This document shows, in pieces, positions 1 to 38,917 of a DNA stretch of 38,917 nt. Origin of the DNA: Paludibacteraceae bacterium (GTDB taxonomy: Bacteria > Bacteroidota > Bacteroidia > Bacteroidales > Paludibacteraceae); NCBI GenBank assembly GCA_016282955.1, contig JAEELX010000027.1, forward strand, positions 1 through 38,917, in the 5' to 3' direction. The notes beneath the pieces were generated by a model. That model was not told where the DNA came from. It made no database searches and worked only from the letters and a program-made list of their open reading frames with translations. Numbering within the stretch: the stretch's first letter is position 1; each line of letters opens with the position of its first letter. The translations under genes and the position numbers were made by a program.

Positions 1-519
1 AATAATTATTCTTGGAGTGAATGGGGTGACAATAAAATCGGCGATTATGCTGCTAAGACGTGGCGTACACCGAAGAAAGACGAGTGGGTTTATTTGTTTA
101 ACACACGTAAGGTTAATGGTGCTGACGGTTACTCGTACGTTCGCTTGAAAACAGGTAGTAGTTCAAGTGATACCGTTACGGGTTGTTTGATTTATCCCGA
201 TAACTTTACGTGGGCAAAAGCGGGTGTAACTGCTATTTCAACGGGTGCAAGTGCTGGTGTTCAAGTGGTAGAGAATGCTACTTGGAAAAAATTGGAGAAA
301 GCCGGTTGTGCGTTCTTGCCAGGTTGTAGTTATCGTGATGGCACTACGGTCAGTGCGAACTACTATGGTCGCAACGTCTTCTATTGGTCTGCTACTGATT
401 ATGATACTTACAGCGCGTATCTCGCGAACTTCAATTTCGGAGGTCGTAGCATCCTTCCAGCGAACTACGCCAATCGCTATGGCGGCTATGCGGTACGTTT
501 AGTTCGCGAAGTAAAATAG
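1..519 (+). CDS. C-terminal part of a secreted paralogous-domain protein (5' end lies outside the window)
   Basis: Frame 1 is open from base 1 (NNYSWSEWGDNKIGDYAAKTWRTPKKDEWVYLFNTRKVNG...YWSATDYDTY...GGYAVRLVREVK*). Same motif order as the three complete proteins at 20.4-27.3 kb. Confidence 0.85.
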   Translation, partial: NNYSWSEWGDNKIGDYAAKTWRTPKKDEWVYLFNTRKVNGADGYSYVRLKTGSSSSDTVTGCLIYPDNFTWAKAGVTAISTGASAGVQVVENATWKKLEKAGCAFLPGCSYRDGTTVSANYYGRNVFYWSATDYDTYSAYLANFNFGGRSILPANYANRYGGYAVRLVREVK

Positions 520-544
520 GCTGTTGTTTGCTTAGCCTTATGCT

Positions 545-580
545 AAAAAAGGGAGATAGAGTGTTCTGTCTCCTTTTTTA
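545..580 (+). terminator. Rho-independent terminator after the left-edge CDS
   Basis: Inverted repeat aaaaaagggagataga...tctgtctcctttttt with T-tract, 26 bp after the stop codon. Confidence 0.75.
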
Positions 581-766
581 GTTTATGCGTTTCATGCTGT
601 CTCGGGGTTGCCTCCTGCCGCTCCTCGTCTCTCTTCCTGCCTCCTCGTGGTGGCTCCCTCGCTCCCCCTCGCCTCCTTGCTGCTCTGCTTTCTCGCCCGA
701 GCGACTTGCCTTTTACGGTGTTTCACGCCGTGGGGAGGATTGCTTCGCTTTCTTGGCTTCGCTTTG

Positions 767-830
767 TTGGGTGGCGAGCCTCTCGCCTGGCGGGCTTCCC
801 TCCCGAGCCTCTTGCCCGAGCCTCTCGCCC
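767..830. repeat. GC-rich intergenic repeat, copy A
   Basis: Contains cgagcctctcgcctggcgggctt (775-797), which recurs exactly at 1256-1278; also gggcttccctcccgagcctc (792-811 and 1244-1263) and gttgggtggc (767-776 and 1206-1215). Includes the palindrome ggcgag-cct-ctcgcc. Confidence 0.8.
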
Positions 831-1103
831 TTATTGGGCATCGTGGTTGTATAGGTTGTAGTTGCCGAGGATTTGTTCGGGGTGTATCACTTCTGAACAG
901 CAGTCCCACGTGAAGCCACCTCCCATAAGATACCAGTTCTTCCGCTCTTGTGTGGGCACTTTTTGGATGGATGGAAAAGCCGAGATGGGCATCGTGATGA
1001 TACGTCCATCTTTGAAGGTGACCTGTATTTTCCCACGCATAGGAAATGTGACGTCCGTGATACAAGGTTTAATATCCCAAAAACCTTCTACTTTGCGTTT
1101 CAT
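831..1103 (-). CDS. DUF2442-like protein
   Basis: 90-aa ORF; pattern ...ITDVTFPMRGKIQVTFKDGRIITMPISAFPSIQKVPTQERKNWYLMGGGFTWDCCSEVIHPEQILG resembles DUF2442. Confidence 0.7.
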   Translation of the reverse strand: MKRKVEGFWDIKPCITDVTFPMRGKIQVTFKDGRIITMPISAFPSIQKVPTQERKNWYLMGGGFTWDCCSEVIHPEQILGNYNLYNHDAQ

Positions 1104-1205
1104 AATGATTCATTTTGTTGCGAAAGTACAAAATTTTCAAAACATCTTTATGTTTTTTTTCCAGTTCTCGTTTTTTTGTCTCTGTCGCTTTGGTTGGTGG
1201 TTTTG

Positions 1206-1280
1206 TTGGGTGGCTTTGTGGCAGGTTGGTATTGTTTGGTGGAGGGCTTCCCTCCCGAGCCTCTCGCCTGGCGGGCTTTC
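1206..1280. repeat. GC-rich intergenic repeat, copy B
   Basis: Exact 23-bp and 20-bp matches to copy A (1256-1278 and 1244-1263). Confidence 0.8.
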
Positions 1281-1399
1281 TCTAAATTGAAAAATTGAAA
1301 ATTTACTTGCCTATCTTACTTTTCACCTTTCACTTTAAACGCAGAGAGAGAGTGAAATCCCTTCACCCTCTCCCCTGAAATGAGTAATGTTGTGTTTTT

Positions 1400-2620
1400 T
1401 TATTTTTTGTCGAAGATATGTCCTGTTGTCGTTTCCATTACCACTGCACACGAAGCGTCACCCGTGATAGACATCACCGTACGAGCCATATCTACCAAAC
1501 GGTCGATACCTGCTGCGATAGCCACGCACTCAACAGGAATACCTGCCGAAGCAAATACCATCGCCATCAAAGCCAACGAACCACCAGGGATACCCGGCGT
1601 ACCAATCGAAGCAATCGTTGCCGAGAAAGCAAGTGCAAAGTAATCGTTCATCGTCAAATCGATACCCAAGCAGTTTGCAAAGAACACTGCCGAAACGCAC
1701 AAGTAAATAGCCACACCGTCCATGTTAACCGTTGCTCCCAATGGAATAACGAACTCCGAAATGTCCTTACGAACACCTAATTTCTCAACGCCTGCAATCG
1801 TGTAAGGAATCGTTGCTACAGACGAGTCAGAAGAATAAGCAAACAACATGGCTTGACCGATGTTCTTGAAGAACTTGATAGGATTCATCTTACCCAACAA
1901 GATAAGAGCAGGCAAGTAAACCAACAAGATATGGCAAATAAATACACCATAATCCAAACCAATCAAGGCAGCATACGAACCTAACACCGTAGGACCATTC
2001 ACCACCACCACAGGCGTAAGCAAACAGAACACACCAAACGGCGAGATAGCCATGATGTACCACAAAACGCGTTGGGTTACTTGATCCAAGCACAAAACGA
2101 GTTTGCGTGCTTCCTCGCCTTTCTCACCAATATGTACGATAGCAACAGCGAAGAACAAGGCAATCACAATAACCTGCATCATCGTCATGTTCGCAATCGG
2201 TTGCACGATGTTCGATGGGAAGAAGTTCACGATCTGGTCAATCAACGTAAAGTGATGAACATCACGCCCAGCCAACGAAGCAATATCAATCTCGATTTTG
2301 GGCAAACCACTCTTGATCAAAGTCGGCAAAAGCAAACCTAAACAAGTAGCGATAATCGTCGTACACATGAAGTACAGCAAAGCACGACCACCCAACTTAC
2401 CAATCTTGGTTATATCATTCATGGAGAAAATCGCCGACATGATTGAAAATATAACCAATGGCACCACAATGAACTTCAATAAGTTCAAGAAAATAGTACC
2501 CCAAGGCTTAATGTAACCATTGACAAAATCTGGATAATTTTGCAATGCGAGACCTGCACCGATAGCCAATAACAGTGCAATGAAAATTTGAGAAGTAAGA
2601 GATAATTTTTTCATACGCAT
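1400..2620 (-). CDS. Dicarboxylate/amino acid:cation symporter (DAACS/GltP family)
   Basis: 406 aa; hydrophobic, with family-like motifs (SDSSVATIPYTIAGVEKLGVRKDISEFVIPLGATVNMDGVAIYL; GTPGIPGG; GIDRLVDMARTVMSITGDASCAVVM). Confidence 0.93.
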   Translation of the reverse strand: MRMKKLSLTSQIFIALLLAIGAGLALQNYPDFVNGYIKPWGTIFLNLLKFIVVPLVIFSIMSAIFSMNDITKIGKLGGRALLYFMCTTIIATCLGLLLPTLIKSGLPKIEIDIASLAGRDVHHFTLIDQIVNFFPSNIVQPIANMTMMQVIVIALFFAVAIVHIGEKGEEARKLVLCLDQVTQRVLWYIMAISPFGVFCLLTPVVVVNGPTVLGSYAALIGLDYGVFICHILLVYLPALILLGKMNPIKFFKNIGQAMLFAYSSDSSVATIPYTIAGVEKLGVRKDISEFVIPLGATVNMDGVAIYLCVSAVFFANCLGIDLTMNDYFALAFSATIASIGTPGIPGGSLALMAMVFASAGIPVECVAIAAGIDRLVDMARTVMSITGDASCAVVMETTTGHIFDKK

Positions 2621-2681
2621 TTTAATTTTTAGTTAGTATATAATTTATCTTTTTATGTTACAATATTATATATGCAACCCG

Positions 2682-3173
2682 CTATGCCTCCATTATTTTT
2701 TGATACGCCAACCGCTCATCGCCCGAAAGCAGATGGATGATTCCACAATACGTAAAACCGTTTATACAAAGGTTATGTTGCATAATCCGGTTGTCGCGGT
2801 GCGTATCGATGCGAATGTTCTTATCCGCCGAAAAACTAAACGCCAACATGCTCCGAAAAACCCCTCGCACGTGCGGATAACTGCCCAAACGGTGCACCAC
2901 ATGATACGGCAACGTATCGTCCAACCACGCACCGTCATATATCTTGCTGTATGCGGGTTCGGGACTCGGCATCAGGGCAAAATACGCTCCAATTTCCCCG
3001 TCCTTTTCCAACACATACCCGATTTTTTGCTCTATATCTGCCAAAATGTCCTGTTCCGCAGGATAGCCGTTTGCCCATTGGGTGAGGTTCCCGTCAGCAC
3101 GCATGATTCCTCGTGCGGCATCCATCACCCGCAGAATCGAAGATACATCATATTTTTGGGCTAACCGTATCAT
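2682..3173 (-). CDS. GNAT-family N-acetyltransferase
   Basis: 163 aa; IRLAQKYDVSSILRVMDAARGIM...GYVLEKDGEIGAYFAL...RIDTHRDNRIMQHNLCINGFTYCGIIHL is GNAT-like. 4-bp overlap with the upstream transporter. Confidence 0.8.
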   Translation of the reverse strand: MIRLAQKYDVSSILRVMDAARGIMRADGNLTQWANGYPAEQDILADIEQKIGYVLEKDGEIGAYFALMPSPEPAYSKIYDGAWLDDTLPYHVVHRLGSYPHVRGVFRSMLAFSFSADKNIRIDTHRDNRIMQHNLCINGFTYCGIIHLLSGDERLAYQKIMEA

Positions 3174-4384
3174 TTTGTGTCAAAAATATAACCTGTCGTT
3201 TTTTCCATCACCACGGCACAAGACGCATCGCCTGTTATGGACATCACCGTGCGTCCCATATCCACGAGCCTATCTATGCCTGCTGCCACTGCTACGCACT
3301 CCACAGGAATACCTGCCGAAGCAAACACCATCGCCATCAACGCCAACGCACCACCCGGCACACCCGGCGTTCCAATCGAAGCAATCGTAGCCGAAATGGC
3401 AATCGCAATATATTGGTTGAGCGTCAAATCCAAACCCAAACAATTCGTAAAGAACACGGCTGCAACCGACAAATAAATCGCCACACCATCCATGTTTATC
3501 GTGGCTCCCAATGGCACCACAAACTCCGCAATATCCTTCCGAACGCCCAAACTCCGTGCTCCTTCCATCGTGTACGGAATCGTTGCCACAGACGAGTCAG
3601 ACGAAAAAGCGAACATCATCGCGGGCGTCATCTGCTTCAAAAACGTGAACGGATTCGTCTTGCCCAAAATCGCAACAAGCGGCGTGTACACAATAATTAT
3701 ATGCAACAAAAACACACCGTAACTCAACAGTATCAGAGCCGCATACGAACCCAATATATTCGGACCATTGATAACCACCACAGGCGTCAGCAAACAGAAC
3801 ACACCAAACGGCGAAACCGCCATAATGTATTCCAAAATCTTCATCATCACATCATTCAGGCACGCAACGAGTCGTTTGGCAGGCTCGCCCTCTTGCCCAA
3901 CTGAAATAATCGCAACCCCAAAAAACAACGCAATCACAATCACTTGCATCATCGTCATGTTCATGATGGGTTTCAGGATATTCGCGGGGAAGAAGTTAAT
4001 GATTTGGTCCATCAACGTAAAATCGTACAACTCATACGAATCCAATTCCATTATATCGATGCTGATTGACGGCAAAAAGCCCTTGCACAGAGTCGCTACC
4101 ACTAACGCCACCACGGTCGCCACAATCGTTGTACACATAAAAAACAGCACCGAACGCAACCCTAATTGCCCAATCTTGGTCACATCATTTATAGAGAATA
4201 CCGCCGACATAATCGAAAAGAGCACCAACGGCACCACAATAAATTTCAGCAAATTCAGGAAAATCGTCCCCCAAGGTTTGATGTAACCATTAACAAAGTC
4301 AGGAAAGTGTTGCAAAGCAAGACCAGCGAAAACCGCTAAAATCAAAGCCATGAAAATCTGAGATGTTAATGATAATTTTTGCAT
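3170..4384 (-). CDS. Dicarboxylate/amino acid:cation symporter, paralogue of 1400-2620
   Basis: 404 aa; co-linear and highly similar to the 1400..2620 product, with the same signature motifs. Confidence 0.93.
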   Translation of the reverse strand: MQKLSLTSQIFMALILAVFAGLALQHFPDFVNGYIKPWGTIFLNLLKFIVVPLVLFSIMSAVFSINDVTKIGQLGLRSVLFFMCTTIVATVVALVVATLCKGFLPSISIDIMELDSYELYDFTLMDQIINFFPANILKPIMNMTMMQVIVIALFFGVAIISVGQEGEPAKRLVACLNDVMMKILEYIMAVSPFGVFCLLTPVVVINGPNILGSYAALILLSYGVFLLHIIIVYTPLVAILGKTNPFTFLKQMTPAMMFAFSSDSSVATIPYTMEGARSLGVRKDIAEFVVPLGATINMDGVAIYLSVAAVFFTNCLGLDLTLNQYIAIAISATIASIGTPGVPGGALALMAMVFASAGIPVECVAVAAGIDRLVDMGRTVMSITGDASCAVVMEKTTGYIFDTK

Positions 4385-4654
4385 ACAACTTGTTTTTGCG
4401 AAGATAGTATTTTTTTTTAATTATTTTATTTTTTTTATGTGGAAATTACATTTTTTGTATGTCATCCGTACCAAACATTTCAATTAACTTATTATAAAAA
4501 AGCAACTTAATTTATTTTTTCGATTTTTGATGGAAGCAAATTTGATAGTTAGACTTGACAATGAGAACCCCTGCAATAAAGGCACATTTTTAACATTTTG
4601 TGTCGCCATTTTGGACGATGAAGGTTTCAAAAAAACAGATTTTTTTACTTTTAT

Positions 4655-4685
4655 TTTGTATTTTTCGAAAAAAAAGGTACTTTTG
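4655..4685 (+). promoter_or_regulatory. Bacteroidota-type promoter for the 4722 CDS
   Basis: TTTG (4655-4658), 19-bp spacer, TACTTTTG (4678-4685); matches the TTTG-N19-TAnnTTTG consensus. Confidence 0.75.
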
Positions 4686-4721
4686 CAAAAAATTTATTAT
4701 TAACCTTAAAAAAAGATAAGT

Positions 4722-6536
4722 ATGAAACACAATTTCAAACTATTGAGAAATTTATTTGTTTTCTCCATTCTTTTAGCTTTACCTTATTCTGTTAAAGCTC
4801 AGGACGCTGCTCCTGAACAACCAGAGGTAAAACCAGCGATTGTTATTTCGAGCGATCGTACGATTATCTGGGTTGATCGTCTGGAATTGACGGGTGAGGA
4901 GAGTTTGATGGACGTTTTCCAAATGTATGGCGAACTGCTCATTAGCAAATTTGATCCCTCTTTGTTGAGCGGTACAGGCCATGACTATCGTCTTCGTATG
5001 GAGAACGTAGATATGACGGTTGATATTCGCCAATTCTTGACGAATACGAAAGCGTCTCAAGTAAGAAGAGTACAGATTTGCGAAAACGCTGCTGTTGCAA
5101 AAGGAACGGGCGGTTTCCGTGGTGTTATTGACGTGAACATGAAGAAAAATGAAGAAGGTTTGCATGGTTACGTTGGTACGGAAATGACCACCGATGGTGA
5201 GCCTCATCCATTCGCGAACGTTCGTTACGGCAACGAGACGACGGACTATCACGCAAACATTTCGGTTGATGATATTTCGCGTAAAGGCAATTATAGCTTT
5301 ACGAATTACGGTGATGTTCTCGTGAGCCACAAATTTGACGCTAAAAACAAAATCAATGTTTACGGGCGTCATAAAGTGTCGGCAAATGATGCAGGTGCAA
5401 TCAATCGTTTCTATCGTGGACGCGTGAACTACTGGCACAACTTCGAAAAAGGTTCGTTGTTGCTCTTGGGTGTTTATTCGCATACTGATAACGGTGGCGG
5501 TGGACGTAACCGTTCTGTAACGAAATCACAGATGTACGTAGCAGAGTACGAAGTACCTTTGGCAAAAGGTTTGGATATGACCGTTGGTTGGGAAGGTGGC
5601 TTCGATAAAAATGAAGTAGAAATGAACGCTGGCATCGATAATGAATACTGGGATAACTACAATGACTTCTATCTGCAATTCAACTATACGGTTGGTCCTG
5701 TTAAGTTGACGTTGGGCGACCGTGCACAATTGCATAGTTACGCAGTAACCCCTTGGTATAACAAGGATAAAGATTTGAAGAACAACAGATGGCGTAATTT
5801 CTGGACTGCAAGTGCTGTTTTCAACTTCGCAAAATTGAACTATTTGCACTTGGCATACTATCGTCGTTTTTCTAATCCTAACGCTTTGGGTAGCATCGGT
5901 GGATATATGACGGGAACAAATGCTGATGGTGAGTACATCATTGGTAACGACAAATTGAAAGAGCAAAAGGGTGACATTGCTCGTTTGGCTTATTCGTTCA
6001 GCAATCGTAACCTCACGGTACACTTTGGTTCGAAGTTTATACACTTCCACGAATCGGCAGGAAATGGTATTACGAATTTGGCAACGTCAGTTGATGTTCC
6101 TTATAAATATGATAATAAGACAGGAACGTGGACAGCAGTTAAGACGTGGGATATGAACGGTAAAGAGTCTAACACTTTCTGCACCGACTTGAGCGTTACA
6201 TGGCGTAAGAATTGGTTTGCTATCGTAGCAGGTGGTAACATGAATTGGTCAAAAGCTGATGAAGCGGGTGCTAAATCGAAAACGTATGGTTATGCACGCG
6301 TTAACCCAAGTTTCTATCTGCCTAAACAATGGAATATCGGTGCACAGTTGATCTACTGCTCTGATGGGACTCCTGAGGCTGGTGTTTACGCTAACAAAGA
6401 CGAAAAATACTACCTTTACGGTTTGTTGACGCTTGAGAAAACGTTTGGTGAGCATGTTGGCTTGCGTGCACAATGGAGAGATCCATTCAGTAAAGATTTC
6501 AGTGCAGGTGTATTCTCATTGCAATATAAGTTCTAA
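4722..6536 (+). CDS. TonB-dependent-receptor-like outer membrane beta-barrel protein
   Basis: 604 aa; signal peptide (MKHNFKLLRNLFVFSILLALPYSVKAQ), degenerate plug-like N-terminus (YRLRMENVDMTVDIRQFLTNTKASQVRRVQICENAAVAKGTGGFRGVIDVNM), beta-barrel-like remainder ending in aromatic YKF. Confidence 0.75.
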   Translation: MKHNFKLLRNLFVFSILLALPYSVKAQDAAPEQPEVKPAIVISSDRTIIWVDRLELTGEESLMDVFQMYGELLISKFDPSLLSGTGHDYRLRMENVDMTVDIRQFLTNTKASQVRRVQICENAAVAKGTGGFRGVIDVNMKKNEEGLHGYVGTEMTTDGEPHPFANVRYGNETTDYHANISVDDISRKGNYSFTNYGDVLVSHKFDAKNKINVYGRHKVSANDAGAINRFYRGRVNYWHNFEKGSLLLLGVYSHTDNGGGGRNRSVTKSQMYVAEYEVPLAKGLDMTVGWEGGFDKNEVEMNAGIDNEYWDNYNDFYLQFNYTVGPVKLTLGDRAQLHSYAVTPWYNKDKDLKNNRWRNFWTASAVFNFAKLNYLHLAYYRRFSNPNALGSIGGYMTGTNADGEYIIGNDKLKEQKGDIARLAYSFSNRNLTVHFGSKFIHFHESAGNGITNLATSVDVPYKYDNKTGTWTAVKTWDMNGKESNTFCTDLSVTWRKNWFAIVAGGNMNWSKADEAGAKSKTYGYARVNPSFYLPKQWNIGAQLIYCSDGTPEAGVYANKDEKYYLYGLLTLEKTFGEHVGLRAQWRDPFSKDFSAGVFSLQYKF

Positions 6537-6563
6537 TTTTCGAAAGATAATTTAAGAATTCGC

Positions 6564-6606
6564 AGGAGAGCAGCAAAGGAAAATCCTTTTGTTGCTCTCT
6601 TTTTAT
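6564..6606 (+). terminator. Rho-independent terminator
   Basis: ggagagcagcaaagga-aaa-tccttttgttgctctct then tttt. Confidence 0.8.
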
Positions 6607-6650
6607 GCACGTTCAACACGGCAAAAAATAATTGGATTTATCCCCAATAC

Positions 6651-7265
6651 TTAAATTTCTACGGCCATTTTGGTCAGTGTTGCCTTGATGGTTTCGTCCG
6701 AAGGTGGGTTAGCAAAAAGATAGTCCACTTGTTCGGTATAGTCAACGTCACCGAAATAGCATAGTTGTGAACGGAATAGTTTTTCAGAATACAAGTCGCC
6801 AAAAATCGCATTTGCTCTTGCGGAAATTTGTCCTATAGAAAAATGCTCCGTGAGGAGAAAAAACAAATCTACATAATCTTTCCACTTGGAGCGGCGACCT
6901 AATGCGTATGCTTTCATAGCCGCTAAGTCAATCAAAGCAGGTACACGAAACGTATTTTCAAACTTTTCATTTACCTTTATCTCAAATGGATATTGAAAAA
7001 AAGTGAGCTTTACATCGTTGATAATCAAATTCATCTGTTCTTCTACCCGTCGGGTTACTCTGTACGGAAATCCTGATACGTTCAATTTATCAAGATTCTT
7101 CTTGTGATTTAAAGGGGAACGCTTGAACATATCAAAATCAATCGAACGCCTATGCCCAAGATACAACGCAACAGCCGTACCACCAACAAGGTAGTATTCT
7201 CGTTTGAATTTTTCCATAACGGACAATAATTCAACTTGCTTTTTGCTTAAAACCTCCTTATACAT
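6651..7265 (-). CDS. AbiEii/AbiGii-like nucleotidyltransferase
   Basis: 204 aa; YLVGGTAVALYLGHRRSIDFDMF is the characteristic GG...GHR.S.D.D nucleotidyltransferase signature of AbiEii-like proteins. Confidence 0.85.
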   Translation of the reverse strand: MYKEVLSKKQVELLSVMEKFKREYYLVGGTAVALYLGHRRSIDFDMFKRSPLNHKKNLDKLNVSGFPYRVTRRVEEQMNLIINDVKLTFFQYPFEIKVNEKFENTFRVPALIDLAAMKAYALGRRSKWKDYVDLFFLLTEHFSIGQISARANAIFGDLYSEKLFRSQLCYFGDVDYTEQVDYLFANPPSDETIKATLTKMAVEI

Positions 7266-7518
7266 ACTTTTGTAAGACTAATGAGAAAAAATGGTAAATC
7301 TCTGGATAATAGTTCGCCTTTTGTCTGCCTTTTGCCGCAAAAAACACCTGTGCCACATGCTTACCACCCAGCGTTTCAATGAGTTGACGACAATCATCAA
7401 GCGTTCCTTCGTTAAAAATTGTCTCTATCAACAAAGAATCGCTGATGTCTTGTTTCTGATTTTCTGGCGTGTACCAAAACAAAGCCTTGTTTTTCTCAAT
7501 AAATTCGCTGCGTGTCAT
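7258..7518 (-). CDS. Small partner protein of the AbiEii-like gene (DUF6922-like)
   Basis: 86 aa; MTRSEFIEKNKALFWYTPENQKQDISDSLLIETIFNEGTLDDCRQLIETLGG...; overlaps the nucleotidyltransferase gene by 8 bp. Confidence 0.65.
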   Translation of the reverse strand: MTRSEFIEKNKALFWYTPENQKQDISDSLLIETIFNEGTLDDCRQLIETLGGKHVAQVFFAAKGRQKANYYPEIYHFFSLVLQKYV

Positions 7519-7685
7519 TTGGGTTGATATTTGCTACAAATGTAGCATTTTTATTTCATTTCCACAAATCTTATGCAAGTTCAACCCTGCAAAAAAATGA
7601 AACTTTTGAATTATTTTTTGTACTTTTGTAACGCTAATGACGAAAATCACTAAAAACTACAAATTTCGTCAGTAGATATTATAGT

Positions 7686-7796
7686 ATGGTAAAACGAGAT
7701 TCATCTCCCAAGTATCTTCTGACCATGGATTTTGACAATACGAATATAGATGGTATTCGCAAATTAAATGTGATAGATTGGCTATTAAAGCAATAA
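7686..7796 (+). CDS. Possible short peptide ORF (36 aa), function unknown
   Basis: ATG-to-TAA ORF MVKRDSSPKYLLTMDFDNTNIDGIRKLNVIDWLLKQ, about 60 bp after a TACTTTTG -7-like element (7621-7628). Below the size cutoff of the supplied track; weak evidence. Confidence 0.3.
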   Translation: MVKRDSSPKYLLTMDFDNTNIDGIRKLNVIDWLLKQ

Positions 7797-7932
7797 CAAT
7801 ACGCCCCTACTCGATGGATTTATCCACATTCGTCATTTTTTGATGCAATATGCAAAAATTATATTTTTTATTTTCAAATAAAAAAGGTACCTTTGCGGAA
7901 ATTTTGCGAAAAACCTAAACTTAACGATATAT

Positions 7933-9570
7933 ATGAAAAGACTCAGAATCCTGTTAATACTCTTTGTGGCGGTGTGTAGTGTAACGCACGTATACGCCTT
8001 GCGTGGCTCAGCACGGGGTGGTTCTATGGGTATCAAAGGTGGTTTAACCTTCCCAGATATGGCCTTCTCCGATGAGAGTTACAACTATCTCAACCATTCT
8101 ACAATGTATATGCCTAACGGCTCGCTCTTTTTTGAATGGAATATGGCGGGTGGCTTTGCTATCCGTACAGAATTTGCGTATGCAGAGCGGGGCGTTTTAT
8201 TGAAAACCGATAGTGAGGCAGATTTACCTGATTATACGTACAAACTACGGCAAAGATATGCCGATTTTAGGTTGGGTTTTTTGATGTATCTCTTCAATAA
8301 ATCTAATTTTCAACCGTATCTTTTTGCTATGCCTTACGCAAGTTATCGCTTTGATGGAACCTATTCGCATGGTCCCACAAATGGCATCAAAACCACCGAA
8401 AGAATTAAAAAAGAGTTGGTTATGTTGCCCGACTTTGGCGTAATGGGCGGTTTAGGTTTTCGTGGCGTGATTAACACCCGTAAGGGTAATGATTATTTCG
8501 TAGCCGTAGAGGGCAACTATACTTTAGGCTTATGGAATAACTTCCCGACATATAGTACAAAGAAAACAGATTCATACGGCAATTCCGTAGATGTTGGGCA
8601 ACCTTCGCCTTTTGCATCAGGCAATCCTCAAACCCAAGACTACGTATTTGGTAAACGTACTAACAGAGGCTTTGAAGTTGCTCTTTCTTTAGCCTTCCCT
8701 TTCAGCAATTTTGATAAGAAGGAGAAAGAGAAAGAAGAAAAAGAGAAGAAACCGAAAGAGAAGAAAGAAGCACCAAAAGTAGTAAAAGAACCCGAACCTG
8801 TAAAGGATACGGTCATTCCTACGGAAGAAGTAAAGCCAGGTGGTATCGATACTACGTTTTTAACCTCTACTACAGGTACTCCTCCAGTTGAGCAACCACA
8901 AGAAAAGCCAGCAGAGAAGCCACAGGTGAAACCTATAGAGAAACCACAAGAGAAGCCTCAAAAAGAAGGTCCATCATTCAAGCCTGAGACCGAAAAGATA
9001 AATAATATCACTGTGAAGTTGACTCCACAGGTAGCAAATGGTGACTTAATCCTTCGCTTCTCGTATTCGGTAACGAGTCCAAAGATTAACCTTTATGGTC
9101 CTGGTGATGATTATGCTCCTGGTGCTTACTTGTACACTTCTTCAAAGGCTTGTGAGGAGATGTTATACTATGTGAAAGAGAAAGTGCAAAATGATTATGC
9201 TCAATACTTTGAAGGAGAAAATAGAGCCGTTACCGTCCGTATTATTGGACACGCCGACCCAACACCTATTAAGAGTACATTGCGTTATAGAGGTGAGTTT
9301 GGCGAATGTAAAGGGGCTATCCGACAGAATGGTGTGACGCAAAAAGTCTACTTAACCGCTAATTCAGCTGTTAAGAATAATCACGAGTTGGCTTATTTGC
9401 GTACCGTACACGTAGAGCAATTCTTAAAAGAGATTGAAGTATTCTCGGATAACAATGAAAATGCATCATTTAAGAAAATCGCCGTTATTAAACGCTCGAA
9501 TGAACGAGATAAACGTTCGGTTAGTATCGAGATTATCATTCCAGGTGCAGTCTTAGATGAAGGATGGTAG
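7933..9570 (+). CDS. Outer membrane beta-barrel protein with low-complexity linker and C-terminal OmpA-like domain
   Basis: 545 aa; signal peptide, beta-barrel-like N-half, KEKE and P/E/K/Q-rich linker, C-terminus with VTVRIIGHADPTPIK...LRTVHVEQFLKEIE...RSVSIEIIIP resembling an OmpA-type domain. Confidence 0.65.
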   Translation: MKRLRILLILFVAVCSVTHVYALRGSARGGSMGIKGGLTFPDMAFSDESYNYLNHSTMYMPNGSLFFEWNMAGGFAIRTEFAYAERGVLLKTDSEADLPDYTYKLRQRYADFRLGFLMYLFNKSNFQPYLFAMPYASYRFDGTYSHGPTNGIKTTERIKKELVMLPDFGVMGGLGFRGVINTRKGNDYFVAVEGNYTLGLWNNFPTYSTKKTDSYGNSVDVGQPSPFASGNPQTQDYVFGKRTNRGFEVALSLAFPFSNFDKKEKEKEEKEKKPKEKKEAPKVVKEPEPVKDTVIPTEEVKPGGIDTTFLTSTTGTPPVEQPQEKPAEKPQVKPIEKPQEKPQKEGPSFKPETEKINNITVKLTPQVANGDLILRFSYSVTSPKINLYGPGDDYAPGAYLYTSSKACEEMLYYVKEKVQNDYAQYFEGENRAVTVRIIGHADPTPIKSTLRYRGEFGECKGAIRQNGVTQKVYLTANSAVKNNHELAYLRTVHVEQFLKEIEVFSDNNENASFKKIAVIKRSNERDKRSVSIEIIIPGAVLDEGW

Positions 9571-9596
9571 GATTTGGTAAAAATCTACATAAAAAG

Positions 9597-9628
9597 AATG
9601 GGGTAAAAATTATTTACCCCATTTTTGT
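9597..9628. terminator. Bidirectional terminator between convergent genes
   Basis: aatggggtaaa-aatta-tttaccccatt flanked by T-tracts on either strand; the right arm encodes the end of the 9610..10572 protein. Confidence 0.8.
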
Positions 9629-10572
9629 ACTATCTTGTCCATGACAGAGAAAACGGCTTCTTTGGTTTCGGCACGCAGTAACTCAATGCGTGTCTGCCTA
9701 AAATCGCTTAAGCCTTTGAACACAGGCGAATTAGCAAAATGACGACGACAATGCACAATGCCTCTGCGTTCGTCCCCCACCCACTCAATAGACTTTTCGA
9801 TGTGCTCTTTAAGAATGTCTATTTTGGACTGCATAGAGCGTGTCGGAAAGGGTTGATTATGCTGTAAGAAGTATTTAATATCTTCAAAAAGCCAAGGGTT
9901 CCCGAACGTGGCACGCCCAATCATAATCGCATCTACGCCGTAGCGTTCAAAGTATAGTTTGGTTTGTTCGGGGGTTGTGATGTCGCCATTGCCGATGATG
10001 GGGATGTGCATGCGTGGATTATTTTTCACTTCGCCAATCAGTGTCCAATCGGCTTCGCCACGATACATCGCCGAACGTGTACGCCCATGAATAGTCAGTT
10101 CTGCTATGCCACAATCCTGCAACTGCTCGGCTAACTGAACGATATTTTTGCTTTGTTCGTCCCAACCTAACCTTGTTTTGACAGTAACGGGAATTTTCAC
10201 GGCTTTGACCACTTGACGCGTAATTTCCAACAAAAGCGGTATGTTTTGTAAAAGCCCTGCCCCAGCCCCTTTGCCTGCAATTTTTTTCACAGGACAACCA
10301 AAATTCAAATCGATAAAATCGGGTGAAACCTGCTCCACTATTTTCGCGGCTTGCACCATAGATTCCACGTTCCGACCATAGATTTGGATGGAAACAGGCC
10401 GTTCCTCGTCACTTATGTTGAGTTTGCGACACATCTGAGGAATATCGCGAATGAGTGCATCGGCATTGATAAATTCCGTATAAACCCTATCCGCACCAAA
10501 CCGCTTACACAAAAGCCGAAAGGCAGGGTCCGTCACATCTTCCATCGGAGCCAAAAACAAAGGATAATCCAT
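9610..10572 (-). CDS. dusB: tRNA-dihydrouridine synthase (DusB-like)
   Basis: 320 aa; LAPMEDVTDPAFRLLCKRFGADRVYTEF, SIQIYG, DLNFGCPVKKIAGKGAGAGLL, VKTRLGWDE, LTIHGRTRSAMYRGEADW, GNGDITTPEQ, IGRATFGNPWLFE. Confidence 0.95.
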   Translation of the reverse strand: MDYPLFLAPMEDVTDPAFRLLCKRFGADRVYTEFINADALIRDIPQMCRKLNISDEERPVSIQIYGRNVESMVQAAKIVEQVSPDFIDLNFGCPVKKIAGKGAGAGLLQNIPLLLEITRQVVKAVKIPVTVKTRLGWDEQSKNIVQLAEQLQDCGIAELTIHGRTRSAMYRGEADWTLIGEVKNNPRMHIPIIGNGDITTPEQTKLYFERYGVDAIMIGRATFGNPWLFEDIKYFLQHNQPFPTRSMQSKIDILKEHIEKSIEWVGDERRGIVHCRRHFANSPVFKGLSDFRQTRIELLRAETKEAVFSVMDKIVQKWGK

Positions 10573-10586
10573 CGGAACGCTGTTTT

Positions 10587-12503
10587 TTAGGGTTGGTTTA
10601 ATGTTGGATATTTAATTCGTTTATGATGTGCGGCAATCAGTTTTTCCTTAAACACCGCCCGTACAATCGTTACATCTTTAAAACTCAACGGCGTATTATT
10701 CAACTGATGGTCTTTCATTTGCATATCAATCATATCGTCCACCATCTCGCTAATCGTCTCCTCCGTATAAACCGACAGCGTCCGAGACCGTGCCTCCACC
10801 CCATCGGCCATCATCACGATTGCACATTCTTTGTCCATCGGACGTGGACCATGGTAGCGGAACAGCGATTCATCTACTTTTTCATTAGGGTGTGCATTGG
10901 CGTAGTTTGTATAGAAAAATTTCACCAACGAGTCGCCATGATGGGTGGTTATAAAATTGATGATCACTTGCGGAATACCGTTTTTTCGAGCAATGTTCAC
11001 ACCGTCCGTAACATGCGAAATAACCGCTTGGGCAGCATCAATAGGTGATAAATCCAACAAAGGATTACGCCCGTGTGACTGATTTTCAATAAAATTACTC
11101 GGATGTGCCATCTTGCCAATATCGTGATACAAAGCCCCTGCTCGCACCAACAGTACGTTCGCATTGATACGTTTCGCCGCCTCGGTCGCCAAAGCACTCA
11201 CTTGCAAACTATGCTGAAAACTGCCCTCGCATTGTTCCGCAAAACGAAGCATTAAATCCGAACTTATATTCGCCAATTCGATTAACGTAATGCTACTTGT
11301 CAACCCAAACATTTTCTCAAAAACGATAATCAAACCGTAGGCACCCAACAAAGCAAACGCATTAGCCGCAAACGCAATAAATTGCACCCAATCTATTTTG
11401 TGCCAATCGCCCGTGGTGGCCACAACAATCGCTGCGTACAATATGCTATACGACAGAAAAGCGTAAATCGAAATGCGGGCAAGTTGCGAGCGTTGCGTCA
11501 TAATTTTGATATTCGAAACAACCACCATACCAACCGTGATTTGTATCAGTAAATATACGAACGAATCGGGTACCGCCAAAGCAAGAATCAGCAAATTTGT
11601 GAGGTATAAAAACAGAGCCGTACGCGAATCGTAAAACACCCGAACCATCACAGGAATCCACAAAACAGGCACAAAATAAACGCTCCAATTCGTGTATCGC
11701 ACCAAACAAAGCATCGCCGCAATGATAATCCCCGAGATGAGATAGAAAAAAAGCATCGTATTGATTTGCGTCAAATACTCAGGGCGAAACACAAAGACGT
11801 ACAACATAAAACAGCCAAAAAACAGCGTTATCAGTAAGCCCACAGCGATATTTGCGAACAATCGTTCGTGATAGCCGACTGTCTTTTCGCTACTATTGAT
11901 TTCCAAAGTTTTGAGGATTCGTGCCGTTTCTTCGGTTACAATATCGCCATTATCAATGATTTTTTCGCCTTTTTGCACCACTCCTTGCGTAGGCGTAATA
12001 CGCGACAAAACACTCTTCAAAACGGTTTGCGAAGTAATGCTATCATATTGTAAATTAACCAAATACTCTTTTCCAAAAGCCAAATAAGCCGTTTTTGGAC
12101 TATATAATGAATCAATGTTGTACAAACTTGCTTTTCGGTTATGCAAAATGGCAATCTCTTCCACACCTTGCTTTTTCCATTTATCTTTTTCCTCCGACGA
12201 CATCACCAAAATATCTTGCGAAATATCGGTTTGAATCGTGTAATAAGGCGTGTACGAGTGCATCACTTCGGTACGTTCTTTGGCTAATTGTGCATCGGTT
12301 TTGTAGATTGGAAAATCCTCTTGGGCAACGACCGTGCTATATGTCCACGGCTTCCCGACCTCGTAAGTGTAATTAAATACCTTTCGATAATCTGGGAAAA
12401 GGTAGATTGTACCCGCAATTAAAGCGATTAAAACCGAAAAAATAACTATTTTTTTCCAAGAATTTGAGGCTCCGTTAGCATCTTGTTCAACATATTGTTT
12501 CAT
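10587..12503 (-). CDS. 7TM-HD (PgpH-like) HDIG phosphohydrolase
   Basis: 7TMR-HDED/7TMR-HD layout and HD motif (EAAKRINANVLLVRAGALYHDIGKM; FITTHHGDSLV). The ORF opens at 12524 but MKQYVEQ at 12503 is the more likely start. Confidence 0.9.
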   Translation of the reverse strand: MKQYVEQDANGASNSWKKIVIFSVLIALIAGTIYLFPDYRKVFNYTYEVGKPWTYSTVVAQEDFPIYKTDAQLAKERTEVMHSYTPYYTIQTDISQDILVMSSEEKDKWKKQGVEEIAILHNRKASLYNIDSLYSPKTAYLAFGKEYLVNLQYDSITSQTVLKSVLSRITPTQGVVQKGEKIIDNGDIVTEETARILKTLEINSSEKTVGYHERLFANIAVGLLITLFFGCFMLYVFVFRPEYLTQINTMLFFYLISGIIIAAMLCLVRYTNWSVYFVPVLWIPVMVRVFYDSRTALFLYLTNLLILALAVPDSFVYLLIQITVGMVVVSNIKIMTQRSQLARISIYAFLSYSILYAAIVVATTGDWHKIDWVQFIAFAANAFALLGAYGLIIVFEKMFGLTSSITLIELANISSDLMLRFAEQCEGSFQHSLQVSALATEAAKRINANVLLVRAGALYHDIGKMAHPSNFIENQSHGRNPLLDLSPIDAAQAVISHVTDGVNIARKNGIPQVIINFITTHHGDSLVKFFYTNYANAHPNEKVDESLFRYHGPRPMDKECAIVMMADGVEARSRTLSVYTEETISEMVDDMIDMQMKDHQLNNTPLSFKDVTIVRAVFKEKLIAAHHKRIKYPTLNQP

Positions 12504-12948
12504 ATTTCTTCCTTTTTTTCTCAAAAAAACTTTGCATTAACTCTCTGCATTCATCTTCCAAAACGCCTTTAACCACTTCACATTTGGGCAAAAACGAAGC
12601 ATTGGTTAATTGTGTATATCCTTTTTTAATGTCGGGCGTGCCATACACCAACCGTTTTATTTGCGTCCACGCTATCGCCCCTGCACACATCACACACGGC
12701 TCAACCGTTACATACAGCGTGCAATTTTGCAAATACTTCCCACCCAACGTGGCACAAGCGGCTGTGATGGCTTGCATTTCGGCATGTGAAGTAGCATCTT
12801 TCAGGTGTTCCGTCATGTTATGTCCCCGACCGATAATTTGATTTTCACAAACAATCACGCACCCGATTGGCACTTCGTCTTCCAGCAAAGCGTTGTGGGC
12901 TTCTTGCAAAGCCATTTGCATATAAAAAGTATCTTGTTGCGACATCAT
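12487..12948 (-). CDS. tadA: tRNA-specific adenosine deaminase
   Basis: 153 aa; HAEMQAI and PCVMCAGAI zinc-binding motifs. Confidence 0.93.
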   Translation of the reverse strand: MMSQQDTFYMQMALQEAHNALLEDEVPIGCVIVCENQIIGRGHNMTEHLKDATSHAEMQAITAACATLGGKYLQNCTLYVTVEPCVMCAGAIAWTQIKRLVYGTPDIKKGYTQLTNASFLPKCEVVKGVLEDECRELMQSFFEKKRKKYETIC

Positions 12949-12981
12949 TCTATTTGCAAAAATACGTTTTTTTGAATAGAT

Positions 12982-13012
12982 TTTGTCATTTATTTTTTTT
13001 ATTGTATCTTTG
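12982..13012 (+). promoter_or_regulatory. Bacteroidota-type promoter for the 13030 CDS
   Basis: TTTG (12982-12985), 19-bp spacer, TATCTTTG (13005-13012). Confidence 0.75.
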
Positions 13013-13029
13013 CGTGATAAATTCGTTAT

Positions 13030-13437
13030 ATGTTAAGTGATATATTTTGCATAGTAGGAAAGCCGGGGCTATACAAAAAGGTAGTAAATGCCAACGGTAA
13101 ATTGATTGTGGAGTCGTTAATTGATAAAAAACGTATTCCTGTTTTTGCACGCGATAGGATAAGCACGCTCGCAGATATACAAATCTACACGAATGATGGG
13201 CAAATCGCACTCTCTTCCGTGCTTACTTCAATACAAAAAAAGGAAAATAAACAGGTTATCAATCAAGAAATTAAAGCCTTGTCCAACGACCAACTACGGG
13301 CGTATTTGGAGCAGGTGTTACCCGATTATGACCGTGAAAGAGTGTATCCAACCGATATTCGTAAATTGTTGTTGTGGTACAATATCCTCACCAATAGCGG
13401 GATAACGGAATTTGAAGAAAAAGAAGAACAAAAATAA
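13030..13437 (+). CDS. DUF5606-like protein
   Basis: 135 aa; DIFCIVGKPGLYKKVVNANGKLIVESLIDKKRIPVFARDRISTLADIQIYT matches my memory of DUF5606. Confidence 0.85.
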   Translation: MLSDIFCIVGKPGLYKKVVNANGKLIVESLIDKKRIPVFARDRISTLADIQIYTNDGQIALSSVLTSIQKKENKQVINQEIKALSNDQLRAYLEQVLPDYDRERVYPTDIRKLLLWYNILTNSGITEFEEKEEQK

Positions 13438-13450
13438 ATTACAAAATAGA

Positions 13451-14194
13451 ATGAAAAATTTAACAATAGAAAAGAAATTACAACTTTTGTACGAGTTACA
13501 AACCATTGATTCAAAAATTGATGAATTACGCACTTTGGCAGGCGAATTACCTTTTGAGGTGCGTGTGATGGAGGACGAAATAGAGGGATTGAAAACTCGC
13601 TTGACGAATATTGAGCAGCAAACAAAAGATGCACAAACCACCATAAGCGATTTTAAGGTTAAAATAAACAACGCACAAGCCACTATTGAGCGGTATAAAG
13701 AGCAACAAAATGACGTGCGAAACAACCGCGAATACGAAAACTTATCCAAGGAAATTGAATATCATACTTTGGATATTGAATTGAGCAACAAACGTATCAA
13801 CGAAGCACAGAATTTGCTCGAAAACCTCAAAACGAACAAAGAACAAACGAAACAACAAATAGAAGACCGTTCGGCTGATTTGAAGCAAAAAAAGACCGAA
13901 TTAGACACTATTTTAGCCGAAACAAAAGACCAAACCGAAAAATTAACGTTGGCTTCAAAATCCATTGAAGAAAAATTGGAAGACGAGCGATTGGTGAATG
14001 CCTTCAAACGTATCCGTAAAAACTCGCATAACGGCTTGGCAGTTGTGAAAATAGAGCGTGATTCGTGCGGTGGTTGCCATAATCGCGTGCCCGCACAACG
14101 TCAAATAGATATTCACAAACATAATAAAATCATCGTTTGTGAGTTCTGTGGACGGATTTTGGTGGATAACGACATTGACGCAAAAGCGAAATAG
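13451..14194 (+). CDS. C4-type zinc-ribbon coiled-coil protein
   Basis: Coiled-coil N-terminus and CGGCHNRVPAQRQIDI...VCEFCGRILVD zinc ribbon. The ORF opens at 13412; MKNLTIEKK at 13451 is the likely start. Confidence 0.9.
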   Translation: MKNLTIEKKLQLLYELQTIDSKIDELRTLAGELPFEVRVMEDEIEGLKTRLTNIEQQTKDAQTTISDFKVKINNAQATIERYKEQQNDVRNNREYENLSKEIEYHTLDIELSNKRINEAQNLLENLKTNKEQTKQQIEDRSADLKQKKTELDTILAETKDQTEKLTLASKSIEEKLEDERLVNAFKRIRKNSHNGLAVVKIERDSCGGCHNRVPAQRQIDIHKHNKIIVCEFCGRILVDNDIDAKAK

Positions 14195-14223
14195 TCCAAA
14201 AAGACGCTTTGATAGTAAGAATT

Positions 14224-14250
14224 AGCGGATATTTTTGTCCGCTTTTTTTA
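14224..14250 (+). terminator. Rho-independent terminator
   Basis: agcgga-tatttttg-tccgct followed by ttttttta. Confidence 0.75.
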
Positions 14251-14607
14251 TAGTACTGCTGTTGCCTTCCGAATTTTCGTCATCCAATGGATAACCTTTT
14301 TATCATTTCGGGCAGTTTGGAGGTTGTATTTCGTTTGAATACGCATAAGCATATCGGCAGGAATATCAAGAGCCGCTTCAAAAAGCAACGCGGTGTTGGT
14401 TGTAAGTGGACGATGGGCATTGACAAGTTCGTTCAGCACCGAATAAGACATACCCACACTTTGAGCAAACTCACGCTGCGAGATACCACGAAATTCCAAT
14501 TCATCTTTGATAATCTCCCCTGGATGCGTAAATCGAAAAGGAGTGAGATTATTGGCAATCATTTCGTCCTTTATTCCGTCCATGTGTATCATATTTTCTT
14601 TATTCAT
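14248..14607 (-). CDS. higA: HigA-family antitoxin (XRE HTH)
   Basis: PFRFTHPGEIIKDELEFRGISQREFAQSVGMSYSVLNELVNAHRPLTTNTALLFEAALDIPADMLMRIQTKYNL. The ORF opens at 14625; MNKEN at 14607 is a plausible start. Confidence 0.93.
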   Translation of the reverse strand: MNKENMIHMDGIKDEMIANNLTPFRFTHPGEIIKDELEFRGISQREFAQSVGMSYSVLNELVNAHRPLTTNTALLFEAALDIPADMLMRIQTKYNLQTARNDKKVIHWMTKIRKATAVL

Positions 14608-14917
14608 AATGGTTTGATAACTCAATAATGTTGCAGATGGTGGCTACCGTTTCGTTCTCTTCCGTTTGTTCTGTGAACTCAATGCGGTATTTTTCGTTTA
14701 CTCTGACAGAGGAAATTCCCGCTTTATTCCCTGACAAATGCTCGTAATGCAATCCACCAAACAAGGCAAGCACTTTCACATTTTCCGCCTCAATCATAAT
14801 GTCAATCACCTTCGTATATCTTCGCACAATATCGGGTTGAAAGCGATGTTTTTTGTCAGTTGTTTTGCCTTTTGTATATAAATCGCGTAGATATTCCTTG
14901 TCAAAAATAACCTTCAT
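14600..14917 (-). CDS. higB: HigB/RelE-family toxin
   Basis: 105 aa; ALFGGLHYEHLSGNKAGISSVRVNEKYRIEF...NIIELSNHYE; directly upstream of higA. Confidence 0.9.
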   Translation of the reverse strand: MKVIFDKEYLRDLYTKGKTTDKKHRFQPDIVRRYTKVIDIMIEAENVKVLALFGGLHYEHLSGNKAGISSVRVNEKYRIEFTEQTEENETVATICNIIELSNHYE

Positions 14918-15129
14918 CTCACTTGCAAAAATACATATTTTTTACGTATTCGCAAAAAAAGTGATAATTTATTTTAAGTTATTGAAATATAAATAATTAA
15001 AATTTGAAATCGCTGCAAGTTTTGTTTTAATAAAGACGTTACTACGTTTCGTCATCCAAAAAAAATATGCAACCACAAGACTTTTTCGAAAGTTTGCAGT
15101 TGCATACGATTTTACAAAGCGAACGATTT

Positions 15130-15888
15130 TTACAACTTCATCACACGCTTCATCTCCAAATTCTCGTAACCTTCGGGGCAGTGTGTAGAGAGGTAAACGG
15201 TCGGATTTTGTTGAATAAACTCACGCACACGGTCAATCGTCTGGCGAGCAGCAGCCAAATCCTCAAACACAATACTCTGTTTGTTCTCTTTGAGAGCCAC
15301 ATCGCAATAGGTTACGTCGCCGTGGAACATATAAAACAGTCCATCGTGTTCCAAAATAACGATACTATTTCCGAGCGTATGACCTTTTGCCTCCACAAAA
15401 TACAATCCTTCGGCAATCTTTTCGGCTTTTGGGAAATTTTTGTACGCACCGTCTTTGTACTCCACCCGAACGATATTTTCGCCTTCCAATTTTAACGCAT
15501 CGGCATCAGCAGTCGCGATATAGACCTTTGCATTCGGAAATTGCGAAATACAATCGCTATGGTCGGGGTGTTTGTGGGTGATAAGGATTTTGGGAACCTG
15601 CTCAGGTTTGTAGCCCAACTGTGCAAAAGCCTCCATATAATCGTGCTTTTTTTCGCCCATATAAAGCGGTGCACCTAACTTCTTTTCAGGCGTTGGAAAA
15701 TCCTTCTTAAAACCTGTATCGATGAGGATTATTCCCTCGTCAGTATCGAGCAAAAAGTTCTGCAAACTACTGCGATAAAGGATTTGTTCATCAAATTTTT
15801 CCTTCCCTTCTTCGCCCCCAAAGGCAAATGGTTGGTTCATAAAACCACCGTCAAACATTTTTACGGCTTTTATTGCATTAATTTTCAT
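15130..15888 (-). CDS. MBL-fold metallo-hydrolase
   Basis: THKHPDHSD, GHTLGNSIV, HGDVTYCD and STHCPEG motifs. The ORF opens at 16002 but MKINAIKAVKMFDGG at 15888 is the likely start, because 15905-16078 is another gene. Confidence 0.9.
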   Translation of the reverse strand: MKINAIKAVKMFDGGFMNQPFAFGGEEGKEKFDEQILYRSSLQNFLLDTDEGIILIDTGFKKDFPTPEKKLGAPLYMGEKKHDYMEAFAQLGYKPEQVPKILITHKHPDHSDCISQFPNAKVYIATADADALKLEGENIVRVEYKDGAYKNFPKAEKIAEGLYFVEAKGHTLGNSIVILEHDGLFYMFHGDVTYCDVALKENKQSIVFEDLAAARQTIDRVREFIQQNPTVYLSTHCPEGYENLEMKRVMKL

Positions 15889-15904
15889 AACGATAAACTT
15901 TAAA

Positions 15905-16078
15905 TTATTTTGCTGGTTCCCATTTGCAACGCACGGGCGACACGATAGCACCTTCTTTTTTGAGTGCATCAAACGCCTTGTCCACTTCTTTTCTGTCAGC
16001 ACCTAATGCCTTCGTTACGTCTCCTGCTGAGACGGGTTTGCCTGCTTCACGCATGGCTTGTAAAACTTTTTCTTTCAT
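15905..16078 (-). CDS. Small winged-helix-like regulator (57 aa)
   Basis: Translated by hand: MKEKVLQAMREAGKPVSAGDVTKALGADRKEVDKAFDALKKEGAIVSPVRCKWEPAK*. wHTH-like pattern; missing from the ORF track because it is under 60 aa. Confidence 0.8.
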   Translation of the reverse strand: MKEKVLQAMREAGKPVSAGDVTKALGADRKEVDKAFDALKKEGAIVSPVRCKWEPAK

Positions 16079-16236
16079 AGTTGTGTTTTTAATTGGTTAG
16101 TAAAATAGACCTATTTTTGTGTTTAATAAGTTGAAATTCTTCGTTTTGCGAAAGTATATTTTTTTTCTAAAAATTATGTTTTTTCTTTCATATTCTTTTT
16201 GCTAACTTTGCGAGATATAATGAAAAGGAGAAATTT

Positions 16237-16647
16237 ATGAAAAGATTTATCATTGTCGTTTTTTTATGCTCTGTATGTTTGTACGGGCATACCGAAGTTT
16301 CTTACATGACCACATGGGATTTTACGCGTTTGGTGTATGATTTTCACAAAAGTACAGAATGGATTAACAAAAACGATAAACCCGTTGTGATTGATTTTTA
16401 CACCACTTGGTGCGGTCCTTGTAAGCGTCTGGCACCTGTTTTAGAGGAGATGAGCGAAACGTACAAAGGGAAAGTGAATTTTTATAAAGTGGACATTGAG
16501 CAAGAATACGAATTGGCAAAATACTTCAATATCCGCAGTATTCCGACCCTGTTCTTCGTGCCAACACAAGGCGATCGTAAGGTTTTTGTTGGAGCACCAT
16601 CGCGTGATGTAATGGTTGCAACGTTAGAACAAATTCTGAAGAAATAG
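16237..16647 (+). CDS. Exported thioredoxin-family protein
   Basis: 136 aa; N-terminal signal-like stretch, VIDFYTTWCGPCKRLAPVLEEM, IRSIPTLFF. Confidence 0.93.
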   Translation: MKRFIIVVFLCSVCLYGHTEVSYMTTWDFTRLVYDFHKSTEWINKNDKPVVIDFYTTWCGPCKRLAPVLEEMSETYKGKVNFYKVDIEQEYELAKYFNIRSIPTLFFVPTQGDRKVFVGAPSRDVMVATLEQILKK

Positions 16648-16650
16648 TTG

Positions 16651-18240
16651 ATGCAAGTCGAGTTCCTTCTTTTAACACTAAGCCTGCTTTTTTTCATCAG
16701 TATTCTGACCGATAAAATCGGTTATCGTTTTGGTGTGCCTGCTTTATTGCTGTTTTTGGCAGTGGGTATGCTTTTTGGACCCGATGGCTTCGGCATTACT
16801 TTTGACAATATTAAGGCAGCACAAGGTTTAGGAACGATTGCATTGTGTATTATCCTGTTTTCGGGTGGAATGGATACCAAAATATCCAGTATTTTCCCCG
16901 TTCTTGTGCCCGGTGGAACGCTTGCCACAGTGGGTGTTTTACTTACGGCAACCATCACGGGTGTGATTATTTACTATCTGTTTAGTTGGATTCACGCTGT
17001 AACGACTGTCAGTTGGCTTTTGGCGTTTTTGATGGCTTCCACGATGGCTTCAACCGACTCTGCAACGGTTTTTTCGCTCCTGCGTAACCATGGTGTGCGG
17101 TTGAAACACAATTTGCGTCCCGTTTTGGAGTTGGAATCGGGCTCTAATGACCCGATGGCGTACATTTTGACCATCACGCTCATCAGCATCATCAATCATT
17201 CGTCAAACAATATCACGGCTTTGAGCATCGTGCAAGACGTGGTGGTGCAGTTGATTGTCGGGGCGACATTGGGCTTTTTGTTTGGACAATTTATCACGTG
17301 GCTGTTGCGAAAAATCCAACTCAGCACGGATTCTTTGTACCCGATTATGGTTTTGACGGCGTGTATTTTTATTTTTTCGATGACCTATTACCTTAAAGGC
17401 AACCCCTATTTAGCGGTGTATATCGGCGGAATCATCATTGGGAATAGTAAATTTACGAAAAAACGCCAGACGGTTTCGTTTTTTGATGGCTTGACGTGGC
17501 TCAGTCAGTTGGTTATGTTCTTGATGTTGGGTTTGATGGTGCGTCCGAGCGATTTTTTGGACATCAAAGTGTGGTTGCCGTGCTTGCTGATTAGTTTTGT
17601 GATGATTTTTATTTCACGGCCGTTGAGTGTCTTTATTTCATTTATTCCGTTCAAAAAATATACCGTAAAGGACAAATTATTCATCAGTTGGGTGGGTTTG
17701 AAAGGTGCCGTACCCATCTTTTTTGCCATCACTTGTAAGGCAGCAGGCGTTCCGAATGCCGATTTGCTCTTCAATGTGGTGTTTCTTTGCACGATTGTGT
17801 CGTTGATTATACAAGGCTCGTCGCTCTCTCGCATGGCAAAAGCGTTGGATTTGGCATTGCCACCGATTGACCTGAAAGGACCTTCGCATTTTGACATCGA
17901 TTTGCCCGAAGAAATCACTTCTGTAGCGACCGAATTACAAGTTACGGAAAACATGTTGGCGAACGGCAATATGCTCAAAAATGTATCCTTGCCCAAAAAT
18001 ACGCTCGTTATCTTGGTTCGCCGAGGGCAATCGTTTTTCGTTCCAACAGGCACTTCGGAGTTGAATATAGGCGATTTGTTGCTGCTTATCACGGACGATG
18101 CTGCCGAACTCTCCCAACGCTATATGGAACACGACACGCAAGATATTTTTGGTTTAGTGGCAGAAAAGACAAAAAAAGGCATTGATATGCTGAAAAATAG
18201 GGCGAAAAATCAAACGCCAACCGATATTCCACAAGAGTAA
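16651..18240 (+). CDS. Potassium/proton antiporter (CPA1, NhaP2/CvrA-like)
   Basis: About 529 aa; GVPALLLFLAVGMLFGPDG, STMASTDSATVFSLLR, LELESGSNDPMAY, WVGLKGAVPI, and a C-terminal TrkA-C-like domain. Confidence 0.92.
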   Translation: MQVEFLLLTLSLLFFISILTDKIGYRFGVPALLLFLAVGMLFGPDGFGITFDNIKAAQGLGTIALCIILFSGGMDTKISSIFPVLVPGGTLATVGVLLTATITGVIIYYLFSWIHAVTTVSWLLAFLMASTMASTDSATVFSLLRNHGVRLKHNLRPVLELESGSNDPMAYILTITLISIINHSSNNITALSIVQDVVVQLIVGATLGFLFGQFITWLLRKIQLSTDSLYPIMVLTACIFIFSMTYYLKGNPYLAVYIGGIIIGNSKFTKKRQTVSFFDGLTWLSQLVMFLMLGLMVRPSDFLDIKVWLPCLLISFVMIFISRPLSVFISFIPFKKYTVKDKLFISWVGLKGAVPIFFAITCKAAGVPNADLLFNVVFLCTIVSLIIQGSSLSRMAKALDLALPPIDLKGPSHFDIDLPEEITSVATELQVTENMLANGNMLKNVSLPKNTLVILVRRGQSFFVPTGTSELNIGDLLLLITDDAAELSQRYMEHDTQDIFGLVAEKTKKGIDMLKNRAKNQTPTDIPQE

Positions 18241-18258
18241 TTTTCAAACAATAAAGAT

Positions 18259-19809
18259 ATGACACGCATTCTTCTCACTGGTGCTACGGGCAATATGGGT
18301 TGGGCTGGCATGCAGGAAATTTTACGCTACCCCGACAAATACCAACTGCGTATTTTGGCACGTCCCAGCCAAGTAAATAAGACCAAATTAGCTCCTTTGA
18401 GCGACAAAATAGAGATTATTTGGGGTGACTTGACTTCCTACGACGATGTCCTCAAAGCCGTTACGGGCGTGGATATTGTGCTACACGTGGGTGGAATGGT
18501 CTCTCCACAAGCCGATTATCGCCCTACGCAAACCCGCAAAGTGAACCTGTTAGCCGCAACCTATATCCGCGATGCCGTGTTGGCACAGCCCGAAAAACAG
18601 CAACCGAAGGTCGTTTATGTCGGGTCGGTGGCACAGATGGGCGACAGACGCGAGCCGTTGCATTGGGGACGGACGGGCGACCCGCTGTGTGCGAGTGCGT
18701 ATGACCACTATGGCTTGACCAAGATACGTGCCGAGTGGATTATCACCAATTCGCCCATCAAAAAATGGGTTAGTTTGCGTCAATCGGGCATCTTGTACCC
18801 CGCTATCATCAAGAACTTTGACCCCATTATGTTCCACGTTCCGATTCGGGGTGTTTTGGAATGGGCAACGGTGGAGGATAGCGGACGGCTATTGGAGCGG
18901 GTTTGTCGGGAAGAAGTGCCTGACGAGTTTTGGAATCATTACTACAACATCGGCTCGGGCGAGTTGTATCGGTTGTCGAATTACGAATTTGAACAGTTGT
19001 TGCTCAAAGCGGTAGGTTGTCCAAGTCCAACGCAAATCTTTGATTCTCAATGGTTTGTAACGCGAAACTTTCACGGCATGTGGTACTTAGACGGCGACAA
19101 ATTGGAGAATTTCTTACATTTCCGTGCCAACATACCCGTTGAACAATACTTTGAGCAGATGGCACAGTCGGCTTTGGTGCCGTTGGGTATTCGGTTTGCG
19201 GGGAAAACGAAGGTTGCCAAACTCTTTCCGCATATCATCAAAATCGTGATGGGCAGGCTCGCCAACAGCACGGAACACGGCACGCAATGGTGGATAAAAA
19301 ACAACATTGAACAACGCATCCACGCCTACTATGGCTCGTTGGAAGCGTATAAAAACATACCTACGTGGGATAAGATGGATTTGAGCCACAACAGCAACGA
19401 AGCCGTCCTTTTGGAGCATGGCTACGATGAAAAGAAGCCCAAAGAACAACTATGTTTGCAGGATATGCAGCAAGCAGCGATTTTTCGGGGTGGAAAATGC
19501 CTGTCGGAGACGATGCAGACGGGCGATTGGGATACGCCGTTGCGTTTTGAGTGTGCGGAGGGGCATACGTTTGAGGCTTCGCCACGCGTGATTTTATTGG
19601 GTGGACACTGGTGCATACATTGTTTGCCGAATCCGTATCCGAATAGTTCGAATGCCATTCTCAACGAGACGGGAGCCGTAGAGCGTCCGTGGCAGTGGGA
19701 TAAAGAGGCACGCCAAAACCCGTTTTTTGCACAACTATGGCAACCCTTGCACGACAAAAACGAAGACAACACCTACGGAAGAGAGATTTTTGAGGGCTGG
19801 GAGAAGTAA
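18259..19809 (+). CDS. NAD-dependent epimerase/dehydratase with C-terminal extension containing a zinc-ribbon-like motif
   Basis: 516 aa; ILLTGATGNMGWAGMQEIL (Rossmann), YDHYGLTKIRAEW (YxxxK), then C-terminal RFECAEGHTFEASPRVILLGGHWCIHC. Confidence 0.85.
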   Translation: MTRILLTGATGNMGWAGMQEILRYPDKYQLRILARPSQVNKTKLAPLSDKIEIIWGDLTSYDDVLKAVTGVDIVLHVGGMVSPQADYRPTQTRKVNLLAATYIRDAVLAQPEKQQPKVVYVGSVAQMGDRREPLHWGRTGDPLCASAYDHYGLTKIRAEWIITNSPIKKWVSLRQSGILYPAIIKNFDPIMFHVPIRGVLEWATVEDSGRLLERVCREEVPDEFWNHYYNIGSGELYRLSNYEFEQLLLKAVGCPSPTQIFDSQWFVTRNFHGMWYLDGDKLENFLHFRANIPVEQYFEQMAQSALVPLGIRFAGKTKVAKLFPHIIKIVMGRLANSTEHGTQWWIKNNIEQRIHAYYGSLEAYKNIPTWDKMDLSHNSNEAVLLEHGYDEKKPKEQLCLQDMQQAAIFRGGKCLSETMQTGDWDTPLRFECAEGHTFEASPRVILLGGHWCIHCLPNPYPNSSNAILNETGAVERPWQWDKEARQNPFFAQLWQPLHDKNEDNTYGREIFEGWEK

Positions 19810-19927
19810 CCTAAAATACGTTTTCGCCTTTGGAGTAAGTAAAAAAAATAACCTATTCCTTTGAATAGATTATTTCGCCTATAACCGTGTTGGTCAAACT
19901 ACCCTCTTATTTCAAAAAGCCTGTGTT

Positions 19928-20182
19928 TTAGGCTAATTTATTCACAAAAATCGTCAATTTGGATTTCAGATTAGCGGCTTTGTTGTCGTGAATGATATTC
20001 TTTTTTGCTAATTTATCGAGCATTGAACTGATTTTTGGAAGCAGTGCTTCTGCTTGTGCTTTGTCGGTCATCGCCCTTAAATCACGAATAGCATTACGTG
20101 TTGTTTTCGCATAATAACGATTATGCAAGCGTCTTGTCTGTGTTTGACGAATCCTTTTTAATGCAGATTTATGATTTGCCAT
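19928..20182 (-). CDS. rpsT: 30S ribosomal protein S20
   Basis: 84 aa; [35 protein letters not shown]. Confidence 0.97.
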
Positions 20183-20212
20183 CTAAAAAAACTTAATTTT
20201 AATTAAACTATG

Positions 20213-20284
20213 TAGTCCATAGCAGAGTCGAACTGCTCTTTACAGAATGAAAATCTGTCGTCCTAGCCGATAGACGAATGGACC
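20213..20284 (-). tRNA. tRNA-Glu (anticodon UUC)
   Basis: GGTCCAT...GTCTATCGGCTAGGAC...ACAGA-TTTTCAT-TCTGT...AGCAG-TTCGACT-CTGCT...ATGGACT-A; full cloverleaf, CCA not encoded. Confidence 0.95.
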
Positions 20285-20383
20285 CCAAAAACCGTTGCGA
20301 AGATATAACAATTATTTTTTATAAAAAAACTTTTTTGTGTTCATTGATAAAACTTCGCATTTTTTTAGTCAATCTACAAAACC

Positions 20384-22381
20384 TTATAAGTTCCGCACAA
20401 GACGTACTGCATATCCCATTCTACGGTCAGACGTTTGCGTAAAATTAAGCGTCTTGCTTTTAACATTGCCATCCAGACGATATGCTTTGTTGTTATTGCC
20501 ATTCACTGGAGTCGAAGTCCAATAGTTTATGTAGATACCATAGTTTTTCTCATTTATTCCAGTCGCACCACCGCTTTCTCCACGGTTCGCACAGCCAGGC
20601 AAGAAAGCACAACCCACTTTTTCCAAAGCATCCCAAGTGGTTTTAGAAACCCAATCAACACCATTCGCACCCACAGCAATGGCTTTAACACCTGCTTTTT
20701 CCCACGTGAAATCATCGGGATAAAAGATTATACCCGTAACCGTATCCGTAGGATTACTACTGTATTGTAAGTGAACGAACGAATAGCCAGCCTCTCCATT
20801 GACTTTCCGCGTGTTAACCAGATAATCCCAATCATCCTTCGAAAGCGTACGCCACGTATTCATAGGGTAGCGACCAATCTGATTTCCACCCCATTCGCTC
20901 CACGAATAGTTCGAATTGGTGGTGTTGGTGTAATATGGTTGTCTTGCTCCCGTTAGACCACTCGTTCCCCAGCCAAAGAGGTCTATCCAACCCGCGAAGG
21001 AAGAGGATACTTTACTATTGTCAGCCATACAGCGATGAAACTGTTGAGGTGCAAAACGCCACGTGGCAGGATTTGCCCTATATTGTAAGTTACCTGGCGA
21101 GAATTGCACCTTCTGTGTAGCACTAATTGAGAAGGCAGCAGGCGAAGGATCACGTAAGGTATAATCTTGCACGAGACGCACATTGATAAAATCCATTCGG
21201 TTGGTAGCCTCAACCAATACTGCTTTATTGCGTACATCAAAACGGACATATTCTGCTTTGGCTCCATCCGATGCTGTAGAAGACCAATAGAAGCCCATCT
21301 GACCCAAACCACCGTCGTTGTAATTCAATTGATTTTGTTCATTGGGATAGGATTGATAGGCATTAGGCAAGAACACACAGCCAGCTTCTTCCAAAGCATC
21401 CCATGTGGCACGGTCAATCTCCGAAACAGGATAATTGGCACCAAAAGGCATGGTAGCCACCCCCACCTCCGCAAAACTAAAGTCATCGGGATAAATCAAC
21501 ACACCCGACACCGTATCCGTTGTATTCTTACCATACTTCAACCGCACATACGTAAAAGCACTATCCTTGCCATCAATCACACGTTTGATCAAGATATACT
21601 CCCATTCTTCTATCGTCAATGTACGCCAAATACCTGGCCGATACATCGTAGCATCCTTATCAAAAAGGCTCACCACCTTATTATTTTCATCATACACACA
21701 ATCGTAATACTCGCGAATAGGGTTGCGATAGCCCCAATCAAAATAACGGTTGGTGCCCGAATTGGTATCTATGTCGTTGCTCGTTGCACCCGCACCGCGA
21801 CCTACAACAAACGAAGGACCGTAACCGTAGGCGTTAAATTCACTACCTAAATTCTCACCGCTTAACTCATAAGGATAAAAGAAGAGTGTATTTGCATCGC
21901 CTACTGCTCTACCGTTTCCACTCGTTCCCCACGCAAACATATCAATCCAACCTTTATACGTTTTAGAAATCAATGTGTTATTACAAGGCACGCCTTTAAT
22001 CTCCTTGAAACCCGAGGGCGTGTTATCCTTCGTAGAATAGTCAATACTGTCGTAAAAGACGGTTGTTCCATTGTCATTGACATCGTTACCACTTGTCTGC
22101 AAGCCTTCGGGAGCATACACGCTCTTACCTTTCCCTACACGGTCAAACTGCCGCAAGGCAAAACGCCACTCGTTACGTGCCGGACAGTACTGCAAGTTAC
22201 CCGAAGAGAAAATAACGCTTGCACCACGGTTGTTGATACTGAAAGGATGCACCACAGGCGTATCCACAACGAACTTCACAGCCGACTGATAATGGCGATT
22301 GCAACCATCGGTTTGTGCAGCGTGAACAGCCGTTAAAAATACGCTTAGTCCCAATAATACTAAAAATAAACCTTTTTTCAT
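20384..22381 (-). CDS. Secreted two-domain paralogous protein (P1)
   Basis: 665 aa; signal peptide; two copies of the GNLQY...WRF...GWID.F.WGTSG...WRT...EW.Y...DTVSGVLIYPDDFSF...GCVFLP...YWSST...VRLV domain. Confidence 0.85.
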   Translation of the reverse strand: MKKGLFLVLLGLSVFLTAVHAAQTDGCNRHYQSAVKFVVDTPVVHPFSINNRGASVIFSSGNLQYCPARNEWRFALRQFDRVGKGKSVYAPEGLQTSGNDVNDNGTTVFYDSIDYSTKDNTPSGFKEIKGVPCNNTLISKTYKGWIDMFAWGTSGNGRAVGDANTLFFYPYELSGENLGSEFNAYGYGPSFVVGRGAGATSNDIDTNSGTNRYFDWGYRNPIREYYDCVYDENNKVVSLFDKDATMYRPGIWRTLTIEEWEYILIKRVIDGKDSAFTYVRLKYGKNTTDTVSGVLIYPDDFSFAEVGVATMPFGANYPVSEIDRATWDALEEAGCVFLPNAYQSYPNEQNQLNYNDGGLGQMGFYWSSTASDGAKAEYVRFDVRNKAVLVEATNRMDFINVRLVQDYTLRDPSPAAFSISATQKVQFSPGNLQYRANPATWRFAPQQFHRCMADNSKVSSSFAGWIDLFGWGTSGLTGARQPYYTNTTNSNYSWSEWGGNQIGRYPMNTWRTLSKDDWDYLVNTRKVNGEAGYSFVHLQYSSNPTDTVTGIIFYPDDFTWEKAGVKAIAVGANGVDWVSKTTWDALEKVGCAFLPGCANRGESGGATGINEKNYGIYINYWTSTPVNGNNNKAYRLDGNVKSKTLNFTQTSDRRMGYAVRLVRNL

Positions 22382-22444
22382 ATACTTTACGATGTTAAAA
22401 ATTCAAAAACACGTTTCTCACTCCTTCAATCACCCCATACCTTG

Positions 22445-22475
22445 CAAAGATACAATAAAAATATGTTTTTACAAA
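22445..22475 (-). promoter_or_regulatory. Promoter upstream of P1
   Basis: Minus-strand TATCTTTG (22445-22452), 19-bp spacer, TTTG (22472-22475); the surrounding block is conserved in P2 and P3. Confidence 0.7.
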
Positions 22476-22500
22476 AAAAAATAGAAGGAGGAAAGTGGGA

Positions 22501-22627
22501 AGATGAAAGGTGAAAGGTGAAAGGTGAAAGGTGGAAGATGGAAGATGGAAGATGGAAGGTGAAAGATGAAAAGTGAAAAATGAAATGTAAAAATGAAAGG
22601 TGAAAGATGAAAGATGAAAGATGAAAA
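22501..22627. repeat. Degenerate heptanucleotide tandem array (AGRTGRA)n
   Basis: About 18 heptads read directly (agatgaa aggtgaa aggtgaa aggtgaa aggtgga agatgga agatgga agatgga aggtgaa agatgaa ...), with one register break near 22585. Confidence 0.9.
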
Positions 22628-22710
22628 GGGGAATTGGTGAATTGTACATTGTTAATTGTACATTGTTGTTCCTTTCCCTTTTCAATTCTCAATTTTCAAT
22701 TTTCAATTTA

Positions 22711-22743
22711 AAAAGACAGCCCCTCACCGAGATGAGAAGGCTG
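22711..22743 (-). terminator. Terminator after P2
   Basis: Minus strand CAGCCTTCTCA-TCTCGG-TGAGGGGCTG-TCTTTTT. Confidence 0.8.
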
Positions 22744-22786
22744 ACATATTCCCTAAAACGTACCTGTCAAGCAGGCAAGAACTGAA

Positions 22787-24793
22787 TTATAAGTTTTGAA
22801 TAAGCCTTACAGGGAAGCCGTAATGACGGTAACTATTCGTAAACTCAATGGTCTTACCCGTGATATTGAAGTACACGTTATCCGCCTTTTCGGTACCATT
22901 TTCAGTTGCCGACCAATAGTATACGTATTGGCTATAGAAATCTGGATTGATAGTCGTTCCCATACGGCTTGCACAACCAGGCAAGAACACGCAACCAGCA
23001 TTAGATAAGGCATTCCAAGTCGCTGTTTGCACTACTTGAAGACCTGCCGTAGCACCCACCTGTAAAGGCGTTGTTATACCTGCATCAGCCCACTTAAAGT
23101 TATCAGGATAAATCAGCACACCCGTTGCCGTATCCGCATCAGCGGGTCCGTATTTGAGCGTAACATACGAATAGCCTGCACCGCCATTCACTTGACGTGT
23201 GCTAAGCAAATAAGTCCATTCTTCGCTCGTAGGTGTACGCCATGAACCACCGATCGCAGTGCCCCAATCGCTCCACGAATAATCGGTAGAAGTTGCGGAG
23301 GTAGAATACGGTTTTACATCATCCTCTTTTACACCACTCGCACCCCAGCCAAAGAGGTCAATCCAACCTTCGTAGTTAGCCGCTGCCGAAGCGTTGTTTG
23401 CCATACATCTATCGTATGGATTAGTAGCAAAACGCCAGGTATTCGTAGAGGCTTGATATTGTATGTTGCTCGAAGCAATTTTCACTTTTTGTGTAGCACT
23501 AACCGAGAAAGCAGGAGGCTCACTTACAGTATAATCTTGCACGAGACGCACGGGGTAAGCGAGATAACGTGCGTTATTGTTATTAGTCGCAAGCCCACGT
23601 CCAAGGATATTAAACCATACATTATTTGCTTTTGCTCCATCATACGCACTTGCCGACCAATAGGCACCCCCCAGCCCATTAACATCTGCATTAATACTTG
23701 GTACACCATTGGATAAAGTACGTTGGGTCGCACTCGGCAAGAATACCACGCCTGCTTCTTCCAAAGCCTCAAAAGTAGAAGCGTCAATTGACGAGATAGC
23801 ATAATTTGCTCCAAAAGGAAGCATGGCTACACCTGTCTCTGAAAAACTGAAGTCATCAGGATAAATTAAAATACCCGTAATCGTATCCGAGTTATTCTTG
23901 CCGTACTGCAAACGCACATACGTAAAAGCACTATCCTTACCTTCCACTTCACGCGTGATTAAGATATACGTCCATTCATCAGTGGACAATGTACGCCAGA
24001 TACCCGGACGGTACATCGTACTATCGCCTGCCGACACCAACAAAGCATTATTGCCATCGTACACGCAATCAAAAAATTCACGAATCGTGTTGCGATAACC
24101 CCAATCAAAACAACGGTTGGTACCCGACTTGGAATCAATATCATTGCTTGTTGCACCCGCACCATGACCTTCACCAAACGAAGGACCATAGCCGTATGTG
24201 TTAGGATTAAAGCCTAAGTCGGTATTGTTCAATTCATAGGGATAGAAGAACTGAGTATACTCATCGCCTACGCGTCTGCCGTGACCGCTCGTTGCCCAAG
24301 GGAACAAGTCAATCCAACCAGCATAGTTTTTCGAAACATATAAATTATTACAAGGCACGCCTTTTATCATTTTGAAACCCGTTGGCGAGTTATTGTCTGG
24401 TGTAGAATAATCGATACTGTCGTAGAAGACGGTAGTAACATTATCGTTGACACCGATCGCCGTCAGATTTGCGGGAGCATAAGCACCATAAACACTCTTA
24501 CCATTCCCTACACGGTCAAACTGACGTAAGGCAAAACGCCATTCGCTACGAGCAGGACAGTACTGCAAGTTACCTTTAGAGAAAATGACGCTTGCACCCT
24601 TAGCATTGATACTAAATGGATGCACAACAGGCGTATCCACAATAAATTTGATGGCTGACTCGTAATAACGGTCGCAACCATTCTTAGTATCGGCATTAAC
24701 CGTACCAAACAGTGCGACTAACCCCAATAATAAAGATAAAATTCTTTTCATATTTTTCATAGTATTTTGATAAAATTCAACGTAATTTTTCAC
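22787..24793 (-). CDS. Secreted two-domain paralogous protein (P2)
   Basis: 668 aa; same architecture as P1. An internal start at MKNMKRILSLLL or MKRILSLLL may be the real one. Confidence 0.85.
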   Translation of the reverse strand: MKNYVEFYQNTMKNMKRILSLLLGLVALFGTVNADTKNGCDRYYESAIKFIVDTPVVHPFSINAKGASVIFSKGNLQYCPARSEWRFALRQFDRVGNGKSVYGAYAPANLTAIGVNDNVTTVFYDSIDYSTPDNNSPTGFKMIKGVPCNNLYVSKNYAGWIDLFPWATSGHGRRVGDEYTQFFYPYELNNTDLGFNPNTYGYGPSFGEGHGAGATSNDIDSKSGTNRCFDWGYRNTIREFFDCVYDGNNALLVSAGDSTMYRPGIWRTLSTDEWTYILITREVEGKDSAFTYVRLQYGKNNSDTITGILIYPDDFSFSETGVAMLPFGANYAISSIDASTFEALEEAGVVFLPSATQRTLSNGVPSINADVNGLGGAYWSASAYDGAKANNVWFNILGRGLATNNNNARYLAYPVRLVQDYTVSEPPAFSVSATQKVKIASSNIQYQASTNTWRFATNPYDRCMANNASAAANYEGWIDLFGWGASGVKEDDVKPYSTSATSTDYSWSDWGTAIGGSWRTPTSEEWTYLLSTRQVNGGAGYSYVTLKYGPADADTATGVLIYPDNFKWADAGITTPLQVGATAGLQVVQTATWNALSNAGCVFLPGCASRMGTTINPDFYSQYVYYWSATENGTEKADNVYFNITGKTIEFTNSYRHYGFPVRLIQNL

Positions 24794-24811
24794 AATTCAC
24801 CATAAACTCTG

Positions 24812-24843
24812 CAAAGATAGTATAAAAAAAATGTTTTTACAAA
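24812..24843 (-). promoter_or_regulatory. Promoter upstream of P2
   Basis: Minus-strand TATCTTTG (24812-24819), 20-bp spacer, TTTG (24840-24843). Confidence 0.7.
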
Positions 24844-24930
24844 AAAAATAAAGTGAAAAACAAAAGCCAAGTCCAAACGAATAAATATAGACCAGTCACC
24901 TTTCAATTTTCAGTTTTCAACTTTCAATTT

Positions 24931-24967
24931 AAAAAATTCGTCTCCATCGCAAAAGGACAGAGACGAA
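24931..24967 (-). terminator. Terminator after P3
   Basis: Minus strand CGTCTC...GAGACG-AATTTTTT. Confidence 0.75.
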
Positions 24968-25006
24968 AATCAAACAATAAAGCCTACCAAAGCAGGCAAA
25001 AACATA

Positions 25007-27331
25007 TTATAAATCTCTGACTAATCGAACAGGCAAGCCAGCATGGCGATTGTCGATAGTTACATCGGCAGTTTTATCTACGGTATTGAACGCCATACGA
25101 TACGCCTTATCACTATTACCAGGGTCAGAAGTCCAATAAGATATACCTATACCATAAACAACAGCCGCTTCGTTTTTCATACTCGTACTTCCACCAATAC
25201 GATAACTACATCCTGGTAAGAACGCACAACCCACTTTTTCCAACGCTTGCCACGTAGTTAAACTTATCTTTTGAACGCCCGAAGAAGCCCCCACACTAAG
25301 TGCTTCTACACCCGCTTTTTCCCACGTGAAATCATCGGGATAAATAAGTACACCTGTAACCGTATCCGCTTCCGTTTCACTATCACTTGTTTGTATGCGA
25401 ACGAACGAAAAACCATAGTCACCACCAGCAATCTTACGATTTAACAAATAGTTGCATTCCTCTTTCGTTGGTGTACGCCACGTATTTTTAGGATATGTGC
25501 TGATAACATTCTGTCCCCACTCACTCCACGAGTAATTTGTGGCAGTGGTATTGCTGTAATACGGTTGTCGTGCACTTCCGACTCCACTCGTTCCCCAACC
25601 AAGGAGGTCTATCCAACCATCGTAGTCGTTTGCGATATTCGCGTTGTCTGCCATACAGCGATGATACTGTTGGGGAGCAAAACGCCACGTCTTCGTAGAA
25701 CCTTGATACTGCAAGTTACCTGGAGAGAAGGCTACTTTTTGTGTAGCACTAACCGAGAACGAAGGAGGAGGAGTGGGCGTATGATCTTGCACGAGACGCA
25801 CACTGTTAAAATCCTTTCGGTTGGTAGCCTCAACCAATACTGATTTATTGCGTACATCAAAACGGGCATATTCTGCTTTGGCTCCATCCGATGCTGTAGA
25901 TGACCAATAGAAGCCCATCTGACCCAAACCACCGTCATTCAAATTCATGTGATTATCATTTGCTGCAACGGGATAGGCTTGATAAGCAGTAGGCAAGAAC
26001 ACCACGCCTACCTCTTCCAAAGCACTCCATGTAGCAGCGTCAATCTCTGATACACCATACGTTGCCCCAAACGGAAGCGATGCCACACCAGCCTCCGAAA
26101 AACTAAAGTCATCAGGATAAATCAACACACCTGACACCGTATCCGTTGTATTCTTGCCATACTTCAACCGCACATACGAAAAAGCACTATCTTCACCACC
26201 CACCAATCGCTCCGTTAAGAGATACTTCCATTCGTCAGCCGTCAAGGTACGCCAAACACCCCGACGATACATCGTACCAACGGGTGCTTGCACTACTAAC
26301 GCTTTATTTTCATCATATACTAAATTATAATACTCACGAATCACATTGCGATAGCCCCAATCAAAAAATCGATTGGTACCCGATAGCACATCAATATCAT
26401 TGCTGGTAGCACCAGGACCATGACCTGCATCAAACGAAGGACCATAACCGAACTTATTAGCCTCATGACCTAAATCGACACCATTCAAATCGTATGGATT
26501 AAAGAAGACAGCAAGTGAGTCTTGTGCTTTGCGACCTTGCCCACTCGTTCCCCAAGCAAACATATCAACCCAACCGCCATATTTCTTCGAAATCAATGTG
26601 TTATTGCAAGGCACACCTTTAATTTCTTTGAAACCTGATGCGGTCGAATTATCCTTCGTAGAATAGTCGATACTATCGTAAAAGACGGTCGTTCCATTAT
26701 CGTTGACATTAGTTCCATCTGTCTTCAGACCTTCGGGAGCATAGACGCTCTTGCCTTTCCCTACACGGTCGAATTGTCGCAAGGCAAAACGCCACTCATC
26801 GCGAGCTGGACAGTACTGCAAGTTACCCGTAGAGAACACAACGCTCCCACCTAGTTTATTGATGGTGAAGGGATGCACTGTGGGAGTATCTACAATGAAC
26901 TTCACAGCCGACTGATAATGACGCTCGCAACCAGGTGCACCTGCCGAAGCTTTAGGATGATCAAGCGAACAAGTAATCTTAAAGGAAGTGATCCCCCCCC
27001 CGACACTACCTGAAGTATTTAAAACTGTAAGCGATACGTTTTTGTTTAATACATCCTTTACTAAGGGATATACATTCGCATCAATTAAGACGTTGAATCT
27101 TTTATCATCATCTGTGGAACCCAAATATAAAGTATATACCGTACTTCCTTCCTTAGGTGGTTCTATAATAGCAACTGTACCATAAAACTTATACCCTATA
27201 ACATTTTGGGAACTGTTTAAAAATGTCTTCATCTGAGCATACGTGTACATCGTTCCCGCATCGTTTTGGGCATTGATATGCACGACCAGACCTAACAACA
27301 TGGCTATAAAAAGTAATTTCTTCATATTCAA
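25007..27331 (-). CDS. Secreted paralogous protein with extra N-terminal domain (P3)
   Basis: 774 aa; about 130-aa unique N-terminal part (TYAQMKTFLNSSQNVIGYKFYGTVAIIEPPKEGSTVYTLYLGSTDDDKRFNVLIDANV...) and then the same two-domain body as P1 and P2. Confidence 0.85.
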   Translation of the reverse strand: MNMKKLLFIAMLLGLVVHINAQNDAGTMYTYAQMKTFLNSSQNVIGYKFYGTVAIIEPPKEGSTVYTLYLGSTDDDKRFNVLIDANVYPLVKDVLNKNVSLTVLNTSGSVGGGITSFKITCSLDHPKASAGAPGCERHYQSAVKFIVDTPTVHPFTINKLGGSVVFSTGNLQYCPARDEWRFALRQFDRVGKGKSVYAPEGLKTDGTNVNDNGTTVFYDSIDYSTKDNSTASGFKEIKGVPCNNTLISKKYGGWVDMFAWGTSGQGRKAQDSLAVFFNPYDLNGVDLGHEANKFGYGPSFDAGHGPGATSNDIDVLSGTNRFFDWGYRNVIREYYNLVYDENKALVVQAPVGTMYRRGVWRTLTADEWKYLLTERLVGGEDSAFSYVRLKYGKNTTDTVSGVLIYPDDFSFSEAGVASLPFGATYGVSEIDAATWSALEEVGVVFLPTAYQAYPVAANDNHMNLNDGGLGQMGFYWSSTASDGAKAEYARFDVRNKSVLVEATNRKDFNSVRLVQDHTPTPPPSFSVSATQKVAFSPGNLQYQGSTKTWRFAPQQYHRCMADNANIANDYDGWIDLLGWGTSGVGSARQPYYSNTTATNYSWSEWGQNVISTYPKNTWRTPTKEECNYLLNRKIAGGDYGFSFVRIQTSDSETEADTVTGVLIYPDDFTWEKAGVEALSVGASSGVQKISLTTWQALEKVGCAFLPGCSYRIGGSTSMKNEAAVVYGIGISYWTSDPGNSDKAYRMAFNTVDKTADVTIDNRHAGLPVRLVRDL
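26993..27001 (-). repeat. G9 homopolymer (C9 on + strand) inside the P3 coding sequence
   Basis: gtgatCCCCCCCCCgacac; codons 111-113 (Gly-Gly-Gly) of the 774-aa ORF. Confidence 0.95.
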
Positions 27332-27389
27332 TTATTTTAACTTTTTTATTTGTTTCTGGGTGAGTTTTTTACAACCCACCACAACCGCA

Positions 27390-27422
27390 CAAAGATACAC
27401 AAAAAAAAATGTTTTTTACAAA
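27390..27422 (-). promoter_or_regulatory. Promoter upstream of P3
   Basis: Minus-strand TATCTTTG (27390-27397), 21-bp spacer, TTTG (27419-27422). Confidence 0.6.
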
Positions 27423-27602
27423 AAAATAAATGTAATTTGTTGCAAAAAATCAACCTGTAACGAGGGGGTTATTCGTTGATTCTGTCGCTTTTTCTCCGTG
27501 TTTTGTGCAAAAAAATAGTTTTACTCTTCGATTTTGAAAAGAAATAGTATCTTTGCGGGATAAACGACAACATGAAAAATCAACCTTAAATCAAAATAAA
27601 AA

Positions 27603-29027
27603 ATGAAAAAAATTACTTGTTTTGTGCCGTTTCAGTCTGATGAACAGGTGAAACAGACCACTCAAAACCTACAAAAAGAAGAGTTAGTGGGCGACATCCA
27701 TTACATCCAAGGCGACATCCGTTCGACCAAGAATGTGCGGGAAATAGCGAGCAAAGCCAACACGCCCTACACGCTCATTTATACCAAATACTCCACGTTG
27801 CAGTTCGTTTTGTTTGCCCTCAAACGGATGGTGGATTTGCTGGAAGATGGTGGCTCGGATATGATTTACGGCGACCACTTCAAAAAAGAGGGCGAAAACG
27901 TTACGCAAGCACCCGTGATAGACTACCAGTTTGGCTCCTTGCGTGATGACTTTGACTTCGGAAGCGTGCTCATCTATCGTACATCGGCTCTCAAAGAGGC
28001 TGTGAGTCGGATGAATACGGATTATGAGTTTGCAGGCTTGTATGACTTGCGGCTGAAAGTGAGCCAAAAAGGGCATATCGACCACATCAACGAGTACCTT
28101 TATTACGATGTGGAGCAGGATAATCGGAAGTCGGGCGAGAAGTTCTTTGACTATGTGGACCTTAAGAATCGAGGTGTGCGAATCGAAATGGAGAAGGTGG
28201 TTACCCAACACCTGAAAGATATTGGAGGGTACCTCGAGCCTACCTTTAAGCAGGTGGACCTGAGCGAGGGTAACTTTGAGTACGAGGCAAGCGTGATTAT
28301 TCCGTGCAAGAACCGTGTGCGGACGATTGAAGATGCGATTCGTAGTGCGTTGAGCCAAAAAGTGAACGCACCGTATAAATACAACGTGTTTGTGGTAGAT
28401 GATAATTCGACCGATGGGACGGTGGACAAAATCAAAGCTCTCGTTGCCGAAGGACACGACAACCTGATTTATATTGCCCAAGATAAGACGTGGCACGCTA
28501 TCGGTGGCAACTGGAACGTGGCTTTGCACCACCCCAAATGCGGACGGTTTGCCATACAGTTGGACTCCGATGACACCTATGCGGACGAAACGACTGTGCA
28601 ACAAATCATTGAGGCTTTCCACAAAGAAAACGTGGCGATGGTGGTTGGAACCTACCAGATAACCGACTTTCACGGGAAGGAACTGCCTCCTGGTGTGATT
28701 GACCACAAGGAATGGACGCCCGACAATGGCCGCAATAATGCCTTGCGAATCAACGGATTAGGTGGTCCACGGGCTTTCTACACGCCTTTGATGCGACAAA
28801 TCAATTTCCCGTCCACCAAGTACGGCGAAGATTATGCGATGGGCTTACGCGTGAGCCGAGAGTACCAGATTGGCAGGATATATAATGTGTTGTACCATGC
28901 AAGACGTTGGGAGGATAACTCGGATGCCAACTGTACGTTGGTGGAAATGAATGCCAATAACTTGTACAAAGACCGCATTCGTACGTGGGAATTGAAGGCA
29001 CGCATACAACAAAACAAAAATAAATGA
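27603..29027 (+). CDS. Glycosyltransferase family 2 protein with two GT-A-like halves
   Basis: 474 aa; C-half ASVIIPCKNRVRTIEDAIRSALSQ...NVFVVDDNSTDGTVDKI...IQLDSDDTY is GT2; N-half (PYTLIYTKYSTLQFVLFALKRMVDLLEDGGSDMIYGDHF...) looks like a degenerate second GT. Confidence 0.85.
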   Translation: MKKITCFVPFQSDEQVKQTTQNLQKEELVGDIHYIQGDIRSTKNVREIASKANTPYTLIYTKYSTLQFVLFALKRMVDLLEDGGSDMIYGDHFKKEGENVTQAPVIDYQFGSLRDDFDFGSVLIYRTSALKEAVSRMNTDYEFAGLYDLRLKVSQKGHIDHINEYLYYDVEQDNRKSGEKFFDYVDLKNRGVRIEMEKVVTQHLKDIGGYLEPTFKQVDLSEGNFEYEASVIIPCKNRVRTIEDAIRSALSQKVNAPYKYNVFVVDDNSTDGTVDKIKALVAEGHDNLIYIAQDKTWHAIGGNWNVALHHPKCGRFAIQLDSDDTYADETTVQQIIEAFHKENVAMVVGTYQITDFHGKELPPGVIDHKEWTPDNGRNNALRINGLGGPRAFYTPLMRQINFPSTKYGEDYAMGLRVSREYQIGRIYNVLYHARRWEDNSDANCTLVEMNANNLYKDRIRTWELKARIQQNKNK

Positions 29028-29887
29028 GTTTGAATGCCCAAATAGAAGATATGTTCTCTCGTGAGATGGCTTTGCACGGGAGAGCATATACTTTTTATTC
29101 GCAGTTGGATAAGGTGTTGCACAAGGATATGACCTATAACGGCTTCCCTGCCAAGCTCTTTTTCAACCCGGGGCGTGTGCAGAGTGTTATGGCAGACATC
29201 AGCGAAGAAGCCCTTGCGAAGCGACCTTGCTTCTTGTGTCCGAGTGGGTTGGAGGATAAGCAACTCACCACGCTTTGGACCTCTCCCACTCAACAACAAT
29301 ACTGCATACGAGTGAATCCTTTCCCAATTTTTAAGCGGCATTATACCATCTCGTCTGCGATTCACGAACGGCAGGCTTTTGTGCCACATTTGCATAGTAT
29401 GTTGGCTTTGGCAGAGCAATGGCAGGAGGTTACGCTGTTTTATAATGGACCTTTTTGCGGTGCGAGTGCCCCTGACCACATGCACTTCCAAGCCGTGCCA
29501 CGCCACGCTTTACCCATCGAAAAGCACTTTGATACGGTTTATGTCCCCGCTTATCGCATTGATGAAAAGGACATTACTACCCAGATACAACACGTTACGG
29601 AGTTACTACAAAAAGATACCTCGCCGTTGCAACCCGACGAATGGGAACACAAGTGGAACGTTATCTCGTGGCACGATACAGAGGGTTTTCATACCATCGT
29701 TTTCTTCCGCACCAAAGGGCAACCCGATTGTTTTTTTGAAAAAGACCCCGAAAAATGTATCCATATATCGCCTGCCACAGTGGAAATGGGAGGGATTGGA
29801 ATCGTTGCTGAGCAAAGCAGTTTTGATAAACTAACCCCAAGCCTGCTACACGACATTATGCAGGATTTAGCCAAAAAGATAGATTGA
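29024..29887 (+). CDS. DUF4922-like protein, HIT/GalT-like
   Basis: 287 aa; RPCFLCPSGL, INPFPIFKRHYTI-like (VNPFPIFKRHYTI), APDHMHFQAVPR with an H-x-H-x-Q motif; ATGA overlap with the upstream gene. Confidence 0.8.
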   Translation: MSLNAQIEDMFSREMALHGRAYTFYSQLDKVLHKDMTYNGFPAKLFFNPGRVQSVMADISEEALAKRPCFLCPSGLEDKQLTTLWTSPTQQQYCIRVNPFPIFKRHYTISSAIHERQAFVPHLHSMLALAEQWQEVTLFYNGPFCGASAPDHMHFQAVPRHALPIEKHFDTVYVPAYRIDEKDITTQIQHVTELLQKDTSPLQPDEWEHKWNVISWHDTEGFHTIVFFRTKGQPDCFFEKDPEKCIHISPATVEMGGIGIVAEQSSFDKLTPSLLHDIMQDLAKKID

Positions 29888-32328
29888 TGAAACGGGTTGT
29901 GCTTGTATTATTGGGCTTATGTTGGATGGCTTCGGTGTTTGCATCGTCCAAAGTGCGTATCTTTGGCTATGTGATTGATGAAAATAATCGAGGCATCGAA
30001 TCTGCCAATATAGTGCAAGAACACACAACCAACGGCACCAGCAGTAACCGCAACGGCTATTACGAATTATGGGTTGAAATGACGGATACAGTCGTGGTCG
30101 TGTATAGTTCGGTGGGTTACACCACGATTCGCCAGCAACTCTTCACGCACAACCAAACGCTATGCGTCAATGTCGTCCTCACCAGCACCGAAGAGATGCT
30201 TGACGAGGTTACCATCACGGGCTTTCGGAAACAAAATACGATGATGGACTACCTCGATGCCCAAACTGCCCGTATCATGCCAGACGTCTCGGGTGGTGGG
30301 ATTGAGAGCTTGCTCATTACCTTTGCGGGGGTGACCCAAAGCAACGAGATGAGTGGACAGTACAACGTGCGAGGGGGTAATTTTGACGAAAATAGTATCT
30401 ATGTCAATGGTATCGAAATCCATCGTCCGCTGTTGATACGAGCGGGTCAGCAAGAAGGACTTAGTTTTGTGAACCCTAAAATGGTGGAAAACATCTACTT
30501 TTCGGCAGGTGGCTATGGTGCGAAGTATGGCGACCGCAGTTCGTCTGTCTTGGACATAACTTACAAGCGTCCGAAAGGGTTTGAGGCAAGTATCGATGCG
30601 TCGTTGTTGGGTACGAATGCGTATGTCGGACATGGCAATGACAAGATAACGGGCATGTACGCCTTTCGGTATAAAACCAACCAGTATGTGCTCAAAAGTT
30701 TGCAACAAGTGGGCAATTACGACCCGCGTTTTTTAGATGCTCAAACACAACTTACCTTCCGTTTCAGTCCCAAGTGGGAGTTGCGTTTGCAAGGCTATTA
30801 TAGCCAAAATAAATACCGTTTTTTCCCCGATTCAATGAGCAATAATTTCGGCATTATGAGCAACGTCAAGAACCTGACCGTGTTCTATCAAGGGCATGAA
30901 AGCGATGTGTTTGAGACGGGTTTCGGAGCCATCAGTTTGCTGGGAAAAATCAATTCGGAAGTGTCGTTGGATATGGATTTTAGCGGTTATTATTCCACCG
31001 AACAAGAAAATTATGACATACGTGGCGAATATATTTTGCAAAATGTGATGGGAACGAACGTGTCGGTTGGGCGAGATATGTATGCCGAAACCGTCTTCGA
31101 TAGGCAAGATATTTTGGGAACGGGAATTTACCAAGAACATGCCCGCAACAGCCTCAAAAACAAGGTTTTAACGGCCGCTATCAACAGCCACTGGAAACAT
31201 GCCGACAACGATTTGCACTGGGGAGCAAACATTCAATTCGAACAACTCAAAGACCAAGTAAGCGAGTGGGAATGGCGAGACTCAACGGGTTATTCGGTGC
31301 CACTAAACTCGTCTATGGAGTTGTATTATTGCATGAAAAGTGCCTCGTCGATGCAATCGGTTCGCACGCAAGCCTTCCTGGAAAACACCTCGCAATGGGA
31401 TACAAAACACGGCACGGTCAAGCTCATCGGAGGCGTGCGAATGAACTGGTGGTCGTGGAATAAAGAAGTGTTGGTGAGTCCGCGTGTGAGTGTGATTTGG
31501 TTGCCTGGCTGGAAGCGTGATTTTGCCTTTCGGTTTGCCACGGGTTTGTACCATCAGGCACCTTTTTACAAGGAAGTCCGAGACACCTTCGTCGATGCCA
31601 ACCATATCACCCGCATCAACCTCAACCATACCCTCCGAGCCTCCCGCAACGTGCATTGGGTCGTGGGTGGCGACTACTATTTTCGGATGTTAGCCCGACC
31701 TTTCAAACTGACGGCTGAGCTGTACAGCAAGTATATGGACCGAGGGGTTAGTTACTCGGTGGAAAACGTGCAGGTTCGCTATTCGGGCAAGAATGACATC
31801 GAAGGCTACACGGTGGGGTTGGATTTGAAATTCTATGGCGAGTTGGTGCCCGGGGTGGATAGCTGGATAACCTTTTCGGCGATGCGTTCGCGGGAGCGTT
31901 TTATCAAGGACGAGTACCATTTGGGGTGGATACCCTCTCCGCAAGAGCAACGATACAGCTTTGCGATGCTTTTTCAGGACTACCTCCCCCAACTGCCCCA
32001 ACTGCGGGCTCAGGTTAAATTTATCGTCAATGACGGTCTGCCGTACGGTGCCCCTCGCAGTATGACGACACGCAACAAAGGGCGTATGCCGAATTATAAA
32101 CGGTTTGACTTGGGTTTGATTCATATCTGCGACAAAAAAAGTTATGCCTTTATGAAAAAGAGTAAAGTGGTCAAGATGTGGTCAGTGGGCTTGGATGTGT
32201 TCAATCTGATTGATTTCAAAAACGTCAATTCGTATTTTTGGGTGAGCGATGCTTACGGCAACCAGTGGGCAAGCCCCAATTACCTCTCGGGTAGGCGTTG
32301 GAACTTTAAAGTAAGTGTGGATTTTTAG
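29887..32328 (+). CDS. TonB-dependent receptor with N-terminal carboxypeptidase-regulatory-like domain
   Basis: VRIFGYVIDENNRGIESANIVQEHTTNGTSSNRNGYYEL then plug YNVRGGNFDENSIYVNGIEIHRP...GGYGAKYGDRSSSVLDI and a barrel. The ORF opens at the TTG at 29884; ATG at 29887 preferred. Confidence 0.9.
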   Translation: MKRVVLVLLGLCWMASVFASSKVRIFGYVIDENNRGIESANIVQEHTTNGTSSNRNGYYELWVEMTDTVVVVYSSVGYTTIRQQLFTHNQTLCVNVVLTSTEEMLDEVTITGFRKQNTMMDYLDAQTARIMPDVSGGGIESLLITFAGVTQSNEMSGQYNVRGGNFDENSIYVNGIEIHRPLLIRAGQQEGLSFVNPKMVENIYFSAGGYGAKYGDRSSSVLDITYKRPKGFEASIDASLLGTNAYVGHGNDKITGMYAFRYKTNQYVLKSLQQVGNYDPRFLDAQTQLTFRFSPKWELRLQGYYSQNKYRFFPDSMSNNFGIMSNVKNLTVFYQGHESDVFETGFGAISLLGKINSEVSLDMDFSGYYSTEQENYDIRGEYILQNVMGTNVSVGRDMYAETVFDRQDILGTGIYQEHARNSLKNKVLTAAINSHWKHADNDLHWGANIQFEQLKDQVSEWEWRDSTGYSVPLNSSMELYYCMKSASSMQSVRTQAFLENTSQWDTKHGTVKLIGGVRMNWWSWNKEVLVSPRVSVIWLPGWKRDFAFRFATGLYHQAPFYKEVRDTFVDANHITRINLNHTLRASRNVHWVVGGDYYFRMLARPFKLTAELYSKYMDRGVSYSVENVQVRYSGKNDIEGYTVGLDLKFYGELVPGVDSWITFSAMRSRERFIKDEYHLGWIPSPQEQRYSFAMLFQDYLPQLPQLRAQVKFIVNDGLPYGAPRSMTTRNKGRMPNYKRFDLGLIHICDKKSYAFMKKSKVVKMWSVGLDVFNLIDFKNVNSYFWVSDAYGNQWASPNYLSGRRWNFKVSVDF

Positions 32329-32330
32329 TT

Positions 32331-32885
32331 ATGAAAAAAGAACTTCCGATATTCGTAAAAGATATACTGCTATTTGTGGCCGTTTTGTTGGCTGCCAATA
32401 TCATTTGGAAAGTACTGTTTACGCCATTCTTCTCCGATACACCCCTTGTGATTATCACGGACCAAACGCCCATCTTCAAGTCATGTATTGCCTTGCTGTC
32501 CAACGAAGTGTTTGGGCTCTTGCACCTCTTCAAACCTACCTTAACCTTGCACGAAAATGTCCTATCGTATGGCGGTTTACCGGGTATCCAAATCACGTGG
32601 ACCTGCACCGCCATCAAACAATTTGTGCTGTTTGCATGCATCCTGTTGGCGAGTCGTGGCAACCTAAAACACAAAATATATTACATCCTTTTCAGCATCA
32701 TTCCCATCCACATCACGAATTTTTTACGCATATTTTTCCTCACGCTACTCATCGAAAACCACCGTCAATGCTTCACTTTCTGCCACGAATACCTGTTTAA
32801 GTACATTTTTTACGGCGTATTATTTTTGTTATGGTTGTTTTGGATTGAGAAAAATGAGTATCTTTGCAACGTTTTTAGAAAATAG
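32331..32885 (+). CDS. Exosortase/archaeosortase-family-like membrane protein
   Basis: 184 aa, multi-TM; Cys (ITWTCTAIKQFVLFACILL), Arg (IPIHITNFLRIFFLTLL) and His (FCHEYLFKYIFYGVLFLLWLFW) positioned as in exosortases. Confidence 0.8.
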   Translation: MKKELPIFVKDILLFVAVLLAANIIWKVLFTPFFSDTPLVIITDQTPIFKSCIALLSNEVFGLLHLFKPTLTLHENVLSYGGLPGIQITWTCTAIKQFVLFACILLASRGNLKHKIYYILFSIIPIHITNFLRIFFLTLLIENHRQCFTFCHEYLFKYIFYGVLFLLWLFWIEKNEYLCNVFRK

Positions 32886-32887
32886 TT

Positions 32888-33541
32888 ATGGAAGGTGTTT
32901 TATTTAGTTTGTCTCCTTTTAATGCCACTTGGGTAACAATTTTGCTGATTTTACTCACAATGACACTTGGTTTTTGTTCCTTAGTTTTTCCAAGTATTTT
33001 TACCGTTTCTTTTACTAATTATTTTGGAACCGTTCGCCGTGCATACAGTGTGAATTTGTATAGCAACAATTTTTTAGTAGTCATTTTGAACATCTTTTAT
33101 TACATCGTTTTTTCGTTGGCTTTGTACCTTTTCTTTCGTTGGCATACCGATGTGCAATTTTTGGGTTTTGTTTTTACGTTCGCTTGTGTGTGCATCTATT
33201 CGTTGTTCCGTTTGGGTGTAATTCGTTTTATTCTGTATATTTTTACGGTCAAACCGTCCTTTTCGCTCTATCGTATTCACTATTTTTACCATTGTACTAT
33301 TCTGGCGATTGCGTTGTTTTTGCTGCTTTTTTTCGCCTATTTTTTCTCCGTCAATCATGCTTTGCGAATTTGCTTTTTTGTGTTGCTGGGGATTCATTTT
33401 CTTTCGCTTTTCGTTACGCTATTTCGTTCGCTCCCATTTTCGTTTTTTGCCGTTTTGGGAACGCTTGTTTACCTGTTTACGTTTGAAATGTTGCCCATTT
33501 ATTTCTTGTGGCGATACATTCCAGAGGTGTATTTTATTTGA
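32888..33541 (+). CDS. DUF4271-like integral membrane protein
   Basis: 217 aa, multi-TM; ends LGTLVYLFTFEMLPIYFLWRYIPEVYFI, as I recall for DUF4271. Confidence 0.65.
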   Translation: MEGVLFSLSPFNATWVTILLILLTMTLGFCSLVFPSIFTVSFTNYFGTVRRAYSVNLYSNNFLVVILNIFYYIVFSLALYLFFRWHTDVQFLGFVFTFACVCIYSLFRLGVIRFILYIFTVKPSFSLYRIHYFYHCTILAIALFLLLFFAYFFSVNHALRICFFVLLGIHFLSLFVTLFRSLPFSFFAVLGTLVYLFTFEMLPIYFLWRYIPEVYFI

Positions 33542-33562
33542 CAAACTTAATGGATATGAATT

Positions 33563-33820
33563 ATGCCACAAATTAGTTTTTTTTACGGGATATACATTTT
33601 GATGAACTTTTCTGACCATCAACCACCTCATTTTCATGCTTGGTACGGTGATTACAAAGTTATGGTTAATATCAGCGATGGTACGGTCAAAGGAGAAATG
33701 CCAAGTAGGGCTTTAAATATGATTTTAGAATGGCTTGATGAGCATCGTAAAGAATTGATGTCAAATTGGGAAAAAGCACAAAAAGGAGAGCCACTTGATA
33801 AGATTGAACCTCTAAAATAA
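33563..33820 (+). CDS. DUF4160-like protein
   Basis: 85 aa; MPQISFFYGIYILMNFSDHQPPHFHAWYGDYKVMVNISDGTVKGEMPSRALNMILEWLDEHRKELMSNWEKA. Confidence 0.9.
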   Translation: MPQISFFYGIYILMNFSDHQPPHFHAWYGDYKVMVNISDGTVKGEMPSRALNMILEWLDEHRKELMSNWEKAQKGEPLDKIEPLK

Positions 33821-33826
33821 GCAACA

Positions 33827-34087
33827 ATGTTTATAGAAGTTACAAAAGCAGAGTATTTGGAAGGTTATAAAATTAAATTACAATTCAATAATGGCGATAC
33901 TAAAATCGTGGATTTATCGCATTGTTTGAATGGTACAGTTTTTACGCCATTGCAAGATATTGCATTTTTCAAGCGTTTTGCGATTAAATTTAACACAATA
34001 GAATGGGAAAATGGAGCTGATTTTGCACCCGAATACTTGTATCAAATCGGGACAAAGGTAGAAAATCCTGTTCCTCAAAAAAGTTAA
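33827..34087 (+). CDS. DUF2442-like protein
   Basis: 86 aa; VTKAEYLEGYKIKLQFNNGDTKIVDLSHCLNGTVFTPLQDIAFFKRFAIKFNTIEWENGADFAPEYLYQIG; follows the DUF4160 gene by 6 bp. Confidence 0.88.
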   Translation: MFIEVTKAEYLEGYKIKLQFNNGDTKIVDLSHCLNGTVFTPLQDIAFFKRFAIKFNTIEWENGADFAPEYLYQIGTKVENPVPQKS

Positions 34088-34183
34088 TCAAAATTCCATC
34101 TTTAAAAACGTGGTATATTTTTTGCCACAAAGTTCAAAAATACAACTTGGTTGCAAAAAAATTAGCGTATGTTCGTGCGTTTT

Positions 34184-34780
34184 ATGAAGAAGCATAACTT
34201 TTTAATAGTATTGTTTGGACTTTTTACGCTGACACTGTCGGCAGAAGAGGCGAATTTGCAGGGATTACTGAATCGCATCACCCAACAGACCTTTTCGGCA
34301 GATTTTGCTATGGCTATTTCCGAAAAAGTGAACGAACCGATGGTTTATACGGGCAAAATGCAGATAAAAGGCGAAAAATTCACCGTCTTTTTCAATCATT
34401 TGCAAGTCGCTTTTGACGGCAAGACACTCTACTGGTTGGATAAAAAAGCCAACGAACTGACCCTCTCCTACCCCACACCGACGGAATTATACGAAGCCAA
34501 CCCATTCAGTTACGCCCAACAAATGAAAAGTAAGTGCAACGAAACCATCACTGCCGACAAACATGTTACCACTATCACCCTCATTCCAAAAGAAAAAGAG
34601 AGCGATGTGAGTAAATGTATTTTGAAACTCAATCACACGAATTGGTTGTTGCAATCGGTGGAAATCAAAGAACGAAGTGGCAAGACGACTCTGCTCACGT
34701 TTCGCAACACAAAATATAGTTCGGAAAACACTACGTTTAGTATTAACCAAGGCGATGCCTACTTAAATGATTTGAGATAA
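34184..34780 (+). CDS. LolA-like outer membrane lipoprotein carrier protein
   Basis: Signal peptide, then FSADFAMAISEKVNEPMVYTGKMQIKGEKFTVFFNHLQVAFDGKTLYWLDKKANELTLSYPT. The ORF opens at 34169; MKKHNFLIVLFG at 34184 is more likely. Confidence 0.75.
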   Translation: MKKHNFLIVLFGLFTLTLSAEEANLQGLLNRITQQTFSADFAMAISEKVNEPMVYTGKMQIKGEKFTVFFNHLQVAFDGKTLYWLDKKANELTLSYPTPTELYEANPFSYAQQMKSKCNETITADKHVTTITLIPKEKESDVSKCILKLNHTNWLLQSVEIKERSGKTTLLTFRNTKYSSENTTFSINQGDAYLNDLR

Positions 34781-35688
34781 TGGAAAAAGCAAAATGTGTT
34801 ATTATCGGTTCGGGACCTGCGGGTTACACAGCTGCAATATACGTTGCAAGAGCCAATTTGCAACCTGTTTTATATCAAGGTCCTCAGCCCGGTGGACAGT
34901 TGATGATTACACCCACCATTGAAAACTACCCAGGATTTGCAGACGCAATCGACCCGTTTACGCTCCTCAATGCGATGTGCGAACAGGCTAAAAAATACGG
35001 AGCAGACATCCGCGAAGGCATTGTAAAAGAAGTTAAATTTGAGAAAAATAACAATCTTATCACCATTGACGATGGCTCGCAAATCACAGCACAATGTGTC
35101 ATTATCGCCACGGGTGCAAGTGCAAAATTCTTGGGGCTTCCTTCCGAAAAGCAGTTCATGGGCAAAGGCGTTAGTGCGTGTGCTACGTGCGATGGCTTTT
35201 TCTTCCGTGGCAAGACGGTGGCGGTCGTTGGTGGCGGAGACACGGCGTGTGAAGAGGCGTTGTACTTGGCAAATCTTTGTCCAAAAGTGTATATGATTGT
35301 GCGGAAACCGTTTTTGCGTGCCTCACAAATCCTTCAAGACAGAGTGAAAAACAACCCAAACATCACGATTCTCTTCGAGCACGTAACGCAAGAAATTGTC
35401 GGAAACGAGAAAGTGGAAGGCGTTAAACTGCTTTATCAAAACGAGAAAATGGTGGATTTACCCATTGACGGTCTGTTTATCGCCATCGGACACCACCCCA
35501 ATACGCAAATGTTTGGCTCGCAACTGCCGTTAGATGCCGATGGGTATTTTATCAAAGAAAAATTGGACAAAGCCAATGGCATTTTTGTGGCAGGTGATTG
35601 TTCCGAACCACACTACAAACAAGCGGTAATTGCTGCTGGTGAAGGGTGCAAAAGTGCATTAGACGCAATTGAATTTTTAAAACAATGA
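34780..35688 (+). CDS. trxB: Thioredoxin-disulfide reductase
   Basis: 302 aa; GSGPAGYTAAIYVARANL, CATCDGFFFRGK, GGGDTACEEALYL, GIFVAGDC. Confidence 0.96.
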   Translation: MEKAKCVIIGSGPAGYTAAIYVARANLQPVLYQGPQPGGQLMITPTIENYPGFADAIDPFTLLNAMCEQAKKYGADIREGIVKEVKFEKNNNLITIDDGSQITAQCVIIATGASAKFLGLPSEKQFMGKGVSACATCDGFFFRGKTVAVVGGGDTACEEALYLANLCPKVYMIVRKPFLRASQILQDRVKNNPNITILFEHVTQEIVGNEKVEGVKLLYQNEKMVDLPIDGLFIAIGHHPNTQMFGSQLPLDADGYFIKEKLDKANGIFVAGDCSEPHYKQAVIAAGEGCKSALDAIEFLKQ

Positions 35689-35693
35689 TAATC

Positions 35694-36086
35694 ATGAAAA
35701 GAATTTTTTATTTGATGCTCATAGCATTAGTTAGTGGTACCATGAGCATTGGGGCTAAATCCTCAAAAGAGAGTGTTAAATTTTATGTGTATTTACATTG
35801 TGAAGACTGTGTAAATAAAATTATGAAGAACGTGGCTTATGAAAAGGGCGTGAAGGACATCGTGTGCTCCATTGAGAACCAAACGGTAGTCGTTACGTAC
35901 GATGCCAACAAAACCGATGTTGCGACCTTGCAAGCAGCGTTTAAGAAAATCAACAAACCTGCTTCCTTGACGCCTCCTAACAATGTAGCAACACCTCACG
36001 ACCATGACCATCATCACCACGATGGGCATAAACATGAGCACGAACACGAGCATAATCATGGACACGAGCATGCCACTGAATCTTAA
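35694..36086 (+). CDS. Exported heavy-metal-associated (HMA-like) protein with His-rich tail
   Basis: Signal peptide, CEDCVNKIMKNVAYEKGVKDIVCSIENQTVVVTYDANKT (HMA-like with CxxC), tail HDHDHHHHDGHKHEHEHEHNHGHEH. The ORF opens at 35685. Confidence 0.85.
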   Translation: MKRIFYLMLIALVSGTMSIGAKSSKESVKFYVYLHCEDCVNKIMKNVAYEKGVKDIVCSIENQTVVVTYDANKTDVATLQAAFKKINKPASLTPPNNVATPHDHDHHHHDGHKHEHEHEHNHGHEHATES

Positions 36087-36110
36087 TATAACAACTAAAT
36101 TTTATAATCT

Positions 36111-36719
36111 ATGAAAAAAATTTTTGTATTACCCATTAGTCTTATGTTAGCATTTACTTCTTGTTGTCAAAAGAATGCGACTTGTCAAACATCGAACGAA
36201 CAAGCCATCCTTGATGCTATCCAAACCCGCGTAAGCGTGCGTCAATTCACGGGCGAAGAGGTTTCGGAAGAACAAATCCAAACGCTTTTGAAATGTGCTT
36301 TTTCGGCTCCTACGGCTGTAAATAAACAACCTTGGGACATCTTGGTGATTACCGACAAAGAAATCATCAAACAAATCGGCGAAAAATTCCCTAATTCGCG
36401 TTGCCAAAATAACCCGAGCGTTGTTTTCTGCTTGTGTGGCAATATGGAAAAGGCGTTGGAAGGCGAAGCACGTGAGTATTGGATTCAAGACGTTTCGGCT
36501 GCGATGGAAAACTTGCTTCTTGCTGCCCACGGCATGGGCTTAGGTGCTGTGTGGGTTGGCATTCACCCGATTTCGGAACGTGTTCAGGCACATAGAGAAT
36601 TGCTTGGATTGCCTTCTCATGTTGTTCCATTAGGCTTGGCTGTGGTTGGGCATCCAAACGAACAACCCGAAGTGAAAAACAAGTTCAAAGAAGAAAACAT
36701 CCACTACAATAAGTGGTAA
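36111..36719 (+). CDS. Nitroreductase-family protein with N-terminal lipoprotein-like signal
   Basis: 202 aa; MKKIFVLPISLMLAFTSCC then AILDAIQTRVSVRQFTGEEVSEEQIQTLLKCAFSAPTAVNKQPWDILVI...GLGAVWVGIHP. Confidence 0.9.
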   Translation: MKKIFVLPISLMLAFTSCCQKNATCQTSNEQAILDAIQTRVSVRQFTGEEVSEEQIQTLLKCAFSAPTAVNKQPWDILVITDKEIIKQIGEKFPNSRCQNNPSVVFCLCGNMEKALEGEAREYWIQDVSAAMENLLLAAHGMGLGAVWVGIHPISERVQAHRELLGLPSHVVPLGLAVVGHPNEQPEVKNKFKEENIHYNKW

Positions 36720-36744
36720 AAAAGATTTGTAGAAGAGGTTTGAA

Positions 36745-36779
36745 AGTGAGTTCGGGATTATCTCGGACTCATTTTTTTT
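36745..36779 (+). terminator. Rho-independent terminator
   Basis: gagttcggga-ttat-ctcggactc followed by atttttttt. Confidence 0.75.
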
Positions 36780-36876
36780 GCTTAACTCCCAAGCAAGATT
36801 GCAGGTTTATAAAAAATCAGCAACCGTTACCACGACCATTGCTGAAACTTTTTGATAATCAATACTTTACGTTTCT

Positions 36877-38917
36877 TTACCGCACAAGCACAATATAACT
36901 TCTATAACGTATATTGGCTTTGTCTTTTGGTACCAAATAAATCAAATACGCACTCTGCACTGGAGGCAAACTAACCCGCGTAGCACCGTGTTTGTCGCTG
37001 TATGCTGCAAAATCACCGAAACGAATCAACTTACCAGGCATATCATAAACCCAATAACTGCCGTCCAAATTACTTTGGATTTGAATATCTGGATTCTCAG
37101 GCGTAACCATAGTTGGATGCACGTAAATATGGGGTTCATTCAGTAAATTCTTATCTTCCACCGAAACCACCTTAACAGGGCAAGTGAAAGTAGCATGACC
37201 GTCGTCTGAACGCGTCAACAAAACTTGATATTTGGATTCCAAAGCCAATTTTGCAGGCACGTAATAAATGTCTTTTACGGCACCATAAATCGGCTTTTCA
37301 TTTTCATACCACTGATAAGCACTAAACTCATAACCGCCATTGTAACCCGAATTTAACACCGCTAAAACGTCATTCCAATGCTGGCCAACAATCTTACTCG
37401 GGTAGAAAACATGCAACGAATCGGTAAAATTATGCTGCACGCCACACGTATCGGTAATGTTTAGCAGAACTTCGTAACTCCAAGGACGAATATATGGCTC
37501 TATTTGCGGGATATTAATAGGAAGAAGCACATAGGTGTCGAAGATGTTGTCGGGTTCAAATTGCCCTTCGATGTTGACAAATCCGTCCGCAAGTGCCCTT
37601 GCATCTAATTGCACCGAATACGTATTAGGTTGGCCTGCAACGTATTGGAACATGTAATTGAAACTGACGCTATCGGCACAAACATCTTTGGGCGAAACCA
37701 ATTCCAATTTTGTCAGTGGCACACAGGTGTGGCAATCCTTTGCTGTGATATTCAAGGTATAAATGACGCTGTCGCAACCACTATAATGCTTGAACGGGAC
37801 CGCTTGCGTATTGCTATAATCGCCTTCCACAAGTATGCTCTGTGGCTTTTTCGCGTCAGTCGTGTACCAGTTGTAGCGTTCGCCAAGGCAAACCCTCACG
37901 TTCGTAGACTTGGTCTTCGTTTCCAAACGGGTCAAGTGTAAGATGCAATAGATACTATCTTTGCCATTTTTCTTCCTAGGAATAGTGTAGCGATAAGTGC
38001 CTTTTTCAGTGGTTTGGGTGATGTCTTTGAGTTTCTGCCCTTCGCGTTTCCATTCGTAGGCGTTTTCGTTGCAAATCGTGTCGTAAAATGGCTCGTCATA
38101 GGGTTCGATGGAGGTAACCGTCAGTTGCAAAATCGAGATGATACTATCGCAACCGTACATGCTCCGCACCGTGTCGCGATGAGTGCCTTGCGTTTCTTTG
38201 TATAGCGTTTTGTCATCGGTTATCTTCCACTTGTACGTTTCGCCACGCTCTATTGTAGCGGAAATCGGACGCACGTCTGCGACTATGTCCGAGAAAATCA
38301 AATGCAAGTTCATAATCGCACTATCGCAACCCTGCATATCCTGCAAGGTCTCCTTGTGGTCGCCAGCAGTCGCAAGTTCGCGAGTAAGGTTCTTCTTTTT
38401 GTCGTAAGTCCACGTATAAGGCCCGCTACCACAAATCGCCACCGTATCGAAATCTGGCGTTGGGTCGGCATCCGATTGTTTCAGGTGCAACTTCACAATC
38501 ACACTATCGCAGCCTTGCATATCCTGCAACGTCTCTTCATAGTCGCCAAAGGCATCAAGGTCACGAGTAAGGTTCTTCTTTTTGTCGTAAGTCCACGTGT
38601 AAGGGAACTGACAAACCGAAAGGGTCTCAGTTTCAGTGGTTGGGTTAACATCCGATTGTTTCAAGTGCAACTTCACAATCACACTATCGCAACCCTGCAT
38701 ATCCTGTAAGGTCTCCTCATAGTCGCCAAAGGCATCAAGGTCACGAGTAAGGTTTTTCTTTTTGTCGTAAGTCCACGTGTAGGGGAACTGACAGACAGAG
38801 AGGGTCTCAGTTTCGGTGGTTGGATTGACATCCGATTGTTTCAAGTTCAACTTCACAATCACACTATCGCAGCCTTTCATATCCTTCAAAGTCTCTTCGT
38901 AGTCACCAAAGGCATCG
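36877..38917 (-). CDS. C-terminal part of a large secreted repeat protein with T9SS-like C-terminal domain (5' end beyond the window)
   Basis: Open to the right edge. 60-aa repeats (GCDSVIVKLHLKQSDVNPTTETETLSVCQFPYTWTYDKKKNLTRDLDAFGDYEETLQDMQ). C-terminal IYVHPTMVTPENPDIQIQSNLDGSYWVYDMPGKLIRFGDF...SAYLIYLV...YIVLVR resembles a Por/T9SS sorting tail. Confidence 0.8.
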   Translation of the reverse strand, partial: DAFGDYEETLKDMKGCDSVIVKLNLKQSDVNPTTETETLSVCQFPYTWTYDKKKNLTRDLDAFGDYEETLQDMQGCDSVIVKLHLKQSDVNPTTETETLSVCQFPYTWTYDKKKNLTRDLDAFGDYEETLQDMQGCDSVIVKLHLKQSDADPTPDFDTVAICGSGPYTWTYDKKKNLTRELATAGDHKETLQDMQGCDSAIMNLHLIFSDIVADVRPISATIERGETYKWKITDDKTLYKETQGTHRDTVRSMYGCDSIISILQLTVTSIEPYDEPFYDTICNENAYEWKREGQKLKDITQTTEKGTYRYTIPRKKNGKDSIYCILHLTRLETKTKSTNVRVCLGERYNWYTTDAKKPQSILVEGDYSNTQAVPFKHYSGCDSVIYTLNITAKDCHTCVPLTKLELVSPKDVCADSVSFNYMFQYVAGQPNTYSVQLDARALADGFVNIEGQFEPDNIFDTYVLLPINIPQIEPYIRPWSYEVLLNITDTCGVQHNFTDSLHVFYPSKIVGQHWNDVLAVLNSGYNGGYEFSAYQWYENEKPIYGAVKDIYYVPAKLALESKYQVLLTRSDDGHATFTCPVKVVSVEDKNLLNEPHIYVHPTMVTPENPDIQIQSNLDGSYWVYDMPGKLIRFGDFAAYSDKHGATRVSLPPVQSAYLIYLVPKDKANIRYRSYIVLVR
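38340..38917 (-). repeat. 180-bp in-frame tandem repeats
   Basis: Near-identical blocks recur at 180-bp spacing (e.g. 'gtctcttcatagtcgccaaaggcatcaagg' near 38530, 38710 and 38890). Confidence 0.9.

Follow-up and report, generated by a model that had tools for sequence, protein, structure and literature searches.

The window, meaning the whole stretch of DNA analysed here, is a complete contig (C51) of 38,917 bp from the MAG (G000) of a gut-type Bacteroidales species; the MAG has 1.53 Mb in 137 contigs and is estimated to be 90.8% complete. Three intact genes on the same strand, designated P1, P2 and P3, are flanked by a tRNA-Glu gene (20212-20284) and a family-2 glycosyltransferase gene. Each encodes a protein with two copies of one domain, A being the long form (~360 aa) and B the short one (~250 aa); P3 has, in addition, an N-terminal module of ~100 aa. 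The features of the locus are as follows.

1..519, + strand: fourth family member, truncated at the contig edge, with 52% identity to domain B and its variable segment at 382-504
20384..22381, - strand: P1, open frame, 665 aa, with a signal peptide and two copies of the domain
20387..21139, - strand: P1 domain B (AlphaFold2 model, pTM 0.85)
20396..20524, - strand: P1 domain B variable segment
21164..22249, - strand: P1 domain A, long form
21170..21289, - strand: P1 domain A variable segment (YWS-VRLV), its silent sites almost the same as in P3 and on contig C60
22787..24793, - strand: P2, open frame, 668 aa from GTG, two domain copies
22790..23515, - strand: P2 domain B
22799..22918, - strand: P2 domain B variable segment
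23534..24619, - strand: P2 domain A
23540..23662, - strand: P2 domain A variable segment, close to that of the gene truncated at C60:1-1220 (Ks 0.12)
25007..27331, - strand: P3, open frame, 774 aa, extra N-terminal module and two domain copies
25010..25765, - strand: P3 domain B
25019..25138, - strand: P3 domain B variable segment
25784..26869, - strand: P3 domain A
25790..25909, - strand: P3 domain A variable segment, common to P1 and C60

A preliminary description of this DNA had recognized consecutive same-strand secreted paralogues with two domain copies each, and the open frames of P1-P3 do bear the motifs that it quoted. The truncated fourth member that it placed at the left edge is indeed cut there and resembles domain B, but lies on the opposite strand and thus outside the same-strand array. 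Signal-peptide-like starts were judged by eye on all three proteins; in P2 an internal ATG suits the signal peptide better than the GTG. Neither a lipobox nor a C-terminal sorting domain could be recognized in P1-P3, and since lipid-attachment or sorting signals are not obvious, a periplasmic location is possible. One other family member (C135) has a lipoprotein signal, again judged by eye. Domain B is 48-62% identical between paralogues. The ~100-aa module is N-terminal in P3 and in the C88 and C84 genes (L040; L043) and in the C59 gene (L042:7681-8766) is embedded within domain A, as if it were mobile between paralogues, the likeness of the P3 module to the others being judged by eye.

Several other features were observed in the window. 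A heptamer tandem repeat (AAGATGA, 18.3 copies, 22500-22626) is found 119 bp upstream of P1, directly upstream of a TAnnTTTG-like -7 element (TATCTTTG), and is possibly a phase-variation tract; shorter heptamer repeats occur near several other family genes. Two similar same-strand genes (1400-2620 and 3170-4384) are sodium:dicarboxylate symporter-like, with a Pfam SDF match for the first, and an AbiEii-type nucleotidyltransferase toxin domain is encoded at 6651-7265. At 36877-38916 a gene cut by the right contig edge encodes a protein of ~60-aa repeats (180-bp tandem repeat) that has no Pfam match and whose C-terminus, by eye, is like a type IX sorting domain.

As judged from sequence comparison, the domain of P1-P3 is a divergent relative of the FISUMP/DUF1566 domain (PF09603/PF07603). 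P1-P3 match the Fib_succ_major and Lcl_C profiles only under the curated cut-offs, the best FISUMP scores being 25.2 bits against a cut-off of 33.9 (Pfam PF09603) and 35.3 against 41.65 (NCBIfam TIGR02145). The C-terminal half aligns with three canonical FISUMP copies of locus L082 (hhalign probability 97.3%, E 1.9e-11), in keeping with the secreted Bacteroidales 'paralogous' domain of the preliminary description. P1-P3 have in common with FISUMP, the 'Fibrobacter succinogenes major paralogous domain' (PF09603/TIGR02145), the motif order WRT..EW, FLP, YWS, VRLV; they differ from it in their sub-cut-off scores and in an N-terminal half of their own (GNLQY, WRFA, GWIDLFGWGTSG). Proteomics of the F. 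succinogenes cell envelope has detected one FISUMP protein (PMC4619616). The 'FGE-like' label first given to the domain is not supported and an FGE-sulfatase identity was rejected, the PF03781 profile matching elsewhere in G000 and nowhere in P1-P3.

The domain B of P1 was modeled by AlphaFold2 with a pLDDT of 81.7 (the full-length P1 model, from an alignment of four sequences, reached a pTM of 0.22). A Foldseek search of the domain B model against the PDB returned no match at E<=0.001 and no lectin, and a sequence search of the PDB found no solved relative. The best fold match in a viral library was a phage protein annotated 'Fibrobacter succinogenes major paralogous domain' (probability 0.80, E 0.013). 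DUF1566 is described as a C-type-lectin fold at the family level (PMC6642488, PMC4159848). The 'lectin' of the preliminary description may therefore be retained on the strength of that literature (PMC6642488), but it drew no support from the PDB comparison of an otherwise confident domain model.

A profile built from the copies identified ~22 genes or gene fragments of the family, spread over 16 contigs of G000. Roughly 12 of these, including both genes on contig C60, end at contig edges, so some fragments may be the two ends of one gene. Family members were present in 57 of 60 sampled congeners, with copy number varying widely, from one to 35 matches in the genomes that have the family. Among congeners the closest match to P1 has 43% identity, and for P3 a search of 177 congeners gave no relative at E<=1e-60, indicating that P1-P3 belong to a species-specific expansion; the sample has one genome per species, and the species of the window is represented by a single fragmented MAG whose contigs are broken at the family. 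Named relatives are Bacteroidales MAGs, mostly from ruminants, two of them labeled Paludibacteraceae; in one, BACON domains precede the same domain. No relative was found in the viral contigs and phage records searched, nor did a single-sequence scan of the genome contigs collection yield a match.

Hypervariability of the YWS-VRLV segment between conserved flanks, as first described, is borne out by comparison of the copies. Over 210 within-genome copy pairs, which are not independent, the nonsynonymous difference is 0.31 in the N-terminal part, 0.39 in the middle part and 0.49 in the YWS-VRLV segment. The segment exceeds the middle part in 180 of the 210 pairs in G000 and, in the congeners G050 and G048, in 297 of 300 and 110 of 120, the pairs again not being independent. 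The two example segments quoted in the preliminary description, however, were taken from different paralogues; the domain A segment is almost identical in P1 and P3, and this near-identity is the main clue to what follows.

In some congeners the same segment is the variable repeat of a diversity-generating retroelement (DGR), which rewrites its target by means of a mutagenic reverse transcriptase (RT). At least six of the 60 congeners have a template repeat and an RT nearby, and 227 of 251 mismatches to the template, pooled over ten template/variable pairs, fall at template adenines. In G050 a cassette on contig C45 comprises, on one strand, a target gene with the family domain, a 190-aa open frame, the template and a 377-aa RT. 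There 18 of 19 substitutions between template and target are at template A, and in the variable segment alone the pair has 84% nucleotide identity, with a silent difference of 0.05 and a nonsynonymous difference of 0.19. The family profile matches this target at E 9e-53. Further cases on the family domain were found in G057, G038, G008, G056, G025 and G018; the profile recognizes the target in G050, G057, G038, G056 and G018, and the template in G025 and G008. The fraction of template adenines changed in congener DGRs is 0.40-0.62, and RT (RVT_1) profile matches occur in 17 of the 60 congeners. The 190-aa frame of G050 (L141 C45:5487-4918), which lies between target and template and has no Pfam match, is a possible accessory protein. 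In G018 (L178, contig C81) one template serves two targets ~8 kb apart on opposite strands. Separate from the FISUMP-type DGRs, congener DGRs with RVNRGGSW...GFRV variable repeats were seen at L170 (G057:C40) and L174 (G008:C48); from the motif we take these repeats to be FGE-type.

The most variable columns in G000 are those coded AAY (Asn) in congener templates (Spearman rho 0.65, P 5e-8), with an entropy of 3.03 bits at template-AAY columns against 1.93 at other columns (Mann-Whitney P 3e-6), an agreement partly expected from a shared fold. A third-base pyrimidine, sought as a DGR trace, is in mild and indecisive excess in G000 variable segments (606/983, compared with 1072/2030 in the middle part). 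The 'diversified binding surface' of the preliminary description is upheld as to diversification, congener DGRs rewriting this very segment, while binding is what we infer.

Within G000 the variable segment of domain A is shared between otherwise diverged genes. Among P1, P3 and one of the C60 genes (C60b) its Ks is 0.04-0.14, whereas neighboring segments have Ks mostly of 0.3-1.9. The P1/P3 segment has one silent difference in 43 same-residue codons, against 0.31 per codon outside, an excess of silent identity with a hypergeometric P of 9e-6 and a run-length permutation P of 0.001. The corresponding values for P1/C60b (P 1e-4) and P3/C60b (P 6e-4) come from the hypergeometric test only; its window was picked after the pattern had been seen, and the run-length permutation was significant only for P1/P3. 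P2 carries another version of the segment, which matches that of the truncated gene C60a (C60:1-1220) with a Ks of 0.12, compared with >1 just downstream, divergence resuming right after VRLVQD. Inside this segment the changes that separate P2 from C60a are 11 nonsynonymous ones and none that is synonymous, a bias that is DGR-like and hints at selection for change or a past DGR. The exchanged tracts in G000 thus consist of one trio (P1, P3, C60b) and one pair (P2, C60a). No homogenisation of the segment between family genes was seen in G048 and G050, the sole such pair in G050 consisting of a DGR template with its target. In the C103 gene, both copies of the domain (L041:247-398 and 1135-1286) contain a common 152-bp tract of 98% identity and are diverged elsewhere, another sign of segment copying.

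Collapsed repeats or chimeric MAG contigs could in principle produce identical tracts, and the many members at contig edges, both C60 genes among them, would suit such an assembly artefact. It is nevertheless very improbable, in that P1 and P3 are both intact, are separated by 4 kb on a single contig of 38.9 kb and differ at six places in the tract; the P1/P3 result is therefore independent of contig edges. Equally, P1-P3 might be ordinary paralogous adhesins in which the segment varies only as a surface loop under loose constraint, the shared tract being the product of chance or recent duplication. Variability of the segment extends to the wider family, and fold constraint alone can yield coincidence of variable columns. 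We regard this as unlikely, however, given the sharp borders of the tract (Ks 0.04 versus mostly 0.3-1.9), which lie inside diverged genes and so argue against whole-gene duplication, and given that congeners maintain dedicated machinery for varying these residues.

Active DGR mutagenesis in G000 itself would require an RT and a template, and neither was detected in the 91% of the genome assembled. The RVT_1 profile found no RT, a congener DGR RT used as query gave nothing at E<=10, and no free fragment of the variable segment was present as a template repeat; the one template candidate, on contig C42, was rejected because it is the 3' terminus of a gene lying at a contig edge. With 9% of the genome missing and the assembly broken at the family, the RT and template might be unassembled, or reside on another replicon, and the near-identical segments would then be traces of retrohoming. 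The action of congener DGRs on the same domain and the wholly nonsynonymous P2/C60a differences lend this account some weight. No adenine-specific mismatch signature was found, however, between the closest copies in G000. Both copies keep 82-92% of A sites, against 37% expected for independent DGR retrohoming and 49% in a true two-target congener DGR used as a control. Moreover, silent sites are saturated between most copies, although rewriting from one template should make copies match. An active but unseen DGR thus appears to us a rather poor prospect. Exchange between paralogues is favored by the near-identical silent sites within diverged flanks and by the retained adenines, and is the simplest reading of the two together.

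P1-P3 are probably, in our assessment, members of a species-specific expansion of secreted recognition proteins whose variable segment is diversified by DGRs in congeners and passed between paralogues by gene-conversion-type exchange in the species of the window. The divergent FISUMP/DUF1566-type domain would present the YWS-VRLV residues as a diversifiable recognition surface in contact with ligand. In congeners a DGR rewrites these residues at template adenines; here the copies would vary by duplication and ordinary substitution, and paralogues would pass the segment to one another in short stretches of ~40 codons, gene conversion being the simplest route. Ligand binding and surface exposure of P1-P3 are presumed in this proposal, as is recombination, rather than a lost or unassembled DGR, as the current source of diversity. 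More tentatively, and with considerable doubt, it may be suggested that the lineage lost or never had a congener-type DGR and that its ~20 paralogues trade the variable segment by gene conversion, so that within one genus two engines would diversify the same residues of a single domain family.

DUF1566 and Fib_succ_major domains are already published as DGR targets (PMC4159848; PMC6642488), and intragenic recombination of DGR target modules was suggested earlier (PMC8144416). P1-P3 have the domain superfamily and a C-terminal variable segment in common with these variable proteins (PMC4159848; PMC6642488), and the position of the segment and its variable columns agree with the variable repeats of congeners, which possess complete DGRs of this type. 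They differ in that G000 has no detected RT, template or adenine signature between copies, and in that each protein has two such segments, the one in domain A being internal. FGE-sulfatase-type DGRs also occur in congeners, and P1-P3 are set apart from their targets by having no PF03781 match. A literature search, run without most subscription journals, found no paper on RT-free expansions of DGR-type targets that exchange the variable segment. DGR target proteins have mostly been studied in genomes that contain the retroelement. In a genus with both DGR species and an RT-free recombining expansion, it could be asked if one route can stand in for the other, and such a genus would offer a natural setting in which to compare what is recognized by the variable surface. 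In antigenic-variation families that operate by gene conversion, such as pilin-type silent cassette systems, a short segment is exchanged and the flanks remain constant. The copies of the P1-P3 family differ from silent cassettes in being full genes, and switching could be proposed here only by analogy; what they have in common with such families is the exchange of a short segment between paralogues with constant flanks.

Follow-up and report, generated by a model that had tools for sequence, protein, structure and literature searches.

Relocation of a divergent XrtX-like exosortase gene behind a TonB-dependent receptor gene in a Paludibacteraceae genome

Introduction

Five genes on one strand of a Paludibacteraceae contig, encoding a glycosyltransferase, a DUF4922 protein, a TonB-dependent receptor, an exosortase-like membrane protein and a DUF4271 protein, follow one another almost without spacing. 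The locus raises the question of whether these genes form one pathway for surface molecules or whether the exosortase acts with partners encoded elsewhere. An earlier reading of the DNA, made from its letters alone, had proposed a surface anchoring or envelope-maturation pathway and a conserved but uncharacterised Bacteroidales neighbourhood. To our knowledge, the substrates and acceptors of Bacteroidota exosortases are almost unknown. The window (the whole stretch of DNA analysed, 38,917 nucleotides) lies on contig C51 of a 1.53-Mb genome in 137 contigs (G000).

Results

The gene run and its flanks

All five genes and their tight junctions were found where the earlier reading had put them (Table 1). 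The glycosyltransferase (GT2) and DUF4922 genes share an ATGA overlap (29024-29027), the DUF4922 and receptor genes meet in TGATG (29885-29889), and both the receptor/exosortase junction (stop codon at 32326-32328) and the exosortase/DUF4271 junction read TAG-TT-ATG, with a gap of 2 nt. The receptor start was set at the ATG at 29887 and the TTG preferred by the ORF lister was not used. This spacing allows a single transcript. A possible promoter box, TATCTTTG, lies 47 nt upstream of the first start codon, in the sole sizeable intergenic gap; as the region contains 10 TAnnTTTG boxes, against 3 expected from mononucleotide shuffles, the box at 27548 is weak evidence alone. Sigma-70-type promoter and terminator patterns occurred across the region at chance level.

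Table 1. Features of the gene run, with window coordinates and the evidence for each
Feature	Position	Strand	Evidence or remark
Family-2 glycosyltransferase (GT2), 474 aa	27603..29027	+	Glycos_transf_2, 86 bits (cut-off 23.3)
DUF4922 protein, 287 aa	29024..29887	+	DUF4922, 153 bits (cut-off 23.6)
TonB-dependent receptor, 813 aa	29887..32328	+	CarbopepD_reg_2 and TonB Plug
Exosortase/archaeosortase family protein, 184 aa, divergent XrtX-like	32331..32885	+	TIGR04178
DUF4271 (PF14093) multi-pass membrane protein, 217 aa	32888..33541	+	37.3 bits (Pfam gathering cut-off 29.7)
Possible promoter of the run, TATCTTTG	27548..27555	+	Match to Bacteroidota -7 element TAnnTTTG
Possible separate DUF4271 promoter, second TATCTTTG	32859..32866	+	Consensus match only; DUF4271 start codon follows after 21 nt
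Cys92 codon, putative nucleophile	32604..32606	+	Kept in 52/52 homologues
Arg133 codon, NxxR motif (N130-F-L-R)	32727..32729	+	Kept in 52/52 homologues
His152 codon	32784..32786	+	Kept in 51/52 homologues

The catalytic domain of the GT2 protein spans residues 228-364 approximately, and its nearest solved relative is a chondroitin synthase (E 1.5e-7). The DUF4922 protein is Ap4A-phosphorylase-like and contains the HxHxQ-type sequence DHMHFQ, the receptor has a carboxypeptidase-regulatory-like domain at its N-terminus, and the DUF4271 protein has about seven hydrophobic segments. A literature search returned DUF4922 and DUF4271 in incidental mentions only.

Just upstream of the run, three large paralogous secreted-type ORFs lie in tandem on the minus strand (20384-27331), the last with a FISUMP/Fib_succ_major-type domain. 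Directly behind the DUF4271 gene are two small genes (33563-34087) resembling a DhiT/DhiA toxin-antitoxin pair (DUF4160 and DUF2442), which have third-position G+C of 0.30 and 0.25, below their neighbours, and are possibly a recent insertion. A further run (34169-36719) encodes a LolA1-like chaperone, a thioredoxin reductase, a small secreted-type protein whose long tail (HDHDHHHHDGHKHEHEHEHNHGHEH) is rich in His, and a nitroreductase-like protein.

Identity of the exosortase

The 184-aa protein scored 54 bits in an HMM search against the superfamily signature TIGR04178 (curated cut-off 23) which, together with the conservation of Cys92, Arg133 and His152 (Table 1), bears out its earlier designation as an exosortase. 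It fell below the cut-offs of the named subfamilies XrtX (NF046081; 81.3 bits, cut-off 170), XrtF (TIGR04128; 53.8 bits, cut-off 90), XrtH (34 bits, cut-off 86) and XrtY (25 bits, cut-off 160); exosortases of congeners (Paludibacteraceae/Bacteroidales MAGs, many from the gut of ruminants and horses) scored 73-100 against XrtX. A PEP-CTERM/EPS locus was rejected, as the Pfam EpsH model gave 14 bits for the 184-aa protein (cut-off 25.7) and no such genes lie nearby.

In a larger set of 61 homologues C92, R133, F15 and W168 were invariant. The Cys, Arg and His residues, which the earlier reading had placed in membrane segments, each lie at or near an end of one of the consecutive hydrophobic segments 90-108, 116-132 and 154-172, and the order Cys, Asn-x-x-Arg, His near helix ends matches the one given when the family was first described (PMC1569441). 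The AlphaFold2 model was confident (pLDDT 90.5, pTM 0.83); comparison of the model with PDB structures returned no match, so there is no solved template. Profile scores and residue conservation thus make a genuine exosortase-family membrane enzyme well supported and, by analogy with the family, the protein probably trims and sorts exported proteins.

A candidate substrate and its tail

None of the GT2, DUF4922, receptor and DUF4271 proteins combines a signal peptide with a C-terminal motif, helix and basic cluster, in agreement with the earlier remark that no obvious PEP-CTERM-like substrate is found among the neighbours. The receptor was rejected as an exosortase substrate, its C-terminus (...FKVSVDF) being a barrel-type strand with no sorting tail.

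Elsewhere in the genome, a single ORF with both a signal peptide and a tail was found in the approximately 930 kb (about 61%) that was read. This candidate (G000:C28:12943-13281, minus strand; 112 aa) has the C-terminal end EPVSVNGGLFFLLLCVVVYGGLRWRKMSCQ and the tail PVSVNGGLFFLLLCVVVYGGLRWRK, and is the sole strong match that the tail profiles gave anywhere in the genome, although its own profile score arises by construction because it is itself a profile row. The PID_CTERM model NF046080 had no match in this genome at E<=0.01, the C28 tail included. The candidate gene is flanked by an elongation-factor-P-like gene and a gene for a repeat-rich OmpA-domain protein; the latter (L191, 10493-12883, minus strand) adjoins it and encodes 796 aa with a long AKEQAAKEKAKEQ repeat region. 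Type IX secretion tails number 10 in this genome, and exosortase sorting would therefore be a second, coexisting route.

Across 51 genus genomes NF046080 gave no match over its cut-off and two sub-threshold matches (L082 and L083). The L083 match was dropped as it lies in a transporter-type protein; that at L082 led to the tail family and is a 161-aa secreted protein of congener G008 with the tail VLPIGEGLWLLVLAAMAYSVYTLRRLRK, whose gene comes immediately after one that encodes a type IX secretion tail. At L082 (1459-3028) and L116 (1-1873) small tail genes lie about 5-20 bp from large secreted-protein genes, one with a type IX secretion tail, and this close spacing suggests paired expression. 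The tail proteins at L096 and L116 have no visible signal peptide, which calls for caution in reading them as substrates.

Among 59 other genomes of the genus, 46 matched a profile built from three tails of the genus (A2) at E<=0.005, often several times per genome and mostly in ORFs of 100-230 aa; most of these congener proteins are known by profile coordinates and ORF length only. The same profile gave two matches, both in large ORFs, in 42 genomes from other lineages that have no exosortase, a contrast confounded by kinship because the profile comes from the genus.

Co-distribution was also assessed in 129 Bacteroidales genomes (>=90% complete, mostly one per family), of which 52 matched a profile of 16 exosortases (A1). 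A profile of seven tails (A3), some taken from PID-CTERM-like genes of other families that mostly neighbour an exosortase gene, matched 35 of the 129 at E<=1e-4; 32 of these 35 were exosortase-positive, compared to 20 of the 94 genomes without a tail (Fisher p ~2e-13, or 6e-12 with the four genomes that supplied tails removed). At least nine genomes (G058, G062, G095, G114, G119, G132, G134, G145 and G180) have the tail gene no more than 1 kb from the exosortase gene. PID-CTERM-like tails are thus tied to such exosortases in general, and not thereby to the window protein's own clade, as most of the association comes from another exosortase clade, one paired with PID-CTERM. The nearest relatives outside the genus (G067, G071, G078, G150 and G184) had no tail at E<=0.01 with A3, while the genus profile gave one match in G078 (8e-4).

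Three further observations were made in these searches. In the exosortase-positive genome G155 multiple tail matches fell in ORFs of about 560-750 aa on several contigs, which may be large surface proteins carrying this signal. Strong tail matches occurred in G127 and G133, where A1 detected no exosortase, reflecting either a missed exosortase or assembly gaps. At L071 (1636-2736, minus strand) a 366-aa exosortase-like protein, double the usual length, is encoded beside a small PLDGGL-tail gene.

The weakness of tails in the nearest non-genus relatives, together with the genus tail proteins that have no signal peptide, would fit an exosortase active on another class of substrate, such as larger surface proteins with another C-terminal motif, the likeness of the tails to PID-CTERM then being incidental. 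Set against this are the frequency of tails in small ORFs of congeners relative to exosortase-free genomes and the order-level association, and we regard this alternative as doubtful. Assignment of the C28 tail protein as a substrate is moderately supported, confidence being moderate because those relatives are without strong tails.

Ancestry and rate of change

A PMSF tree of 52 exosortases grouped the window protein with its genus (93/76; a single clade in 92% of bootstraps), where it branches deepest, with a length of 3.96 compared to a median end branch of 0.52; its exact place is unsure because of the long branches. Vertical inheritance of the protein as an orthologue therefore has moderate support from the sequences. 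Horizontal gain of the exosortase together with the receptor locus was not supported, given the same placement within the genus (moderate support, long branch).

Mean identity of the window exosortase to those of congeners was 31.5%, compared to 53.7% (sd 4.9) among congeners, whereas TsaD of the same genomes was only modestly divergent (68.6% for the window genome, 78.1% among congeners; sd 3.4). Such fast change fits altered specificity or weakening constraint, and the long branch could reflect decay instead of a change in specificity. Under decay, the exosortase of this small genome would have lost most of its substrates and retained little or no function, with its place behind the receptor gene neutral. 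The extreme branch, the identity values, the loss of otherwise conserved residues (W117Y, P120L and G122S, consensus to window) and the one strong tail match here compared to several in many congeners all point that way; however, the reading frame is open, the three catalytic residues are intact, the predicted fold is confident and one secreted protein whose tail matches is still encoded, and we judge decay to be unlikely.

Gene order in congeners

The exosortase gene was present in 45 of 49 genus genomes. It lay directly behind tsaD, on the same strand, at 35 of the 41 congener loci that were fetched, with a gap of <=60 bp in 34 of these 35 (negative gaps depend on the chosen start codon). 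In the window genome tsaD lies on contig C62, where a glycogen-synthase-like gene and uvrB come after it; the exosortase gene is absent there and has thus moved. Its position behind the receptor gene is a local rearrangement, the usual partner in relatives being an unrelated housekeeping gene.

Both the receptor and GT2 were found in 47 of 51 genus genomes, in each case away from the exosortase. The exceptions were G042, where a GT2 gene lies 17 bp behind the exosortase gene on the same strand, and G009, where the receptor gene is approximately 7 kb from it; in a few further congeners these genes share a contig at larger distance. DUF4922 was present in 9 of 51 genus genomes. In six of the eight other genomes with DUF4922 (G010, G011, G014, G025, G028 and G039) its gene is adjacent to GT2 on the same strand, which makes this pair the sole conserved coupling in the region, and in the remaining two the matches are on separate contigs. 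Relatives of DUF4271 were weak and scattered, elsewhere in the genome in 12 of 50 congeners.

The five-gene arrangement is therefore a property of this one genome, and a conserved five-gene operon was ruled out by gene order in about 50 congeners. The sequence-only reading had suspected a conserved neighbourhood and had itself named a lack of conservation as counting against it; in congeners the five-gene order is not kept, the receptor and GT2 being apart from the exosortase and tsaD beside it. Of its envelope-maturation idea, the part that concerns the exosortase alone survives, while the link to the receptor and the sugar enzymes fails on gene order. One functional operon that attaches or matures a surface glycan or protein, with the sugar enzymes making a linker, the exosortase joining it and the receptor as substrate or partner, is very improbable, as the tight and partly overlapping genes, junctions free of terminator-like sites and the G042 adjacency (one in about 44 genomes, which is near chance) are outweighed by the dispersal of these genes in other congeners, the presence of DUF4922 in far fewer genomes than the exosortase and the neighbours' lack of sorting tails. 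As the neighbourhood is particular to this genome, the operon hypothesis is an ordinary one.

Discussion

We consider it probable that the window encodes a divergent, stand-alone XrtX-like exosortase, vertically inherited and moved from behind tsaD, that processes a few dispersed secreted proteins. Its place by the GT2, DUF4922, receptor and DUF4271 genes is positional, with perhaps co-transcription, and does not mark a conserved pathway. Its likely substrates, to judge from the tails, are small secreted proteins encoded elsewhere. For substrate identity, cleavage and acceptor we infer the following route from other exosortases. The Sec system would export a small protein whose C-terminal segment (a Pro/Gly motif, a hydrophobic helix and a basic end) would hold it in the inner membrane; Cys92, aided by Arg133 and His152, would then cut before the helix at the periplasmic face through a thioester intermediate, and the cleaved protein would be released, or passed to an acceptor, on its way to the surface.

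A more tentative extension, possible though not the outcome we would expect, is that tsaD-linked XrtX-like exosortases form a Paludibacteraceae clade whose own C-terminal signal (approximately P-[IV]-G-[DE]-x-L, followed by a helix that contains a conserved Tyr and by a basic end) is carried by families of small secreted proteins, the genes for some of which adjoin those for type IX secretion cargo. If so, two surface-sorting routes would operate in one cell, and the window species would carry a relocated, rapidly changing copy with essentially one matching substrate. The near-universal presence of the exosortase in a genus of gut bacteria, together with a searchable tail, makes the substrate question testable, and a divergent, widespread exosortase outside the named subfamilies with a testable class of substrate is of some interest.

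Among known systems, EpsH proteins have at least eight helices and are encoded mostly in exopolysaccharide loci, whereas the window protein is short and lies outside such a locus; EpsH/PEP-CTERM substrates have a signal peptide, a motif, a helix and a basic end (PMC1569441). XrtF of Flavobacterium johnsoniae is likewise a Bacteroidota exosortase without a known PEP-CTERM partner. Its deletion reduced surface colonisation and biofilm formation and abolished zorbs, and its substrates were left by the authors to future work (PMC10936215). The window protein differs in its XrtF score (54 bits, cut-off 90), and no gene here resembles that for Fjoh_1449, the neighbour protein dedicated to XrtF.

A search of the available literature returned nothing on PID-CTERM or exosortase XrtX. 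The window protein differs from the XrtX (NF046081)/PID-CTERM (NF046080) system in its score (81 bits, cut-off 170), in its separate tree clade, in having no adjacent substrate gene and in its tails (SVNGGL, PIGEGL and PVGDAL here, compared to PIDGGL). It resembles that system in that XrtX is the best-scoring subfamily for the window protein and its congeners and the Cys, Arg and His residues are the same; PID-CTERM genes also lie beside those of related exosortases in the order (L072 and L075).
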